Assembly (NCBI RefSeq): GCF_024298905.1
Contig: NZ_CP101154.1
Coordinates: forward strand, 868,001-932,000
Direction of reading: 5' to 3'
Length of the DNA stretch: 64,000 nt
Origin: Natronomonas marina
GTDB taxonomy: Archaea; Halobacteriota; Halobacteria; Halobacteriales; Haloarculaceae
A model generated the notes under the pieces. It was given only the letters and a program-made list of their open reading frames with translations, had not been told where the DNA came from and ran no database searches. Both the position numbers and the translations under genes were made by a program. Positions 1-64,000 of this stretch are shown in pieces (position 1 is the stretch's first letter; each line of letters begins with the position of its first letter).

Positions 1-286
1 AATTTGAAGAGACGCTGAACACAGCCGCATACGGTTCGGCATTTGGTGGCAGTCGGTCAAGGTCGAACTCTCCACACGAGTCCTGTATGCGACGGTGAAG
101 CGTCTCGAACTGGTCGCGCTGTAGTGGAATGGTTTCGTTCTCGCCGCGGTAGTCGATAAGCACCCGATGTTCCTGAACGTCGGTGACGCGAAACGCCTTC
201 CGCGAGAGTGGGGTGACGAGGGTCGCGTCCGATGGAAGTTCCTCGACGTTTTCGAGAAGGTTGTTCCACGTCGTACCGAATGTCAT
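1..286 (-). CDS. hypothetical protein, 3' part cut by window edge
   Basis: An open frame starts with ATG at 286 on the minus strand and runs without a stop to base 1, so about 95 N-terminal residues are visible and the C-terminus lies outside. The protein begins MTFGTTWNNLLENVEELP and continues with a compact mixed alpha/beta sequence (segments ATLVTPLSRKAFRVTDV and RVLIDYRGENETIPLQ). There is no signal peptide or membrane segment. Codon use and acidity match the neighbours. I do not recognise a family with certainty; it looks like a small soluble haloarchaeal protein of unknown function. Confidence 0.6.
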   Translation of the reverse strand, partial: MTFGTTWNNLLENVEELPSDATLVTPLSRKAFRVTDVQEHRVLIDYRGENETIPLQRDQFETLHRRIQDSCGEFDLDRLPPNAEPYAAVFSVSSN

Positions 287-511
287 GCGAGCGGGTACGG
301 CGGGCTTGAATAAAGGATTCAGGAGCCGTGTGTATTGAGTGCCGGCGCAAGAACTCGTGTTCTTTGAAATTGATACATTGGAGATAGCACGATCGCTGAT
401 TTCTACGGCGATCATATCGTAAAACGGCCTACAGTGGCCGAGAAAGCACAATTACAGAGTAACCCACCCCACACGTATTTAACTAGTGAGATTGTAAACA
501 AAATGGTGTAA

Positions 512-584
512 GCCGGTGGAGGGATTTGAACCCTCGACCTAATCCTTACGAAGGATTCGCTCTGCCAGTCTGAGCTACACCGGC
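512..584 (-). tRNA. tRNA-Thr (anticodon CGT)
   Basis: Read on the minus strand, 73 bases fold as a cloverleaf. The acceptor arm is GCCGGTG paired with CACCGGC, the D arm contains TAGCTCAG, and the anticodon stem AATCC/GGATT closes the loop TTCGTAA with anticodon CGT, which reads ACG (Thr). The T arm has GAGGG TTCAAAT CCCTC. No intron is visible and CCA is not encoded. No integrase or att duplication is visible beside it. Confidence 0.95.
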
Positions 585-633
585 ACTACATTCCACCGTG
601 GGGGGATAATCGCAATAAGGGTTGCGAATCGAA

Positions 634-1728
634 CTACTCTTCGAGCACCCGGCTACCGTAGATTACCAGGATGACCGCGAGTACGATCGCGGCCAGGAGG
701 CCGAACACGGCGAGGCCGGTCGTTCCCGCGATCTCCTGAAGCCCGCCGACGAGGGAGTCGTCGCCGTCGCCGGTCTCGGTCGGCCCACCGTCGCCGGTGC
801 TGTCACCGTCGCCGCCGTCGTCCGCGGTGTCGGTGCCGGTGCCGTCTTCGGAGCCGTTCGTGTCGCTTCCCGTGTCGTCGCTACCGTCGTCACTCGAGCC
901 GTCGTCGCCGTCGGATCCGCTACTGTCCGAACCGGTCGAATCGTCGCCGTCGTCAGCCCCGTCGGTCGTGTCGTCACCGCCGTCGGAGCCGCTGCCGTCC
1001 GAACCGGTCGAATCGTCGCCGCCGTCGCCGGAACTCCCATCGTCGGAGCCACCGGACGTCGAGTCGTCGTCATCGTCGTCGACGAACGTCGGCGTCGGGC
1101 CGGACTCGCCGCCGTCGCCATCGGTCGGCGTGGGCGTGTCGGTCGGCGTCCCGTCACCGCCGTCACCGTCGGTCGGCGTGGGCGTGTCGGTCGGCGTCCC
1201 ATCACCGCCGTCACCGTCGGTCGGCGTGGGCGTGTCGGTCGGCGTCCCGTCACCGCCGTCACCGTCGGTCGGCGTGGGTGTCGGGGTAGCCGTCGGGGTC
1301 GGCGTGGGTGTCGGGGTCGACTGGGATTCGACGGTGATCGTCGTCGAGGTGCTGGTCGTCTTGTCGTTACCGTTCTCCTTGAACTTCGCCGTCGCGCTCA
1401 CGGTGTAGTCGCCGGGCTCTGTGTCCTCGGGAACTGTAAACGTCAGCGATGGGTTCCGGCTCGCGCCGGGGTCAATCTCCTCGTAGAACCGATCGTCACA
1501 GTTGTCCGAGACCGTAAACTCACTCGGACAGGAAAGCCCCAGAACGTATGAGTTCGCGCTATCACCCGTGTTGGTCAGAGTGAACTCGACCGTCACTTGC
1601 TCGCCCGGAGCCACTGTCTTGTCGCCGCTCGAGGATAGGTCCGCTCCCGCGAACGCGAGACTCGAAGCCGACACGACGACCAACAACGCCGCCAGAACAC
1701 CGATTCCAATCTTGCTCTCTGTTTTCAT
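634..1728 (-). CDS. secreted surface protein with CARDB-like domain, PT-rich acidic linker and C-terminal membrane anchor
   Basis: The 364-residue protein starts at ATG 1728, which overlaps the TGA of the upstream gene (ATGA), so the two are probably translated together. It has an N-terminal signal segment (MKTESKIGIGVLAALLVVV), then one Ig-like domain of roughly residues 30-135 of the kind that reads APGEQVTVEFTLTNTG. A long low-complexity region of Thr-Pro, Asp-Gly and Ser-Asp repeats follows, then a hydrophobic C-terminal anchor ending SRVLEE. The Thr-rich linker is the usual site of O-glycosylation in haloarchaeal surface proteins (family knowledge). It lacks the PGF motif of archaeosortase substrates. 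Its role is probably cell-surface adhesion or display with the dockerin-bearing neighbour. Confidence 0.8.
   Translation of the reverse strand: MKTESKIGIGVLAALLVVVSASSLAFAGADLSSSGDKTVAPGEQVTVEFTLTNTGDSANSYVLGLSCPSEFTVSDNCDDRFYEEIDPGASRNPSLTFTVPEDTEPGDYTVSATAKFKENGNDKTTSTSTTITVESQSTPTPTPTPTATPTPTPTDGDGGDGTPTDTPTPTDGDGGDGTPTDTPTPTDGDGGDGTPTDTPTPTDGDGGESGPTPTFVDDDDDDSTSGGSDDGSSGDGGDDSTGSDGSGSDGGDDTTDGADDGDDSTGSDSSGSDGDDGSSDDGSDDTGSDTNGSEDGTGTDTADDGGDGDSTGDGGPTETGDGDDSLVGGLQEIAGTTGLAVFGLLAAIVLAVILVIYGSRVLEE
1121..1264 (-). repeat. three tandem 48-bp repeats inside a surface-protein gene
   Basis: A 48-bp unit is repeated three times almost without change, with a partial fourth copy after 1264. 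It encodes a 16-residue TPTDTPTPTDGDGGDG-type module of the linker. Synonymous positions are also conserved, which points to recent slippage or unequal crossing-over. Confidence 0.8.
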
Positions 1729-3365
1729 GCTTGTCCCTCCGATTGCTGGTCGTTCCGCCACTTTTCAGCGATGTCCAGCAGGTCGAAGTCACTGATTAGT
1801 TCACCGCACGTCCCAGGAACTGGCTCGTTCTGTCGCCACAGCCCGGCTGCATCCAAGAGTTCAAAGTCGCTTATATTTCCGTCGTCGTTCTCGTCGACAG
1901 CCTCCAGAATCGACACACATTTCGTGGTCACGACGCCGCCATCGGTCACCTGCGTGACGTCCTCGCCGCCGGGCGTCGTCGTCACGTCGAAGCTTGCGTT
2001 CCCGGCGCCCTCCGCGACGTCGAAGAGGATACCGTTACCGCCCTCCCGCTGGACGCGGAACTCGTCGCCGGCGGCGGTCTCGGATCCCACTTCGAGGGTG
2101 ATCGACGTGGCAGTGGCGTTGACGACCGTCGGCGGCGCGGTATCGCCCGCAACCGAGACGGCCTCGAAGGTCTGGGACTCGTTGAACGTGACGCCGGTGC
2201 CGTTCACCTCGACGGTGACCTGGGTGCCGGCACCGATCATGCTGCCGTGCTCGTCGGCGACGTTGATCTTGAGCGGCACGTCCCCGGCCGTCGCCGTCTC
2301 GTTCGTCTCTATGGTGGTGGTGCCGACGTCGACGGTCGGCCCACGGAGCCGGAGGTCGTTCTCGCCGGCGACCGTCGCGTTCTCCGCGGCGCCGACCGGC
2401 GTCGACTGGACGTTCAGGTCCACGTCGACATCGACGGCGTCGCCGGCTTCGGCACCCGCGACGTCGAACCGAAGGTTCTCGACGGTGACGTACTCGTCGC
2501 TGCCGATTTCACAGCCCGGGTCGATCAACAGCATGTCGTCGTCGGCCTGGGTCTCCGGGTTGCCGCCCAGCGAGATACCGATGTCCAGGAACCCACCGCA
2601 GTCCCCACCGTCGGCTTCGACCACGATGTCGTCGAGGACCGACTCGTTGAACGAGAGCCGGCCGGCGTGCGCTTCGGGGACGGTAACCGAGATGAACTCG
2701 TCCTCGGCGTGGAACCCTTCCGTTCGCGCGTCGTCGGGGGCGTCTATCACGAATCCGGTCCCGTCGTCGGGGACGTCGTGGGCCCCCCGTTCGAGCACGT
2801 CACCGAATCCGGTCGTCTCCAGCCGTTCCGGTTCGACTCTGGTGGTCCCCTCGGCGTTGCCGAACGACCACGTCGCCTCGACCACCGAGGCGTTGCCGCC
2901 GGTGACGAAGCGGAGCCCGGACACCGAGAGAACGCTGTTCGTCCCGTTGTCGGTCGACTCGACCTCGATCTCGACCGTCCGCTCTCGGAGGGTGACGTTG
3001 CCGACGGTCGCACCCTGGGCGACGACGGAGACGCTACTGTTCGCCGTATCGAAGCTCACGTCACCGTCGGACGGGAGGGAAAGCGTCGCCGTCCCGTTTG
3101 CGGGGAATCCCCCCAGTGCGTCCTCGGTGAAGTTCAGCGCGGCCGAACCACCCCCGTCCTCGGCGATCGGCGTCTGGTTGGCGGCTCCCGCCGTCACGCC
3201 AACCGATCCGGGTGTCGCCGACGCTTCCCCCGTATTCGTATCACTGTCCGACTGTGCGGCCGTCTGACCGGCGATGACTCCGGCCCCGGCCACGAGGGAC
3301 AGAGCCACTACGGCGGCCAGTAGCACGACCTGCGTTCGTTCGTTCGGTGACGGTTCGCTACTCAT
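1725..3365 (-). CDS. secreted surface protein with dockerin-like C-terminus
   Basis: The 546-residue protein starts at ATG 3365. An N-terminal hydrophobic segment (about residues 12-32) acts as signal peptide or anchor. The body is beta-rich with repeated Thr/Val strands and looks like two or three cohesin/Ig-like domains. The last about 65 residues contain a calcium-loop motif DENDDGNISDFELLDAAGLW followed by a second, shortened half (GELISDFDLLDIAEKW). This is the arrangement of a type I dockerin, whose second loop here lacks the first Asp residues. Dockerins bind cohesin domains (family knowledge). Its TGA overlaps the ATG of the next surface-protein gene, so the two form an operon. Confidence 0.78.
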   Translation of the reverse strand: MSSEPSPNERTQVVLLAAVVALSLVAGAGVIAGQTAAQSDSDTNTGEASATPGSVGVTAGAANQTPIAEDGGGSAALNFTEDALGGFPANGTATLSLPSDGDVSFDTANSSVSVVAQGATVGNVTLRERTVEIEVESTDNGTNSVLSVSGLRFVTGGNASVVEATWSFGNAEGTTRVEPERLETTGFGDVLERGAHDVPDDGTGFVIDAPDDARTEGFHAEDEFISVTVPEAHAGRLSFNESVLDDIVVEADGGDCGGFLDIGISLGGNPETQADDDMLLIDPGCEIGSDEYVTVENLRFDVAGAEAGDAVDVDVDLNVQSTPVGAAENATVAGENDLRLRGPTVDVGTTTIETNETATAGDVPLKINVADEHGSMIGAGTQVTVEVNGTGVTFNESQTFEAVSVAGDTAPPTVVNATATSITLEVGSETAAGDEFRVQREGGNGILFDVAEGAGNASFDVTTTPGGEDVTQVTDGGVVTTKCVSILEAVDENDDGNISDFELLDAAGLWRQNEPVPGTCGELISDFDLLDIAEKWRNDQQSEGQA

Positions 3366-3501
3366 GTGTTCCTTAGAGACCGGATTTCCTTACCTCCGAA
3401 ATCCGACCCCCTCGTAAAGTGGATTGTGACAAACACGTCAAAACGTCGTTGCCGGGAATGTCTGGTAATTAAAAACCCCTGCAGGGGACGCGCCGGCGTC
3501 G

Positions 3502-4488
3502 CTACCGCTGCAGTCGAACGTCCAGACAGACGTTGGACTCGTGGGGCGCGTATGACCGGACGGTCCGGCGGTTCTCGACGGTCATCTCGTAGTCGGGTTC
3601 GGCGGCCGCCCGGATCGCTCGCTCGCCCGGCCCGAAGGGATCCGAATCCGGCTGGATGTCGTAGTAGTGGACCACACAGTCCTCGTCCGCGAGCGCGACC
3701 GCCGTCTCCAGGAACTCGTCGGCGCTGTGCGGGAGGTTCATCACGATCCGGTCGGCCCAGTCGTCGAACCCCTCGACGTCCCGCACGTCGCCGTGGATAG
3801 CCGTCACGCGGTCGGCGACGCCGTTGCGCTCGGCGTTCCGGCGGAGGTACTCGACGGCGACCTCGTTGAGGTCGACGCCGACGCAGTCGGCCCCCCGCTT
3901 GGCCGCCGGAATCACGAACGGGCCGACGCCGGCGAACATGTCGAAGAACCGTTCGTCCGCCGCGACCTGTTCGACGACCCGGTGGCGCTCGGTCGCAAGC
4001 CGGGGCGAGAAGTACACCTCCTCGATGTCGAGTTCGAAGGCCGAGCCGTACTCCCGGTGGACGGTCTCGGTGCGCTCGCCGACGAGGACGTCCCACTGTC
4101 GGACGCGGAGTTCGCCCTCGATTGGCGAGGCACGGTTCACCACGGTCTCGACGGGCAGGTCCGAGGCGACGATTGCCTCGGCGATTTCGCGGGCCCGCTC
4201 GTCGTCGTCCTCGTCGACGATGGCGATGTCGCCCAACCGCTCGTAGGACGGTTCGAACCCTAGGGGGTCTGCGGGCAGGGTCTGCGTCTCCCGGCGTTCG
4301 AGTTCCCGGTCGACGACTTCGTAGCCCTCTTCGAGCGCCGCGCGGTCGACCTCCTCCGAGAGCGGAATGTAGAGGTATCCGTCCTCGACGGTTATCTCGT
4401 ACTCCTCGGCTATCGCGTCCCGTTCGGCGAGGCGCTTTCGGGTCGCCTCCCCCTCCTCGCGCGGCACGCGGACGCAGGTGACGGCCAT
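3502..4488 (-). CDS. trm5: tRNA (guanine(37)-N1)-methyltransferase Trm5-like
   Basis: The 328-residue class I SAM-dependent methyltransferase starts at ATG 4488 (MAVTCVRVPREEG). The N-terminal part matches the Trm5 D1/D2 region (GDIAIVDE). The catalytic half has the SAM motif FDMFAGVGPFVIPAAKRG, an acidic motif II (CVGVDLN) and the NLPH motif (IVMNLPHSADEFL) typical of Trm5/Tyw2. Archaeal Trm5 makes m1G37 next to the anticodon and, in many archaea, starts wyosine synthesis. The MNLPH form and length fit Trm5 better than Tyw2. It is a single gene with no operon partner. Confidence 0.88.
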   Translation of the reverse strand: MAVTCVRVPREEGEATRKRLAERDAIAEEYEITVEDGYLYIPLSEEVDRAALEEGYEVVDRELERRETQTLPADPLGFEPSYERLGDIAIVDEDDDERAREIAEAIVASDLPVETVVNRASPIEGELRVRQWDVLVGERTETVHREYGSAFELDIEEVYFSPRLATERHRVVEQVAADERFFDMFAGVGPFVIPAAKRGADCVGVDLNEVAVEYLRRNAERNGVADRVTAIHGDVRDVEGFDDWADRIVMNLPHSADEFLETAVALADEDCVVHYYDIQPDSDPFGPGERAIRAAAEPDYEMTVENRRTVRSYAPHESNVCLDVRLQR

Positions 4489-5064
4489 CGTCGACGCTCC
4501 GGCCGGACGGGCAGTAAGCCTGACGTTCCGCACCGACCTTTTTCCTCGTCGGGTTTCCTCGCTCGCTTCGCTCGCTGCGGGAACCGTGTGGCGGCTACGC
4601 CGTGGTCCGAGAGAGCGGAGCTCTCTCGTCATCACGAACGGCGCAGAGCGCCGTTCGAACGACCACGGCATGCGGTTGCGGGCCGCCGGCCCGCAACCCG
4701 CTCCTCGAAAAACGTCCTCAGAAACGCGCCGCGTTTCTGATGGGCTGCGGAAGACGCGACGCGTCTTCCGAACGTCGATGAAAAATGCCGACGGCTCGGC
4801 TGGGCGGTCGGCATCGCCGACCGCCGCTCCCGTGACGGCTTCGCCGTCACGCAGGCCTCGCCGTCGGTGGGTCGTGCTCGCGGATTGCGGCTCCCCACGC
4901 TCTCTCTCACCACCCGTTCGACGCCGAACGCCGCAACCGCTATCTTGATTCAGCGAGAGAATCCCGCCCTTCCAGTGAAGGACGAGCGTTCCGACGCTCA
5001 GTCGGAACCGAGGACTGAGCAGGGCGGGAGTGAATCGCGTAAACTCTGGTGAGAAACTGCCGTG
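4489..5064. repeat. gene-free stretch dominated by a chain of short perfect hairpins (4608-4851)
   Basis: No gene is supported here. Between 4608 and 4851 there are seven perfect inverted repeats in a row, each with an 8-11 bp stem and a 3-5 base loop: 4608-4628, 4635-4657, 4674-4698, 4718-4740, 4748-4770, 4804-4824 and 4831-4851. A weaker 5-bp stem lies at 4787-4800. The stems differ in sequence from one another, so this is an array of unrelated palindromes rather than a repeat family. A second structured block follows at 4962-5029. Confidence 0.8.
4962..5029. repeat. nested inverted repeats, possible IS end or terminator
   Basis: A 9-bp outer stem (tcccgccct at 4962-4970 with agggcggga at 5021-5029) encloses three further stems: ccttc/gaagg (4968-4981), gagcgt/acgctc (4984-4999) and ctcagtc/gactgag (4997-5019). 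The last two overlap and would exclude each other. The position is 35-100 bases past the stop of the minus-strand pair 5429-5065, so it could be their terminator. The gaatcccgccc start also resembles right ends of haloarchaeal TnpB elements. Confidence 0.5.
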
Positions 5065-5208
5065 TTACTGCTGGTCTTGAGTCTCCAACGCTTCAAGACC
5101 TGCTTCTAACACCTCTGCATACGCTTCTGAAAGTTCCAAGTCGTTTGCTTCGGCGTAATCTTTCAGACGACCGTGCAATCCGTAAGAGAGGTCAATTGCT
5201 GGCCTCAT
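5065..5208 (-). CDS. small helical protein, second gene of a two-gene operon beside tnpB
   Basis: The 47-residue protein starts at ATG 5208, whose ATGA overlaps the stop of the upstream zinc-ribbon gene. The sequence (MRPAIDLSYGLHGRLKDYAE...) has the length and spacing of a short ribbon-helix-helix or helix-helix protein: one beta-like segment, then two amphipathic helices rich in Glu and Leu. The longer frame back to 5268 would overlap the upstream gene by 60 bases and is less likely. The family is not certain; a DNA-binding or antitoxin-like role is only a guess from size and arrangement. Confidence 0.6.
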   Translation of the reverse strand: MRPAIDLSYGLHGRLKDYAEANDLELSEAYAEVLEAGLEALETQDQQ

Positions 5209-5429
5209 TGGACTCTCCCGTACTTCTCGTAGCAGTTTTCGGCATGGTGCGGATTCTCCTCTTTGCACTCGGGACAGACGAACAGGTAGCTGTCCGGCTC
5301 TTTCCCATGCTTTTCTTCGAACCGTTCCCCTGCGGCTTGTCGGTCCTCGAAACAGCCAATCAAGTCAACGGTTGTCCAATCGTCTGTCTCTCCACAGATG
5401 TAACACGTAAGCGGCGTGTCAACTGTCAT
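5205..5429 (-). CDS. small zinc-ribbon protein, divergent from tnpB
   Basis: The 74-residue protein starts at ATG 5429. It carries two CxxC pairs, CYIC near residue 9 and CPEC near residue 52, which should form one zinc ribbon, and it has a further Cys near residue 66. Between the pairs is a segment of Asp/Glu/Lys-rich helix. It is transcribed away from the tnpB-like gene, leaving about 46 bases between the two starts, so the promoters must overlap. It is translationally coupled to the 47-residue gene. I do not recognise a named family. Confidence 0.68.
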   Translation of the reverse strand: MTVDTPLTCYICGETDDWTTVDLIGCFEDRQAAGERFEEKHGKEPDSYLFVCPECKEENPHHAENCYEKYGRVQ

Positions 5430-5475
5430 GTCTCATGAGACTTATTTGACGTGAAGACGTGAAAAGAATTGTGGC

Positions 5476-6819
5476 ATGAAGCGTACCAACACGTTCGCCG
5501 TGCGACCGCTCACCGACGACGATGAGCGGGTGCTACGCGACTTGTTGGACGCTTCCGCCGCTCTCTGGAATGAGATTAACTACCAGCGCCTCATGCGCTA
5601 CAACGACGAAGACGGCTTCGAGGGCGACGTGTGGGACGCTGATACTGGTGCTCTCGAAGGCAAATACAAAGGCGTTCTCGGCGCGTCCACCGCTCAAACT
5701 GTCCGGCGAGCAAACACCGAAGCGTGGCGTTCGTTCTTCGAGAACAAGAAGCAGTTTCACGACGAATCGAACACGTCGGTCACGGAACACCCCGACCCCC
5801 CGGGGTTCCGTGGCAACGAAGACGACGGACGTGTTCTCAAAGGCGTCGTCCGAAAGGACGCATACACCGTCGAATGGGGCAACCGCTCTCGACTTGAGAT
5901 GGTCGTCGGCAAAGAACTCCGAGACAGACACAACAGCCCGAAAAGCCGTCTTCGGCTCGAAATCGTTGGCAAACCGAACTGGCCCGACTACGATGACCAA
6001 GGCCGGTTGGAACTATGGTACGACGAGACTGATTGTACGTTCAGAGCTTCGCAACCCGTGACTGTTTCTGCTGATGCACGGGATACTCCACTGGCCGACG
6101 AAAAGGCCGCTCTGGACATTGGCGCGAACACTCTCGTCGCCTGTACCACCACAACCGGCGAGCAATACCTGTATGAAGGCCGTGAGTTGTTCCAGCGATT
6201 CCGTGAGACGACGCGAGAAATCGCCCGATTACAGTCGAAACTCGAAGAAGGCCGATACAGTAGCGAGCGTATCCAGCGGTTGTACCGGAAACGAACTCGT
6301 CGCCGGGACCACGCCCAAGAAGCACTGTGTCGTGACCTGCTTGAACGACTGTATGCCGAAGGTGTGGATACGGTGTATATCGGTGGCTTGACTGACGTAC
6401 TCGACACGCACTGGTCGGTCGAGACGAACGCCAAGACCCACAACTTCTGGGCGTTCAAGCAATTCACCGAGCGACTGGCGTGTACCGCCGAAGAATACGG
6501 TATCTCGGTCGAAGTCCGGTCGGAAGCGTGGACCAGTCAAGAGTGCCCGCAGTGCGGTTCGACAGACCGAACGACGCGGCATCAGGACACGCTCACCTGT
6601 CCGTGTGGGTTTGAGGGACACGCCGACCTTACAGCGTCAGAAACGTTCCTGAGACGGCACACAGAGCAGGCAGTCAGGCCGATGGCACGGCCCGTGCGGT
6701 TCCAGTGGGACAATGATCAATGGCGTTCAACCACAGACGCTTCTTCAAATCCCAAAGAACAGCGCACAGACCCGAGTACCGTCCACCGCGACGGGAATGT
6801 TGCTTCCGGGGAATCTTAG
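5476..6819 (+). CDS. tnpB: TnpB-family (IS605/IS1341 OrfB) protein with altered RuvC catalytic site
   Basis: The 447-residue protein has the TnpB layout: N-terminal helical recognition part, RuvC core, C-terminal zinc ribbon. RuvC-I aspartate is D214 ([11 protein letters not shown]) and RuvC-III aspartate is D384 (GHADLTASE). The zinc ribbon is CPQC...CPC at residues 357-377. Where the other two TnpB proteins in this window read FEDLTDI, this one reads YIGGLTDV (301-308), so the RuvC-II glutamate is replaced by glycine. Active TnpB is an RNA-guided nuclease (family knowledge); this copy is predicted to bind but not cut. No tnpA is present. A right-end-like hairpin follows at once. Confidence 0.88.
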
Positions 6820-6873
6820 ACCGGCTGAGGCTCCCACGGAGGAAACCGCGCCGTTCACGGCGCGGAGGATGTC
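6820..6873 (+). mobile_element. right end of the tnpB element at 5476 (omega-RNA 3' end candidate)
   Basis: Directly after the stop codon lies a perfect 8-bp hairpin, ccgcgccg (6846-6853) with loop ttca and cggcgcgg (6858-6865), followed by aggatgtca. This is the usual form of a haloarchaeal IS1341-type right end, where the guide-RNA scaffold finishes. Confidence 0.65.
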
Positions 6874-6911
6874 ATCGCGGCGCTTTTGCCCGCGGGCCGC
6901 CGAACGGCGGT

Positions 6912-7712
6912 ATGCTCACCTTCGTCGGCCTCGGCCTCTACGACGAACGCTCGGTCACGCTCGAGGGCCGCGACGCCCTGCGGGCCGCCGACCGCGTCTT
7001 CGCGGAGTTCTACACCAGCAAGCTCGCCGGCGCGACGGTCGGGGAGCTAGAGGAGTTTCACGACGTCGATGTCGAAGTACGGGACCGCGCGGGCGTCGAG
7101 AGCGACCCCGAGCCGATACTCGAAGCCGCCGAGGGCGGCGACGCCGTCTTCCTCACCGCCGGCGACCCGATGATATCGACGACCCACGTCGACCTCCGGC
7201 TGCAGGCCGAGTCCCGCGGCGTCGACACCCGCATCGTCCACGGGACGACCGCCGAGGCCGCCGCGGCCTCGCTTTCGGGACTGCAGAACTACCGCTTCGG
7301 GAAGGCGACGACGCTGCCGTTCCCGTGGGCGCACGGGTCCGACGGCGTCCCCGAAAGCGTCGTCGACACCGTCGAGACCAACCGCGAGCGCGGGCTCCAC
7401 ACGCTCGTCTTCCTCGACATCAAGATCGGCACGGGACCGACCGGTCCCGACCCCGACCACGAGGAGTACATGACCGCAGACCGCGCCGCGGGACTGCTCG
7501 CCGGAGAACTCGATGCCGTCGGCGTCGCCGTCGCCCGCGCCGGGAGTCCGGACCCCGTCGTCGCCGCCGACGAACTGTCGGCGCTCGCGGACCGCTCGTT
7601 CGGCGACCCGCTGCACCTGCTGGTCGTCCCCGGCGACCTCCACGTCCTCGAACGCGACGCGCTCGTCGAACTCGCGGACGCGCCGCCGTCGGTCCTCCCC
7701 GACCCGGTCTGA
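6912..7712 (+). CDS. dphB: diphthine synthase
   Basis: The 266-residue protein begins at ATG 6912 (MLTFVGLGLYDERSVTLEG), the standard start of this family; longer frames would run into the tnpB right end. It has the tetrapyrrole-methylase-type fold with the motif VFLTAGDPMISTTHVDL and the segment GLQNYRFGKATTLPFPW. DphB methylates the diphthamide precursor on elongation factor 2 using SAM. It is convergent with the archaeosortase gene, with only 5 bases between stops. Confidence 0.93.
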   Translation: MLTFVGLGLYDERSVTLEGRDALRAADRVFAEFYTSKLAGATVGELEEFHDVDVEVRDRAGVESDPEPILEAAEGGDAVFLTAGDPMISTTHVDLRLQAESRGVDTRIVHGTTAEAAAASLSGLQNYRFGKATTLPFPWAHGSDGVPESVVDTVETNRERGLHTLVFLDIKIGTGPTGPDPDHEEYMTADRAAGLLAGELDAVGVAVARAGSPDPVVAADELSALADRSFGDPLHLLVVPGDLHVLERDALVELADAPPSVLPDPV

Positions 7713-7717
7713 GACTG

Positions 7718-8689
7718 TCAGTCGTCGGCACGCGTCGGCTCGACGTTCGGCCCCTCGGCGTCGTCGGGCAGCAGGTCGAGTTCGGCCGCGGTGTTTCGCT
7801 CCTCGCCGGTCACCATGTAGGCGACGTCGTCGACGATGACGAGCAGTTCGGGTAGCTCCCGGATGACGACCCACGCGATGGCGACCAGCGCGACCACCGA
7901 CAGGGTCTGGCTGACGATGCCCTCGGCGACGATGTGAGAGACCATGTAGGGGTCGGACTCGCCGAACAGCGACATCAGGTACGGCGAGTACGGCCCGTCG
8001 AACCACTGGTGGCCGAACGCCAGCCCGATGAACGTCGTCCGGACGATGTTCAGGACGTAGATGACCGGGATGGCGACGGCCAGCGCCCGGAGCTTCCGGC
8101 GGAGCGGCGCCCGCACCGCGGCGATACAGCCCGCGAAGATGGCCATGCTGCCCAGCGCCGTACACGCCATCACGATGTTGTAGACGATGCCGCCGTGGGC
8201 GGGGTCCGGCGTCTCGAAGTAAAACGCTGCCATGTACCCCTCGTAGGCCGGCCGGCCGGGGCCGATGGGGCGCAGCGTCGGGTCGTAGCCCAGCAGACCC
8301 ATCAGCAGTTCGGTCTGTCGGGCAACGTGTTCGACGAGTAGCTGCCGGACCAGCGGAATCGTCTCGGCCGGCAGGTAGATCAGCCCCATCACGGCGACGG
8401 CCCGCGAGAGGACGAAAAGCGAGTCCCGGCCGTCCACGAGGAGGTAGGCCGCGTAGACGCAGGCCGGCACCCCAACGAGCGCAAGGAGCGCCTCGAGGAC
8501 GCTGTTCTGGACGAAGAAGAAGTGCGGCACCAGGAGTAACCAGAAGGCCGCGAACAGGACCCAGGCGGCGCCGACGACGTAGCGTGCCCTCGCCGGGTAG
8601 CGCCGCTCGGCAAGCGCGCCGCCGCCGAACAGCGCGAGCAGCGCCCACGCCAGCGGATCCGTGACCGCCAGTACGTCGACGGGGAGCAT
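7718..8689 (-). CDS. artA: archaeosortase A paralogue 1
   Basis: The 323-residue protein has about seven or eight membrane segments and the archaeosortase/exosortase core. The candidate catalytic Cys176 lies in MACTALGSMAIF and Arg217 in LNIVRTTFIG; a histidine (H252) stands in the third conserved helix. Archaeosortase A removes the C-terminal membrane tail of PGF-CTERM proteins and joins them to archaetidyl lipid (known for Haloferax volcanii ArtA). The gene lies 65 bases downstream of the Tat-exported protein gene and two genes downstream of a second paralogue. Where paralogue 2 has an arginine in the third motif (ADRVISQ), this copy has AEGIVSQ. Confidence 0.88.
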   Translation of the reverse strand: MLPVDVLAVTDPLAWALLALFGGGALAERRYPARARYVVGAAWVLFAAFWLLLVPHFFFVQNSVLEALLALVGVPACVYAAYLLVDGRDSLFVLSRAVAVMGLIYLPAETIPLVRQLLVEHVARQTELLMGLLGYDPTLRPIGPGRPAYEGYMAAFYFETPDPAHGGIVYNIVMACTALGSMAIFAGCIAAVRAPLRRKLRALAVAIPVIYVLNIVRTTFIGLAFGHQWFDGPYSPYLMSLFGESDPYMVSHIVAEGIVSQTLSVVALVAIAWVVIRELPELLVIVDDVAYMVTGEERNTAAELDLLPDDAEGPNVEPTRADD

Positions 8690-8754
8690 CTACCGGGAGG
8701 ATGGGCCGGTCGCCTAAAGTCCTTGTCGGCCCGTGTGCCCGCCCCGGGCGAGCG

Positions 8755-9771
8755 TCACCAGTAGACGTCCGTGGCGCGGTGGCGGTCGTCGTAGGCCGCC
8801 AGCCCGCGGCCGGTCACCGACGTGAGGTGGAAGTCGTCGTACAGCGTCGAGTGGGTGTAATCGAGGAACGTCATCGGGACCACGAGGTCGCCCTCGACCC
8901 GGACGGCCGAGGCGACGCCGGTGAAGGCGTGTTTGTGCCGGTCGTCGCTGACGTAACAGGTCGCCACCGGCGGTCGCTGGGCCCACGGCTCGACCGCCTC
9001 CAGCGCCTCCATCGACCGGACGACCAGTTCCCAGCAGAACAGCCCCGTCTCCTCGTTGGACAGCATCGCCTCGAAGCTCACGTCGCCCTCGAAGTGCTGC
9101 CGGAGGTCCGCGGCCCCGAAGATGACGTTGTCCTCGATGGAACCCGCCACGTACCGCTGGACATCGTAGGAGGCGTGCTCGCGGAACCCCTCGACGAGTC
9201 CGTCGGCCAGCGCCTCGGTCCGGTGGGGGTCGACGCCGGCGAACCGCCGAATCAACTCGGGTGAGACCGACTCCTTCGCGTCGCCCCGCAGCGCCGCGAC
9301 CAGCTCCGGACGGCGCTCTCCGTCTTCGACCCGCTCGAAGAACGCCGGCGGCTGGCTGAAGGTCAGCGCACCGGCCGAGAAGTCGCTCGCGTCGGCGTAC
9401 AGCGCCTCCAGCCGACCGCCGAGGCCGCGCTCGGCGTCGAGGTCGCTCGCCGCCGAACGCGCGTCGTCCTCGAGCGCGAGTCGCCGTTCGTCGTCGCCGG
9501 TCCCGACGACGACCGCACCGTCGGCGAGGCGAATCCGGGTTCCCGCGACCCGCTCGTCGTAGGCCAACGACAGGTTCTCGGTGACGACGGCCGCGAGGTC
9601 CTGTTCCTCGAGGTTCGTCCCGTTGCCGAGTTCGCCGTAACCCAGGAAGATGTTGTCGACGGCGCGGAACGCCCCGATGCCGACGGCCGATCCGCCCACA
9701 CCGGCGAGAAAGCGCCGTCGAGAGACGTCGGGCAGGTCCAGGTCGTCGGGGCCGGGACCCTCGTCGGTCAC
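8755..9771 (-). CDS. Tat-exported protein of unknown function, possible transglutaminase-like Cys-His-Asp triad
   Basis: The 338-residue protein starts at GTG 9771, overlapping the TGA of archaeosortase paralogue 2 by four bases. Residues 17-35 (VSRRRFLAGVGGSAVGIGA) form a twin-arginine signal, so it is folded inside and exported; no lipobox Cys is seen. The first half is acidic and helical. The C-terminal part has Cys246 in ETGLFCWELVV, His281 in DDRHKHAFTGVA and Asp304 in VPMTFLDYTHS. This spacing and the G..VPxxxLDxT pattern resemble transglutaminase-like folds, but this is my inference. It sits between two archaeosortase genes, so a role in processing or attaching surface proteins is plausible. 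Confidence 0.75.
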   Translation of the reverse strand: MTDEGPGPDDLDLPDVSRRRFLAGVGGSAVGIGAFRAVDNIFLGYGELGNGTNLEEQDLAAVVTENLSLAYDERVAGTRIRLADGAVVVGTGDDERRLALEDDARSAASDLDAERGLGGRLEALYADASDFSAGALTFSQPPAFFERVEDGERRPELVAALRGDAKESVSPELIRRFAGVDPHRTEALADGLVEGFREHASYDVQRYVAGSIEDNVIFGAADLRQHFEGDVSFEAMLSNEETGLFCWELVVRSMEALEAVEPWAQRPPVATCYVSDDRHKHAFTGVASAVRVEGDLVVPMTFLDYTHSTLYDDFHLTSVTGRGLAAYDDRHRATDVYW

Positions 9772-10721
9772 CGCTCGGGGTCACCCCCGTCGGTCGCGGC
9801 CGAAGGCGGTCGCAACCGCACCTCGTCGCCGGTCAACAGGTACAGCAGGTCCTCGGCGATCCCGAGCAACTCGGGTACCCACCGCGAGACGAGCCACGCG
9901 ATACCGACCAGGGCGAACAGCGCCAGCCCCTGAGAGATGACCCGATCCGCGAGGAAGAACGAGACCCGCGCCGGGTCCGACAGCCCGAAGGCCGTCATCA
10001 CCGGCCCCTCCAGGGCGGCGTAGTCGAACCACTGGTAGCCGTTTGCCGCCGCGATGAAGGCGTTGCGGCCGACGTTGAGCACCCAGATGATCGACAGCGA
10101 CACCGCGAGCGCGACCACCTTCCGGCGGAGCGGTGCCCGCACCGCACCGATCAGCCCCCCGAAGATGGCCATGCTCCCGATGCCGGTACAGGCGAAGACG
10201 ACCCGCGAGGCCCGCCCCGACTCCGGGAAGAAGAACGTGTTGTGCAGCGACGACCCCGCGTGGGGGTCCTCGACGAGCCGCATCCCGCCGCCGAGCCCCA
10301 CGACCTCCAGTAGCCACGTCGTCTGGCGGGCGACCGTCTCGATGAGGAACCCGCGTGCGGCCGCCGAGGTCTGGAACGGCAGGTAGATCAGCCCCATCAC
10401 GGCGACGGCCCGCGAGAGGACCAAAAGCGAGTCCCGGCCCCCCAATAGCGTCCAGCCGACGTACAGACACATCGGCACCGCGATCACGACCAGCACCGTC
10501 TGGATGATGCTCCGGTGGATGAACGCGAACTGGTGGATCAACAGCAGCCAGAAGACCGAGAAGAGACCCCACGCAGCGACCGTCAGTTTGCGGGCGAGTG
10601 CCCGCCGGTCGGCGTAGTCGGCGGCGACGCCCGCCAGAAAGACCGCGATGACGACCCACGCGAGGGCGTCCGTGACGGGAAGTACCGACACCTCCGTCAG
10701 CGACTGCACGGGAACGCTCAT
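9768..10721 (-). CDS. artA: archaeosortase A paralogue 2, next to the S-layer gene
   Basis: The 317-residue protein starts at ATG 10721 (MSVPVQSLTEVSVLP); an in-frame extension to 10778 is possible but would pass through the TATA box. It has the archaeosortase fold with Cys178 (FACTGIGSMAIF), Arg219 (LNVGRNAFIA) and Arg260 (FFLADRVISQ). These match the Cys-Arg-Arg set reported as essential in H. volcanii ArtA. It is coupled by GTGA to the Tat-exported protein and lies 165 bases downstream of the S-layer glycoprotein gene, the best known ArtA substrate. A stretch of 62 bases is almost identical to paralogue 1. Confidence 0.88.
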   Translation of the reverse strand: MSVPVQSLTEVSVLPVTDALAWVVIAVFLAGVAADYADRRALARKLTVAAWGLFSVFWLLLIHQFAFIHRSIIQTVLVVIAVPMCLYVGWTLLGGRDSLLVLSRAVAVMGLIYLPFQTSAAARGFLIETVARQTTWLLEVVGLGGGMRLVEDPHAGSSLHNTFFFPESGRASRVVFACTGIGSMAIFGGLIGAVRAPLRRKVVALAVSLSIIWVLNVGRNAFIAAANGYQWFDYAALEGPVMTAFGLSDPARVSFFLADRVISQGLALFALVGIAWLVSRWVPELLGIAEDLLYLLTGDEVRLRPPSAATDGGDPER

Positions 10722-10743
10722 TGGTGGGTGATGCGCCACGACG

Positions 10744-10751
10744 AGTATATG
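10744..10751 (-). promoter_or_regulatory. TATA box for the archaeosortase 2 operon
   Basis: On the minus strand the sequence catatac stands about 25 bases before ATG 10721. That geometry predicts a leaderless or nearly leaderless transcript, typical of haloarchaea. It separates this operon from the S-layer transcript. Confidence 0.5.
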
Positions 10752-10886
10752 TCTTGTCGTCGCGGGCGCGCCGATCACACGACCACGGCCGCCGGCACGG
10801 GAGCCGGCGCGCTGTCGACGGCCGCGTCGCTGTCGGGCGCAGCGCGCGAAAGAATGGAAACCGGGAAAACCGGGCGATCCGGTTAG

Positions 10887-13800
10887 TTAGAAGTCGTTCC
10901 GACGGGCTGCCAGCAGCGCAGCACCGAGGAGCGCGATGAGGGCGAGCGCGGCACCGAAGCCGGGCTGGTCCTCACTCGTGTCCGTCGGCGTCGCCGTCTC
11001 CGGCTCGTCCGTCGGCGTTGCCGTCGGGTCCGGCTCGTCCGTCGGCGTCGGCGTCGGATCCTCGAAGGTCACCGAGGCAGAGGCGGTGACGATGTTGTTC
11101 TCGTCACCGGCGGTGTACGGAGCGTCTTCCTGACCTTCGCTGGTCACGAAGTCGTACTCCTCGTCGTTGTCAGTGTCCTGGTGCGGCATGGCGATGGCCG
11201 TGCCGTCCTCAGTGTACGGGTCGTCGAGGGGGACCTCGACGTCCGTCAGGTTGGTGTCCGCCTCGAGGTAGGCGGAGGTGCCGCGGACGCTGTCGAGGAC
11301 AGCGCCGTCCTGCAGCGTGCCGTCGTGGATCGTCACGAAGCCACCCTGCGGCAGGTACGCGGTGTCGACGGTGATGGTCGACAGCTCGTCCTGGTCGGGC
11401 CCGACCGTGATGTCGGAGAGGGTGACGCTTGCGGGCGTACCCTGCACGACGATGCCGGGCTTCTCGGCGGCGTCCTCGACTCCGACGTTCGGGGCCGTGA
11501 CGACGAACTCGCGTCCGACCTCGTTGTCGGAGAAGTCGAAGCTATCGTCGGCGAAGGTGCCGTTCTCGCCGACCGTCGCGGAGCCACGCTGGAACACCGG
11601 GGCGAGGTCGCCCGTCTGGGTGTCGTTGGCGCGGCGGGTCCGGCTGGTGGAGTCCACCGCGATGGTGATCTCCGTACCGGGTGCGACGTTCGTCTCACCG
11701 GAGATGGTCTGGTTGGCCGCGTTGTTCACGCGGACCTGGTCGGCGCCCTGCTCGTCGAACTCGAGTTCGCGGTCCTCGGTGTCGAGCTGGACGTCCGTCT
11801 CACCTTCGGGGACGTACGTGTCGATACCGCCCTCGTAGGCGTTCTCGAAGCCGGGGCCGGTCTCGAACTCGAACTCGAAGTCGTCACCGGGGTCGACCAT
11901 GGCGTCCTCGGTGTCGTCGCCGGTCGCCCGGGTCAGCTCGAGTTCGCGCACGTCGGTGACGATGTACAGCGTCTCGTTGTCCTCGTCGATGACGAACCGG
12001 AACTGGTCGTCATCGTTCGGGTTCTGGTACTGTGCGCGCTTCGGCTCGCGGTTCTGCCGGAAGTTCGTCTGGTTCAGCTCGACGTCGAGAACGGGCTCGT
12101 CGGCGAAGCCGAGACCCTCCTCGGACTGGGCGTCCGCGAGGACCTGGTTGCCGTTGGCGTTGTCGAGGTCGTTCTCGGCGATGGCGTCGAGCGCACCGTA
12201 GATACCGCTGATGTCGACCTTGTGGACGAGGACGTCACGCTGCTCGGACCGGTCGCGGTCCGCGAGCGTGACGAGGTCCGTCTCCGAGAGGTCGGAGTTG
12301 TTGACGAGATCCGTCTTCTCGTCGAGGCTGCCCAGCGTCGCGTCGGGATGACGCATCTGGGTCAGGTTGTTGTAGCTCGACGGCTCGACGTTGACGACGC
12401 CGGCGTCGTACTCGTTACCGTCGGTGTCCTGGGCGACGAGGTCGTACTGCCCCTCGTCGAGGACGCCGGTGATCGGGTCGTCGGAGCGGCGGTCGACGTC
12501 GACGATGGTACCGTTCTCCGCCTCGTAGGCGCGGCTCTCGTTGGACTCGTTGAGCCGGCCGGCGATGAACGTGTTCATCCGGATGTCGACGTTACCGTCG
12601 GCGTCCGGTTCGGCCGTGACGGCGACCTCGTAGTTGTTCCGCTCTTCGTCACCGATGACGACGACGACGAAGTCGATACCCTGGGTGTCGACCGAGATGG
12701 TCGAGTCGGAGTCACCCTGCGGGCTCTGGATGTCGCCGCGCTTGACGGTGAAGGCGCCGGAGTCGGAGTCGAACTCCGCGTTACCTTCGAGCTCCTCCTG
12801 GACCTCGATGGACGCGTTGTCCATCGGGGTGGTGTCCGTCGGCGTGAACTCGAACGAGTAGTTACCCGTGTCCTCGCCGGCGAAGTCGAAGTCGATCTCG
12901 GCGCTGCTGTTGATGTTGTTCACGCGGATCGAGTCGTCGCTCGGTGCGCGGTCCTCGTTGATGTTCGCGGTCGAGGAGTCGTTGACGATGGCAGCCAGTT
13001 CGCTCTGGCTGAAGTCGTCGGAGGCGACGTAGAGGTCGTAGCCGTTACGGTTGGAGTCGACCTCGAGGGTCGCGTTCTCGCCCACGCGGACGGAGTCCTC
13101 CTCGAACTCGGTGTCGAGGGTCTGCGGCACGATCTCGACGTAGTCGTCCTCGCCGACCGTGGTGTCGTCACCGTCGCTGCTGAAACAGTCGGCCGTCTGC
13201 TGGCCAGCGGGCGCGCCGGCCTCGGGGCCGACGTCGATGATCTCCTGCTGGTTGGTGTTCGGATCCTCCGCCGTGATGACGACCTGCTCGTTGTCGGCGA
13301 CGTTGTCCGTCGGGATCTGCGCACCGTCGGTGTCGTTCAGCGAGATCTCGCGGATGAGCGTCCCGTAAGCCTGGTCGCCGTTCTCGTCACCGGGAGTGTA
13401 GTAGCGGAGCTGGTAGGTGTCCTCGTCGATGTTACAGGCGCCCGGAGTGGCCTGGAAGTCGAGGACCTGACCCTTCCAGCGGGTCGACCCACCGGCGAAC
13501 TTCTCGTCGGTGTTGCGGTCGTCGTCGCCCGCGCCGGCGTCACCCTCGATCTGGTACTCCACCGTAGCCGACTCGAAGGTGTTACTCGGACCTTCGTCGG
13601 TGTACGAGAGGAACTCCAGTTCGTAGGTGTCGTCGACGCTCGGGTTCGTGATGACATCGTCGAAGTCGACCGTCAGCGTCGCGTCGTCGCTGACGTTCTC
13701 CTTCTCCTGGAAGTCCAGCGCGATGCTGTCTCCGTCGGTGGTCGTGTCCTGCAGCTGGACCTCACGGTTCTGGTTTTCACCGTAGTCGCCAGCGTTCGGG

Positions 13801-14132
13801 TCGTCGATGGTCACGGTAACGTCACTGGCGCCAGTGAAGTTGTCCGTGTTGCCACCGAACTGGCTGGCATCGGAGAGGTCGACCTCGACGGCGGCAACCC
13901 CGGAGGGGTTGTCGCTCGTCGTGTCGCTGGTGTTATCGAAACTAGTCGTGATGGTATAGCCGGTCGTTGCTCCTGCCGCATCGCTGTCGAGGGCAACCTG
14001 GGTGTTGTCCAGATCGCCGTCGGAAACTGCGGCAGCGCTCCCTGCGAACGCTACGGTGCCTGCGAAGACCCACAGGACCATAAGCGCTGCAAAGAACACC
14101 GCGCGCAGCGTATTGTCGTTGTCGTCTGTCAT
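10887..14132 (-). CDS. csg: S-layer (cell surface) glycoprotein with PGF-CTERM tail
   Basis: The 1081-residue precursor begins MTDDNDNTLRAVFFAALM and has a Sec signal ending near SAAA, as in known haloarchaeal S-layer glycoproteins. The mature part is very acidic, has many Asn-X-Ser/Thr sites (for example NFTG, NDTD, NESN), and ends with a domain of about 110 residues (STITVDTAYLPQGGFVTIHDG onward, DUF7282-like). A Thr/Pro-rich linker and the tripartite PGF-CTERM signal follow: QPGFG, a hydrophobic helix, and the basic end AARRNDF. It builds the outer cell envelope. Its tail is the substrate type for the archaeosortases encoded just downstream. Expression is expected to be very high. Confidence 0.95.
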   Translation of the reverse strand: MTDDNDNTLRAVFFAALMVLWVFAGTVAFAGSAAAVSDGDLDNTQVALDSDAAGATTGYTITTSFDNTSDTTSDNPSGVAAVEVDLSDASQFGGNTDNFTGASDVTVTIDDPNAGDYGENQNREVQLQDTTTDGDSIALDFQEKENVSDDATLTVDFDDVITNPSVDDTYELEFLSYTDEGPSNTFESATVEYQIEGDAGAGDDDRNTDEKFAGGSTRWKGQVLDFQATPGACNIDEDTYQLRYYTPGDENGDQAYGTLIREISLNDTDGAQIPTDNVADNEQVVITAEDPNTNQQEIIDVGPEAGAPAGQQTADCFSSDGDDTTVGEDDYVEIVPQTLDTEFEEDSVRVGENATLEVDSNRNGYDLYVASDDFSQSELAAIVNDSSTANINEDRAPSDDSIRVNNINSSAEIDFDFAGEDTGNYSFEFTPTDTTPMDNASIEVQEELEGNAEFDSDSGAFTVKRGDIQSPQGDSDSTISVDTQGIDFVVVVIGDEERNNYEVAVTAEPDADGNVDIRMNTFIAGRLNESNESRAYEAENGTIVDVDRRSDDPITGVLDEGQYDLVAQDTDGNEYDAGVVNVEPSSYNNLTQMRHPDATLGSLDEKTDLVNNSDLSETDLVTLADRDRSEQRDVLVHKVDISGIYGALDAIAENDLDNANGNQVLADAQSEEGLGFADEPVLDVELNQTNFRQNREPKRAQYQNPNDDDQFRFVIDEDNETLYIVTDVRELELTRATGDDTEDAMVDPGDDFEFEFETGPGFENAYEGGIDTYVPEGETDVQLDTEDRELEFDEQGADQVRVNNAANQTISGETNVAPGTEITIAVDSTSRTRRANDTQTGDLAPVFQRGSATVGENGTFADDSFDFSDNEVGREFVVTAPNVGVEDAAEKPGIVVQGTPASVTLSDITVGPDQDELSTITVDTAYLPQGGFVTIHDGTLQDGAVLDSVRGTSAYLEADTNLTDVEVPLDDPYTEDGTAIAMPHQDTDNDEEYDFVTSEGQEDAPYTAGDENNIVTASASVTFEDPTPTPTDEPDPTATPTDEPETATPTDTSEDQPGFGAALALIALLGAALLAARRNDF

Positions 14133-14466
14133 GGTTGTTGACTGCTATCGGCCGGCGACCGTACCTCGTACGCGACGGGGCACCGCAGTCAGCCCGACGT
14201 CGGTACGCTGTACTGTCACCATGGGTAGGGGTACACCTCGAAGAACTATCGCCCACTATAAATGCTTTGTGGGGTCTGCCGGGTCGTGTCAACTGTTCAC
14301 GCTGCCGAAAACGGCGGGTAGAAGGCTTTTGGTAGTTCGTGGCACACCCGTCAGACGGGTGACGTACACATATAAAGGAACGGGCGGTCCGGGGGCAGAT
14401 TTACACCTTTGCGACACGCGCGTGCGCCCGTTCTGACAGGTTCGCATGTCCTCCGTCGGCGGGGCG
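14133..14466 (-). promoter_or_regulatory. upstream region of the S-layer gene with two TATA-like boxes
   Basis: This gene-free stretch serves as the S-layer promoter region. Reading toward the gene, a TTTATA-type box lies at about 14255-14263 (minus strand gcatttatagtg), which would give a leader near 100 bases. A second TTTATATG box lies at about 14367-14376. Strong S-layer genes often have more than one promoter (family knowledge). Confidence 0.5.
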
Positions 14467-15219
14467 CTATCGCGTGATTATCTCGATCTCGTGTCCGTCC
14501 TGGTCCTTCGTGAACGCGTAGCGATCGTTACAGGAAGCGGGGTCGCGGTAGTCGGTCGCCTCTCGTTCCATCAGCGTCGCCCACGCCGAATCGAGGTCCG
14601 AACACCGGACCGCCAGGTGGCCCCAGGCGTCGCCCATCTCGTAACTCCGGCCGTCGTAGTTGTAGGTCAACTCGACGGACATCGCCTCCTCGGCGGCGTC
14701 TTCGGGCTCGACGAAGTAGTTGGCGAAGCTGTCGGCCTCCCAGCGACCGGCGGGAACGTACTCGAACTTCCGGGTCCAGAAGCCCAGCGCCTCGTCGGCG
14801 TCCTCGACCCGGATCATCGTGTGGTCCAGCGACCACCGCGCGCCGTACTCGCGCTCGACGATTTCGACCTCGTGGCCGTCAGGGTCCTTGACGAAGGCGT
14901 ACCCGGGATTCTCCGCCGGCGGCCGGTAGTCCTCGACACCCTCGTCCATCAACTCGGCGTAGGCCGCCTCGACGTCCTCGACGCGGACCGCGATGTGGCC
15001 CCAGGCGTCGCCCATCGTGTACTCGCGGCCGTCGTGGTTGTACGTCAACTCGAGCAGCGCCCCCGCCTCGTGGACGTCCTCCGGGCCGAGGAAGACGTTC
15101 GTGAACGTGTCGGCCTCCCAGCGGCCCTTCTCCTCGTAGTCGAGGTGGGTCGTGTACCACTCCAGGGAGTCCTCGAGGTCGTACACGCGCATCATCGTGT
15201 GGTCCAGCGTCGCGTCCAT
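14467..15219 (-). CDS. two-domain VOC (glyoxalase/dioxygenase superfamily) protein
   Basis: The 250-residue protein starts at ATG 15219 (MDATLDHTMMRVYDLEDSL). It contains two copies of the VOC fold, about residues 1-125 and 128-250, each with LDHTMxRVxDxxxxLxxW at the start, LTYNxDGRxYxMGDAWGHxAVR in the middle and DxDGHExEI at the end. The conserved His and Glu residues are the usual metal ligands. Similar proteins are annotated as lactoylglutathione lyase, but haloarchaea lack glutathione, so the substrate is unknown. It is a stand-alone gene. Confidence 0.85.
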   Translation of the reverse strand: MDATLDHTMMRVYDLEDSLEWYTTHLDYEEKGRWEADTFTNVFLGPEDVHEAGALLELTYNHDGREYTMGDAWGHIAVRVEDVEAAYAELMDEGVEDYRPPAENPGYAFVKDPDGHEVEIVEREYGARWSLDHTMIRVEDADEALGFWTRKFEYVPAGRWEADSFANYFVEPEDAAEEAMSVELTYNYDGRSYEMGDAWGHLAVRCSDLDSAWATLMEREATDYRDPASCNDRYAFTKDQDGHEIEIITR

Positions 15220-15449
15220 GTCGCCACGGAGGCGCTCCCGATACGAAAAGGCTGGCGACGGCGAACGGGTGGCGCCAACCAGCACCGCGCCGTACGTTAC
15301 CGGACGGACCCCGCGTCGTCCCGCGGACGGCCGTCTCCGACGGTCGACGTGCCGTGCTGCCGCCACGGTCCGAGAGATTCGGTCCCGGCGGGAAGGGGTC
15401 GACGGGTCCCGGGGACGGGCACCTGGGACCTCGAAACCGATCGGAAGGG

Positions 15450-15917
15450 CTACAGCGGCCCCAGGCCCCGCTTTCGGACGAGCGGCCAGTAGTACCAGTA
15501 AGCGACCGTCCAGGCGGCGAGCGCGCCGAGCGGGAGGACCACCGCCGACGACCCGGTTCCGGCGTAGGTCCGGTAGAGCCCGTAGGCGACCCGCGCGTGG
15601 GCGACCCCGGCGAACGCCAGGAGTCCGCCGGTGAGCCGGGGGTCCTCGATACCCCGTAGGCCGACCGTCGCGCTTGCGAGCGCGCCCGCGTAGAGGAGAA
15701 TACCTGCGCCCCACGCCTGCAGCCGCTCGGGGAGACTGCCGGTGTAGACGAAGAAGTAGTCGTAGGCGTTCGTGAACCCGAGCGGGCCGGTGTTGACCAG
15801 CCCGAACGCGAAGACGAAGCTCGCACCGCCCGCCGAGAGCAGCACCGTCCACGGGAGCAGGCCGGCCGCGAGGACGGCCAGAAAGCGTCGTCGCGGCGAA
15901 CTGTCGTCGGGGGTCAC
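15450..15917 (-). CDS. small integral membrane protein coupled to drg
   Basis: The 155-residue protein starts at GTG 15917, overlapping the TGA of drg by four bases. It has four or five hydrophobic segments, a basic N-terminus (SPRRRFLAVLAAG, possibly Tat-like) and a conserved-looking middle (FTNAYDYFFVYTGSLPERLQAW). It resembles the haloarchaeal TIGR04206-type membrane family, but I cannot confirm this. Coupling to drg suggests co-expression rather than shared function. Confidence 0.65.
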   Translation of the reverse strand: MTPDDSSPRRRFLAVLAAGLLPWTVLLSAGGASFVFAFGLVNTGPLGFTNAYDYFFVYTGSLPERLQAWGAGILLYAGALASATVGLRGIEDPRLTGGLLAFAGVAHARVAYGLYRTYAGTGSSAVVLPLGALAAWTVAYWYYWPLVRKRGLGPL

Positions 15918-17029
15918 TTCCGGGCGACGATGCGGAGGACGTCCTCGTCTTCGAGTTCGTGGTCGCGGCCGACCTGCTGTTCGTCGTGTTTCGCGGATGG
16001 GCCGGTCACCCTGGCGAAGCGGAACCGCTGGTCGAAGCTGCCGCCCAGTTTCTCCAGGGCGTCCTCGACGGTGTTCTCCGATTCGGTCAGGATGAGCGGC
16101 TCCTCGTAGTCGACGCCGCGACCCGGCTTGTCCATGTAGATGCGGATGAGCCCCAGGTCGTTCCAGATAGTCTCCTTCAGCGAGTCGAGGCCGCGCTCCT
16201 TCTCGGCGCTGATGAAGACGGCCTCCTCGGGGACGATGTCGTGGTCCCGGAGGTTGGCCTCGACGGTCTCCATGTAGTCCGGTTCGATGAGGTCGACCTT
16301 GTTGACGGTGACCGCCGAGGGGAGGTACTCGCGGTTGTCCTGGAGCGCGTCGACCAGCTGGTCGATGGTGAGGTCCTCGCGGATGGTCACGTCGGCGTTG
16401 ATGTAGTCGTACTGGCGGAGCACCTCCATGATGGTCTCGTCGTCGAGACTCACCCGGTCGGAGGTGGTGAGGTTGATGCCGCCCTTGTGCTTCTTGCGGA
16501 CGTTGACCTGGACGGGCTCGGTGTCCAGCCGGACCTTGTTCTTGTACAGCTCCTCCCGCAGGCGCTCGTACTGGTCGATCTCGAACGCCGAGAGGACGAA
16601 CAGCACGAGGTCTGCGGTCCGGACGACCGACAGTACCGCCTGGCCGCCGCCGCGGTTCTCCGCGGCGCCCTCGATGAGCCCCGGCACGTCGAGCAACTGG
16701 ATGTTGGCGCCGTTGTACTCCAGCATCCCGGGGTTTACGTCCAGCGTCGTGAACTCGTAGGAGCCGACCTCGCTGTCGGCGTTCGTCAGGGCGTTCAGAA
16801 GCGTCGACTTGCCGACGGAGGGGAAGCCGACGAGCGCCACGGTCGCGTCGCCGTGCTTCTCGACGGCGTAGCCGCCGCCACCGCTGTCCGAGGACTGGCG
16901 GCGCTCGAGCTCCTCTTTCTTCTCGGAGAGTTTCGCCTTCAGCCGACCGATGTGCTGTTCGGTCGACTTGTTGTAGGGGGTCTCGGCGATCTCCTGCTCG
17001 AGTTCCTCGATCTCCTCTTCGAGCCCCAT
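15914..17029 (-). CDS. drg: developmentally regulated GTP-binding protein (DRG/Obg family GTPase)
   Basis: The 371-residue GTPase starts at ATG 17029 (MGLEEEIEELEQEIAETPYNK). It has an N-terminal coiled coil, then G1 GFPSVGKST, G3 DVPGLIEGA, G4 NKVD and G5 SAEK. A C-terminal TGS domain follows (about residues 290-371, IRIYMDKPGRGVDYEEPLIL onward). The length matches archaeal and eukaryotic DRG proteins, which associate with ribosomes and translation. It is translationally coupled to the membrane-protein gene. Confidence 0.93.
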   Translation of the reverse strand: MGLEEEIEELEQEIAETPYNKSTEQHIGRLKAKLSEKKEELERRQSSDSGGGGYAVEKHGDATVALVGFPSVGKSTLLNALTNADSEVGSYEFTTLDVNPGMLEYNGANIQLLDVPGLIEGAAENRGGGQAVLSVVRTADLVLFVLSAFEIDQYERLREELYKNKVRLDTEPVQVNVRKKHKGGINLTTSDRVSLDDETIMEVLRQYDYINADVTIREDLTIDQLVDALQDNREYLPSAVTVNKVDLIEPDYMETVEANLRDHDIVPEEAVFISAEKERGLDSLKETIWNDLGLIRIYMDKPGRGVDYEEPLILTESENTVEDALEKLGGSFDQRFRFARVTGPSAKHDEQQVGRDHELEDEDVLRIVARK

Positions 17030-17122
17030 TAGGGGAGTGGAGTCACCGACGCCGAAAAAGCCGTTCGGTTGTGAGTTCGCCGGGAGCGTCGGGGTTATCT
17101 CCCCCAGGCCTCTACGGCGGAT

Positions 17123-17287
17123 ATGGACGGCAAGAAGCGACTCGGATACAGCCTCCTCTGTGCGGGACTGGCGTTCGTCGGCGTCTTCCACCTCGTCTTC
17201 TCGACGGTGTTCGGCTACGGTCTCCGGAGCGTGAGCGCCCTCCTCGTCGCCGCGGCCGTCTTCGGGCTGGTGCTGGTCAACGCGTAA
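17123..17287 (+). CDS. 54-residue two-helix membrane protein
   Basis: A short frame from ATG 17123 to TAA 17287 encodes MDGKKRLGYSLLCAGLAFVG and so on: a basic N-terminus, one hydrophobic helix (about residues 8-30), a short turn FGYGLRS and a second hydrophobic helix to the end. Third positions are almost all G or C, as in real genes here. It is divergent from drg. The function is unknown. It was found by reading the gap, so the evidence is coding character only. Confidence 0.55.
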   Translation: MDGKKRLGYSLLCAGLAFVGVFHLVFSTVFGYGLRSVSALLVAAAVFGLVLVNA

Positions 17288-17290
17288 ACT

Positions 17291-17362
17291 ACCCCACCCT
17301 ACTCCCTCGGCGCTCCGCGCCTCGGTCCTTGAGTGTGGGGCTTTGATGTGGACTCCCGACGA
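17291..17362 (-). mobile_element. right end of the tnpB element at 17363
   Basis: On the minus strand, just past the tnpB stop, the sequence gggagtccacatcaaagccc leads into a stem-loop closed by gtgggg/ccccac (17335-17340 with 17292-17297) and an inner ggcgc/gcgcc stem. The same signature recurs at 60971-61024 and about 30110-30178. Confidence 0.65.
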
Positions 17363-18613
17363 TCAGTCTCCGGCAACAGGCCGGTGACTATCGCCGTTCA
17401 ACGTCCCACCATTTATACGCAGGTCTACTTCTGCGTCTCCGCCCCCCGACTTGGGCGAGGAACGGAGTTTGTGCGTCCGCTTTCGGGCGTAGCGTAGCCC
17501 GATGTTCTTCGCGGCGTTGTAATCCGCGTTTATTTCGTATCCGCACTTCTGGCACTCAAAGTGTTCTCCCTGGCGGTTGTCGTCGTGCGTGAACCCGCAG
17601 TCTGTCCGAGAACAGCGTTGGGACGTGTGGTTCGGCTCGACTTGCTCCACGGAGACGCCCTGGTCGGGTGCTTTGTAGGAGACATACCCGAACAGGCGTC
17701 GAAACGCCCATACGTGGTGCCACTTCGCCTGCGGAAGTCGCTCGCGTATGTCCGTTAAGTCCTCGAATGCGATAACGTCGCAGCCGTGTTCGACGGCTTC
17801 CGAAACGATTTCGTTGGCGACCGTGTGGATGTACTGTTTGCGCCACGCTTCTTCCCGTCTCGCAAGTCGAAGCAGGGCGTTGTGCGCGGCTTGAGTGCCC
17901 CGCTGTTGCATTTCACCGCGTCGTTTCTCGAACTCGCGGCACCAGTGGTCGTACTCGTCTCCTTGCCAGAACGTGCCGGTTGAGGAGACAGCGAGACTGT
18001 TGACGCCGAGGTCGATACCGAGGACCGTTTGGTCGGGGTGCCCGGTATCTACCGAAACCTCTGCGTCCTCGCCGTCGATCCGCCGCGTCGAGATGTTGAG
18101 GTAGAACTCGTCGGTTGCTGCGTCGTACCGTAGTGTACTCTCGCGGAACTCGTATTCCTCGGAGAGTACGTACCGCTCGTAGGGCGTCGGACTGTCTGCC
18201 GGGAGAACGAACGGCGGTTCGACCCGGCCCTCGACAGTTGCCAGCGACGCCTTGTTGCGGTAGAAGGTCGCGCTCCGCGTGTCGTAGTCCATCGTCTCGG
18301 CGGTGAACGTCGGACAGGAGACGCGCTGTCCTTTCTTCCACCGTTCGACAACGGCTTTGACCGCTTCGACGGCGCGCCGTATCGCGGCTTGGACGAGTTG
18401 TGCCTGTAAGTCCGTCTCCTCTCGAAATTCGGAGTACAGAGCGTCCCGCACCTGCCGTTTGTTGGTCTTGCACTTGGTGAAGGACGTGACAGACCAACAG
18501 TATTCGGCGGTTCGGTTCGCACAGTACAGGTATTGCTCGGCGGTTCGGTGGAGTGCGTCGCGTTGCTCGTCGGAAACGATAAGTTTCACGACGGCGGTTC
18601 GACGCACGTCCAT
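17363..18613 (-). CDS. tnpB: TnpB RNA-guided nuclease (IS1341-type, lone)
   Basis: The 416-residue protein has all three RuvC acidic residues: D201 (VLGIDLGVNSLAVS), E284 (IAFEDLTDIRE) and D364 (INADYNAAKNIG). It has a zinc ribbon with Cys near 334, 339, 354 and 357. The N-terminal recognition part starts MDVRRTAVVKLIVSD. TnpB cuts DNA guided by an RNA made from the element's right end (family knowledge). No tnpA transposase lies nearby, so the element depends on an outside TnpA. It appears intact and possibly active. Confidence 0.92.
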   Translation of the reverse strand: MDVRRTAVVKLIVSDEQRDALHRTAEQYLYCANRTAEYCWSVTSFTKCKTNKRQVRDALYSEFREETDLQAQLVQAAIRRAVEAVKAVVERWKKGQRVSCPTFTAETMDYDTRSATFYRNKASLATVEGRVEPPFVLPADSPTPYERYVLSEEYEFRESTLRYDAATDEFYLNISTRRIDGEDAEVSVDTGHPDQTVLGIDLGVNSLAVSSTGTFWQGDEYDHWCREFEKRRGEMQQRGTQAAHNALLRLARREEAWRKQYIHTVANEIVSEAVEHGCDVIAFEDLTDIRERLPQAKWHHVWAFRRLFGYVSYKAPDQGVSVEQVEPNHTSQRCSRTDCGFTHDDNRQGEHFECQKCGYEINADYNAAKNIGLRYARKRTHKLRSSPKSGGGDAEVDLRINGGTLNGDSHRPVAGD

Positions 18614-18689
18614 AACTTCAGAGATTACCCGACGGTACTTATACGTTCGGGAGTCGGTCAGTCGCAGTATGCCGGTTGCGTCCTACCAT

Positions 18690-18741
18690 GTCGGTTTCCT
18701 CTCCGGGCTACTCGCTCCTTGAGGCCGGAGGCCCCATCTTG
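18690..18741 (-). mobile_element. stand-alone TnpB-type right-end-like sequence
   Basis: On the minus strand ggcctccggcctcaaggagc leads to gagtagcccggagaggaaac. The same order of elements occurs at 29818-29885 and 63101-63175. No tnpB is attached on its own side; it lies just beyond the start of the tnpB at 17363. Confidence 0.5.
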
Positions 18742-18816
18742 AATCACGCTGAGCGGCCGATCGCTGCCGGACGGTTTTCAACAGATTAATGGCCGAATCC
18801 GCGGTAACGGAACGCG

Positions 18817-19017
18817 ATGGCAAACGCCTCCAGCCTCCGGGACAGCACGCAGATCGTCCTTTCGCCCGAGAGTCTGGAGGGGTTACGCGAGGACCTCGAG
18901 GCCGAGTTCACCGTCACGGTCCACGAGGAGGGCGCCGCCGCACGTATCATCGGCAGCCCGGTCGTCATCAAGGAGGTCAGCGAGTACCTCGTCCGGCAGG
19001 GCGTCTCCGTGCCGTAG
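18817..19017 (+). CDS. small conserved haloarchaeal protein (VNG_1110C-like)
   Basis: The 66-residue protein starts at ATG 18817 (MANASSLRDSTQIVLSPESL). It has the pattern RDSTQIV...LEGLREDLEAEFTVTV...RIIGSPVVIKEVSEYLVRQGV, which fits a small alpha/beta haloarchaeal family I recall as VNG_1110C, found next to rpl11. It has no signal, metal motif or membrane segment. The function is unknown; its position suggests a link to translation. Confidence 0.78.
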   Translation: MANASSLRDSTQIVLSPESLEGLREDLEAEFTVTVHEEGAAARIIGSPVVIKEVSEYLVRQGVSVP

Positions 19018-19052
19018 TGTGGCCGGCTGCCACGGCGGCTCGAATCGACAAC

Positions 19053-19060
19053 CCTTAAAG
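19053..19060 (+). promoter_or_regulatory. TATA box of rpl11
   Basis: The sequence ccttaaag stands 24-31 bases before ATG 19084, which predicts a transcript starting at or next to the start codon. Confidence 0.5.
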
Positions 19061-19083
19061 TCGCGGCGACAGTTCGTACCGAT

Positions 19084-19575
19084 ATGGCTGGAACTATCGA
19101 GGTACTCGTCCCCGGCGGGCAGGCTGACCCGGGACCGCCGCTCGGTCCCGAACTCGGCCCGACCCCCGTGGACGTTCAGGCGGTCGTCAACGAGATCAAC
19201 GAGCAGACCGAGGCCTTCGACGGCACCGAGGTCCCCGTCACCGTCGAGTACGACGACGACGGCTCCTTCAGTATCGACGTCGGCGTCCCGCCGACCGCGG
19301 CGCTCATCAAAGACGAACTCGGCTTCGAGACCGGCTCCGGCGAGCCCAACGAGGAGTTCGTCGCCGACATGTCGGCCGAACAGCTGAAGACCGTCGCCGA
19401 GCAGAAGCTCCCGGACCTGCTGGGCTACGACGTCCGCAACGCCGCGAAGGAGGTCGCCGGCACCTGCGTCTCGCTCGGCGTCACCATCGAGGGCGAGGAC
19501 GCCCGGACGTTCAACCAGCGCCTGGAGAACGGCGAGTTCGACGGCGTCTTTGACGAGGCTGAAGCGCCAGCGTAA
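19084..19575 (+). CDS. rpl11: 50S ribosomal protein L11 (uL11)
   Basis: The 163-residue protein starts MAGTIEVLVPGGQADPGPPL, with the Pro/Gly-rich L11 N-terminal motif GPELGPTPVDVQAVVNEIN. The C-terminal rRNA-binding half follows (NAAKEVAGTCVSLGVTIEG). L11 forms the base of the ribosomal stalk with P0. The gene is monocistronic here, as in other haloarchaea, and upstream of the rpl1-rpl10-rpl12 operon. Its last codons are duplicated downstream (19692-19743). Confidence 0.97.
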   Translation: MAGTIEVLVPGGQADPGPPLGPELGPTPVDVQAVVNEINEQTEAFDGTEVPVTVEYDDDGSFSIDVGVPPTAALIKDELGFETGSGEPNEEFVADMSAEQLKTVAEQKLPDLLGYDVRNAAKEVAGTCVSLGVTIEGEDARTFNQRLENGEFDGVFDEAEAPA

Positions 19576-19743
19576 GCCGAGTCAAAGGCTCGAAAACGAG
19601 CAAAGCGAGTTTTCGGTGTGTTCGCCGAAGCGGAGCCCGCGGCGTAGCGGAGGCGAACACTGGAAAGGACGAACGGAGTGAGTCTTTTCAACGTCTTTGA
19701 CGAGGCTAAAGCGCCAGCGTAAGCCGAGTCAAAGGCTCGAAAA
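19545..19743 (+). repeat. 52-bp direct repeat copying the 3' end of rpl11, with palindromes between
   Basis: Bases 19545-19596 (last codons of rpl11, its stop and 21 bases beyond) recur at 19692-19743 with one mismatch. The 95 bases between carry the inverted repeats cgaaaac/gttttcg (19591-19597 with 19609-19615) and gtgttcgcc/ggcgaacac (19618-19626 with 19652-19660). No gene occupies the space. Confidence 0.9.
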
Positions 19744-19798
19744 ACACCCTCCCGATACGGCCCGCCTTCTCTTTACCCTGGCGCGCCTACCGCGAGGC

Positions 19799-20248
19799 GT
19801 GAGCGACCACGCCGAGGTCCCGACCGACCACCCGGTGTTGCTGTTCGACGGCGTCTGTAACCTCTGCAACGGTCTGGTCCAGTGGATCATCGAGCGGGAC
19901 CCCGAGGCCGAGTTCCGGTTCGCCGCGCTGCAATCGGAGGCGGGGCAGGCGCTCCTGGACCGGAACGACCTTCCGACGGCGGATTTCGACACCGTCGTCC
20001 TCGTGGAGGGCGGCGAGTACTACACGAAGTCGATGGCCGCGCTGCGGGTGCTGAAACGGCTCGGCCTCCCGTACTCGCTCGCCTATCCCGCGGTTCTGGT
20101 GCCGCGGTTCGTCCGGGACTGCGTCTACGACATCGTCGCCGAGCACCGGTACGGCTGGTTCGGCCGCCGGGAGTCGTGCATGCGGCCGACGCCGGAACTG
20201 GAGGCGCGGTTCCTCGACGGCGCGTCCCCGGCTCGCGGTAACCACTAA
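19799..20248 (+). CDS. DCC family thiol-disulfide oxidoreductase-like protein (DUF393)
   Basis: The 149-residue protein is best started at GTG 19799 (VSDHAEVPTDHPVLLFDG), because the frame upstream runs into the rpl11 repeat. It has the family motif DGVCNLCNGLVQWIIERD, containing the CxxC pair, and then FAALQSEAGQ and YTKSMAALRVLKRLG. The fold is thioredoxin-like and the CxxC suggests redox activity; substrates in this family are mostly unknown. It is followed 24 bases later by the acetyltransferase gene in the same direction. Confidence 0.85.
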   Translation: MSDHAEVPTDHPVLLFDGVCNLCNGLVQWIIERDPEAEFRFAALQSEAGQALLDRNDLPTADFDTVVLVEGGEYYTKSMAALRVLKRLGLPYSLAYPAVLVPRFVRDCVYDIVAEHRYGWFGRRESCMRPTPELEARFLDGASPARGNH

Positions 20249-20272
20249 GGGTCGACGGACGGAAGGGTTCGT

Positions 20273-20710
20273 GTGGACAGGACATCCATCCACCCGGCGA
20301 CCGACGACGAACTCGGGTACGTCGAGTCGCTGCTGGACGCGGCGGATCTGCCCACGGCCGACGTGCGTTCCGGCGACGCCACCTTCTATCTCGCGCGTCG
20401 CGGCGGCGAACGGGTCGGAGTCGGCGGCCTGGAGGTCCACGGAGCCGACGGCCTGCTCCGGTCGCTCGTCGTCGAGGAGTCCGCACGCGGGGAGGGCATC
20501 GGGAACGCGCTCTGTACGGGCCTCGAAGGGGAAGCCGGGCGGGCGGGCGTCGGGACGCTCTTCCTGCTGACGACCACCGCGGCGGCGTTCTTCGCGGCCC
20601 GCGGCTACGAGCGCGTCGAACGGTCGGCGGTACCGACAGCGATTCGGGGGACGGCCCAGTTCGGGGAGCTCTGTCCGGCGACGGCGACGTGTCTCCGCAA
20701 GGGGCTGTGA
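20273..20710 (+). CDS. GNAT acetyltransferase, ArsN2-like
   Basis: The 145-residue protein starts at GTG 20273. It has the GNAT acetyl-CoA site LRSLVVEESARGEGIGNAL and the ArsN2-type tail LFLLTTTAAAFFAARGYERV...RGTAQFGELCPATATCL. ArsN2-like acetyltransferases are linked with arsenic detoxification, but no arsenic genes are near, so that role is only possible. It is probably co-transcribed with the DCC gene. Confidence 0.8.
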   Translation: MDRTSIHPATDDELGYVESLLDAADLPTADVRSGDATFYLARRGGERVGVGGLEVHGADGLLRSLVVEESARGEGIGNALCTGLEGEAGRAGVGTLFLLTTTAAAFFAARGYERVERSAVPTAIRGTAQFGELCPATATCLRKGL

Positions 20711-20741
20711 GCCGTCGCCACCGGCGCAGCGGTTCGACGGC

Positions 20742-20750
20742 CTTAAGTAC
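20742..20750 (+). promoter_or_regulatory. TATA box of the rpl1 operon
   Basis: The sequence cttaagta lies about 85-93 bases before the rpl1 ATG. This predicts transcription from about 20772 and a leader of about 60 bases, close to the length reported for the equivalent Halobacterium transcript. Confidence 0.45.
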
Positions 20751-20763
20751 GTCATCCTCCTCG

Positions 20764-20795
20764 CTGGAAACGAGACAGGCGTAGCCTGTTTCACA
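20764..20795 (+). promoter_or_regulatory. candidate L1-binding autoregulatory hairpin in the rpl1 leader
   Basis: The perfect stem acaggc/gcctgt (20775-20780 with 20784-20789) and a short outer gaa/ttc stem are separated by an unpaired acgag on one side. L1-binding sites in 23S rRNA and in archaeal L1 mRNAs have two short helices with such an asymmetric loop (family knowledge). It lies before the ggaggtg ribosome-binding site at 20824-20830. Confidence 0.45.
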
Positions 20796-20834
20796 CCGTA
20801 GGAGCCCGCGTGGCAACAACTACGGAGGTGAACG

Positions 20835-21473
20835 ATGGCAGATTCGATAGAGGACGCAGTATCTCGCGCACTCGACGAGGCACCCGAGCGGAACTTCCGT
20901 GAGACGGTGGACCTCGCTATCAACCTGCGCGACCTAGACCTAGACGACCCCAACAACCGGGTAGACGAGAGCATCGTCCTACCGTCGGGTACGGGCCAGG
21001 ACACGCGCATCGTCGTCTTCGCGGAGGGCGAGACCGCCCTCCGTGCCGAGGAGGTGGCCGACGAGGTGCTCGACGGCGAGGACCTCGAGGACCTCGGCGA
21101 CGACGATGACGCGGCGAAAGATCTGGCGGACGAGACGGACTTCTTCATCGCGGAAGCCGACATGATGCAGGACATCGGTCGCTACCTCGGGACCGTGCTC
21201 GGTCCCCGGGGGAAGATGCCGACGCCCCTGCAACCGGACGACGACGTCGTCGAGACGGTCAACCGGATGAAGAACACCGTCCAGGTTCGCTCCCGCGACC
21301 GGCGGACGTTCCACACGCGCGTCGGCGCCGACGACATGACCGCCGACGAGATTTCGGACAACATCGACGTCATCCTGCGCCGACTGTTCACGGACCTCGA
21401 GAAGGGCCCGCAGAACATCGACGCGGTGTACGTGAAGACGACGATGGGTCCGGCGGTGGAGGTGCCCGCATGA
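20835..21473 (+). CDS. rpl1: 50S ribosomal protein L1 (uL1)
   Basis: The 212-residue protein starts [21 protein letters not shown]. It has typical L1 segments: [38 protein letters not shown] and [18 protein letters not shown]1 forms the mobile arm at the E site and usually represses its own operon. It is the first gene of rpl1-rpl10-rpl12. Its TGA overlaps the ATG of rpl10, so the two are coupled. A clear ggaggtg precedes the start. Confidence 0.97.
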
Positions 21474-22531
21474 GCGCCGAGCGGAAGACCGAGACGATTC
21501 CCGAGTGGAAGCGCGAGGAGGTCGACGACATCGTCGGCTTCCTCGAGCGGTACGACTCCGTCGGGGTCGTCGACATCACCGGCATCCCGAGCCGCCAGCT
21601 GCAGGACATGCGCCGTGAACTGCACGGCACCGCTGCGCTGCGCATCTCGCGGAACACGCTCATCGAGCGGGCCCTGGAGGAGGTCGACGAGGGGCTGGAG
21701 GACCTCACGGAGCACGTCTCCGGACAGGTCGGTCTCATCGGCACCAACGACAACCCCTTCGGTCTCTACCAGCAGCTCGAGGAGTCGAAGACGCCGGCGC
21801 CGATCAACGCCGGCGAGGTCGCCCCCAACGACATCGTCATCCCAGAGGGTGACACCGGCATCGACCCCGGACCGTTCGTCGGCGACCTGCAGTCCGTCGG
21901 CGCCAACGCCCGCATCGAGGGCGGCTCCATCAAGGTCGTCGAGGACTCCACCGTCCTCGAGACCGGCGAAGAGGTCTCGACGGACCTGGCGAACGTGCTG
22001 GGCGAACTCGGCATCGAGCCCAAGGAGGTCGGTCTCGACCTCCGGAGCGTCTTCTCGGAGGGCGTGCTGTTCGCCCCGGAGGAACTCGACATCGACGTCG
22101 AGGCCTACCGCGCGGACGTCGAGTCCGCCGCGGCGGCGGCGCGGAACCTCGCTATCAACGCCGAGTATCCGACCGCACGGACCGTCCCCTCGCTGCTGGC
22201 GAAGGCAAGCGGTCAGGCCAAGTCCGTCGGCATCTCGGCGTCCGTCGAGAGTCCGGACCTGGCCGACGACCTCGTCTCGAAGGCCGACGCACAGGTGCGC
22301 GCCCTGGCGGCGGCCATCGACGACGAGGAGGCGCTGCCGGAGGAACTCCGGGACGTCGAGGCTCCCGCGGCCGGTGCCGAACCGGACGCCGAGCCCGAGT
22401 CCGAGGCCGACGACGCCGACGAGGACGACGAGGACGACGACGAGGTATCGAGCGACGAAGAACCTGCCGAGGCCGACGACGCCGACGACGACGAGGACGG
22501 CGGCGAGGCGCTCGGCGACATGTTCGGGTGA
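21470..22531 (+). CDS. rpl10: 50S ribosomal protein L10 / acidic stalk protein P0 (uL10)
   Basis: The 353-residue protein starts at ATG 21470, overlapping the rpl1 stop. The N-terminal rRNA-binding domain includes [20 protein letters not shown] and [19 protein letters not shown]. Helical spines that hold P1 dimers follow near 215-300, and an acidic Asp/Glu tail ends in ALGDMFG, shared with rpl12 (GLGELFG). That tail recruits translation factors. Confidence 0.97.
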
Positions 22532-22537
22532 TTCACA

Positions 22538-22885
22538 ATGGAATACGTTTACGCAGCACTCATCCTGCACGAGACCGACGAAGAGATCAACGAAGACAAC
22601 CTGACGGACGTCCTCGAGGCGGCCGGCGTCGACGTCGAGGAGTCCCGCGTCAAGGCGCTCGTCGCGGCGCTTGAAGACGTCGACGTCGAGGAGGCCATCG
22701 AGACGGCCGCCGCGGTCCCCGCCGGGGGCGGCGGTGGCGGCACCGCGGGCGGCGCGGCCGAGGCCGACGCCGACGCGGAGACCGAGGAGGCCGACGAAGA
22801 GGAGGCCGACGAAGAGGAGGCCGACGACGGCGACGACGAGGACGAAGGCGACGGCGGCGAGGGCCTCGGCGAGCTGTTCGGCTGA
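22538..22885 (+). CDS. rpl12: 50S ribosomal protein P1 (L12)
   Basis: The 115-residue protein starts [20 protein letters not shown]. It has the P1 dimerisation domain (residues 1-58), an Ala/Gly-rich hinge and an acidic tail ending [10 protein letters not shown]. It lies 6 bases after rpl10 and is the last gene of the operon. Dimers of it bind P0 to make the factor-recruiting stalk. Confidence 0.97.
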
Positions 22886-22983
22886 CGAGGGCCACGACAC
22901 CTTCTCACTTTATCGGGTCGATAGCGGCAGCGCCGCCGTGACGTCCGCGGGTTCAAGTAGGAAGCCGCGGCCAGTCCGCCGCG

Positions 22984-24204
22984 ATGGACTCGCTGCTCGC
23001 GGCGGAGCCGGTGTTGGCCTGCTGTTTCGTGGTCTGTGGAGTCTGTCTCGGGACCGCCAGCGGCCTGGTGCCGGGGCTGCACGCCAACAACATGGCGTTC
23101 CTGCTTGCGGGCGTCGCACCGTCGGTGCCGGGACCGCCGCTGTACGTCGGAATGGCGATGCTCGCGGCCGGCGTCGTCCACACGTTCCTCGACGTCGTGC
23201 CCTCGCTCGCACTCGGCGTGCCCGACGCCTCGATGGCCGCCGTCGCCCTGCCGGGGCACCGACTCGTGCTGGAGGGCCGCGGCCGGGAGGCGCTTCGGCT
23301 CTCGGCGCTGGGCAGCGGCGGCGCCGTCCTGCTGGCGGTGCCGCTGGCGATTCCCGTGACGCGGCTGATGGTCGCCGCCTGGCCGACCATCCGGGCGAAC
23401 CTCTCCGTGGTGATCCTCGCCGTCGCCGCACTGCTGGTCGTCACCGAGGGGACGCCGACATCGATGGTAGGGGCGGCCGTCTCGCTGCTGTCCAGCGGGT
23501 TGCTCGGCGTGGCGACGCTCGACCTCTCGCCGTCGGCGCCGCTGTCGGCCGGCGGCATCCTCGCGCCGCTTTTCGCCGGCCTGTTCGGCGCGCCGGTCCT
23601 CGTCGACGCCCTCGGTAGCGGCGGGATTCCGCCGCAGGAAGAGTCGACCATCGCCGTCTCCCGACCGGAGGTCGCCGGCCTGACCGGGGTCGGCACCGTC
23701 GCCGGCGCCATCGTCGGGTACGTGCCGGCGGTCTCCAGCGCCATCGCGGCGACGGTCGCACTGCTCGCGGTCCCCGGCCGGTACGGCGCCCGCGGATTCG
23801 TGATAGCGACCTCCGGCGTCAACACCTCGAACGCGATTTTCGCGCTGTTCGCGCTGGTGGCGCTGGGGTCGCCGCGGACGGGCGTGCTCGTCGCCGTCGA
23901 CGCCGTCGGGGCGCCGCTGTCGCTGGGGCACCTGCTGGCGGCCGTCGCCGCTGCGGCGGCTGCCGGCTTCCTGCTCGTCGTCGCCGTCGGGGACCGCTAT
24001 CTCGCCGTCGTCGGCCGACTGGACGCGACGAAACTCTCGGTGGCGATACTCCTCGGATTGGCCGTCCTCTCCTTTCTGTTCGCCGGCGCGGTCGGCGTCG
24101 TCGCCTATCTGGCTGCGGCCGTCGTCGGACTGGTCCCCGCCCGGTTCCGGGCGCGCCGGGCCAACCTGATGGGCGTGCTGTTCGGGCCGATACTGGTCGG
24201 CTAG
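22984..24204 (+). CDS. TctA-like (tripartite tricarboxylate transporter) permease
   Basis: The 406-residue protein has about 11 hydrophobic segments. It shows TctA-family marks: GTASGLVPGLHANNMAF near the N-terminus, FLDVVPSLALGVPD, and a second copy of the Gly/Pro motif near the middle (GTVAGAIVGYVPAVSSAIAA). Bacterial TctA works with TctB and a periplasmic binding protein; neither is visible here, and archaeal members are often alone. The substrate is unknown. It is convergent with the pilin-like gene, overlapping by four bases at the stops. Confidence 0.8.
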   Translation: MDSLLAAEPVLACCFVVCGVCLGTASGLVPGLHANNMAFLLAGVAPSVPGPPLYVGMAMLAAGVVHTFLDVVPSLALGVPDASMAAVALPGHRLVLEGRGREALRLSALGSGGAVLLAVPLAIPVTRLMVAAWPTIRANLSVVILAVAALLVVTEGTPTSMVGAAVSLLSSGLLGVATLDLSPSAPLSAGGILAPLFAGLFGAPVLVDALGSGGIPPQEESTIAVSRPEVAGLTGVGTVAGAIVGYVPAVSSAIAATVALLAVPGRYGARGFVIATSGVNTSNAIFALFALVALGSPRTGVLVAVDAVGAPLSLGHLLAAVAAAAAAGFLLVVAVGDRYLAVVGRLDATKLSVAILLGLAVLSFLFAGAVGVVAYLAAAVVGLVPARFRARRANLMGVLFGPILVG

Positions 24205-25898
24205 TCGGCCGGAACCTGGACGGTGTAGGTCTCGGTGTAGCCGTCGCTGTAGTAGACTTCCAGCCGCACCACGAGTACGTCGCTGCCTCCGAAGGCGTCG
24301 TCGGCCGTGAACTCCAGCGTTAGCGTGTCGGTTTCGTAGCGCCCGATTGGCTCGAGGACGTCGCCGAAGGGTGCCACCGGACCGCCTGCGACCGCGTTCA
24401 GTTCGTCGATGTCGTCGTTGTCCGTCGCCGCGTCCGAGCCGGTCTGTACGTCTTCGAGTACCTGCGGACCAGGACGGGTCTGGACGATGTCTTCCTGGAT
24501 GAGACTGAAATCGGAGCCGAAGAGGTCGGCGGCGTCGTCCACGATACCACCGAGTGTTCCCGAGAGCCCGCTCCGGGAGGCGACCTCCTCCGCATCGAGC
24601 CGACGGGTTTCGACGAGCTTGACGCCGAGGATGTTCCGTTCCGGGCCGAGGTTCTGGAGGCCGACGTCGACCTCGTCGTCGGCGTCGCCCGGGGCCGCCC
24701 CCGCAAGCGTCACCGGCGGTTCCTCGAATCCGACGTAAACCGGACGGTCGAGCGAGACGTTCGGTACGCCGGCCGCATCGGGGAGGGAAAACCGGACCAC
24801 GGCGGCCTCCAGACTGTTCGGCGCGCTGTAGGTGACCGTCGCGTTCCCGTCGGGACCGGTCGTGACCTCCGTCGCGTCGGTCGCGGTCCCGGCGTCGACG
24901 AGGTCGCCCTCGCCGCTCGAGAGGTTCGCATCGAGCGTCACGCCGGGGACCGGGTTGTTGTACTGGTCGTAGACTCGCACGCTTGCGGTCCCGTTCGATC
25001 CGAGGTCGACACCCGCGTCGCCGACCGATCGCATGTAGACCGGGGCTGCCCGTTCGGCGTCCCCGAACCCGACGACTGCGGTCTCGAGCTGGTACCGGAT
25101 ACCCGGCTCCAGTTCGACGAGAAGCGTGTTCCGCGGCGAGCCCTCGACGACCGAGACGGATCGGACGTGGCCGCCGTTTTCGACCCGCTGCGGTGCCAGC
25201 GTCTCGTTCCACGTCGACTCCTCCAGCATGGTGGGAACCGCCACGACAACCGGTTCACCCGGCCGGGCGTTCTCCACCGGCAGTCGCTGGCTCGGCCCGC
25301 TTTTGAGCACCGGCTGGATCCGCCCGGAACCCGCCTCGCTCTGCCGGTACTCGCCGTCGAACATCGTCAGTTCGATCCGGTTGCCGTCGACGAGCCGCTG
25401 GTCGTCGACGATTCGTTCGTCGTCGAAGGCCCGGTATCTGACGCCGACCTCGCGGACGATGCGCGGGGCAGCGTCGTACTCGTTGTAATCCGGTTCGTAC
25501 ACGAGGGACCGCGAGGAGTACGTCTGTATCGACTCGTTGAACAGGACCGGTCGATCGGTGGCGACCGAAGCGTTGACCAGCGCGACGGTCCCGGTCTCGC
25601 CGGTCCGCAGCGTCCCCGAGGGGTCCGGGGGGTTGAACGTGAAGAGCCGGGTCGGATACTGCGTGCCAAGCCGGAACCCGACGGCCGTGCTGTCGCCGGT
25701 ATCGACCGCGGTGTCGATCGACTCGCCGAGGCGATCGAAGTCCTCTTCGACCGCCTGGCTGTGTTCGTACTCCACGCCAGCGTTCGCGTTGGGAACCGCA
25801 TACAGTTGCACGAACGACAGGGCGGCTATCAGTAGCCCGAAGACGAGTACCGCACCGATGACTTCCGAGACCGCACGCTCGTCTCGCCGGAGAGACAT
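24201..25898 (-). CDS. large pilin-like surface protein with Ig-like domain
   Basis: The 565-residue protein starts at ATG 25898 (MSLRRDERAVSEVIGAVLVF). The N-terminus has the haloarchaeal type IV pilin form: basic residues, a short AVSE-VIGAVL segment and a single hydrophobic helix to about 35, cut by a prepilin peptidase in true pilins. A long beta-rich ectodomain follows, with one clear Ig-like/invasin-like domain at about 315-410 (ASVRVYDQYNNPVPGVTLDA to AVVRFSLPDA). The gene is much longer than ordinary pilins (100-200 residues), so it is more likely a minor pilin or cell-bound adhesin. Confidence 0.78.
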   Translation of the reverse strand: MSLRRDERAVSEVIGAVLVFGLLIAALSFVQLYAVPNANAGVEYEHSQAVEEDFDRLGESIDTAVDTGDSTAVGFRLGTQYPTRLFTFNPPDPSGTLRTGETGTVALVNASVATDRPVLFNESIQTYSSRSLVYEPDYNEYDAAPRIVREVGVRYRAFDDERIVDDQRLVDGNRIELTMFDGEYRQSEAGSGRIQPVLKSGPSQRLPVENARPGEPVVVAVPTMLEESTWNETLAPQRVENGGHVRSVSVVEGSPRNTLLVELEPGIRYQLETAVVGFGDAERAAPVYMRSVGDAGVDLGSNGTASVRVYDQYNNPVPGVTLDANLSSGEGDLVDAGTATDATEVTTGPDGNATVTYSAPNSLEAAVVRFSLPDAAGVPNVSLDRPVYVGFEEPPVTLAGAAPGDADDEVDVGLQNLGPERNILGVKLVETRRLDAEEVASRSGLSGTLGGIVDDAADLFGSDFSLIQEDIVQTRPGPQVLEDVQTGSDAATDNDDIDELNAVAGGPVAPFGDVLEPIGRYETDTLTLEFTADDAFGGSDVLVVRLEVYYSDGYTETYTVQVPAD

Positions 25899-25916
25899 TG
25901 CACGTAGCACGACTGA

Positions 25917-25926
25917 CTTAAGTAAA
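25917..25926 (-). promoter_or_regulatory. TATA box of the pilin-like gene
   Basis: The minus-strand sequence tttacttaag ends about 20-28 bases before ATG 25898, predicting a leaderless mRNA. Confidence 0.4.
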
Positions 25927-26002
25927 TGGATTATCCCGGCGTTTGACGGTTATTTAAAAATATCCGAGGACAGGTTCCCCGTCGAGGGGTCGAAACCGCA
26001 CG

Positions 26003-26644
26003 TCAGGCGGGATGACGGACGCCGGCCAGCAGCCGGTCGACGTTCTCCCGCTCGTCGATATCGGCGGGGTGGACGCCGACGGTGACGATGAAGTCGCCGC
26101 CGTCGGAACGCTCGCTTTCGCCCTTTGCAATGTGGAGGTTCACCGTCGTCGACTGCCCCTCCGTTTCGGCGTCGGCCTCGTATCGGCCGACTGGGACCGT
26201 CTCGCCGAGCAGTTCGGCCTCTCGCTCGTCGAGTTTCCGGACGTTCTCGATGGTCCCGTACTGCTCTTGGACCGTCATCGCCAGGTCGTCGTTGTCCATG
26301 TCGGCGACGGGGTTTGCGGGTTCGCCGGGGACGAGGGTCACCTCGGGGGAGGCGAGGACGGTAAACCGGGCGAGTTCGCCGCCCACGCCGAGCGGGAGGT
26401 CGACCGACCGGGAGTACTCGGTCAGTTTGTTGACGACGACAACGGTGCGGTCGACGTTCTGGTAGTTCTTCTCCCGTCGGGTCTCCGTCCGGTTGGCCTC
26501 GGTGTAGTTCGTCGCCGAGCGGGCCGCCTCGGTGACGACGCCCCGTTCGGCCTCGAACCTCGCCTCGCCCTGCGTCAGGAGCCTGGTACAGCCGCCGAAA
26601 AGCAGGGCGGCCGGGACGCCCGCCAGCACCGCGCGTCGTTTCAT
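26003..26644 (-). CDS. secreted lipoprotein (DUF6517-like)
   Basis: The 213-residue protein starts at ATG 26644 (MKRRAVLAGVPAALLFGGC). This is a short signal with lipobox LFGGC, so the Cys is lipidated and the protein is held at the membrane. The mature part has ARSATNYTEANRTETRREKN, then TVVVVNKLTEYSRSVDLPLG, and closes with FIVTVGVHPADIDERENVDRLL. This fits the haloarchaeal DUF6517 family as I remember it; the function is unknown. It is followed by the pilin gene on the same strand, 105 bases away. Confidence 0.72.
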   Translation of the reverse strand: MKRRAVLAGVPAALLFGGCTRLLTQGEARFEAERGVVTEAARSATNYTEANRTETRREKNYQNVDRTVVVVNKLTEYSRSVDLPLGVGGELARFTVLASPEVTLVPGEPANPVADMDNDDLAMTVQEQYGTIENVRKLDEREAELLGETVPVGRYEADAETEGQSTTVNLHIAKGESERSDGGDFIVTVGVHPADIDERENVDRLLAGVRHPA

Positions 26645-27026
26645 GAGCCCTGCTATCGACCGAACCGGTATAAGTCGTCTGGCTTCAATTTCGCGCCCGT
26701 TGACTGGTTCGAGTGCCACCGGTCGCTCACGACATCGAGGGGAGTGCTCCCGCCCCACTCTCGCGCGCGCCGAGAGCCGCGAGGCTGGCCCAGTTCCGGT
26801 TCGTCGAGGTGTGCTCGAGCGTCCGGGTCGCTCCGGGGGTCCAGCAGGGGAATCGTCGGCGTGGCCGCCGAACGCCGCCCGAATCGGGCCGTCAGCCCGA
26901 ACCGTTAATGTCTCGTTAAAGGCTTTTTCAGGCTTTCTTACGGGAGATCTGCTCAGTCGCGCTCCGATTGGCTTATGTATCTACTAACCGAGGTAAGGGT
27001 ATGCTACTCGCCGAGGTGACGAACGA
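26645..27026. other. gene-free region with promoter of the PadR-type regulator
   Basis: I see no gene in these 382 bases. The right part is AT-richer and has a TATA-like cttatgta at 26972-26979 about 50 bases before ATG 27027, and a gaggtga ribosome-binding site at 27013-27019. The left part has the lipoprotein promoter on the minus strand (ccggtataagtcg reads as a TATA box about 25 bases before 26644). Confidence 0.45.
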
Positions 27027-27521
27027 ATGAGCTACCCGGACGGCCAGAACACGTCGGACCCCACGGCCGATATGCTCCTCCAGAAGCTGCAGGCCAGCGG
27101 GAACGCCGACGACGGCGCCGACGACGACCCGGCGGCCGAAACCGCGGCACTCCTCTCCGAGACGGCCGATACCGTTCACGGCGGCGACGAACTGCGCGTC
27201 GACGACGGACTGGTCAAGCAGTCGCTGTCCGACCTGCTGCTGTTGCTCGTCGGACTCCGGCGCGACGACGCCCACGGCAAGGGCGTCATGAACGACCTGA
27301 ACCGGTTCTTCGGGACACAGCTCAGCCCCGGGACGGTGTATCCGGCCCTCCACGAACTCGAGGAGGAGGGCCTCCTCGATGTGCGCGAACTCGTCCAGAC
27401 GAAGGAGTACTTCATCGACGACGAGGCAGCCGTCCGCGAGAGCCTGCAGGAGGCGATGACACAGCACCTCGCGATGGGGTTCCTCTTCCAGCGCGCACTC
27501 GAGGAACTCGACGAGCAGTAG
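27027..27521 (+). CDS. PadR family transcriptional regulator
   Basis: The 164-residue protein has an acidic N-terminal extension (1-60) and a PadR-type winged helix at about 63-140. The motifs are LSDLLLLLVGLRRDDAHGKGVMNDLNRFFG, LSPGTVYPALHELEEEGLLD and KEYFIDDEA. PadR proteins usually repress nearby or own genes in response to small molecules. Downstream on the same strand is the HPP-protein gene (185 bases away); a regulatory link is not shown. Confidence 0.85.
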   Translation: MSYPDGQNTSDPTADMLLQKLQASGNADDGADDDPAAETAALLSETADTVHGGDELRVDDGLVKQSLSDLLLLLVGLRRDDAHGKGVMNDLNRFFGTQLSPGTVYPALHELEEEGLLDVRELVQTKEYFIDDEAAVRESLQEAMTQHLAMGFLFQRALEELDEQ

Positions 27522-27706
27522 GCGCGGCGTCGGTGGGGGGGAGGGGATGCCCCGACTCGGCGAGTCCGGTTCTCCGTTTTCGACGACGACGACCGGCGGG
27601 TCCGTGGGCCCGTCCGGCCGTGCCGCGACGACCCCGCCACGGCCGCGACCGCCGCGGGCAGCGGCGTTCCGAAACGGGACTCATTTGACGCTCGGCTCTC
27701 GAAGGC

Positions 27707-28231
27707 GTGACGATGAGACGGCGCGTCGGCACGAGCCTCTACGCCGGCCTGCTCTTCACGGCCCTCGGCGTCCTCGCGTGGGCGAGCGGTCAGCCGTTCG
27801 TCTTCCCGAGCCTCGGGCCGACGGCCTTCGTGCTCGCCTTCGACCGCCGCAGCGAGCGGACGCACGCCCGTCGGGTCGTCGGGAGCCACCTCGTCGGCGG
27901 CGTCGCCGGACTGGTGGCGTGGTCGCTGCTCGCCGCCGACACGCCGATCACCGCGACGCCACCGCCGTTCTCCGCGGCCGGCTTTCGGCTGGCCGCGGGT
28001 GCGACGGTCTCCATCGTGCTGACCAGCTGGGGGATGATCGCCACCGATACGATCCATCCGCCCGCCTGCGCCACGACGCTCATCGTCTCGCTCGGCCTGC
28101 TGTCGACGCCGCTCCGCGTCGGCATCATCGTCGGCAGCGTCACGATTCTCGTTGGATTCCACGCCGCTTCGCTCGCGGCCGTCGAGCGGGTTCTCGACGC
28201 GACCCCCCAGGAGTACCTCGACGCCGTGTAA
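27707..28231 (+). CDS. HPP family integral membrane protein
   Basis: The 174-residue protein starts at GTG 27707, or at ATG 27713 two codons later. It has four hydrophobic segments and the family motif around DTIHPPACATTLIVSLG, where HPP names the family. Another typical segment is FPSLGPTAFVLAFDRRSERTHARRVVGSHLVGG. Some HPP proteins transport nitrite in cyanobacteria and plants; the role here is unknown. It is convergent with cysS. Confidence 0.85.
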   Translation: MTMRRRVGTSLYAGLLFTALGVLAWASGQPFVFPSLGPTAFVLAFDRRSERTHARRVVGSHLVGGVAGLVAWSLLAADTPITATPPPFSAAGFRLAAGATVSIVLTSWGMIATDTIHPPACATTLIVSLGLLSTPLRVGIIVGSVTILVGFHAASLAAVERVLDATPQEYLDAV

Positions 28232-28237
28232 CCGGGG

Positions 28238-29734
28238 CTAGAGACGGTACGTCGGACCGTCGTCGGTGTCCTGGACCTCGATGCCCAGCGCCTCGAGGTC
28301 GTCCCGGAGCGCGTCGGCACGCTCGTAGTTGCCGGCCGCCCGCTCGCTCTCCCGGACGTCGAGGACGAGTTCGATCAGTTCGCCGGCCAGCGTCGCCTCG
28401 CCCTCGGCGTCGCCGTCGAAGTCGAATCCCAGGACGTCCTCGCCGAACTCCTCGAAGGTCTCGACGGCGGCCTTCAGACCCCGGTAGTCGTACTCCTCGC
28501 GTCCGTCGAGGTAGCTGTTGACCGCGCTCGCGAGGTCGAAAAGCGCCGCGAGCGCCTCCCGGGTGTTGAAGTCGTCGTTCATCGCCCCGGTGAACGACTC
28601 CCGGGCCGCCTCGACGCGGTCGCCGAGGTCCGAATCGACCTTCGTGCGGGCCGCCGCCGAGTCGACGGCCTCGACCGCCCGGTCGTGGGCGGTTTCGAGG
28701 CGCTCCCAGCGTTCGATGGCCTCCTCGATTGCGGCCTCGCTGTAGGTCTGCGTCGAGTTGTACGACGCCGACAGGAAGAACATCCGCAGGGGGCTGGTCC
28801 CGAACCGGTCGACGGCCTCCGAGACCGGGATGAAGTTGCCGAGGCTGGAGGACATCTTCTCGTCGCCCATCTGAAAGAGGTCGGCGTGGAGCCAGTAGCG
28901 GGCGAACTGCTGGCCGGTCGCCGCCTCGCTCTGGGCGATCTCGTTTTCGTGGTGCGGGAAGACGAGGTCCCGGCCGCCCATGTGGATGTCGAGCGTCTCG
29001 CCGAGGTGCGTCATCGACATCGCCGAGCACTCGATGTGCCACCCGGGGCGGCCCTCGCCCCACGGCGACTCCCAGGTCTCGCCGTCGGGCGCCTCGACGT
29101 CGTACTCGCGGTCGTCGTGGCGGTGCTCGGCGACGGCCGAGTCGTCCACGCCGTCGGCCTTCCAGAGCGCGAAGTCGGCGGGATGCCGTTTCTCGGCGCG
29201 CTCGTCGTCGGGACCCTGGGCCTCGACGTCCTCGAGGCGCTGGTTCGAGAGCTTCCCGTAGTCGGGGAACTCGGTGACGTCGAAGTAGACCGAGCCGTTG
29301 GACTCGTAGGCGTAGCCCTTCTCGACGAGCGTCTCCACGAGGTCGATTATCTCGGGGACGTGCTCGGTGACGCGGGGGTACACCTCCGCGCGCCGGAGGT
29401 TCAGAGAGCGCATGTCGGCCAGTAGTCGGTCGATGAACGTCGAGGCGACCGCCCGCTCGTCGTCGCCGAGCGTCCCCTCGTCGTCGCTCCGCTCGCCGAT
29501 CCGGGCGACGATCTTCTCGTTGACGTCGGTGATGTTCTCGACGTGGCGGACGCCGTAGCCGAGGTGCTCCAGCCAGCGGTGGATGGTGTCGACGTGGACC
29601 CACGTCCGGGCGTGGCCGAGGTGGGCCTCGTCGGAGACCGTCAGCCCGCAGTAGTACAGCAGAACGTCGTCGGGGTCGGCCGGCTCGAACGCCTCGCGCT
29701 CGCCGGAGAGCGTGTTCAACACGCGCAGCGTCAT
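28238..29734 (-). CDS. cysS: cysteinyl-tRNA synthetase
   Basis: The 498-residue class I synthetase starts at ATG 29734 (MTLRVLNTLSGEREAFEPAD). The HIGH-type motif is EAHLGHAR and the KMSKS-type motif is DEKMSSSLGN. Zinc ligands are the Cys in YYCGLTVSD, the Cys in HIECSAM and His/Glu in PHHENEIAQSE. A C-terminal helical tRNA-binding part follows (GAMNDDFNTREALAALFDL). It charges tRNA-Cys. It has no operon partner. The region before the start carries TnpB-type ends. Confidence 0.96.
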   Translation of the reverse strand: MTLRVLNTLSGEREAFEPADPDDVLLYYCGLTVSDEAHLGHARTWVHVDTIHRWLEHLGYGVRHVENITDVNEKIVARIGERSDDEGTLGDDERAVASTFIDRLLADMRSLNLRRAEVYPRVTEHVPEIIDLVETLVEKGYAYESNGSVYFDVTEFPDYGKLSNQRLEDVEAQGPDDERAEKRHPADFALWKADGVDDSAVAEHRHDDREYDVEAPDGETWESPWGEGRPGWHIECSAMSMTHLGETLDIHMGGRDLVFPHHENEIAQSEAATGQQFARYWLHADLFQMGDEKMSSSLGNFIPVSEAVDRFGTSPLRMFFLSASYNSTQTYSEAAIEEAIERWERLETAHDRAVEAVDSAAARTKVDSDLGDRVEAARESFTGAMNDDFNTREALAALFDLASAVNSYLDGREEYDYRGLKAAVETFEEFGEDVLGFDFDGDAEGEATLAGELIELVLDVRESERAAGNYERADALRDDLEALGIEVQDTDDGPTYRL

Positions 29735-29817
29735 TACCGGAGCGTCGCTCCCGGTCGGTTTCAAAGCGTCGCTTGCGGGGTCGTCGGGGCCCGGCGTTCA
29801 GCGGTTTCGAGGCGGAG

Positions 29818-29890
29818 CCTCCGGCCTCAAGAAGCGAGGACTTCCGACACCAGTCGGAAGGACGACGCGAGTAGGCCGGGGAGGAAGCCG
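29818..29890 (+). mobile_element. stand-alone TnpB-type right-end-like stem-loop
   Basis: The sequence from cctccggcctcaag to gagtaggccggggaggaagc matches in order the ends at 18690-18741 and 63101-63175. It folds with outer stem cggcct/aggccg (29822-29827 with 29873-29878) and inner stem cttccgac/gtcggaag (29841-29848 with 29853-29860). No tnpB lies beside it. Confidence 0.55.
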
Positions 29891-30109
29891 ACACGCTGGG
29901 AAGCAGGTGCCGTTGTTGCTGCTGTTCGACTCGCCACCCGATACACTTTTTCGGGGGGCAACCATACCAGTGCCTAGTGATACCGCTGCGCACACGTCGC
30001 CGGTATCACGGGCCGCAGTAGCCCGGCCCCCGAATGGTGGGGATGTTGACCCCGACGGTCGTTCGGTACGGGTGAGGAACGACCTTCCTCCCCGGCGACA
30101 ACTGACGGC
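29891..30109 (+). ncRNA. candidate structured RNA between two TnpB-type ends
   Basis: No convincing gene is present. Two perfect 8-bp inverted repeats stand in order: gtgatacc/ggtatcac (29977-29984 with 30002-30009) and ggtcgttc/gaacgacc (30057-30064 with 30077-30084). Shorter gggg/cccc stems lie between. The region ends in the TnpB-type right end at 30110-30178, where guide-RNA scaffolds of such elements finish. It could be a remnant of an element or a surviving RNA scaffold. Confidence 0.4.
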
Positions 30110-30178
30110 GAGTCCCACATCAAAGCCCCTCCCTCAACGAGCGAGGTCGCAAGACCGAGCGAAGTAGGGCGGGGTCGG
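30110..30178 (+). mobile_element. TnpB-type right end without tnpB
   Basis: The string agtcccacatcaaagcccc, then ccctcaacgagcgagg, a GNRA-closed hairpin ggtc-gcaa-gacc (30145-30156) and gagcgaagtagggcggggt repeat the right ends of the two intact tnpB elements at 17291-17362 and 60971-61044 (on the other strand). No tnpB frame remains upstream. Confidence 0.6.
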
Positions 30179-30646
30179 TTACAGGGCAGCCTCGACGGCC
30201 CGGACCGCGTCGGCACCGTCCCGGCGGCCCACCACGACGGCGAGCGTCCCCTCGGCGCCGGCCGCGGCCGCGACGTCGACGTCGGCGGTCCGCAGGCGAC
30301 CCAGCACGTCCGCCAGCGCGGCCGCCCCGAACTCGCCCTCGGCGACGACGGCGGTGTGGGAGCCGCCCGCGGCGGCGAAGGCCGTCTCCCCGACCGTCAG
30401 GAGCGCCTCGTCGTACTCGTCGGCGGGGCCGACGCCGGAGCGCATCGAGACGCTCGCCCGGCGGTCCGACGCCTCGTAGTCGTCGAGTTCCTCGGCGTAG
30501 CGGCGAAGCGCCGCCGCGACCGCCTCCTCCTCGCCGACGTCGAGAAATCGGGCGGCGGCGGTGTAGTTGACAACGCCCGCCCGCAGCGCCGTCTCGAGGA
30601 ACGGCCGCTCGCGGACGGCTTCCCGGGCGTCGGCAGCGACTGTCAT
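30179..30646 (-). CDS. conserved haloarchaeal protein with ACT-like C-terminal part (DUF7523-like)
   Basis: The 155-residue protein starts at ATG 30646 (MTVAADAREAVRERPFLETA). The N-terminal segment FLETALRAGVVNYTAAARFLDVG looks like a small helix-turn-helix-like unit. The C-terminal half alternates short strands and helices (TAVVAEGEFGAAALADVLGRL and GTLAVVVGRRDGADAVRAVE), as in ACT-type ligand-binding folds. It matches a family I remember only as uncharacterised in haloarchaea; a sensing or regulatory role is a guess. Confidence 0.72.
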   Translation of the reverse strand: MTVAADAREAVRERPFLETALRAGVVNYTAAARFLDVGEEEAVAAALRRYAEELDDYEASDRRASVSMRSGVGPADEYDEALLTVGETAFAAAGGSHTAVVAEGEFGAAALADVLGRLRTADVDVAAAAGAEGTLAVVVGRRDGADAVRAVEAAL

Positions 30647-30725
30647 GACGGCCACTCGCGGCGGTGACCCAAGCCGGTGTCGGTTTCGGAGACGGGTTTT
30701 TGTTCCCGCCGGCCGACGCGCCGGC

Positions 30726-31070
30726 ATGGACGGCATCGTCTTCTTCCGGACCGAACGGCCGGAAGCGGTCGTGGAGTTCTACCGGGAACGTGTCGGCGCC
30801 GACGTGTGGCTCGAACAGCCGGACTGCACCATCCTCCAGGCGGGGGCCTTCCGGTTCGGCTTCTGTGAGCGCGAGACGGCCGAGACCGAGGGCATCCTCA
30901 CGTTCGTCGTCGACTCCCGGGACACGGTCGATTCGATGTACGAATCGCTCGAAGCCGTCGCCGACGGGGCGCCGCGGTACAACGACCGGTACGACATCTA
31001 CCAGTTCTTCGGCGAGGACCCGGAGGGGCGGACCGTCGAGGTGCAGTGCTTCGAGCACGAGGGTGCGTGA
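30726..31070 (+). CDS. VOC family protein
   Basis: The 114-residue single VOC domain starts at ATG 30726 (MDGIVFFRTERPEAVVEFY). Typical features are the early AVVEFYRERVGAD helix, the middle ILQAGAFRFGFCE and the closing YQFFGEDPEGRTVEVQCFEH with a conserved Glu ligand. It may be an enzyme or a binding protein; the substrate is unknown. It is convergent with the sugar isomerase-like gene, one base between stops. Confidence 0.85.
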   Translation: MDGIVFFRTERPEAVVEFYRERVGADVWLEQPDCTILQAGAFRFGFCERETAETEGILTFVVDSRDTVDSMYESLEAVADGAPRYNDRYDIYQFFGEDPEGRTVEVQCFEHEGA

Positions 31071-31071
31071 A

Positions 31072-31866
31072 CTACCGGGCCGCCGCGAGCAGGGCGTCGA
31101 ACCGCCGTTTGCTCGTCTCGACGTGCTCGAAGCCGTCGCCGTACCGGAGCGTCTCGTGGGTGCAGGTGCCGCGCCAGTCCGTCTCGACCATCGCGGCCGC
31201 AAGCGGGGCGAACTCGACCCGGCCGAGGCCGACCGGCAGGTGCTCGTCGTCGCCGTCGTGGCGGGTGTCGTTCAGGTGAACGTGGGCGATGCGGTCGCCG
31301 TGCTCCCGGAGGAAGGCGGCCTGGTCGGCGCCGTCCATCCCGGAGACGTAGGCGTGGCCGGTGTCGAGACACATCGACGCCTCCGTCGCCGAGAGCAGGG
31401 CCGGAAAGTCGGTCACGTCCACGAAGTCGCCCTTGAGGTTCTCCGCACAGACGGTGACGCCGCGGTCGGCGCCGTACTCCTGCAGGCGGCGGACCGACCC
31501 GTGGATGGCCTCGACGACAGTCTCGGCGTCCCAGTGGAACGGTCGGGCGAACGACCGGGCGTGGAGGACGGCCCGCCGGGCGTCGAGTTCGGCCGCGACG
31601 TCGATGTGGGCCTCCAGTTCCCGGCACGCGCCCGCCCGGGCCTCGGGGAACGGCGACCCGATGTCGACGGTGAAGGGCAGGTGGACGACGACGTCGAGGC
31701 CGTGCTCCGCGGCCGCCGCCCGGACGGCCGACGCGTCGATGGCGTCCCGGGAGAACCGCGCCTCCATGTTGAGTTCGACGTGGTCGAACCCGGCCTCGCC
31801 GGCGGCGGCGAAGGCCGGCCGGTAGTCCTCGCGGTGTTCGACCATGAACCCCTGACTGACCTGCAT
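31072..31866 (-). CDS. sugar phosphate isomerase/epimerase family (TIM barrel) protein
   Basis: The 264-residue protein starts at ATG 31866 (MQVSQGFMVEHREDYRPAFA). It has the AP-endonuclease-2-type barrel with metal-binding residues in HVELNMEARF, VVVHLPFTVDIGSPF, VCAENLKGDF, MCLDTGHAYVSG and HVHLNDTRHDGDDEHLPVG. These His, Glu and Asp residues bind two or three metal ions. It may act as a sugar isomerase or a deoxyribonuclease-IV-like enzyme; the exact substrate is unclear. Confidence 0.85.
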   Translation of the reverse strand: MQVSQGFMVEHREDYRPAFAAAGEAGFDHVELNMEARFSRDAIDASAVRAAAAEHGLDVVVHLPFTVDIGSPFPEARAGACRELEAHIDVAAELDARRAVLHARSFARPFHWDAETVVEAIHGSVRRLQEYGADRGVTVCAENLKGDFVDVTDFPALLSATEASMCLDTGHAYVSGMDGADQAAFLREHGDRIAHVHLNDTRHDGDDEHLPVGLGRVEFAPLAAAMVETDWRGTCTHETLRYGDGFEHVETSKRRFDALLAAAR

Positions 31867-31985
31867 GGTTCGGGGTCGGTGCCGGCCGGCAAAAGGCGTG
31901 CGGTCGTCGCGGGCGGGCCGCCAGACAAGGGGCAAGCCGGTCGGGTCCCGAAGCCCCTAAGAGCGCCGTGACCGTTGTCTCGGGT

Positions 31986-32882
31986 ATGCAGGCGCTCGTC
32001 ATCGTCGCCCACGGGTCGCACCTGAACCCGGACGCGAGCACCCCGACCTACGAGCACGCGGACACCGTCCGGAAGACCGGCGTCTTCGACGAGGTCCGGA
32101 CCGCGTTCTGGAAGGAGGAGCCGTCGTTCCGCGAGGTGCTGCGGACCGTCGAGAGCGACGAGGTCTACGTCGTCCCGCTCTTCATCTCCGAGGGCTACTT
32201 CACCGAACAGGTGATCCCGCGCGAACTCCGCCTGGAGGAGTGGGACGAGGCGGCCTGGGAGTCCGACGGGACGAGCGCGACTCACGCGACACTGGAGGCG
32301 GCCGACGTCGGCAAGACCGTCCACTACTGCGGGCCGGTCGGCACCCACGACGCGATGAGCGACGTCATCGTCCGCCGCGCCGAGACGGTGACCGACGACC
32401 CCGACGTCGGCGAGGGGTTCGGTCTCGCGGTCGTCGGCCACGGCACCGAGCGCAACGAGAACTCCGCGAAGGCAATCGAGTACCACGCCGACCGCATCGC
32501 CGAGCGGAATCGCTTCGAGGAGGTGCGGGCGCTGTTCATGGACGAAGCACCCGAAATCGACGACGTGACCGACTTCTTCGACAGCGAGGACGTCGTGATA
32601 GTGCCGCTGTTCGTCGCCGACGGCTACCACACCCAGGAGGACATCCCAGAGGACGTGGGGCTGACCGACGACTACCGGACCGGCTGGGAGACGCCCGCGA
32701 CGGTCGAGGGCCACCGCCTCTGGTACGCCGGCGCGGTCGGCACCGAGGCGCTGATGGCCGACGTCGTCCTCGAGCGGGCGGCCGAGGCCGGCGCCGACGT
32801 GGGCGACGCCGTCGAGACGGTCCGGCGCCGGACCCGCGTGGCCGGGGCGGAGACGAGCGCCGACGCGGGAGCGGGGGACTGA
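31986..32882 (+). CDS. cbiX: tandem CbiX/SirB-type chelatase
   Basis: The 298-residue protein starts at ATG 31986 (MQALVIVAHGSHLNPDAS). It has two CbiX halves: VAHGSHLN near residue 8 and VVGHGTERN near residue 150, each followed by a strand EVYVVPLFISEGYF or DVVIVPLFVADGYHT. CbiX inserts cobalt into sirohydrochlorin in cobalamin synthesis, or nickel or iron in related enzymes. The usual archaeal CbiXS is about half this length and works as a dimer, so this is the fused form. It lies one base before the DR2241-type gene. Confidence 0.87.
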   Translation: MQALVIVAHGSHLNPDASTPTYEHADTVRKTGVFDEVRTAFWKEEPSFREVLRTVESDEVYVVPLFISEGYFTEQVIPRELRLEEWDEAAWESDGTSATHATLEAADVGKTVHYCGPVGTHDAMSDVIVRRAETVTDDPDVGEGFGLAVVGHGTERNENSAKAIEYHADRIAERNRFEEVRALFMDEAPEIDDVTDFFDSEDVVIVPLFVADGYHTQEDIPEDVGLTDDYRTGWETPATVEGHRLWYAGAVGTEALMADVVLERAAEAGADVGDAVETVRRRTRVAGAETSADAGAGD

Positions 32883-32883
32883 C

Positions 32884-33966
32884 GTGAACGACGAACAGCT
32901 GGACGCCCTCGTCGCGGCCGCCGCCGAGGGCGTCGAGTGCGACGGTCTCCGGGTGAGCCGCGAGCCGGCGGGGTTCCGGTTCGAGACACCCGACGGGGAC
33001 CACGGCGGTCTCGACGAGGCCGACCTTCGGGCGGTCGCCGACGAGAACCCCTGGTTCGTCTCCAACTGGTACTACTGGACCGAGGTCGACCGTCCGGCGG
33101 TCGAGACCGCGTTCCTCCGCTGGCTGGAGGGTGCCGACGGAACCGCGGTCCCGGAGCGCTACGAGGCGCTCGCGGAGGGCGTCGACGCCGCGTGGGGCGA
33201 ACTCGAAATCGAGGTCGGCCTCGGCGACGACGGCCACCGGACCTACGAGGTCCGGCACGCCGAGGACGCCGACCGACCGGTCGAGGACCTGGAGGTGTAC
33301 GCCGACCCGCTGGAGGCCCGCGAACTCGTCAAGTACGACGACCGGGGCCGGTACCGCCCGCTGAAGACCGCCCCGACGCTGGCCAGCGGGTGGGCCTTCG
33401 TCGACCTCGACGGGCGGTCGCTCGTCAGGGCGGTCGACGTCGTCTACCCGGCGACGGTGACCAACTGGCACCTCGAACGGGAGGGCGAGTTGGACGTGAG
33501 CCACTGGCGGGAGACGATGGAGCGACAGACGGGCATCTACGGCGTCATCGAGACGTGGGACCGCGGCGAGGGCCACGAGCACGTCGAGTGGGTCGCCGAG
33601 GCCTGCTGTGTCGATTCGCAGTGTCTGAAGCGCCGCGAGTGGGAGTACGACGACGGGACCGACCTCGCGGTCGACGGCGGCGACGGCGAGTTCCCCTGCC
33701 GGGAGCCGTGTTCGCTCGTCGTCGCGGCCGCCCGCAAGTGGACGAAACTCGAGGGCGAGGAGTCGCAGACCTACGAGTTCGAGCTGACGCCCAGCGAGAA
33801 GGAACAGGTCGAGGACATCATCGACGCCGTCGCCGACGGGACGGCCGAGGAGATACGCGAGGCCGATGTCTACGAGGGCGCCAACCGGTACCGGACGCGG
33901 TTCCTCCGCGCGAAGCGCTTCGACGACGAGGGCAACCTCTGTGGCGTCCCGACCGACGAGGAGTAG
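32884..33966 (+). CDS. DR2241 family protein (CbiX partner, metal-cluster candidate)
   Basis: The 360-residue protein starts at GTG 32884, one base after the cbiX stop, so the two form an operon. It has an N-terminal acidic part, a middle domain (about 120-230) and four cysteines in EACCVDSQCLKRREW and CREPCSLVVAAARKW (about 238-285), which could hold an iron-sulfur cluster. The family is known from Deinococcus DR2241 and often sits with or is fused to CbiX. It probably assists or stabilises chelation in cobalamin or siroheme synthesis. Confidence 0.82.
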   Translation: MNDEQLDALVAAAAEGVECDGLRVSREPAGFRFETPDGDHGGLDEADLRAVADENPWFVSNWYYWTEVDRPAVETAFLRWLEGADGTAVPERYEALAEGVDAAWGELEIEVGLGDDGHRTYEVRHAEDADRPVEDLEVYADPLEARELVKYDDRGRYRPLKTAPTLASGWAFVDLDGRSLVRAVDVVYPATVTNWHLEREGELDVSHWRETMERQTGIYGVIETWDRGEGHEHVEWVAEACCVDSQCLKRREWEYDDGTDLAVDGGDGEFPCREPCSLVVAAARKWTKLEGEESQTYEFELTPSEKEQVEDIIDAVADGTAEEIREADVYEGANRYRTRFLRAKRFDDEGNLCGVPTDEE

Positions 33967-34545
33967 TCAGCTCAGGTAGTAGGCCGCGACCGCACAGAGC
34001 GCCGCCGCGACGACCGCGAAGGCGCCGAACACGAAGTCGATGCCGTCGGCGGAAAGGAGCGCACCGACCGCGAGCAGGACGGCGACCAGCCCCAGGACGA
34101 CGACGGGGATGAGCCGGAGCGTCGAGGACGCGTCGGACGTGGTGGCGCCGCCGGCGGTCGGGTTCGAGCCGGTGGCCGCCAGTTCCGGGTCGACCTCGAC
34201 GGGCTCGTCGTCGGTCGTCCGGTCGAAGACGACGTCGACGAAGCGCTTCTCGCGGCCGTGGGCCGCCACCACCTTCAGTTTCCCCCGGATGGTGTCGGCC
34301 GGCCACTCGCGGGGGTTCAGCACCTCGACCCGCACCCCGCGGGTCTCGCCGCTCTCGACGTAGTGGTTGGCCGCCTCCAGCCGGGCGACCCCCGAGAGGT
34401 CGTCGTCGAGGTGGAGGTGGACGTGGGTCGCCTCGCCGTGGTTCGTCAGTTCGACGACGAACGGGCCGTCGGCCTCGAACCGCTCGTCGACCTCGAGGGT
34501 GTGGAGGCCGTTCCGGTTGACGTCGACAGCGAGGGTGTCCGTCAC
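33967..34545 (-). CDS. membrane-anchored protein with Ig-like ectodomain (DUF7524-like)
   Basis: The 192-residue protein starts at ATG 34545 (MTDTLAVDVNRNGLHTLEV). Residues 1-115 are a beta-rich domain (VVELTNHGEATHVHLHLDDDL to RFVDVVFDR) like archaeal CARDB or Ig-like folds. Two hydrophobic helices follow at about 142-192. Without a signal peptide, the soluble domain is probably cytoplasmic or exported by the helices. The function is unknown. It directly abuts the DR2241 gene on the other strand. Confidence 0.68.
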   Translation of the reverse strand: MTDTLAVDVNRNGLHTLEVDERFEADGPFVVELTNHGEATHVHLHLDDDLSGVARLEAANHYVESGETRGVRVEVLNPREWPADTIRGKLKVVAAHGREKRFVDVVFDRTTDDEPVEVDPELAATGSNPTAGGATTSDASSTLRLIPVVVLGLVAVLLAVGALLSADGIDFVFGAFAVVAAALCAVAAYYLS

Positions 34546-34620
34546 GGGGGAGGGGTGACGCGGTGAGGATAAAAAGCCTCCCCCTCTCGCGGCCGGTCGC
34601 GGGGGCGGCGACCCGACCCC

Positions 34621-34815
34621 TCAGGCCGCCGCTTCCTCGCGCATGTCCGGCGGCAGGAGGTTCGGGATGCCGTCCTCGATGGGGTACTCCTCGCCGCAGT
34701 CGGTGCAGACGAGGCGGCCCTCCAGGATCTCCTCGTCGTCCTCGCGGATGACCTCGAGTTCGAGGTCGCTCTTGTCCAGCGGGCAGCACAGGATGTCCAT
34801 CAGCGACTCCTTCAT
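34621..34815 (-). CDS. Trm112-like methyltransferase activator
   Basis: The 64-residue protein starts at ATG 34815 (MKESLMDILCCPLDKSDLEL). It has the family features CCPLDKSDLEL, LVCTDCGEEYPIEDGIPNLLP and a zinc-ribbon-like set of Cys. Trm112 binds and stabilises several SAM-dependent methyltransferases for tRNA, rRNA or release factor; in Haloferax it partners many of them (literature knowledge). Confidence 0.88.
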   Translation of the reverse strand: MKESLMDILCCPLDKSDLELEVIREDDEEILEGRLVCTDCGEEYPIEDGIPNLLPPDMREEAAA

Positions 34816-34899
34816 ACCGTCGAGTGGGGGTGGCGCGGGCAAAAGTATGGCGGGTCGCCGCGCCGGGAGCGTTTTGCCCCGCCGACCCCAAGCCCGCCC

Positions 34900-35316
34900 G
34901 TGACCGGCGGCACCTATACGCTGCTGTTCGAACGGGTCGAGTCCGCGACCGTCGAGGTCGGCGCCCTGGGCGACCGGCACGTCCCCGCCGGCTGGTACGC
35001 CTACACCGGCAGCGCGCTCGGATCGGGCGGATTCGCCCGCGTCGACCGCCACTACGAACTCGCGGCCGGCGACCGGGAGACTCGCCACTGGCACGTCGAC
35101 TACCTGCTCGGCGACTCGAAAACCGAGATGCGGGGCGACGTCCGCTCGTCCGGTGCCGACGTCGAGTGTGCGGTCGCCCGACGGCTCCCCGACGGGCCCG
35201 TCGAGGGGTTCGGCGCCTCGGACTGTGAGTGCCGGTCGCACCTGGCGTACGATTCGGACGGCGAGGCGCTTCGCGGAACCGTCGCGGCGCTACACCGTCG
35301 GCTCGCCGGGGAGTGA
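34900..35316 (+). CDS. GIY-YIG nuclease superfamily protein (DUF123)
   Basis: The 138-residue protein starts at GTG 34900 (VTGGTYTLLFERVESATVEV). The motif GWYAYTGSALGSGGFARVDRHY and HWHVDYLL mark the DUF123 domain, a GIY-YIG-like fold found alone or fused to endonuclease III. Cys pairs lie near the end (DCECRSH). It may act in DNA repair; no biochemical role is settled. Confidence 0.83.
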   Translation: MTGGTYTLLFERVESATVEVGALGDRHVPAGWYAYTGSALGSGGFARVDRHYELAAGDRETRHWHVDYLLGDSKTEMRGDVRSSGADVECAVARRLPDGPVEGFGASDCECRSHLAYDSDGEALRGTVAALHRRLAGE

Positions 35317-35340
35317 ATCGGTGAAAAGCGGCCGAAAGTT

Positions 35341-37347
35341 CTACCCCCGGACGATGCGGATGCCGCTCACCAGGGCGACGAGCGCGACCGCCAGCAGGAG
35401 CAGGTAGACCCACTGCCCCGCGAACAGCGAGTCGACCAGGGTGGCGGAGCTCTCGACCGGCGTCGACGTGGAGTCGCCGGATGCCCCGTCGGTCACCGAG
35501 ACGGTTTGGTTGGCGTCGCCCGCGATCGAGACCTCGTACTCGCCGGGGCTGTCGAAGGTGTGCTCCAGGGAGACGCTGCGCGTCTCGCCGGCCGGCACCT
35601 CGACCTGCTCGGTTGCCACCCGCTCGCCGTCGGCCAGCATCGACACGCGGACGCTCGCCGAACCGCTCTGGTCGGTGTTCTCAAGCGTCGCGTTGCCGAA
35701 GACCGCCTCGCCGACGCCGACCTCGCCGGGCGCCACCGAGGAGTTCGTGACCGTGACGTTGCCAGCCGCTTCGACGCCGGGAACGGCGTCGTCGGTGACC
35801 GTCACCGTCCGGGCCGTGCCGCCGCCGATGGCGACCTCGTACTCGCCGGGACTGTCGAAGGCGTGCGCCAGCGAGACGCTGCGCGTCTCGCCGGCCGGAA
35901 TCGAGACGGTCTCGGAGGCCACCGCATCGCCGTCGACCAGCATCCGGACGACGACCGTTTCCGTGCCGCCGTCGGCGGTGTTCTCGACGGTCGCGTTGCC
36001 GAAGACCGTCTCGCCGACGCCGACCTCGCCCGGTTCTATCGAGGAGTCGGTGACGCTGACGTTCTCGACCGACTCGACGCCGCCGCCGGCGTCGCCGCCG
36101 TCACCGCTGCCGGCACCGGCGTCGCTGTCGTCCGTGCCGTCGCTGCCGTCGCCGTCGTTGTCGCCGCCATCGCTGTCGTCTCCATCATCACTGTCGCCGT
36201 CGTCTCCGTCGCCACTGTCCCCGTCGTCCCCGTCGTCTCCGTCACCGAAGCCGCCATCACCGCTGTCGCCGTCATCGCCGTCATCGCCGTCTCCGCCGTC
36301 GCCGCTATCCCCATCGTCGCCATCGCCACCGTCTCCGTCGTCTCCGTCTCCGCCGTCGCCGCTATCCCCATCGTCACCATCGCCACCGTCTCCGTCGTCG
36401 CCATCGCCACCGTCTCCGTCGTCGCCATCGCCACCGTCTCCGTCGTCACCGTCTCCGCCGTCTCCGCCGTCACCGCCGTCCGATTCCGCGCACTCCTCGG
36501 CGATAGTCGGCCCGCCGCCACCGCCGGAGGCGTTGAGGTCGACCCCGATGGGCACGTCCTGTCCGAGGAGACCGAGACAGACGTTCGCGTCGACGACGTC
36601 GTCCTCGCCGCCACCCTCGCAGTTGCTTCCGACCGCGTCGACACAGACATCCGCGTCGAGCACGTCGCTGTCGTTGTCCTCGGTGTCGTTCGTCCCGTCC
36701 TCGCTGCCGTCGTCACCATCGCCACCGTCTCCGTCGTCACCATCGCCACCGTCTCCGTCGTCACCATCGCCACCGTCTCCGTCGTCACCATCGCCACCGT
36801 CTCCGTCGTCACCGCCGTCCGATTCCGCGCACTCCTCGGCGATTGTCGGCCCGCCGCCATCGCCGGAGGCGTTGAGGTCGACCCCGACGGGGATGCCCTG
36901 CCCGAGGAGACCGAGACAGACGTTCGCGTCGACGACGTCGTCCTCGCCGCCACCCTCGCAGTTGCTTCCGACCGCGTCGACACAGACATCCGCGTCGAGC
37001 ACGTCGCTGTCGTTGTCCTCGGTGCTCGGGAGGTTGTTCGCGTCGTCGGCGTCGTCGCTGTCGTCGCTCTCGTCGTCTTCGTCGTCATCGTCGTCGAAGA
37101 AGCTACCCGAGTCGGACGGGTCGTCGCCGTCGCCGTCCGGGGCCGATTCCTCGCTGTCGTCTGCCGATTCGTTGCTGTCACTATTCTCGTCGTCGTCGCC
37201 GTCGACCGCGTCGATGATGCCACCGACGAGGCCTCCATCGTCGGAGTCGTCCTGGAAGGACTCTGAAGAGGCCGCCGCTGCCGGCGCGACGGCGCTCAGG
37301 ACCACCAGAACGGAGATGAGGAGGGCCCCCACTTTCGAGCCGTTCAT
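35341..37347 (-). CDS. large acidic surface protein with duplicated Cys cassette and CARDB-like domains
   Basis: The 668-residue protein starts at ATG 37347 ([20 protein letters not shown]), with a Sec signal to about residue 27. A long Asp/Ser/Gly/Glu region follows, containing two copies of a Cys cassette ([20 protein letters not shown] ... [13 protein letters not shown] ... AEECAES) separated by Gly-Asp linkers. Two CARDB-like domains of about 95 residues each (both with VFGNAT and GETRSVSL) and a single membrane anchor ([19 protein letters not shown]) finish it. This is a secreted, membrane-bound surface protein; the paired Cys suggest disulfides, rare in this proteome. It has no PGF motif. 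Confidence 0.78.
36472..37024 (-). repeat. 214-bp duplicated cassette inside the surface-protein gene
   Basis: Bases 36472-36685 and 36811-37024 are nearly identical over 214 bp at an offset of 339 bp. Each encodes the Cys cassette with GVDLNASG and [10 protein letters not shown]. The linker between is built of a short Gly-Asp repeat (36716-36810). The close DNA match shows a recent duplication. Confidence 0.85.
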
Positions 37348-37407
37348 ACTGTATGAGGACAACTATTTCTGTACCTGAAGCGGATTACGCCGTACATCTC
37401 CACCTTT

Positions 37408-38319
37408 TTATATCCCCTCCGATGCGAGGACGATGCCGCCCAGCACGAGGAGCGCCCCGAGGACCGTCGTGGGGCCGGGCACCTCCGCGAGCAACAGCAG
37501 CGCGAGAACGGTCGCGCCGACGGGTTCGCCGAGAAGCGAGACGCTCACCACGGAGGACTCGACGTGTTCCAGCGCCCAGTTGACGACGGTGTGACCGAAC
37601 AGCCCCGGCCCGACCGCCAGCGCGAGGAAGATGAGCCACTCGCGGGTCCCGTAGCCGGTCAGCGGTAGGCCCTGTCCGACGGCGACGACGAGAAGCGTCA
37701 GCGCACACGCCGAGTAGACGACCGTGACGTACGGCACCACGGCGACCCGCTGGCGGAGCGACCGCCCGACGAGGACGTAGGCGGCGGCCATCACGGCGCC
37801 GACGACAGCCAGGGCGTTGCCGTACAGCGGCCGCGCGCCGGCGACGGCAGCGCCGGAGAGTAGTTCGCCGGCCGACATCGCGGCCATCCCGAGGAGGGCG
37901 ACGGCGATGCCGGCGGCCCGCCGGAGGCCGACGGACTCGCCGAGGACGACGGCGGCACCGACGGCGACGAACAGCGGCTGGGACTGCACCAGCGTGACGC
38001 TGGCGGCGACGCTGGTCCAAGCGAGGCTCTCGAAATAGGCCGCGAAGTGGACGGCCAGCGCCGCGCCGGTGGCCGTCGCCACCAGCCAGTCGCGGCGCCG
38101 GAAGGCGGCGAAATCCCCCCGATAGCGGGTCAACAGCAACGGTGCCACCAGAAGCGTCGTCAAAAGGACCCGATAGAAGGCCAAAACGACGGCGGGCGCC
38201 GAACTCCACCGGACGAGGACGGCGCTCGTCGAGACGGCGGCGATGGCGACGGCCAGGGCGGCCATCGGCGGCGTCCGTTCCTCCAGGCGCGCGAGCGGGT
38301 CCACGAACGAATCTGGCAC
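37408..38319 (-). CDS. EamA family transporter (DMT superfamily)
   Basis: The protein of about 303 residues is started at GTG 38319 (VPDSFVDPLARLEERTPPMA); ATG 38265 is the alternative. It has ten hydrophobic segments in two repeats of five, with typical EamA pieces AVLVRWSSAPAVVLAFYRVL and SLLGEPVGATVLALLLLAEVP. Such proteins export or import small metabolites; the substrate is unknown. It is divergent from the SDR gene with about 100 bases between. Confidence 0.83.
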   Translation of the reverse strand: MPDSFVDPLARLEERTPPMAALAVAIAAVSTSAVLVRWSSAPAVVLAFYRVLLTTLLVAPLLLTRYRGDFAAFRRRDWLVATATGAALAVHFAAYFESLAWTSVAASVTLVQSQPLFVAVGAAVVLGESVGLRRAAGIAVALLGMAAMSAGELLSGAAVAGARPLYGNALAVVGAVMAAAYVLVGRSLRQRVAVVPYVTVVYSACALTLLVVAVGQGLPLTGYGTREWLIFLALAVGPGLFGHTVVNWALEHVESSVVSVSLLGEPVGATVLALLLLAEVPGPTTVLGALLVLGGIVLASEGI

Positions 38320-38422
38320 GCGGGACGGCAAGTCGGTTCCGCTCCGGGCGCCGCCGACCGTCAAAAGCGGCCGTCGACGCGAGGCGACATCTTGTAGGAC
38401 CCCGCCCCCGACCGGCGAGTAC

Positions 38423-39316
38423 ATGCTCGAAGATAGGGTCTGTATCGTCTGCGGTGGCGGCGGGGGAATTGGCGAGGAGACGGCGGTCGCACTCGCGGAC
38501 ACGGGCGCGACGGTCGTGGTCAACGACCTCGGGGTCGACGTCTCGGGGGAGGGCGAAGACGAGAGCGCCGCCCGCCAGACGGTCGAGCGCATCGAGCGCG
38601 AGGGCGGCGAGGCGATGGCGCACTTCGGGGACGTGACGGACCTCGACTACACCGAGCGACTCGTCGAGGAGACGGTCGCTGAGTACGGCGCCGTCCACGC
38701 CGTCGCCAACTTCGCGGGCGTGCTCCGGGACGGGATGCTGTTCAAGATGGACGAATCCCAGTGGGACGCCGTCGTCGACGTCCACCTGAAGGGCCACTTC
38801 TCGCTGCTGCGGAACGCCGCGAGCCACTGGCGCGAGCGGTACAAGGCCGAGGGCGGCTTCGACGTCGAGCGCTCCTTCGTCTGCGTCTCCAGCGGCGTCT
38901 CGGTCGGCAACGTCGGGCAGGCCAACTACTCGGCGGCCAAGGCCGGCGTGCTGGGCCTGATGCGGACCGCGGCCCTGGAGTTGGATCAGTACGACGTCCG
39001 CGTCAACGCGATGTGGCCGACGGCCCTGACCCGGATGACCGAGGACCTGCCCGGCATGGCCGGCGTCGACGAGGCTGACATGGGCCCCCAGCACACCACG
39101 GCGGTCCCGGTGTTCCTGGCGAGCGAGGCGGCAGAGGGGGTCACCGGCTGTACGCTCGCCATCGCCGGCGACAACGTCGCTATCGTCTCGGACCCCGAAC
39201 GGGAGCGGACGCTGTCGGCAGAGGGCGAGGACGGCTGGACCGCCACGGAACTGGCCGACCGCTGGGCGGAGTTGACCGACGGCCACGAGACCCGGCGGCT
39301 CTCCAGCGGCTGGTAG
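38423..39316 (+). CDS. SDR family oxidoreductase, (R)-hydroxyacyl-CoA dehydrogenase-like
   Basis: The 297-residue protein starts at ATG 38423 (MLEDRVCIVCGGGGGIGEET). It has a Rossmann glycine-rich GGGGGIGEETAVALAD, NFAG and catalytic Ser in CVSSGVSVG and YSAAKAG. The insertion DLGVDVSGEGEDESAA and overall form match the dehydrogenase part of peroxisomal multifunctional enzyme type 2, which oxidises (3R)-hydroxyacyl-CoA. It probably works with the MaoC hydratase further on. It abuts the SRPBCC gene on the other strand. Confidence 0.85.
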   Translation: MLEDRVCIVCGGGGGIGEETAVALADTGATVVVNDLGVDVSGEGEDESAARQTVERIEREGGEAMAHFGDVTDLDYTERLVEETVAEYGAVHAVANFAGVLRDGMLFKMDESQWDAVVDVHLKGHFSLLRNAASHWRERYKAEGGFDVERSFVCVSSGVSVGNVGQANYSAAKAGVLGLMRTAALELDQYDVRVNAMWPTALTRMTEDLPGMAGVDEADMGPQHTTAVPVFLASEAAEGVTGCTLAIAGDNVAIVSDPERERTLSAEGEDGWTATELADRWAELTDGHETRRLSSGW

Positions 39317-39796
39317 TCACTCGAGCAGTTCCCTCGTCTTCCGGTGGCGCCCCCGGAACATGGGCTCGAAGCCGACCCACCCGAGCGGCGACACGGCCCG
39401 GCCGAGAGCGCCGCCCGGGAGTTCGTACTCGACGCGGTCGGAGACGACCGTCGCCTCCCCGTCGGCGAAGAAGCGGTGGGTGTGCTCCCAGACGGGGAAC
39501 GGACCCCCCTCCATGACGTCGTGGAACATCGCCGCACCCTCCTCCTCGGAGCGTTCGGTGATGACGGAGGTCCACTCGGTGCGGGGCCCGACGCCGAACG
39601 GTCGCATCGAGAGGTCGATCCGGGAGCCGGCCGCCAGCACCTCGGGGTCGGGGTCGCCGTCCGGCCCGGTCACGGCCCGGACCTCGAGGTTCATGAAGTC
39701 GGGCGTGAGCGCCTCGAGACCGTCGACCGTCGAGTGAAACGCCCAAACCTCCTCGAGGGGCGCCTCGACGCGCGTCTCTCGCGTGTAGGTGGCCAT
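39317..39796 (-). CDS. SRPBCC family protein (START/Bet v1-like)
   Basis: The 159-residue protein starts at ATG 39796 (MATYTRETRVEAPLEEVWAF). It has the single SRPBCC fold with the early EAPLEEVWAFHSTVDGLEALTPDF and the late FRGRHRKTRELLE helix. This fold makes a hydrophobic pocket for lipids or cofactors. No enzymatic residue set is clear. It is convergent with the SDR gene, with no bases between stops. Confidence 0.85.
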   Translation of the reverse strand: MATYTRETRVEAPLEEVWAFHSTVDGLEALTPDFMNLEVRAVTGPDGDPDPEVLAAGSRIDLSMRPFGVGPRTEWTSVITERSEEEGAAMFHDVMEGGPFPVWEHTHRFFADGEATVVSDRVEYELPGGALGRAVSPLGWVGFEPMFRGRHRKTRELLE

Positions 39797-39854
39797 GTTC
39801 GCGGTAAGTTCCCGAGCGACAAAACGGCACGGACGACGGAAGGACCGGGCGCCG

Positions 39855-40280
39855 TTACTTCAGCCGTTCCTGCAGGAAGGAGGGGTGGGCGGCCTCGACG
39901 CCCTCGATGGAGAGGATGTCCTCGCGGATGACCTCGCCGACGGCGTCGCCGTCGGAGGCCCTGACCTCCGCCATCAGCATGTGGTCGCCGCTGGAGGTGT
40001 ACAGCGACTCGACGGCGTCCAGTTCCTTCAGTTCTCCCGTCACCTCGACGTAGCGTTCGCTGGAGACGTCCACGCCCACGAGGGCGATGGACTTCCCGGA
40101 GAGCTTCTTGGGGTCGACGTCGGCGGAGTAGCCGACGATTACGCCCTCCGACTCCAGTTTCTCGATGTACTTCCGGACGGTCGGCTTCGACACGTCGGCT
40201 CGTTCGGCGATTTCGGCGTAGGAGGCCTGGGCGTCGTCCTCCAGAACGGACAGAATCCTGTCCTCCGTCTCCGCGCTCAT
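39855..40280 (-). CDS. Lrp/AsnC family transcriptional regulator
   Basis: The 141-residue protein starts at ATG 40280 (MSAETEDRILSVLEDDAQAS). It has an N-terminal winged helix (AEIAERADVSKPTVRKYIEKLESEGVI) and a C-terminal RAM ligand-binding domain (IALVGVDVSSERYVEVTGEL to EVIREDILSIEGVEAAHPSF). It is divergent from the acyl-CoA gene at 40464 and could regulate it; the shared intergenic region is 183 bases. Confidence 0.9.
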   Translation of the reverse strand: MSAETEDRILSVLEDDAQASYAEIAERADVSKPTVRKYIEKLESEGVIVGYSADVDPKKLSGKSIALVGVDVSSERYVEVTGELKELDAVESLYTSSGDHMLMAEVRASDGDAVGEVIREDILSIEGVEAAHPSFLQERLK

Positions 40281-40429
40281 GGGTGTTTCTTTTACGTCCG
40301 TAAAAAAATATCTTCCGAAGCGAAAAACGGAGTCGGAGGTCCCCGGTGACCCCTCCGATACACGCTGCGGGAGTTTACAGCGGTTGGATTCGATGGTCGA
40401 GATTCTAACAACGATAACCTTTCGGGGTA

Positions 40430-40438
40430 CCATTAAGT
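40430..40438 (+). promoter_or_regulatory. TATA-like box of the acyl-CoA operon
   Basis: The sequence ccattaagt lies about 26-34 bases before ATG 40464, predicting a near-leaderless transcript for the hydroxyacyl-CoA dehydrogenase operon. It lies in the space shared with the divergent Lrp-type regulator. Confidence 0.4.
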
Positions 40439-40463
40439 TGCTTCCGACGGCAGTGTCGTCCGT

Positions 40464-42419
40464 ATGACCATCGAGGACATCGACCGCGTCGCGGTACTCG
40501 GCGCGGGGAGCATGGGACACGGTATCACGGAAGTCGTCGCCATCGCGGGCTATCAGGTCACGATGCGGGACGTGGAGACGGACCTCGTCGAGGACGGCTA
40601 CGAGGACATCGAGTGGTCCCTGGAGAAACTCGCCGAGAAGGACCGCATCGACGAGGCGCCCGCCGACGTTCTGAAGCGCATCGAGACGACGACGGACCTC
40701 GAATCCGCCGTCGCCGAGGCCGACCTGGTCATCGAGGCCGCCCCCGAGGAGATGGAGATAAAACACGACATCTTCTCGGACCTCGACGAGATGACGCCCG
40801 AGGACGCCATCCTGGCGTCGAACACCTCCTCGCTGCCGATCACCGACATCGCGGCGGCGACCGACCGGCCCGAGCAGGTCGTCGGGACGCACTTCTTCAA
40901 CCCGCCGGTGAAGATGGACCTCGTCGAGGTCATCTACGGCGACGAAACGAGCGACGCGACGGCCGAAACCGCCTACGAGTTCGTCGAATCCATCGACAAG
41001 ACGCCCATCTACGTTCGCAAGGACGTCCGCGGGTTCGTCGTCAACACGGTGCTGGGCCCGTTCGGCGACGAGGCCGCCTGGATGGTCAGCGAGGGCGTCG
41101 CCGACATCCGCGAAGTCGACGCCACGATGGTCCACGAGCGGGGCTACCCGATGGGCCCGTTCGAACTGTCGGACATGACCGGCATCGACATCGGCTACCA
41201 CGTCCGCAAGGAGGCCGGCCAGCCCGTCCCGCCGATCGTCGAGGAGAAGGTCGAGGCCGACGAACTCGGGCAGAAGACCGGCATCGGCTACTACGACTAC
41301 GAGCACGGCGACGGCGCCGACTACGTCCCCGAGGACGCCGCCGAGGAGTTCGACTGGCTCCGCATCGAGGCCCGCATCGTCAACGAGGCGGCGGACCTCA
41401 TCGGCAACGACGTCGCCACGCCCGAGGCCATCGACACCGGACTCCGGCTCGGCGCCGGCTTCCCCGAGGGGCCGTGCCGACGGGCCGACAAGATCGGGCT
41501 CGATACGGTACTGGAGAAACTCGAAACGCTTCACGACGAGTACGGCGAGGAACGTTACGAGCCCTCGGCGTACCTCCGGGAACTCGTCGACGAGGGCCGG
41601 ACCGGAGAGGACGCTGGTGCCGGCTTCTACGAGTACGGTGACGACGCCGAGCGGGACTACACCACCATCAACGTCGAGTTGGACGACGAGGGGCTGCTCT
41701 CGGTCGAACTCGACCGGACCGCCCGCATGAACGCCCTGAACCAGGACATGATGGACGAGATCGTCCACCTGCTGGAGAACGCCGACCTCGAGGAGGTCCG
41801 GGCGGTCACCTTCGAGGGCGCCGGCGACCGGGCGTTCTCGGCGGGTGCGGACATCACCGGCTTCGCCGGCATCGACCCCCACGAGGTCGACGTGACGCCG
41901 GTCTTCAGGACGGTCAACGACTTCCCGCGACCGACGCTTGCGAAGATCGACGGCTACTGTCTCGGCGGCGGTCACGAACTCGCGTTGGCCTGTGACCTCC
42001 GGGTCGCCACCGAGAACTCGGCGTTCGGCTTCCCCGAGATCGACCTCGGGCTCATCCCGGGGGGCGGCGGGACCCAGCGTGCGATCCGGATGCTGTCGGA
42101 AGCCCGCGCGAAGGAACTCGTCTTCCGGGGGAACCGCATCGACGCCGAGACCGCCGAGGAGTGGGGGCTCATCAACCGCGCGGTCCCGGCCGACGAGTTC
42201 GACGACACCGTTTCGGAGTTCGTCGACGACCTCGTCTCCGGGCCGCCCGTCGCCCTGCGGAAGGCAAAGCAGGTCATGAACGAGGGCCGCGACCAGGACA
42301 TCTCCGCCGGCCTCCAATTGGAGGCGCAGGCGTTCGGGCTGTTGCTCTCGACCGACGACATGATGGAGGGCGCGGAGGCGTTCATGGCGGACCGCGAGCC
42401 GGAGTTCGAGGGCAAATGA
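40464..42419 (+). CDS. 3-hydroxyacyl-CoA dehydrogenase / enoyl-CoA hydratase fusion
   Basis: The 651-residue protein starts MTIEDIDRVAVLGAGSMGHG. Residues 1-180 are the NAD-binding domain (GAGSMGHGITEVVA and VVGTHFFNPPVKMDLVEVI) and 185-380 the HCDH C-terminal domains. Residues 395-651 are a crotonase-fold enoyl-CoA hydratase with FSAGADITGFAG, YCLGGGHELALACDLR and IDLGLIPGGGGTQR. The domain order is the reverse of bacterial FadB (hydratase first), as is usual in archaea. It carries out two beta-oxidation steps. Its stop overlaps the thioesterase ATG, so the three downstream genes are coupled. Confidence 0.93.
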   Translation: MTIEDIDRVAVLGAGSMGHGITEVVAIAGYQVTMRDVETDLVEDGYEDIEWSLEKLAEKDRIDEAPADVLKRIETTTDLESAVAEADLVIEAAPEEMEIKHDIFSDLDEMTPEDAILASNTSSLPITDIAAATDRPEQVVGTHFFNPPVKMDLVEVIYGDETSDATAETAYEFVESIDKTPIYVRKDVRGFVVNTVLGPFGDEAAWMVSEGVADIREVDATMVHERGYPMGPFELSDMTGIDIGYHVRKEAGQPVPPIVEEKVEADELGQKTGIGYYDYEHGDGADYVPEDAAEEFDWLRIEARIVNEAADLIGNDVATPEAIDTGLRLGAGFPEGPCRRADKIGLDTVLEKLETLHDEYGEERYEPSAYLRELVDEGRTGEDAGAGFYEYGDDAERDYTTINVELDDEGLLSVELDRTARMNALNQDMMDEIVHLLENADLEEVRAVTFEGAGDRAFSAGADITGFAGIDPHEVDVTPVFRTVNDFPRPTLAKIDGYCLGGGHELALACDLRVATENSAFGFPEIDLGLIPGGGGTQRAIRMLSEARAKELVFRGNRIDAETAEEWGLINRAVPADEFDDTVSEFVDDLVSGPPVALRKAKQVMNEGRDQDISAGLQLEAQAFGLLLSTDDMMEGAEAFMADREPEFEGK

Positions 42420-42865
42420 CCACCCCCGACGCCCACGGGGAGGGAAACGCGGAACTCGAGCGTGCGCTCTCCGAACACGGGCTGTTCGCGTGGCTCGATC
42501 TCGAAATCGAGACCGTCGACCCCGGCCACGTCGCCTTCACCTTGCCCTTCGACGAGAAGTTCGCCAACCTCTCGTCGGGCACGGTCCACGGCGGCATCAC
42601 GGCGACGGTCATCGACACCGCCTCGGGCTTTGCCCTCCGCTCGACGTTCGAGGACCCGACGGCCGTCCAGTTGACGACGACGGACCTGAACGTCCGGTAC
42701 GTCCGCCCCGCACGGAACGACATCCGGGTCACCGCCGACGTCGTGCGGGCCGGTCGGTCGATGGGCGTCACGGACTGTGAAGTCACCACCGTCCACGAGG
42801 GCGAGCGCAAGGTCGTCGCCACCGGCGGGACCAGCTACCGGATACTCGGGGGCGCCGAGTCGTGA
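42416..42865 (+). CDS. PaaI family thioesterase
   Basis: The 149-residue hotdog-fold protein starts at ATG 42416, overlapping the upstream stop (ATGA). It has LSSGTVHGGITATVIDTASGFAL, with the HGG motif common in PaaI-type thioesterases, and RPARNDIRVTADVVRAGRSMG. It would hydrolyse acyl-CoA esters. It overlaps the MaoC gene by four bases (GTGA). Confidence 0.9.
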   Translation: MTTPDAHGEGNAELERALSEHGLFAWLDLEIETVDPGHVAFTLPFDEKFANLSSGTVHGGITATVIDTASGFALRSTFEDPTAVQLTTTDLNVRYVRPARNDIRVTADVVRAGRSMGVTDCEVTTVHEGERKVVATGGTSYRILGGAES

Positions 42866-43320
42866 CCGACGAGGACCGCCCGAGCGTCTTCGCGGGCATC
42901 GAGGAGGGCGACACGACCGTCACGCAGGGGCGCACCATCACCGAGGCCGACGTGACGAACTTCGCCGGCGTCTCCGGGGACTTCAACCATCTCCACACCG
43001 ACGCCGAGCAGATGAGCGAGTCGATGTTCGGCGAACGCATCGCCCACGGCATGCTGGTCGTCTCGGCGGCGACGGGCCTGCTGTGGCAGGACCGCACCCC
43101 CGAGGAGCGGGAGGCCGTCGTCGCCTTCTACGGCCTGGACGAACTGCGGTTTCGCCAGCCGGTGTACGTCGGCGACACCATCCACGTCGAGACCGAGGTT
43201 CTCGAGACACGACCCACGGACGACGGGCCGGGCAACGGGACCGTCCGGAACGCCGTCGAGATACTGAACCAGCGGGACGGCGTCGTCGTCTCCTGTGAGA
43301 TGACGTCGCTGATGCAGTAG
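42862..43320 (+). CDS. MaoC family (R)-specific enoyl-CoA hydratase
   Basis: The 152-residue protein starts at GTG 42862. Its hydratase-2 motif is FAGVSGDFNHLHTDAEQM, containing the catalytic Asp and His, followed by ERIAHGMLVVSAATGLLW. MaoC proteins hydrate enoyl-CoA to (R)-3-hydroxyacyl-CoA, which may feed polyhydroxyalkanoate synthesis or a multifunctional-type beta-oxidation. It is the last gene of the coupled set from 40464. Confidence 0.92.
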   Translation: MTDEDRPSVFAGIEEGDTTVTQGRTITEADVTNFAGVSGDFNHLHTDAEQMSESMFGERIAHGMLVVSAATGLLWQDRTPEEREAVVAFYGLDELRFRQPVYVGDTIHVETEVLETRPTDDGPGNGTVRNAVEILNQRDGVVVSCEMTSLMQ

Positions 43321-43434
43321 GGACCTCGGCGCGATCGGGGCGTCGGTTCGCGGAGGGACAGCTCCCGTCGCACCCCCGGAGAAAATAAATGGCCGGAGAG
43401 AACGGGTCGAACGGCCGAAGTTGCTACCAGAAGG

Positions 43435-43443
43435 AATATAAGT
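43435..43443 (+). promoter_or_regulatory. TATA box of the surface-protein gene at 43470
   Basis: The sequence aatataag lies about 27-35 bases before ATG 43470, predicting a leaderless transcript. Confidence 0.45.
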
Positions 43444-43469
43444 TCGAGATGTAATTTCAATTGTGTATA

Positions 43470-45263
43470 ATGACAAGCGAATCGACAGTTACGACCGTAG
43501 GGGTCGTGTTACTCGTCGTTCTCGCGGGAATCGCGGGCTCGATGGTGGTTGCGACGCAGACGGCCACCTCGAGCGTCAGTATCGACGCCACGCCGTCGGA
43601 CTCGCCGCCGGCCAGCGGCGTTTCGACCCACACCGTCGTGTTCGACGTCGGGGCCGACTCGGTGCTCGCCGGGCAAGCCCTGAACGACGTCCTGGTCGAC
43701 TACAGCATCGCCCAGCCGACGTCACAGGTCGGCAACGTCGGCGCCTCCGACATCGTCACGATCGGCATCGACGAGGGCGGTGACAACGTCGGCACGAGGG
43801 TCGACTCGGAGGCGACCGTCTCCTCGGTGACCGGCCAGGCCGACGGTCAGGCGCTCCTCGTCGAGACCGGCGGAGGCCTGACGGTTCAGCCCGGCGACGA
43901 GGTCGTCCTCGTCGCCCAGCAGGTCCAGAACCCCGACACCAGCGGGACCGCCCAGGTCGACGTGACTGTCAACAGCCAGCAGGACATCTCGGGGACGGCA
44001 TCCAGCAGCGTCACCTACGAGTTCAACGACGCGACCGTGGACTTCCGCGGTCAGGAGACCACCGGTGAGACGGTGACGGTCGACTCCGTGACTCTCTCGG
44101 AGGGCGGCTTCGTCGCCGTCTCGAACACGAGCAGCGCCGACTCTGGCGAAATCCGCGGCTCGGCCTACCTCGGCGAGGGCACCCACACCGACGTCGAGGT
44201 CACGCTCGACGAACCCGTCCAGGCGGACCAGACCCTGTACGCGCAGGCTCACCTGGACACCGACGGCGACCAGCGATTCGACTTCACCGACTCCGGCAGC
44301 GCACAGGACGAACTCTACCGGACTGGCGACGGCAACGTCCAGACCAGCGGTGACGGCGCCAGCGCCCAGGTGACCGTCGTCGAGTCGACACCGACTCCGA
44401 CTCCGACACCCACCGACACACCAACTCCGACACCCACCGACACACCAACTCCGACACCCACCGACACACCAACTCCGACACCCACCGACACACCAACTCC
44501 GACACCCACCGACACACCAACTCCGACACCCACCGACACACCGACCGACGGCGGTGACGACGACGACGACGACGGCGGCGACCCCGATCCGGAGATTACC
44601 GACTACACCGTCACGGCCGACGGCAGCCAGATAACGGTCTCCTTCGAGAGCGACGAGGACCTCGTCGACATCGAGGTCGACGTCAGCGGGCCCGACGCCG
44701 GCACGCTCGACACCGAGGACTTCGACGGCAACCGCGTCGAGGGCTACACGGCCACCTACGAGGCCGGCAGCGACGGCGAGTACACCCTCGAACTGGTGAC
44801 CGCCGAGGACTCGACCAACAACGACGGCGCCGACGACGGCGACTACTCCGGCACGGCGACGGTCGATAGCGCCGACGATGGTGACGACGAATCGGCCGAC
44901 GACGGTGACACCGGCGATGGAACGCCGACCGACGACGGAGACACCGGCGATGGTGACACCGGCGACGACGGATCGGCCGACGATGGAACGCCGACCGACG
45001 ACGGTGACACCGGCGACGGTGACGACGGCTCCATGGACGATGGCGACGGTGACTCCACGGACGGCCAGACACCGACGCCGACCGACGACGGCGCCATGGA
45101 CGGCGACGACGGCGACGGCGCCGACGGCAGCGACGGTGACGCGGGCGGCGACGAAACGACCGAGACCGACGACGGCTCCGACGGCGACGGTGCCGGCTTC
45201 GGCGGCCTCGTCGCGGTCTCGGCGCTTCTCGCCAGCGCGCTGCTGTTCTACCGGCGGCGATAG
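43470..45263 (+). CDS. surface protein with DUF7282-like domain and variant PGF-CTERM-like tail
   Basis: The 597-residue protein starts at ATG 43470 (MTSESTVTTVGVVLLVVLAG). It has an N-terminal hydrophobic segment, a beta-rich domain, then a domain (about 190-305, VTLSEGGFVAVSNTSSADSG to GASAQVTVVES) similar to the last domain of the S-layer glycoprotein. Thr-Pro repeats, another beta domain and a very acidic Asp/Gly linker follow. The end GAGFGGLVAVSALLASALLFYRRR has the three parts of an archaeosortase signal (GFG, hydrophobic helix, basic end) but lacks the usual Pro. It is a likely archaeosortase substrate. Confidence 0.78.
   Translation: MTSESTVTTVGVVLLVVLAGIAGSMVVATQTATSSVSIDATPSDSPPASGVSTHTVVFDVGADSVLAGQALNDVLVDYSIAQPTSQVGNVGASDIVTIGIDEGGDNVGTRVDSEATVSSVTGQADGQALLVETGGGLTVQPGDEVVLVAQQVQNPDTSGTAQVDVTVNSQQDISGTASSSVTYEFNDATVDFRGQETTGETVTVDSVTLSEGGFVAVSNTSSADSGEIRGSAYLGEGTHTDVEVTLDEPVQADQTLYAQAHLDTDGDQRFDFTDSGSAQDELYRTGDGNVQTSGDGASAQVTVVESTPTPTPTPTDTPTPTPTDTPTPTPTDTPTPTPTDTPTPTPTDTPTPTPTDTPTDGGDDDDDDGGDPDPEITDYTVTADGSQITVSFESDEDLVDIEVDVSGPDAGTLDTEDFDGNRVEGYTATYEAGSDGEYTLELVTAEDSTNNDGADDGDYSGTATVDSADDGDDESADDGDTGDGTPTDDGDTGDGDTGDDGSADDGTPTDDGDTGDGDDGSMDDGDGDSTDGQTPTPTDDGAMDGDDGDGADGSDGDAGGDETTETDDGSDGDGAGFGGLVAVSALLASALLFYRRR
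44400..44543 (+). repeat. six perfect 24-bp tandem repeats
   Basis: The unit actccgacacccaccgacac (first 20 of 24 bases) is repeated six times without a mismatch at 44400, 44424, 44448, 44472, 44496 and 44520. It encodes the TPTPTDTP octapeptide linker. Synonymous positions are also identical, so copy number is probably unstable. Confidence 0.92.
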
Positions 45264-45390
45264 ACGCGGTACCGATTTTCGTTCGCTTCGTTTTCGCTTC
45301 GGACCGTCCTCCCGAACGGCTGACGGGCCTTTTCGACGGATCCACGCGACGCTGTCCGATCGGGTGTTCTCGGCGGCAGAAGGGCGGTCG

Positions 45391-45744
45391 CTACTCCTCG
45401 TAGGCGAGGTTCATCACCCACTGGGAGAAAGCGTCGCTCTGGGCGTCGACCTCCTCGTCGCCGACGAACGGCGAGAGCATATCGCCCGCCATCAGCAGCG
45501 AGAACTCCAGGTCCCGCGGGTCCCGAACGGGCGTGACGAGGTAGGTGTTGTGGCCGTCGTAGACGGTTGCCTCCCGCTCGACCAGTTCCCGCTCTTCGAG
45601 TTTGTCGATGATGCGGCTCCCCTTCCGGGAGTCGACGTCGAGTTCCTTCCAGAACTCGCTTTGGTGGATACCACCGGCCTCCCGGATCAGCTGTAGTCCC
45701 TCGTGTTCGACCTCGGACAGGTCCTCCTCGGCGGCGGTACTCAT
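45391..45744 (-). CDS. winged-helix transcriptional regulator (MarR-like)
   Basis: The 117-residue protein starts at ATG 45744 (MSTAAEEDLSEVEHEGLQLI). The winged helix is EHEGLQLIREAGGIHQSEFWKELDVDSRKGSRIIDKLEERELV with a wing VYDGHNTYLVTP. A short C-terminal helix follows. It matches haloarchaeal small HTH proteins; the targets are unknown. It is followed by the NRDE gene on the same strand, 26 bases beyond. Confidence 0.8.
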   Translation of the reverse strand: MSTAAEEDLSEVEHEGLQLIREAGGIHQSEFWKELDVDSRKGSRIIDKLEERELVEREATVYDGHNTYLVTPVRDPRDLEFSLLMAGDMLSPFVGDEEVDAQSDAFSQWVMNLAYEE

Positions 45745-45770
45745 TGTCGACTAGTCGGCCGGCGCGCGTT

Positions 45771-46520
45771 TTAAACCCTGTCTTCGACGCGCTCGTAAGC
45801 CGTCTCGCAGGGCGGCCCGTCGGCGAACTCGAAGACGCGTTCCTCGCCGAGACGGACCAGCGACGACGACCGGGTGCCGAAGCCGTCGCCGTGGATGCAG
45901 ACGCCGAACTCGTGGTCGCCGAGTACCTCGCCGGCCCGCCGCGTCCAGTCGGCCGCGGACTCGCCGTCTCGCGGCTGTAGCGTCTCGAGGACGCGGTCGG
46001 CGTTCGCCGCCTGCCGTCGGCCGACGTCGGGACGGGTCGGCGGGACGAACCACTCGCCGTCGGCGCCGACGTTGACGACGACGTGGACGCCCGGGTCGAG
46101 GGCCGTCACCCGGTGGTCCGTCAGTGGGTCGTCGGTCCCGCCGTTCTCGACGAGAAAGCAGTCCGAGGCGTCGGCGACCAGCAGGTGGAAGGGCGCGTAC
46201 TCGCGGGCGTCGAGCTCCGCCTCGACGCGGTCGACGGCCGCACGGGCGGTCGGCTCCTCGAGGGCGTCGGCGGTGAGGAGGCCGCGGGACCGTTCTCCCT
46301 CCCCGGCGGTCCAGCGGTTGGTGACCGCCGCCAAGACGCCCGACTCGTTGTATCCCAGCCAGGTGCCATCGGCCCGTTCGTCGCGGGGTGCGAGCACGGC
46401 GGGGTCGGTTCCCCGAACCGTCGGCGGCGTCGACGGCCGCTCGAAGCGTTCGTCCCGGTTGGCCGCGACACAGACCGGCGCCTCCTCGAACACCTGCCAG
46501 GCGACGATGAGTGTGCACAC
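45771..46520 (-). CDS. NRDE (TANGO2-like) family protein
   Basis: The 249-residue protein starts at GTG 46520 (VCTLIVAWQVFEEAPVCVAA). The NRDE motif lies in AANRDERFERPSTPP. The Cys at position 2 would be N-terminal after processing, as in Ntn-hydrolase-like TANGO2 proteins. The segment WLGYNESGVLAAVTNRW is also typical. Its function is unsettled (heme or lipid handling has been proposed for eukaryotic members). Confidence 0.87.
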   Translation of the reverse strand: MCTLIVAWQVFEEAPVCVAANRDERFERPSTPPTVRGTDPAVLAPRDERADGTWLGYNESGVLAAVTNRWTAGEGERSRGLLTADALEEPTARAAVDRVEAELDAREYAPFHLLVADASDCFLVENGGTDDPLTDHRVTALDPGVHVVVNVGADGEWFVPPTRPDVGRRQAANADRVLETLQPRDGESAADWTRRAGEVLGDHEFGVCIHGDGFGTRSSSLVRLGEERVFEFADGPPCETAYERVEDRV

Positions 46521-46562
46521 GGGTGACGCTACGGGACCCGTCGATGTAAACTCCCCCGGGAG

Positions 46563-48050
46563 TCAGCCGTCGTCGGTCAGGAGCCGCCTGACCGCCTCGC
46601 GGTCGACGGTCCCCGAGGCGGTCCGCGGGACGGCCGCCGCGAACCCGACGGTCCGGGGTCGTTTGTAATCGGCGAGGCGGTCCCGGCAGTGCTCCCGGAG
46701 GTCGGCCGCCGTCGTCTCGCCGTCGCGGACGACCAGCGCCGCGACCCGCTGGCCCCACTCCTCGTCCGGGAGACCGAGGACGGCACAGTCGGCGACTGCG
46801 GGGTGCTCGCGGAGCGCCGTCGCCACCTCCGCGGGGTCGACGTTCTCGCCGCCGGTGATGATGGTGTCGTCGACGCGACCCTCGACGTAGACCCGGCCGG
46901 CCTCGTCGCGGTGGCCGCGGTCGCCAGTGCGGAGGCCGGCCGAACAGAAGGCCGCCTCGGTCGCGGCCTCGTCGAGGTAGCCCGGCGTCACCACGGCGCC
47001 GCTGACGACGAGTTCGCCCGACTCGCCGGGGTCGCAGGGTGCACCGACCTCGTCGAGGACCGATAGTTCGGCGAACACGAGCGGGTTGCCGACGGACTCG
47101 GGGTGTTCGGCCGCGACGTCGGGCCTGGCAGTCGCTATCTGTGAGGCCGTCTCCGTCATCCCGTAGGTGGGCGCGACCGGGACGTCCCGCTCGTGGGCGC
47201 GCTCCAGAAGACTCGGCGGGCACGGCGCCCCGCCCAGCAGGACGAACCGGAGTTCCGGGACGGTCCCGGCGTCGAGCAGCCGTTCGAGCATCGTCGGGAC
47301 GAGGGAGACACAGGTCGCGTCGGCCGCCCGCAACGCCGACAGCGTCCGTTCGGGGTCGAACCCCCGCTGGACGGACAGGGCGGTCCCGTAGAGGACCGAA
47401 CGGTAGACCGGTGCGAGCCCGCCCATGTGGTGCATCGGGAGGGTGACGTGCCAGCAGTCATCCGGGGTCAGCCCCAGCCGGAACGCCGAGGCGGCCGCGC
47501 TCGCGAGGACGTTCGCCAGCGTGAGGACGACCCCGTTCGGCTCGCCCGTCGTCCCGGAGGTGAACATCACGATCAGTGGGTCGTCGGCCGCCCACTCGGG
47601 GAGGTCGAAGGGTTCGGGCTCGACGGCGGCGAGGCGTTCGGCGCCGCCGGTCGGCTCGTCGACCGATAGCACCGGGGCGTCGACGGCCTCGCGGACGGCG
47701 GCCTCGGTGTCGGCCTCGCAGACGGCGGCCGCGGGCGTGATGCGGTCCAGCCGCGTCCGGAGTTCGTCGGCCGTCGCGCGGGCGTCGAGGGGGACGAGCG
47801 TGGCCCCGAGCCGCTGGGCGGCGTGGACCACCTCGACGAACTCGACTCTGGTCGCCGCACAGACGGCAAAGGGGTCGTCGACGCCGACACCGCGGGCCGC
47901 CAACCGGCCGGCGAGCGTCTCGACGCGACGGTCGAGGTCGGCGTAGCTGTGGGCCGTCTCGACGTCGGCGGCGGCCGAAAGCGCCGGGGCGTCCGGCGTG
48001 GCGTCGGCGCGGATCGCGAGCCAGTCCCGCATCGTCGCTGCCCCGTTCAC
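46563..48050 (-). CDS. menE: o-succinylbenzoate--CoA ligase
   Basis: The 495-residue acyl-AMP ligase starts at GTG 48050, overlapping the TGA of menC. It has the AMP-binding signature IVMFTSGTTGEPNGVVLT, PTYGMTETASQIAT and the adenylation hinge GRVDDTIITGGENVDPAEV. MenE activates o-succinylbenzoate with ATP and CoA before MenB closes the ring. It ends the menA-menC-menE group. Confidence 0.93.
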   Translation of the reverse strand: MNGAATMRDWLAIRADATPDAPALSAAADVETAHSYADLDRRVETLAGRLAARGVGVDDPFAVCAATRVEFVEVVHAAQRLGATLVPLDARATADELRTRLDRITPAAAVCEADTEAAVREAVDAPVLSVDEPTGGAERLAAVEPEPFDLPEWAADDPLIVMFTSGTTGEPNGVVLTLANVLASAAASAFRLGLTPDDCWHVTLPMHHMGGLAPVYRSVLYGTALSVQRGFDPERTLSALRAADATCVSLVPTMLERLLDAGTVPELRFVLLGGAPCPPSLLERAHERDVPVAPTYGMTETASQIATARPDVAAEHPESVGNPLVFAELSVLDEVGAPCDPGESGELVVSGAVVTPGYLDEAATEAAFCSAGLRTGDRGHRDEAGRVYVEGRVDDTIITGGENVDPAEVATALREHPAVADCAVLGLPDEEWGQRVAALVVRDGETTAADLREHCRDRLADYKRPRTVGFAAAVPRTASGTVDREAVRRLLTDDG

Positions 48051-49051
48051 GGTGGAGGGATATTGCCTTTTCCCTGTGGCACGGCGACCGAACCGTCCTC
48101 GACCGGTGCGACATCGGGGCGGAGGTCCGCCGCGAGCCGGTCGCCCGTCGCCAGCCCGCAGGCCCCCACGTCGGGCAGCGACGCGGCCAGGTGGACGGCG
48201 CCGGCCCGCGCGACGGCGCCGTCTATCGTCGTCGTGACGACCGCTTCGAGGCCGGCCTCGCGTGCGCGGACCGCGACCCTACGAGCGGCGTCGACGCCGC
48301 CGAGCGCCATCGGCTTGCAGACGACGACATCGGCCGCGCCGGTCTCGACGACCGACTCGATGCCGTGCTCGAGAAGTCCCTCGTCGAGGGCGACGCCGAC
48401 CGATCCACCGCGGAGGTCGGCGTGGCCGGCCAGATTCGCGGCGACCAGCGGCTGTTCCACGAAGGCCACGTCGGGAGGCGCCAAAGCGTCGAACCCGCGT
48501 TCGGCGGTCGCGGTGTCCCAGGCGCCGTTGGCGTCGGCGCGGAGTTCGACGTCCGGACAGCGCTCGCGGACGGCCACCAGGCGCTCGAGGTCCGCCGACA
48601 GCGAGCGGGCGCCGACCTTGACCTTCACCGCGGGATAGCCGTCGTCGACGGCGCGCCCGGCGGCCGCAGCCGTCTCCGCGGGCGTGCCGTCACCGACCGT
48701 CGCGTTGACCGGAACACGGCGCCGGTCGGTCGGCCCGCCGAGGTGCCGGTACAGCGGCCGACCCGCGGCGCGGGCGCGGGCGTCGAGGACGGCCAGCGAG
48801 ACGCCGTGGCGGGCGGCGGGCCGGCCGTCGAGCCGGTCGCCCTCGATTGCGGCTACCGGGCCCGGGACATCCCGGAGCGCCGCCTCGCAGTCCGCCAGCG
48901 ACTCCGTCCAGCCGGGCAGCGGCGTCGCCTCGCCGACGCCGGTCGTCCCGTCGACGTCGACCTCGACGAGGAAGCCCTCCCGCTCCTCGATGACGCCGGC
49001 GGCCGTCTCCAGCGGGCGCGACAGCGGCAGTGCGAATCGCTCGACGTTCAT
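48047..49051 (-). CDS. menC: o-succinylbenzoate synthase
   Basis: The 334-residue enolase-superfamily protein starts at ATG 49051, overlapping the menA stop (ATGA). Catalytic marks are VKVKVG (Lys pair), ELRADANGAWD, VAFVEQPL and VALDEGL, the Asp/Glu metal ligands. It dehydrates SHCHC to o-succinylbenzoate. It is coupled on both sides, to menA and menE. Confidence 0.93.
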   Translation of the reverse strand: MNVERFALPLSRPLETAAGVIEEREGFLVEVDVDGTTGVGEATPLPGWTESLADCEAALRDVPGPVAAIEGDRLDGRPAARHGVSLAVLDARARAAGRPLYRHLGGPTDRRRVPVNATVGDGTPAETAAAAGRAVDDGYPAVKVKVGARSLSADLERLVAVRERCPDVELRADANGAWDTATAERGFDALAPPDVAFVEQPLVAANLAGHADLRGGSVGVALDEGLLEHGIESVVETGAADVVVCKPMALGGVDAARRVAVRAREAGLEAVVTTTIDGAVARAGAVHLAASLPDVGACGLATGDRLAADLRPDVAPVEDGSVAVPQGKGNIPPP

Positions 49052-49983
49052 AGCGGGAGCGCGAAACCGACCGCGAAGAGCGCCGAGTGCGCAAAGAGGA
49101 GTTTCCCCGTCCGTTCGAGGGCGGGGTTCAGCGCCTCGCCGTCGGTCCGCGTCCAGACGGTGCGGCCGATGGCGGCCGCCAGCGGCGCCGTCACCACCGG
49201 AAACAGGACGGCCGCCGAGTAGCCGTCGGCCCAGAAGACGACGGGGACGACGTAGGCCATCCCGACCAGCGCCGTCCACTCCATCCGGCTGAGGCGGTAG
49301 CCGAGCAGGACGACGAGCGTCCGTTTCCCGGCGGCGGCGTCGGTCTCGCGGTCGCGGATGTTGTTCACCACGAGGATGGCCGTCGAGAGACCGGCCGCGG
49401 GAAGACCGGCGACGACCGCTGCGAGTGGGAGCGTCCCGTCCGGCAGCCCCAGTGGCAGCGTCGCCCCGGCGGTGGCAGCCGCCTGGACGTAGTAGGTGCC
49501 CGCGACGGCGACGAGACCGAAGAAGACGAACACGAAGAGGTCGCCGAGGCCGCGGTAGCCGTAGGGGAGCGGCCCGCCGGTGTAGGTGATGCCCGCGACC
49601 ACCGAAGCGAGACCGACCACCAGGATGGGGACGCCACCGACGTAGACGAGATAGGTGCCGACGAGGACCGCGAGACCGAAGGTCGCGTACATCGCCCGCT
49701 TGACCGCGGCGGGTTCGATGATACCGCCGGCAGTCACGCGGGTGAACCCCTCGCGGTCGTCGGTGTCGGCGCCCCGGACGGCGTCGTAGTAGTCGTTGGC
49801 GAAGTTGGTCCCGATCTGGAGCAACAGCGCGCCGACCAGCGCGAACGCCGCCGGCAGCGGCGCGAACACGCCGTCCTGAACCGCGAGTCCGGTCCCGACG
49901 ACGACGGGCGCACTCCCCGCAGGTAGCGTCTGTGGACGGGCCGCCATCAGCCACGCCCGGGTCGATGAAACCGCCTCTGTCAT
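49048..49983 (-). CDS. menA: 1,4-dihydroxy-2-naphthoate polyprenyltransferase
   Basis: The 311-residue UbiA-family membrane protein starts at ATG 49983. It has eight or nine membrane segments and the two Asp-rich motifs NFANDYYDAVRGADTDD and NIRDRETDAAAGKRT that bind the prenyl diphosphate with magnesium. It attaches the isoprenoid tail in menaquinone synthesis. It is the first gene of menA-menC-menE. Confidence 0.94.
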   Translation of the reverse strand: MTEAVSSTRAWLMAARPQTLPAGSAPVVVGTGLAVQDGVFAPLPAAFALVGALLLQIGTNFANDYYDAVRGADTDDREGFTRVTAGGIIEPAAVKRAMYATFGLAVLVGTYLVYVGGVPILVVGLASVVAGITYTGGPLPYGYRGLGDLFVFVFFGLVAVAGTYYVQAAATAGATLPLGLPDGTLPLAAVVAGLPAAGLSTAILVVNNIRDRETDAAAGKRTLVVLLGYRLSRMEWTALVGMAYVVPVVFWADGYSAAVLFPVVTAPLAAAIGRTVWTRTDGEALNPALERTGKLLFAHSALFAVGFALPL

Positions 49984-50145
49984 TGGCGGCTATCCGGGCG
50001 GCGGCGACAAAAGGACGGGGGAACGGGCACGTTCCGTTGTGGTCGAAGACAGCGGAAACGGCAGGGCGACGGCGAATACGACCGGCGCCGCCGCTGTCGG
50101 GCGCTGGCGCGAAAGAAGGGAAGCGTGTGACGCGAACTGCCGCGA

Positions 50146-50790
50146 CTAGGCTGCGGGGTTGACGTCCTCGGTGGCGTCTTCGACCTGCTGGGTGACGTCC
50201 TCGACCTGGTCCTGCAGCGTCTCGGTCTGTTCTTCGATGCGCTCCTGGAGTTCGTCGAGCTGGTCCTCGAAACGCTCCTGGAACTCCTCGCTTTGCTCTT
50301 CGAGTTCGGCCTGGAGGTCCTCGATGGCCTCCTCGAGCTGGTCGTAGGCGTCGACGGTCTGGGATTCGAGGTCCTCGTTGGCCTCCATCAGCGAGTCGAT
50401 CTGTTCGTCGAGCGTCTCGAGGAACTCCTCGAGCAGTTCGTCGACGGACTCGGAGCCGTCCTCGAGGTTCGCCTCGAGCTGGTCGAAGGCGTCCGTCTGG
50501 GTCTCCTCGAGGGTGTCGAGCTGTTCGTCGATGGTCTCCCGCAGGTCCGCGACGACCTCCTGGTCACCGGGGACGGCGGCCTCGATGGCGTCGAAGTACG
50601 TCTCGACGCCCGTCCGGACGAGGTCGTTGCTCCGCTCGGAGACGTCGCGGGCCGGGCCGACGACGTCGAGGAAGCGCTCGTTGGCGTCCTGCTGGAGTTC
50701 GACCGACCGCTCGACGACCTCGTGGGTCTGCTCGATGGCGTTGCGCTGCACTTCGAAGACCGTGCTTACCGGGGAGTCGTTCTGGCTCAT
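50146..50790 (-). CDS. long acidic coiled-coil protein (phasin-like character)
   Basis: The 214-residue protein starts at ATG 50790 (MSQNDSPVSTVFEVQRNAIE). It is almost wholly helical. Residues 1-70 are amphipathic, with QRNAIEQTHEVVERSVELQQ, and 85-205 form a Gln/Glu/Leu heptad repeat (EEQSEEFQERFEDQLDELQE and EQTETLQDQVEDVTQQVED). There is no signal or membrane segment. The N-terminal part recalls granule-binding phasins, but I cannot show this. It sits between menB and menA with its own promoter, so it need not belong to menaquinone synthesis. Confidence 0.72.
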   Translation of the reverse strand: MSQNDSPVSTVFEVQRNAIEQTHEVVERSVELQQDANERFLDVVGPARDVSERSNDLVRTGVETYFDAIEAAVPGDQEVVADLRETIDEQLDTLEETQTDAFDQLEANLEDGSESVDELLEEFLETLDEQIDSLMEANEDLESQTVDAYDQLEEAIEDLQAELEEQSEEFQERFEDQLDELQERIEEQTETLQDQVEDVTQQVEDATEDVNPAA

Positions 50791-50814
50791 TGTATCTGGA
50801 GATATGCGACCCGA

Positions 50815-50825
50815 ATACATAAGTA
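50815..50825 (-). promoter_or_regulatory. TATA box of the coiled-coil gene
   Basis: The minus-strand sequence atacttatgta lies about 25-35 bases before ATG 50790. It gives the gene its own leaderless-type promoter inside the men cluster. Confidence 0.4.
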
Positions 50826-51034
50826 TTTCCCTTCTATACCATCTTCTGCCATCTGACTACACTCAATGTCAGGAAACGCTGGCACGGACCGGTGACGGCC
50901 GTCGGTACGAAAGCCGAACCCGAGGGTCCTCGGGCCGCCGTAACGATTGCCGCGGCGAGGGCGTGTCGACGAACGCAAGCGAGAAACCCCGCCGGGGACG
51001 GAGCGACCGCCCCGCGTACGCACGGGCGCGGTCG

Positions 51035-51937
51035 TCAGTAGTACCAGTCGAAGGACTCGAAGTCGGGGTCCCGACCTTCGTTGAACGCCTGCCGGCCCTC
51101 CCTGGCCTCCTCGGTCATGTAGCCGAGTCGGGTCGCCTCGCCGGCGAACACCTGCTGGCCGACCAGGCCGTCGGAGTCCATGTTGAAGGCGTACTTGAGC
51201 ATCCGGATGGCCATCGGCGACTTCGAGAGGATGGCCTCGGCCCACTCGAGAGCGACCTCCTCGAGTTCCTCGTGAGGGACCGCCTCGTTGGCCATCCCCA
51301 TCTCGACGGCCTCCGCCGCGGAGTAGGTCTTCCCCAGGAAGAACACCTCGCGGGCCTTCTTGTGGCCGACCTGCCGTGCGAGGTACGCCGACCCGAAGCC
51401 GGCGTCGAAGGAGGCGACGTCGGGGTCCGTCTGGAGGAACTTCGCGTGCTCGGCGGAGGCCAGCGTCATGTCACAGACGACGTGCAGCGAGTGGCCGCCG
51501 CCGACGGCCCACCCCGGCACGACGGCGACGACCGGCTTGGGGACGTGCCGGATGAGCCGCTGTACCTCGAGGATGTGGAGCCTGGGGGCGTCCTGTCGTT
51601 CGGCGTCCGAGTCGCCACCCGCCTCGCTCTCCTCGTACTCGTATCCGGCGTCCCCCCGGATGCGCTGGTCGCCGCCCGAGCAGAACGCCCAGCCGCCGTC
51701 CTTCGGTGAGGGCCCGTTGCCGGTCAGCAGGATACAGCCGACGTCCGTCTGCCGTTTGGCGTGGTCGAGTGCGGTGTAGAGTTCGTCGACCGTCTCCGGC
51801 CGGAACGCGTTGCGCACCGCCGGGCGGTCGAACGCGATGCGGACGGCGCCGACGTCCGTCCCCCGGTGGTAGGTGATGTCCTCGAAGTCGTCGGTGACCG
51901 GCTCCCACCGGTCGTCGTCGAACAGGTCCGAAACCAT
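51035..51937 (-). CDS. menB: 1,4-dihydroxy-2-naphthoyl-CoA synthase
   Basis: The 300-residue crotonase-fold enzyme starts MVSDLFDDDRWEPVTDDFED. It has FDRPAVRNAFRPETVDELY, AFCSGGDQRIRG, VPGWAVGGGHSLHVVCD and DAGFGSAYLARQVG, as in MenB. It closes the naphthoate ring from o-succinylbenzoyl-CoA. It follows menD by 48 bases on the same strand. Confidence 0.95.
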   Translation of the reverse strand: MVSDLFDDDRWEPVTDDFEDITYHRGTDVGAVRIAFDRPAVRNAFRPETVDELYTALDHAKRQTDVGCILLTGNGPSPKDGGWAFCSGGDQRIRGDAGYEYEESEAGGDSDAERQDAPRLHILEVQRLIRHVPKPVVAVVPGWAVGGGHSLHVVCDMTLASAEHAKFLQTDPDVASFDAGFGSAYLARQVGHKKAREVFFLGKTYSAAEAVEMGMANEAVPHEELEEVALEWAEAILSKSPMAIRMLKYAFNMDSDGLVGQQVFAGEATRLGYMTEEAREGRQAFNEGRDPDFESFDWYY

Positions 51938-51985
51938 ACCGACGATGGGACCGGCCGGAGCAAAAATCCCCCCGGGTCCGGCCGG

Positions 51986-53734
51986 CTACACCACATCGAG
52001 GACCCGTTCTTCGAGCGCCCGCCGGTCGTCGTGGCTCCGCTGGCCGTCGGTGACTACCTCGATGACCTGCGCGCCCGGGCTCTCGACGGACTCGGCGTAC
52101 AGCTCCCGGAACCCCTCGCGGTCGTCGGTCCGGGCGAACTCCAGGCCGTACAGATCCGCCGTCGGCTCGAAGTCCAGCCCGTGCGGGGTCCGGAACCACT
52201 CCTCGAAGGATTCGTGGGTTTCGATGGGCAGCAGGTGGAAGATGCCGCCGCCGTCGTTGTTGATGCAGACCACCGTCGCGTCGAGGTCGAACCGCTCGAC
52301 GGCCAGCAGGCCGTTCGCGTCGTGGAAGTACGCCAGGTCGCCGGTGACGAGAACGAGCGGGTCGTCGGCCGCCGACCCCGCGCCCAGCGCCGTCGAGGTG
52401 ATACCGTCGATGCCCGAGGCGCCGCGGTTGCCGAGGGCGGTCAGGTTCGCCGCCCGCGGCCGGCCGAACCGGTCGAGGTCCCGGACCGGCATCGAGTTCG
52501 AGACGAAGAGCGTCGCGGGGTCCGGCGCAAGCGAGACGGCGTCGGCGACGACCGCCCCCTCCTCGGGTTCGTCGCCCTCGACGAGGTCCCAGTAGTCGGC
52601 CTCCGCCTCGAGGACGCGCCGGGCGTAGGCACCGCGCTCGCGGTCGAGTGCGCCGGCGAGTGCGGACGCGAACCGCGTCTCGTCGGCGACGACGAGGTCC
52701 GTCGCGGTGAACGTCGCCTCCCGCCACCCGCCCGCCGGGTCGACGAGGAACTGCCGCGCGTCGGTCTCCCGGAGGTAGTGCCGGAGCGGCTTCGAGGTGG
52801 GCGAGGCGCCGAACCGGACGACGACGTCCGGTGTCTCCTCGATTGCCGGCAGGTAGCCGTCGTACCCGCCGCAGACCGCGGCGGCGTCGGCGACGGCACC
52901 GAATCGGTGGCCCGAAAGCGGGTCCGCCAGCACCGGGAAGCCGGTCGCCGCCGCCAGTCCGACCAGCGCGTCGCCGGCCGGCGCCGGCCGGTCCGAGGGA
53001 CCGCAGACGAGGAGACCCGAATCGGCCGCCTCAACGGCCTCGATCACTCGATTTCGGTCCCGTTTCGACAGCGTCGCCCGGCCCCGCGTCACGGAGACGT
53101 AGGGCCCGTCGCGGCCCTCGACGGCGAGCGGGTTGGTCTCGAGGAACGATTCGGGGACCGGGTCGGCGGGCACGCCTTCCGGCGCCGCGTCGGGTCCGGC
53201 GTTCGGCTCCAGCGGTTTCCGGAGCGGCACGTCGAGGTGAACCGGTCCCGGTTCCGTGCCTGCGGCGGCCGCGAGAGCCCGCGACAGGGCCGTCCGGAGC
53301 GACCGCAGTTTCCGGTCGGCCGCCTCCGGTTCCGGCAGTTTGCGGTACTGTCGGACCGCGTCGCCGTAGAGTTTCTCCTGGTCGACGGTCTGGTTTGCGC
53401 CGCTGTCCTGCAGTTCCGGCGGGCGGTCCGCCGTCAGGAGCACCATTGGGACGCGAGCGTTGTCCGCCTCGACGACGGCGGGGTGGAAGTTCGCCGCGGC
53501 GGTCCCGGAGGTACAGACCAAAGGCGTCGGTTGGCCCGTCCGCTTGGCCCGCCCGAGCGCGAAGAAGGCCGCCGACCGCTCGTCGAGGTGCGAGAACGTC
53601 TCGATACCGCCGTGCTCGGCCAGCGCGACCGTCAGCGGCGTCGACCGGCTGCCGGGCGCGAGCACGGCTGCCTCGACGCCGGCGGCGGCGAGTTCGTCGG
53701 CGACGACCCGCCCCCACAGCGTGTTGACGTTCAT
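51986..53734 (-). CDS. menD: 2-succinyl-5-enolpyruvyl-6-hydroxy-3-cyclohexene-1-carboxylate synthase
   Basis: The 582-residue thiamine-diphosphate enzyme starts at ATG 53734 (MNVNTLWGRVVADELAAAGV), overlapping the menF stop. It has VLAPGSRSTPLTVALAE with SHLDERSAAFFALG, and the ThDP/magnesium motif LVTGDLAYFHDANGLLAVE ending near CINNDGGGIF. It joins isochorismate with 2-oxoglutarate. Confidence 0.95.
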   Translation of the reverse strand: MNVNTLWGRVVADELAAAGVEAAVLAPGSRSTPLTVALAEHGGIETFSHLDERSAAFFALGRAKRTGQPTPLVCTSGTAAANFHPAVVEADNARVPMVLLTADRPPELQDSGANQTVDQEKLYGDAVRQYRKLPEPEAADRKLRSLRTALSRALAAAAGTEPGPVHLDVPLRKPLEPNAGPDAAPEGVPADPVPESFLETNPLAVEGRDGPYVSVTRGRATLSKRDRNRVIEAVEAADSGLLVCGPSDRPAPAGDALVGLAAATGFPVLADPLSGHRFGAVADAAAVCGGYDGYLPAIEETPDVVVRFGASPTSKPLRHYLRETDARQFLVDPAGGWREATFTATDLVVADETRFASALAGALDRERGAYARRVLEAEADYWDLVEGDEPEEGAVVADAVSLAPDPATLFVSNSMPVRDLDRFGRPRAANLTALGNRGASGIDGITSTALGAGSAADDPLVLVTGDLAYFHDANGLLAVERFDLDATVVCINNDGGGIFHLLPIETHESFEEWFRTPHGLDFEPTADLYGLEFARTDDREGFRELYAESVESPGAQVIEVVTDGQRSHDDRRALEERVLDVV

Positions 53735-55068
53735 TCGAGTTCGTCGAGTATCGGCCGGTACTTGAGCTGGACCTCGTCCCACTCGCGGTCGGGGTCGGAA
53801 TCGGCCACGATGCCGACCCCGGCGAACAGGGTGGCGGCATCCCCGCGGGCGACCGCCGAGCGAATGGCGACGGCGAAGGAGCCGTAGCCAGCGGCGTCGA
53901 ACCAGCCGACCGGCGCGGCGTACCAGCCGCGCTCGAAGGGCTCGGTGTCCCGGATGGTCGCAAGCGCCTCGTCCGGCGGGAGTCCGCCGACCGCCGGCGT
54001 CGGGTGCAGCGCCTCCACCAGCGTCAGGGCGTGCTCGTCGTCGGCCAGTTCCGCGCTCATCGGCGTCTCGATGTGCTGGACGGTCGCCAGCCGGCGGATA
54101 CGGCGCTGACCGGCCCGAACCGACGAGGCGTAGGGTGCCAGCTGTTCGCGGATGGCGTCGGCGACGAGTTCGTGCTCGTGGACGTTCTTGTCGTCGTCGA
54201 GCAGTTCCGCCGCGAGCCACTCGTCTTCCTCCGGGGTGTCGCCGCGCCCGGTCGTCCCGGCGAGGGCGCCCGTCTCGACGGTGCGGCCGCGGAGCCCGAC
54301 CAGCTGTTCGGGCGTCGCGCCGAAGAAGCCGGCCCCGCCGTCGTCCGGCTCGAAGAGGAAGCGGAAACAGTCCGGGTAGGTGTCACCGAGGCGGGCCAGC
54401 GCGTCCGGGACCGACAGCGGCGCCTCGAGGCGAGCCTCCAGTGCCTGCGCGAGGACGACCTTCCGGAGTTCGCCGGCGGCGATGCGGTCGGTGGCCGCGG
54501 TGACGCTGCGCCGCCACTCCGCCTTCGAGGTGGTCCGCTCTCGCGTGCGGACGCCGGGCGGCCCGCCGGTCGAGGCCGCCGGGACGGGGCTCGGAAGCGC
54601 CTCCCGTGCCGTCTCCAGTCGCGCCTCGACATCCTCGGGGTCGGCGTCGACGGCGTTGACCGACAGCCACGCCGCCCCGTCGTCGTAGGTCATCTGTACG
54701 CGCGGCAGGACGAACTCCGCGGCCGGATACCCCCGCCAGGGGTCCTCGGCGCTGTGTTCGTCGTGGAAGGAGAAGCCGCCGAACAGCCGCGGCCGCGCGG
54801 CCAGCGCGCCGGCGTGGACGTCACCGGCGGAGAACAGTTCCTCGGCGGCCGTCCGTATCGCGTCGAAGCGGTCGGGGCCGTCGGCGGTCAGCGTCGCCGC
54901 GGCGCCGCTGCCGACGACGGTCGCCTCGCCCGGTGCCGCCCAGAAGGTCCGCGGCACGTCGGCGGCTTCCAGTACGGCCTGGGGGCGCGGCGGATTCCGC
55001 ACCCGCACCGCGCGGCTGACCAGTCCCGGCCGCTCGACGACCGACTCCTCGCTCCCCAACGGTTCCAT
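53731..55068 (-). CDS. menF: isochorismate synthase
   Basis: The 445-residue chorismate-binding enzyme starts at ATG 55068 (MEPLGSEESVVERPGLVSRA). The family motifs are TVETGALAGTTGRGDTPEED, ELLDDDKNVHEHELVADAI, VQHIETPMSAEL and LHPTPAVGGLPPDEAL. It converts chorismate to isochorismate, the first step to menaquinone. Its TGA overlaps the menD ATG, and it leads the men genes. Confidence 0.94.
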   Translation of the reverse strand: MEPLGSEESVVERPGLVSRAVRVRNPPRPQAVLEAADVPRTFWAAPGEATVVGSGAAATLTADGPDRFDAIRTAAEELFSAGDVHAGALAARPRLFGGFSFHDEHSAEDPWRGYPAAEFVLPRVQMTYDDGAAWLSVNAVDADPEDVEARLETAREALPSPVPAASTGGPPGVRTRERTTSKAEWRRSVTAATDRIAAGELRKVVLAQALEARLEAPLSVPDALARLGDTYPDCFRFLFEPDDGGAGFFGATPEQLVGLRGRTVETGALAGTTGRGDTPEEDEWLAAELLDDDKNVHEHELVADAIREQLAPYASSVRAGQRRIRRLATVQHIETPMSAELADDEHALTLVEALHPTPAVGGLPPDEALATIRDTEPFERGWYAAPVGWFDAAGYGSFAVAIRSAVARGDAATLFAGVGIVADSDPDREWDEVQLKYRPILDELE

Positions 55069-55128
55069 TGCCCGCTCGTTGGGCCCCCACCGTTTTAGAT
55101 TCCCCGTTCGCCGACGGCGGGAGACCCG

Positions 55129-55407
55129 CTACAGCTTGGACTCGGCGTCCTCGGCCAGCTCCGCCATCCGCTTGCCGATGCGGCCGGCGTCGGAGAACTC
55201 GTCTTCACTCATCACGTTCGCCAGGGCGTTCCCGAGGACGAAGACGGCGTGTTTGTGCTCGCTTTTCGACTTGTGGACATCGTCCGGCGTCACGTCGAGT
55301 TCGTCGTAGGGATCGAACGCCGACGCGTCGACCGCCTCCATCTCGCGGAACTGCTCCATTATCGATACCATCTTCGCGTGCAGTTCGAGGAGTTCGTCCT
55401 TGTGCAT
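55129..55407 (-). CDS. UPF0058 family protein
   Basis: The 92-residue helical protein starts MHKDELLELHAKMVSIMEQF. It has the family pattern DVHKSKSEHKHAVFVLGNALANVM. UPF0058 members are small, highly conserved archaeal proteins of unknown function that form helical bundles. It is transcribed from its own short promoter region upstream of menF on the same strand. Confidence 0.88.
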   Translation of the reverse strand: MHKDELLELHAKMVSIMEQFREMEAVDASAFDPYDELDVTPDDVHKSKSEHKHAVFVLGNALANVMSEDEFSDAGRIGKRMAELAEDAESKL

Positions 55408-55517
55408 GTTCGTGTCTACTGGAAGGCTACGTTTATTCTTTGTGCGGTAAGGGGACCCATACGTCGAAGCGGCGGCTCGCCGGCTGCGCCGTCGGGAGGA
55501 CGCCTCGAAAAAGACGC

Positions 55518-55730
55518 TCAGAAGACGTACTCGTCGTCGTGCCCCATCATACCGTCCTCTTCGAGTCCAGGGTCCTCGTCCTCCATGGGGCCGCTCGTCT
55601 TGTACGCCCGGAGCCCGGTCGACAGCAGTTCTTCGATGGCTTCTTCCCGGTTTACGAACTCGCCTTTCTCCACCAGCTGGGCGATCTGCATTTCGAGATG
55701 TTCCGGGACAGTCAGTTGTACCTTCGGCAT
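55518..55730 (-). CDS. ribbon-helix-helix (CopG-like) protein
   Basis: The 70-residue protein starts MPKVQLTVPEHLEMQIAQLV. The N-terminal beta strand KVQLTVPEHL and helices EMQIAQLVEKGEF and NREEAIEELLSTGLRAY form a typical RHH DNA-binding dimer unit. The tail is acidic (EDEDPGLEEDGMMGHDDEY). It is probably a DNA-binding regulator; no toxin partner is seen. Confidence 0.82.
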   Translation of the reverse strand: MPKVQLTVPEHLEMQIAQLVEKGEFVNREEAIEELLSTGLRAYKTSGPMEDEDPGLEEDGMMGHDDEYVF

Positions 55731-55911
55731 CGGAACACCCGGAGTTTCGGGGATGGGGTATTTAAGCCTGGCGGGGATTTTTCGTGGCTGCGAAACTCAA
55801 CTACGATTCACCGAAAGTATCTTTCGTGAAGTACCCACTCTCGTTTCGAATCCCGCCGTCGTCGGTTCACGAACGACAGGCCTACGGGCTCTCGGGCCCG
55901 TATCTACGGTC

Positions 55912-56496
55912 ATGAATGACGTGACGGACCTCCACGCGGAGTTCGATGGCGAACGGCTCCCGCCGGGCCAGCGGGAGACGACGCGATTCCCGGTGCTCTC
56001 GAAGGGCGGCACGCCGTCGGTGGCGGACGACCCCACGCTCGACGTCTACGGCGCCGTCGGGACGGAACTGTCGCTGTCGATCCCCGACCTCGAGGAACTG
56101 GGCGCCGAAGCCCAGCGGCAGGACTTCCACTGCGTCACCGGCTGGTCGCGCTTCGACTGCGAGTTCTACGGCCTCCCGTTTCCCCGGCTGGCCGACCACG
56201 CCGGCGTCGACGGCGCCGTCCACGTCATGTTCCACGCCCACGACGGCTACACGACGAACCTGCCGCTCGGGGAGTGCGACCGCCAGGAGGTACTCTTCGC
56301 CTGGGAACTGGACGGCGAACCGCTGGCCGGCGAACACGGTGGCCCGCTCCGGGTCGTCACGCCACACAAGTACGCCTACAAGGGCGCAAAGTGGGTCTCC
56401 GGCGTCGAGTTCCTGACCGAACCCGAACGCGGCTACTGGGAGAAGCGCGGCTACTCCGACACCGCCAACCCCTGGGAGGAGGAACGGTACGCCTAA
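55912..56496 (+). CDS. sulfite oxidase-like molybdopterin oxidoreductase (YedY-type)
   Basis: The 194-residue protein starts at ATG 55912 (MNDVTDLHAEFDGERLPPGQ). The molybdenum-ligand Cys is in FHCVTGWSRFDCEFYGLPF, followed by NLPLGECDRQEVLFAWELDG and VTPHKYAYKGAKWVSGVEFL. There is no signal peptide, so it is cytoplasmic, unlike YedY/MsrP. The electron partner is not near. Confidence 0.88.
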   Translation: MNDVTDLHAEFDGERLPPGQRETTRFPVLSKGGTPSVADDPTLDVYGAVGTELSLSIPDLEELGAEAQRQDFHCVTGWSRFDCEFYGLPFPRLADHAGVDGAVHVMFHAHDGYTTNLPLGECDRQEVLFAWELDGEPLAGEHGGPLRVVTPHKYAYKGAKWVSGVEFLTEPERGYWEKRGYSDTANPWEEERYA

Positions 56497-56588
56497 CTCC
56501 CGCCGCACTCGCGCAGTCGGCCCGCCTCACCGCGTCCCGCACGCCGCCCGTCGGTACATATATGTCGCTGCTGTGACTTCCCGCCAGT

Positions 56589-58481
56589 ATGGACGCCCAC
56601 ACCGCGATGGCCGAGTGGGAGACGGCGCCGTTCGAGGGCGGCCTCGACGAGCTGGCCCGGATGGGTCGGCGGGGCTTCAGCGGCGCCGTCGAGTCGGGGT
56701 CCGACTGGCTGTTCCTCGCCGACGGCGACGCGGTCGCCGTGGTCTCCGACCTCGAGGAGACGCCGACGCCCGGTGACATCGACGCCTTCGAGGACGCCAG
56801 CGGGCAGACACACGAGGCGCCCCATCCCACCGCGGCGAGACTCGTCCCGATGCTCGCCCTCGAGGGCGACGTTCGGGGCGAGTACTTCAGCGACGACACC
56901 CCCATCGAGACGGTCCACGAGACGCTCGCGGAGGGCGGCTTCACCGGCTACGTCGAACTGGCCGAGAACGTCCTCAGCGGCGACTACTACGTCGTCTACG
57001 AGGACGGCGAGGCCGACTACGTCGCCTACATCGGCTCGACCGACCGACCCGTGACCGGCGAGGAGGCCGAGTCCAAGACGAAAAACGAGGTCGGCATCTA
57101 CAGCGTCGTCGGCGTCGACCTCCCGGCGGTCGAGCTTCCCGACCCGCCCGAACCGTCCGACGGCGCGGGGGCTGGGGGCGGTGCCGTCGAAACGGGCGTC
57201 GACGCCGAACCGACGGCGGCCGGCGACGCGGGGTCGCTCGACGACGCCGGGGAGTCGACCGGGGACGCCGCCCCGGAGTCGGAGTCGACGTCCGCCCCGG
57301 AGTCGGCGACCGAGCCGACATCGGAGTCGGGGCCGGAACCCGAACCGGCGGACGAATCCGAGGCCGGTGTCGGGGAGTCGGACCCAGTGGCCGGCGCCGA
57401 GCCGGAGCCCGAATCGGGCGATGAGACGCCTGACGAGGACCGAACGGTCCCGTCGCTGGACCCCGAGCGATCCGGTCGCGCGAGCGACGCCGACGGGGAG
57501 ACCGGAGCCGACGAAGCCGACGACGACGTCGAGCCGGCGCCCGGACCGGACGAGTCGGCGGACGCGGCCGACGCCGCTCCGGCGACTGCCGCGACCGAGA
57601 CGACCGCGGAAGACGACGCGGGCGCCGTGGACGACACCGCTCTCGAGGAGGTCCGCACGGAACTGCGACGCCTCCGGGAGGCCCACGAACGCCTCGAGGG
57701 CCGCGTCGCCGCCCTGGAGTCCGGGGGCGGTTCGGCGGCGTCGGCGGACGTGCGAACCGACGGCCCCTCGCTGTCGCCGACGGAGGCGCTCTCGAAGACG
57801 ACGCTCTTCGTCCGGGAGGGGACCCGCGGCGGGCCGACGCTTCAGGACGCCCACGACGGCCGCGCCGACCGGGAGGCGCTGGCCGCCAACGTCGGACTGG
57901 AGCGACACACCCGTTTCGAGGAGGCGGGCGCGACGGTCGACGGCGAGCCCTTCGAGTCGTTCCTGGAGTCGACGCAGGCCTACGAGTTCGTCGAGTGGCT
58001 GGTGACCGACCTGCTGTTCGAGATCAGGCTGACCGGCTCCGAGGACGCGATGGCCCACCTCTACGACGCGCTTCCCGACGTCGACCGGGTGTTCTTCGAG
58101 GAGACCGTCACCGTCGAGGACGGCGGCGAGCACCGCGAGGTGACCTTCGACGTCGTCGTCCGCGACCGGAACGGCGAGCCGCTGTTCGTCGCCGCCCTCG
58201 AGGAGAGCCGCGAGCCGACGTCCGCCGGCGCCGTCGAGCCGCTGGTCACGGACGCGTCGGACTTCTGTGCGGCCAACGACTCGGTCGCCGGCGCCTTCGC
58301 CGTCACCGCGAGTTACTTCGAGCCCGGCGCCCTAGAGTTGGCCCGCGAGGCCACGACCGGCAGCCTCCTGAGCCGCGATCGGTACCGCAGCTTCGTCACT
58401 CTCACCCGAAAGAACGGCTTCCACCTCTGTCTTGTCGAGGCCCGCGAGTCGTCGCTACACCTCGCGCTGCCGGAACTGTAG
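56589..58481 (+). CDS. long acidic two-domain haloarchaeal protein of unknown function
   Basis: The 630-residue protein starts at ATG 56589 (MDAHTAMAEWETAPFEGGLD). The N-terminal domain (about 1-185) is alpha/beta with FSGAVESGSDWLFLADGDAV and YYVVYEDGEADYVAYIGST. A long Pro/Glu/Ser/Asp linker (about 190-345) and a coiled coil (EEVRTELRRLREAHERLEGR) follow. The C-terminal domain (about 390-630) has VTFDVVVRDRNGEPLFVAAL and then EESREPTS, a layout that recalls PD-(D/E)XK nuclease-like folds. I recall it only as an uncharacterised haloarchaeal family. It has no signal peptide. Confidence 0.72.
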   Translation: MDAHTAMAEWETAPFEGGLDELARMGRRGFSGAVESGSDWLFLADGDAVAVVSDLEETPTPGDIDAFEDASGQTHEAPHPTAARLVPMLALEGDVRGEYFSDDTPIETVHETLAEGGFTGYVELAENVLSGDYYVVYEDGEADYVAYIGSTDRPVTGEEAESKTKNEVGIYSVVGVDLPAVELPDPPEPSDGAGAGGGAVETGVDAEPTAAGDAGSLDDAGESTGDAAPESESTSAPESATEPTSESGPEPEPADESEAGVGESDPVAGAEPEPESGDETPDEDRTVPSLDPERSGRASDADGETGADEADDDVEPAPGPDESADAADAAPATAATETTAEDDAGAVDDTALEEVRTELRRLREAHERLEGRVAALESGGGSAASADVRTDGPSLSPTEALSKTTLFVREGTRGGPTLQDAHDGRADREALAANVGLERHTRFEEAGATVDGEPFESFLESTQAYEFVEWLVTDLLFEIRLTGSEDAMAHLYDALPDVDRVFFEETVTVEDGGEHREVTFDVVVRDRNGEPLFVAALEESREPTSAGAVEPLVTDASDFCAANDSVAGAFAVTASYFEPGALELAREATTGSLLSRDRYRSFVTLTRKNGFHLCLVEARESSLHLALPEL

Positions 58482-58543
58482 CCGGCGAAATCCGGGTGAA
58501 CCGTCGCTGTCGGAATCGGAGAAGAACGAGTAGAGCGAGGCGA

Positions 58544-58849
58544 TTAGCCCTCGATTTCGGGGACTTCGTCGATCTTCATTCCCTCGAGCTTCTCGATTAT
58601 CTCGTCGAGGTCCGAATCGAGGTCGCTGACGAACTCCGCGGTGTCCTCGGTGGTGATCGCGCCCTGGCTGGAGGGTTCGATGAGGTTCTCCTCCTCGAGG
58701 ACGCGAAGCGAGTAGCGGACCTTGTGGTGGGGGTAGCCGGTCTCGTTGGACATCTTGACGATGCCGATCGGTTCGTTCTCGATCACCATCCGCAGTACCT
58801 GCAGATGGCGCTCCAACATATCAACTTCCTTCTCAAGCCGATCTATCAT
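58544..58849 (-). CDS. winged-helix protein with coiled-coil start
   Basis: The 101-residue protein starts at ATG 58849 (MIDRLEKEVDMLERHLQVLR). A leading helix is followed by IGIVKMSNETGYPHHKVRYSLRVLEEENLIEPS, a winged-helix motif, and an acidic tail. Related small proteins are conserved in haloarchaea with unknown targets. A TATA box (tttaaa, 58878-58883) stands about 30 bases before the start, so the mRNA is probably leaderless. Confidence 0.8.
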   Translation of the reverse strand: MIDRLEKEVDMLERHLQVLRMVIENEPIGIVKMSNETGYPHHKVRYSLRVLEEENLIEPSSQGAITTEDTAEFVSDLDSDLDEIIEKLEGMKIDEVPEIEG

Positions 58850-59082
58850 GGCACTTGTTAACTTGTGTTTGGTTGGTTTAAAAGTTGCTGTCGGTTCGAC
58901 GAACTACCCCGTTATATGGAGGTTGCTACAGCCGAGTTCGGTTCTGAACTATAAAGCCCTTGTGACCACGGCACACGAAGCCGCGGGTTTGGCTTGTCGC
59001 GTGCGCCTCCCGGCGGTCGCTGCCCGGCACGTCCGGGCCGCTATCGAAATCTGTTTACACCGCTGGTTGGTACGTCGCCCCG
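58850..59082. promoter_or_regulatory. divergent promoter region between the HTH gene and purA
   Basis: Minus strand: a tttaaa box at 58878-58883 for the HTH gene. Plus strand: an actataaag box at about 58948-58956, which would give purA a leader near 100 bases. No gene is seen. Confidence 0.5.
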
Positions 59083-60453
59083 ATGACCGTAACTATCGTC
59101 GGTTCGCAGCTCGGCGACGAGGGGAAAGGCGGCATCGTCGACGTCTACGGCGATGCCGCCGACGTCGTCGTGCGCTACCAGGGCGGCGACAACGCCGGCC
59201 ACACCGTCGTTCACGACGGCCACGAGTACAAGCTCTCGTTGGTCCCGTCGGGTGCCGTCAGGGGGAAGGTCGGGGTGCTCGGCAACGGCTGCGTCGTCAA
59301 CCCGGCGACGCTGTTCGAGGAACTCGACGCGCTCCGCGAGCGGAGCCTCGACCCCGACGTTCGGGTCGCCGAACGGGCCCACGTCATCCTCCCGTACCAC
59401 CGCACGCTCGACGGGCTAGAGGAGGACGTCAAGTCCGACGAGGACCTCGCGGCCGGCACCACCGGACGCGGCATCGGCCCGACCTACGAGGACAAGGCCG
59501 GCCGACGTGGTGTCCGGGTCGGCGACCTGCTGGATCCCGAGACGCTTCGTGCACGCCTGGAGTACGCCGTCCCGCGAAAGCGGGCGCTCGTCGAGGACGT
59601 CTACGACCTCGACGTCGGCGACGACGTGGACGCCGACGCCTTCGACGTCGAGGCCATCTACGAGCGGTACCGCGAGTTCGGACGCCGCCTCGCCGACGAA
59701 GGGATGACCGTCGACTGCGGGCGGTTCCTCGCCGAGCGGCGCGAGGCCGGCGACCGGATCATGTTCGAGGGCGCACAGGGCACCGCCATCGACATCGACC
59801 ACGGCATCTACCCCTACGTCACCTCCTCGAACCCCACCGCCGGTGCCGCCGCGGTCGGGTCCGGCCTCGGCCCCACCGTCGTCGGGGACGGCGAGGTCGT
59901 CGGCATCGTGAAAGCGTACCTCTCGCGCGTGGGCACGGGACCGCTCCCGACGGAGTTGGGCAGCGTCGACGGCCAGACGCCGCCCGACGGCGGCCGCCCC
60001 GGCGAGTCCGACCTCGCGGAGTTCATCCGCGAGGAGGGCGGCGAGTACGGCACCGTCACCGGCCGGCCGCGACGCGTCGGCTGGCTCGACGTACCGATGC
60101 TGCGGCACGCCGCCCGCGTCAACGGCTTCACCGGTCTGGCGGTCAATCACCTCGACGTCCTCGCGGGTCTCGACGAGGTGCAGGTCGGTCACTCCTACAC
60201 GCTGGACGGCGAGGAACTCCTGACGATGCCGACCACCACCGAGAAGTGGGCCGACTGCGAGGCGAACTTCCGGCGCTTCGAGGGCTGGCCCGACGTCGAG
60301 TGGTCGACCGTCGCCGAGGACGGCTACGACGCCATCCCCGAGAACGGCCGGGCGTACCTGGAGTACGTCGCCGAGGAGGTCGGTGCGCCCATCTACGCCG
60401 TCGGCGTCGGCCCTGGCCGCGAGGAGACCGTCGTCGTCGAGACGCCGTTCTAG
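59083..60453 (+). CDS. purA: adenylosuccinate synthetase
   Basis: The 456-residue protein starts MTVTIVGSQLGDEGKGGIVD, with the GTP-binding loop GDEGKGG and the family motif GGDNAGHTVVHDG. Further marks are TGRGIGPTYEDKAGRRGVRVGDL, FEGAQGTAIDIDHGIYPYVTSSNPTAG and SVDGQTPPDGGRPGE. It forms adenylosuccinate from IMP, aspartate and GTP. Its stop overlaps that of the convergent SRPBCC gene in the palindrome ctag. Confidence 0.96.
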   Translation: MTVTIVGSQLGDEGKGGIVDVYGDAADVVVRYQGGDNAGHTVVHDGHEYKLSLVPSGAVRGKVGVLGNGCVVNPATLFEELDALRERSLDPDVRVAERAHVILPYHRTLDGLEEDVKSDEDLAAGTTGRGIGPTYEDKAGRRGVRVGDLLDPETLRARLEYAVPRKRALVEDVYDLDVGDDVDADAFDVEAIYERYREFGRRLADEGMTVDCGRFLAERREAGDRIMFEGAQGTAIDIDHGIYPYVTSSNPTAGAAAVGSGLGPTVVGDGEVVGIVKAYLSRVGTGPLPTELGSVDGQTPPDGGRPGESDLAEFIREEGGEYGTVTGRPRRVGWLDVPMLRHAARVNGFTGLAVNHLDVLAGLDEVQVGHSYTLDGEELLTMPTTTEKWADCEANFRRFEGWPDVEWSTVAEDGYDAIPENGRAYLEYVAEEVGAPIYAVGVGPGREETVVVETPF

Positions 60454-60944
60454 TCCGGGTCGGTCCCGACGCCTATCGGGGGCGTCTCGACGTCCTCGTT
60501 CCCCTCGCCGGCCGTCTTCCCACCCTCGACACGCCGCTTCAGCGCCTGATTCATCTCCCAGAAACCCTGTTCGATCGCCGCCTCCTCGAGCAACAGCGGG
60601 ACCAGCAGGCCGGCGAACGTCTCCCGCTGGACGAGCCGGACGCCGCCGTCCGCCTGTGGTTCGATGGCGAACTCGTGGTGGCCATCGAAGACGTTCGGGA
60701 CGAGGAGGCTCCCCTTCCAGGCCAGCCGGCGTTCCGGCTCGACGGTCTTCAGGCGGGGTCTGAACGTCATCCCCCGCCGCCCCGGCGGTTCGATGCGGAC
60801 GGTGACGCGGCGCTCGGGCTCCAGCGTCCCCTCGAGCCGCGTGATGAAGGGGTTCCAGTCGGGGTACGATTCGCCGTCGGCGAGTACGTCCCAGACGGCT
60901 GCCGCATCCGCGTCGACGTCGATACTCGACTCTATGCGTTCCAT
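60450..60944 (-). CDS. SRPBCC family protein
   Basis: The 164-residue protein starts at ATG 60944 (MERIESSIDVDADAAAVWDV). The SRPBCC domain spans 1-140 (AVWDVLADGESYPDWNPFITRL to EEAAIEQGFWEMNQALKRRVE). Such proteins bind lipids or small hydrophobic molecules. A short acidic tail follows. It lies tail-to-tail with purA, overlapping by four bases. Confidence 0.86.
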   Translation of the reverse strand: MERIESSIDVDADAAAVWDVLADGESYPDWNPFITRLEGTLEPERRVTVRIEPPGRRGMTFRPRLKTVEPERRLAWKGSLLVPNVFDGHHEFAIEPQADGGVRLVQRETFAGLLVPLLLEEAAIEQGFWEMNQALKRRVEGGKTAGEGNEDVETPPIGVGTDPD

Positions 60945-60970
60945 CAGGAATCTATACGACGAGTAAACTA

Positions 60971-61044
60971 CCCTACCCTACTTCGCTCGGGGGCAATAGC
61001 CCCGCTCGCTCGTTGAGGGTAGGGCTTTCGCGTGGACTCCCGTT
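60971..61044 (-). mobile_element. right end of the tnpB element at 61045
   Basis: On the minus strand gggagtccacgcgaaagccc leads into a stem agggtaggg/ccctaccct (61016-61024 with 60971-60979), with an inner ggggc-aata-gcccc-type hairpin. The same signature is found at 17291-17362 and 30110-30178. Confidence 0.65.
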
Positions 61045-62253
61045 CTACGCCGCATCAACGGCGGGAAGGTCGTACTCTCCACTCACGTTCAACGTCCCGC
61101 GATTCAAGCGCACGTCTACGGGTGCGCCTCCGGCGTCTGCGTTTTGCCGACGCCGGAGATACTGCAAGCCGATGTTCTTGGAAGCGTTGTAGTCGGCGTG
61201 GTTCTGGTAGCCGCAATCCAGACACTCGAAGTCCTCGCCGTGGCGGTTGTCGTCGTGGGTAAACCCACAGGTCGAACACCGCTTTGAGGTATTCCGTGGG
61301 TCTACTTGGACGGCTTTGATGCCCTGCTCTCTGGCTTTGTATTCGACGTACTCGTAGAGGCGACGGAACGCCCACAGATGGTGCCACGACGCTTCTGGAA
61401 CGTTCTCACGAATGTCTGTCAAGTCCTCGAACACGATATGCGAACAGTCGTGTTCGACGGCTTCGGCGACGATTTCGTTGGCGACACGATGCAGGAATAT
61501 CTCGAAGCGTCCGTCCTCTTTGCGTTCGACGCCTGCTATCGCGTCGTGTGCCGCCCGTGTCCCACACTTCTGAAGGTCGCCACGCCGTTGTTCGTACTCT
61601 CGCTTCCAGTGGTTGAACTCGTCTGCCGACCAGAAGGTGCCGGTCGAAGCGACCGCAAGTTGATTTACACCGAGGTCCACACCGAGGACTGTTCTGTGCC
61701 CGGTGGTAGGTTCGGTGTCGTCGTCCTCCTTGAGCATCGACGCATGGAGATACCAGCCACCGTCACGTCGATGCAGTGTCGCCCGCCGAAACTCGTAGTC
61801 CTCGTTGGCGACGTACTTCGTCGGCGGCACGTCGGCGTCGTCAGGAAGAATGTAGTCGCACTCGATTCGTCCGTCCGGTGTTGACAGCGAAACGTGGTCA
61901 CGATGGAACGTGGCACTTCGCTTGTCGTAGATAGCGGTATCTGCCGAGAACGTTGGACGGGACGTATCTTGGTCGTTCTTGAGTCGTTCGACGCCGCTTT
62001 TGATGGCTTCGACAGCCTGATGAATCCCTTTCTGTACGAGATTTGCGGTCAACTCCGTGTCCTCGCGTAACTGGTCGTACAGCCCATCTTCGGCCTTTGC
62101 TTTCGATGCGACGTGGTAGCCGTCGTCGCCGTGCCAGCACCACTCGCTTGCGGTGTTGGAACAGTATTTGAATTGCTCGACAGTCTCCCGCAGGTGTGCA
62201 TCCACGCCTTCGGGCGTGTCGAGCTTGATAACGGCGGTTCGACGGTATTCCAC
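61045..62253 (-). CDS. tnpB: TnpB RNA-guided nuclease (IS1341-type, lone)
   Basis: The 402-residue protein starts MEYRRTAVIKLDTPEGVDAH. All RuvC acidic residues are present: D193 (VLGVDLGVNQLAVAS), E276 (IVFEDLTDIRE) and D354 (NHADYNASKNIG). The zinc ribbon has Cys near 326, 329, 344 and 347. It is a close relative of the tnpB at 17363. No tnpA is near. An IS6-type element has inserted about 50 bases before its start. Confidence 0.92.
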   Translation of the reverse strand: MEYRRTAVIKLDTPEGVDAHLRETVEQFKYCSNTASEWCWHGDDGYHVASKAKAEDGLYDQLREDTELTANLVQKGIHQAVEAIKSGVERLKNDQDTSRPTFSADTAIYDKRSATFHRDHVSLSTPDGRIECDYILPDDADVPPTKYVANEDYEFRRATLHRRDGGWYLHASMLKEDDDTEPTTGHRTVLGVDLGVNQLAVASTGTFWSADEFNHWKREYEQRRGDLQKCGTRAAHDAIAGVERKEDGRFEIFLHRVANEIVAEAVEHDCSHIVFEDLTDIRENVPEASWHHLWAFRRLYEYVEYKAREQGIKAVQVDPRNTSKRCSTCGFTHDDNRHGEDFECLDCGYQNHADYNASKNIGLQYLRRRQNADAGGAPVDVRLNRGTLNVSGEYDLPAVDAA

Positions 62254-62305
62254 GATGTTTTCATATATTTGCTTGTGGTTACTTAGTGGTTGGGAGTATG
62301 CAGGC

Positions 62306-63002
62306 GGCGGTGTTCAGATAAGGATGAAGAGTGAGGCGGTACGTTTTCTGAGTGCTCTATGCCCGAAAACGACCGCCTCGACAGCTGTTTGAACGAGATC
62401 GAGTTAGGTTTTGTGGAACGAGAGGCGACACCGAGATTGCTGATGAAGCTCGGTATTCAGCTCCACCTTGCTGGTCTATCACTTTCGAATACCTTTTCTA
62501 TTCTTGAGATATTCGGTGTCGAACGGGCGAGATCCACTGTTCACAACTGGGTTCACAAGGCCGAACTACAGCCCGAACCCGGTCGAGATCCGGATCACGT
62601 TGCGGTGGATGAAACCGTGATCCAACTCAATGATGAGCAGTACTGGCTGTATGCTGCTGTCGATCCTGAAACAAACGAATTACTGCATACAGCGCTTGAA
62701 CCAACGACAAACAACGTAATCGCTCACTCGTTCTTTGCCGAACTCCGTGAGAAACACGACGTTGACGACGCCGCGTTTCTCATCGATGGCTCCCACTCAC
62801 TGAAAGACGCCTGTCGCCGCCACAGCCTCGATTTCAAATATGAACGCTATGGAAATCGGAACAGTGTCGAACGTGTCTTTCGGGAGGTAAAAAGACGAAC
62901 TACCAGTTTCTCAAACTGTTTCAGCAACGCCGACGCAGACACTGCCGACGAGTGGCTTCGATCCTTCGCCTTCGCATGGAATCAGCTTATCTGAACACTA
63001 CC
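62306..63002 (+). mobile_element. complete 697-bp IS6-type insertion sequence
   Basis: The element has 17-bp terminal inverted repeats (ggcggtgttcagataag left; ggtagtgttcagataag as the inverted right end; 15 of 17 match). It is flanked by 8-bp direct repeats atgcaggc at 62298-62305 and 63003-63010. An 8-bp duplication is typical for IS6. It carries one transposase gene. Intact ends and duplication mark a recent insertion, placed in the region upstream of the tnpB at 61045. Confidence 0.9.
62359..62994 (+). CDS. IS6-family transposase (ISH14-like)
   Basis: The 211-residue protein starts at ATG 62359 (MPENDRLDSCLNEIELGFVE). The DDE catalytic residues are D84 (HVAVDETVIQLN), D143 (FLIDGSHSL) and E171 (NSVERVFREVKRR). 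The N-terminal helix-turn-helix is VERARSTVHNWVHK. The length (about 210 residues) is usual for haloarchaeal IS6 members. Base composition is less GC-rich than the neighbours, consistent with transfer. Confidence 0.93.
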   Translation: MPENDRLDSCLNEIELGFVEREATPRLLMKLGIQLHLAGLSLSNTFSILEIFGVERARSTVHNWVHKAELQPEPGRDPDHVAVDETVIQLNDEQYWLYAAVDPETNELLHTALEPTTNNVIAHSFFAELREKHDVDDAAFLIDGSHSLKDACRRHSLDFKYERYGNRNSVERVFREVKRRTTSFSNCFSNADADTADEWLRSFAFAWNQLI

Positions 63003-63100
63003 ATGCAGGCAACAGTCGGGCGGCTGGTCAGTACCGGGTCGGCTTCTGCTCACGGCTTTGCCGTTCGCACGGCCCGCGGAACGGAGTTCCGCGCTGTCTT

Positions 63101-63175
63101 CCCCACCCTACTCGCTTGTGCTTCCGCCGGAGGCCGGAAGCCAGGCGCTCCTTGAGGGTGGGGCCTCCGCCTCGA
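63101..63175 (-). mobile_element. stand-alone TnpB-type right-end-like stem-loop
   Basis: The outer stem ccccaccct/agggtgggg (63101-63109 with 63155-63163) and inner stem cttccg/cggaag (63121-63126 with 63135-63140) resemble in order the ends at 18690-18741 and 29818-29885. No tnpB is attached. Confidence 0.5.
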
Positions 63176-63204
63176 ATTAGGTGAAACGATAAAGCCGGCC
63201 GTTC

Positions 63205-64000
63205 CTACCGCATACCGGGAATCCGTCGCTGCAGCTTCAGCGTCTTGTTCATGATCTTCGCGTACAGCCAGTAGGGCACGCCCGGCGGGGCGGTCATCCC
63301 GAGTTTCTTCTGGACGGCGACGGTCTGCGGTTCGGTGTACTTCATGAAGCCGTGTTCGCCGTGCCGGCGCCCGATGCCGGAGTCCTTCATCCCGCCCATC
63401 GGGGCGTCCAGCGCGACCCAGGCGGCGGCGTAGGCCTCGTTGACGTTGACGGTGCCGGTCTCGATGCGCTTGGCCATGCGTTTGCCGCGTTCGAGGTCCT
63501 CCGTCCAGATTGAGGCGTTCAGGCCGTAGTCGGAGTCGTTGGCGCGCTCGATGACGTCGTCGTCGTCGCTGTACTCGTAGATGGAGACGACGGGACCGAA
63601 CGTCTCCTCGGCGCACAGCGCCATCGACTCGTCGACGTCGGTGAGAACGGTCGGCTCGTAGAAGTACGGCCCCAGGTCGGGCCGGCCGGTGCCGCCGGTC
63701 AGGACGGTCGCACCCTCGGCCTTGGCCTCCTCGACGTGTTCGGTGACCTTCTCGAGTTGCTGTTCGGAGATGAGGCTCCCGACGTCGACGTCGTGGCTGT
63801 ACTCGGTGCCGAGGTGCAGGTCCTCGATTTCGTCGACAAACGCCTCGACGAACCGGCCGTAGACGTCCTCGTGGACGTAGAGCCGCTCCAGGGAGATACA
63901 GAGCTGTCCGGCGTTAGTGAAACAGCCCCGAATCAGGCCGTCGACGGCCCGCTCGACGTCGGCGTCCTCGCAGACGATGCCGGGGTTCTTGCCGCCGAGT
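63205..64000 (-). CDS. aldehyde dehydrogenase (succinate-semialdehyde dehydrogenase type), N-terminus outside window
   Basis: The frame is open to the window edge; about 265 residues of the C-terminal part are visible. The catalytic Cys lies in GCFTNAGQLCISLERLYV, and the segments LGGKNPGIVCEDAD and MALCAEETFGPVVSIYEY are typical of NAD(P)-dependent aldehyde dehydrogenases. The MKDSGIGRRHGEHGFMKYTE end is common in succinate-semialdehyde dehydrogenases. The exact substrate cannot be told from this part. Confidence 0.9.
   Translation of the reverse strand, partial: LGGKNPGIVCEDADVERAVDGLIRGCFTNAGQLCISLERLYVHEDVYGRFVEAFVDEIEDLHLGTEYSHDVDVGSLISEQQLEKVTEHVEEAKAEGATVLTGGTGRPDLGPYFYEPTVLTDVDESMALCAEETFGPVVSIYEYSDDDDVIERANDSDYGLNASIWTEDLERGKRMAKRIETGTVNVNEAYAAAWVALDAPMGGMKDSGIGRRHGEHGFMKYTEPQTVAVQKKLGMTAPPGVPYWLYAKIMNKTLKLQRRIPGMR

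Follow-up and report, generated by a model that had tools for sequence, protein, structure and literature searches.

Introduction

Haloarchaeal cells keep their S-layer, and many other surface proteins, in place by lipid anchors at the C-terminus. For the joining of the lipid there is as yet a model, with ArtA, PssA and PssD as its three known proteins. In its published form, archaetidylethanolamine is the product of PssA and PssD; ArtA cuts PGF-CTERM proteins by way of a Cys thioester, which the amine of the lipid then resolves. In Haloferax, ArtA processing depends on PssD, the enzyme for the proposed anchor lipid; in haloarchaea, artA and pssD have been reported as unclustered. Critical residues of the Haloferax ArtA are C173, R214 and R253 (PMC9263693).

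Here, we describe a locus of Natronomonas marina that has two archaeosortase A genes with a gene for an exported protein between them. It lies in a stretch of 64,000 nucleotides (NZ_CP101154.1, positions 868,001 to 932,000), which we call the window. The locus is best read as a resident class-A one to which a class-B archaeosortase and its newly recognised exported partner have been added. What is new is probably this partner, a so far unnamed protein, as part of the anchoring machinery; our search of the open-access literature found nothing on a Tat partner of archaeosortase.

The locus and its surface glycoprotein

The features of the locus are as follows.

6912..7712, plus strand: dph5-like gene (diphthine synthase; Pfam TP_methylase), the conserved convergent neighbour of artA1
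7718..8689, minus strand: ArtA1, class-A archaeosortase A adjoining dph5 (TIGR04125, trees and residues)
8755..9771, minus strand: predicted Tat-exported protein ("Tat protein"), 338 aa, unnamed family (alignment of the RR pair, neighbours)
9768..10721, minus strand: ArtA2, archaeosortase A of the Tat-linked branch (TIGR04125, trees and residues)
10738..10760, minus strand: putative artA2 promoter, ACGACAAGACATATACTCGTCGT, kept upstream of 11/11 compared Natronomonas artA2 genes
10887..14132, minus strand: surface glycoprotein (csg), S-layer-like, 1081 aa (TIGR04126 and TIGR04207 over cut-off)
14257..14262, minus strand: TATA-like box TTTATA 5' of the surface glycoprotein, a putative promoter element

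An earlier note on this DNA had read four genes on one strand in the order surface glycoprotein, ArtA2, Tat protein and ArtA1, and all four are found in that order on the minus strand. The coupling that it described is also present: the GTG start of the Tat gene overlaps the TGA of ArtA2 by 4 bp (GTGA), and ArtA1 follows after a gap of 65 bases. The gap between csg and ArtA2 is 165 bases long and holds a T-rich tract and a TATA-like promoter; csg therefore need not share a transcript with the genes behind it. Two IS605 TnpB-like genes (5476-6819, plus strand; 17363-18613, minus strand; OrfB_IS605 and Cas12f1-like_TNB) flank the locus, a possible trace of mobility.

The surface glycoprotein scores above the cut-offs for both PGF-CTERM (TIGR04126, 47 bits) and halo_sig_pep (TIGR04207, 42 bits), and carries BGTF and DUF7282 domains, with the PGF-CTERM at its C-terminus. 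Its score against the S-layer equivalog NF041335 is 88 bits, far below the cut-off of 1100, and the designation "S-layer glycoprotein" is therefore likely but unproven. The TTTATA element some 125 bases upstream of the start, if it acts as the promoter, implies a leader of about 100 nt. In the genome as a whole, 15 proteins match PGF-CTERM over the cut-off. A second surface protein of the window (43461-45263, plus strand) has a long linker of TPTPTPTD repeats and a C-terminal PGF-CTERM match of 27 bits, also over the cut-off.

Two archaeosortases from different branches

ArtA1 and ArtA2 match TIGR04125 over their full length with 330 and 321 bits (cut-off 75), bearing out the claim of two archaeosortase A genes, and are the only two such matches in the genome. 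A search of the genome with PF09721 (Exosortase_EpsH) retrieved nothing, and a check by Pfam alone would therefore miss both. In alignment, C178, R219 and R260 of ArtA2 correspond to the Haloferax triad. ArtA1 keeps C176 and R217, and has Gly257 at the position of Haloferax R253, with a lineage-specific histidine (His252) five residues before it; this position is Gly or Ser in 6/6 Natronomonas ArtA1 proteins. Judging from these alignments, the critical arginine of archaeosortase A seems to be replaceable, perhaps by histidine as in bacterial exosortases. Natrialbaceae-like ArtA proteins have Asn, preceded by His, at the same position. ArtA1 is the most conserved of the three proteins encoded by artA1, artA2 and the Tat gene (dN/dS about 0.2); therefore, it is not decaying and is still under purifying selection. 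The possibility, raised in the earlier note, that one of the copies is a decayed gene without a clade of its own is thus not borne out, as both are intact, constrained and placed in separate clades.

TIGR04125 proteins occur in 390/391 haloarchaeal genomes, nearly always as one copy. We built trees on 80, 123 and 54 ArtAs. The Natronomonas ArtA1 falls within the class-A branch (support only 93/87), the members of which come from genomes nearly all lacking the Tat protein, and ArtA2 is sister to the ArtA of Halalkalicoccus (100/99), in which the glycoprotein-ArtA-Tat order is the same as in the window. The Tat tree also groups Natronomonas with Halalkalicoccus (support 92). These matching groupings indicate that ArtA2 and the Tat protein were inherited together.

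The two archaeosortases lie close together, as would be expected had artA simply been duplicated recently with an unrelated Tat gene hitchhiking. We regard this explanation as scarcely credible and rejected it: monophyly of the Natronomonas ArtA1 and ArtA2 is refuted (AU p = 0.0004), the two share only 45% identity, Tat and ArtA are linked in other families too, and elsewhere the Tat gene adjoins pssD. The earlier term "paralogues" is accordingly misleading, as ArtA2 belongs to a distinct branch shared with Halalkalicoccus and is not a duplicate of ArtA1.

We refer to the Tat-linked branch as class B. The Tat protein is present in 2/47 genomes with class-A ArtA only vs 41/66 with a class-B ArtA; the Fisher value for these counts (5e-11) is not a fair probability, given that the sample was enriched for Tat-positive genomes and that its members are related. 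In family f1, class-B ArtA is found in Natronomonas and in Halomarina and its relatives, where it always adjoins the Tat gene. In Halomarina and related genomes (G156, G159, G306 and G389), this pair is followed by a class-A ArtA that adjoins dph5. Four additional TIGR04125 proteins (L181-L184, from G372, G258, G165 and G228) are very divergent (132-174 bits) and form a deep, separate branch of the ArtA tree, which may represent a third archaeosortase type.

The conserved unit of the locus

The earlier note had proposed that csg, the second archaeosortase and the Tat protein form a dedicated S-layer attachment unit, acting together specifically on the S-layer glycoprotein. The co-directional order glycoprotein-ArtA-Tat in this genome, in other Natronomonas and in Halalkalicoccus speaks for such a unit, as does the order glycoprotein - Tat - ArtA - ArtA in Halomarina and related genomes. 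The gene order thus recurs beyond this genome. Nonetheless, we consider the dedicated unit improbable. In 12/12 Natronomonas genomes artA2 adjoins the Tat gene, but the glycoprotein adjoins artA2 in five and is missing from the locus in the other seven, where ArtA2-Tat stays. (In G352 the Tat gene is reversed and lies between two artA genes; in G390, a draft genome, its frame is broken.) Further, artA1 is also present in six of the 12, and the other six keep artA2-tat alone. ArtA2 is the sole ArtA in those six genomes and therefore must serve every PGF-CTERM substrate there; the present genome has about 15 such proteins. In other families, the Tat gene adjoins pssD rather than csg.

A surface-glycoprotein-like gene upstream of artA, with dph5 convergent behind, was also found at 9/18 Tat-less loci from several families (L114, L116, L117, L120, L122, L123, L124, L127 and L130). 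The similarity of these nine to the surface glycoprotein is 25-33%, and they may be other PGF-CTERM surface proteins. An S-layer gene beside artA thus looks common in haloarchaea without any Tat protein, which further weakens the case for a dedicated S-layer unit.

The probable separate promoter of artA2 is another argument against it. The element ACGACAAGACATATACTCGTCGT has a TATA-like core flanked by an inverted repeat (ACGAC...GTCGT) and lies about 22 bases before the ArtA2 ATG. We compared 11 Natronomonas artA2 genes, with and without csg upstream, and each has a recognisable form of it, with unchanged spacing to the start. When up to two mismatches are allowed, the present genome has no second match. 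From this conservation, ArtA2-Tat probably has its own promoter, and the inverted repeat is a possible site for a gene-specific regulator. The element was sought upstream of pssD in Natronomonas and not found there. The unit that is kept is ArtA2 plus the Tat protein, with a conserved promoter that is probably its own.

On these comparisons, the locus most likely goes back to a block common among haloarchaea (glyoxalase, surface glycoprotein, artA and convergent dph5) into which the artA2-tat pair was inserted, probably after acquisition by horizontal transfer. ArtA1 would then be the resident class-A enzyme, dispensable in half of the genus.

Distribution of the Tat protein and its link to pssD

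Homologues of the Tat protein are widespread, being present in 57/391 haloarchaeal genomes, contrary to the possibility that the protein is confined to this one; a search of a phylum-wide sample gave matches in Halobacteria only. The Tat gene adjoins artA in 22 of the 57 genomes, on the same strand in 21. In another 18, which belong to two families (f3, Natrialbaceae-like, and f7) outside the artA-linked lineages, it immediately follows pssD, with both genes on one strand. The usual order there is Lhr - PssD - Tat - convergent AAA ATPase, and the adjoining PssD matches NF038088, "protein sorting system archaetidylserine decarboxylase" (296 bits, cut-off 240). Halalkalicoccus and G045 have the same PssD locus without a Tat gene.

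In all, the Tat gene adjoins artA or pssD in 40/57 genomes, from several separate clades of the Tat tree. A random gene would be expected beside either in about 0.1% of genomes (an estimate from some 3,500 genes). Because of this disparity, which is our strongest evidence, the Tat protein probably belongs to the ArtA-PssA-PssD pathway as an exported accessory, to judge by gene neighbourhood. This second neighbour lends further weight to the earlier suggestion that the single-ArtA model should be extended by an accessory exported protein.

In the remaining 17/57 genomes, the Tat gene adjoins neither artA nor pssD; in six it lies beside L31e/aIF6. Further, 25/66 sampled class-B genomes lack the gene. 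The Tat protein is therefore not obligatory. Many Natrialbaceae-like genomes also lack it, as do the sampled Haloferax-like ones. In two small genomes of family f11 (L086 and L087), the Tat gene lies in a run of NAD/PLP biosynthesis genes, nadA-nadB-tat-pdxS, with the gene names taken from a reading of the sequence.

The present genome encodes a sorting-type PssD of its own (NF038088, 304 bits, cut-off 240; G000:C1:1772751-1773323). Two genomes from genera near Natronomonas (G016 and G041, family f1) have archaeosortase A and no NF038088 match; thus, the lipid of some ArtA systems may come from elsewhere.

Sequence and predicted structure of the Tat protein

The Tat protein begins with the motif SRRRFL, both arginines of which (R18 and R19) are invariant in 57/57 aligned sequences. 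It reaches 11 bits on TIGR01409, below the cut-off, but has the twin arginines followed by a hydrophobic stretch that characterise a twin-arginine substrate; residues 18-43 are helical in the AlphaFold2 model. This model is confident (pLDDT 81, pTM 0.79), as is that of residues 101-338 (87 and 0.84).

Besides Arg18-Arg19, the alignment has Arg162, Phe196, Arg206, Cys246, Arg252, His279, His281 and Phe302 as invariant residues, and Tyr202, Asp203, Tyr207, Asp304 and Tyr305 as near-invariant ones. In the model, Cys246 is at the start of a helix, His281 at the start of a strand and Asp304 just after a strand, that is, in the Cys-His-Asp order on helix and strands known from papain/transglutaminase-like enzymes. 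The conservation of Cys246, His279/His281 and Asp304 and their modelled positions suggest a cysteine enzyme.

No family could be assigned. The protein has no match in Pfam, NCBIfam or the PDB, and sequence searches of the PDB with the single protein and with the family profile gave no meaningful match. Foldseek searches of the PDB (full model and residues 101-338) and of BFVD (full model) gave no match with E < 0.08; weak matches to arylamine N-acetyltransferases and MlaC-like proteins were not used as evidence. Comparison of the Tat profile with 30 haloarchaeal transglutaminase cores (hhalign) gave a probability of 0.2%. The protein was not assigned to the transglutaminase-like superfamily, as there was neither a profile nor a fold match.

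The Tat protein also evolves faster than the archaeosortases (dN/dS of about 0.5-0.7 vs 0.2-0.35). Such rates are typical of interface proteins and, with the lack of an enzyme family, would suit a non-enzymatic helper of class-B ArtA: an adaptor, chaperone or inhibitor that holds substrate, lipid or enzyme, with Cys, His and Asp in structural or metal-binding roles. The best weak fold match, a phospholipid-binding MlaC-like protein (E 0.13, not significant), points the same way. We deem a helper of this kind somewhat unlikely; the cluster of invariant C, H-x-H and D, with R and Y-D-x-x-R-Y, resembles an active or metal site.

Discussion

Our overall reading, that artA2-tat was inserted into a common block and that the Tat protein works beside ArtA in lipid anchoring, is one that we favour with fair confidence. 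ArtA2 would be a PGF-CTERM archaeosortase of the canonical kind, its catalytic residues facing the outside of the membrane. The Tat protein would be exported folded, probably stay tethered by its signal helix and, if its neighbours are a guide to its pathway, act beside ArtA in C-terminal lipid anchoring. Its most likely role would be in a cysteine-dependent (papain/transglutaminase-like) reaction, at the hand-over to the lipid or immediately after it; candidates are transfer or trimming at the new C-terminus, or clearing of the released peptide. Its chemistry and exact step are speculative. The fuller proposal, in which the Tat protein is a catalytic exported cysteine enzyme that, with class-B ArtA, defines a second class of archaeosortase system and completes or edits the lipid attachment begun by ArtA, is tentative, and we rate it as possible rather than likely.

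For an anchoring step that is missing or lineage-specific, the Tat protein offers a testable candidate. Haloferax, the organism on which the pathway was elucidated, seems to lack it. Where a genome has adjacent ArtAs of both branches, the two enzymes can be compared within a single cell.

Among described systems, that of Haloferax volcanii (ArtA, PssA and PssD) is alike in its TIGR04125 enzyme, its PGF-CTERM proteins and its sorting-type PssD, all of which have counterparts in this genome. H. volcanii has one ArtA, whereas two from different branches are present here; and the Tat partner conserved here is missing from most searched genomes of the family to which Haloferax belongs, with a match in one of many. 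The Cys-His-Asp order of the Tat protein, with spacings of 35 and 23 residues, is like that of transglutaminase-like and papain-like enzymes (PF01841, arylamine N-acetyltransferases), and its GxFC...HAF...TFLDYT loosely recalls the transglutaminase-like GYC...HAW...TFDPT, a resemblance only. The artA-pssA-pssD cluster of Methanosarcina (PMC7157517) likewise ties an archaeosortase to lipid enzymes by gene position. In Methanosarcina the pathway genes themselves cluster, whereas in haloarchaea it is an extra exported protein that adjoins artA or pssD, depending on the lineage.
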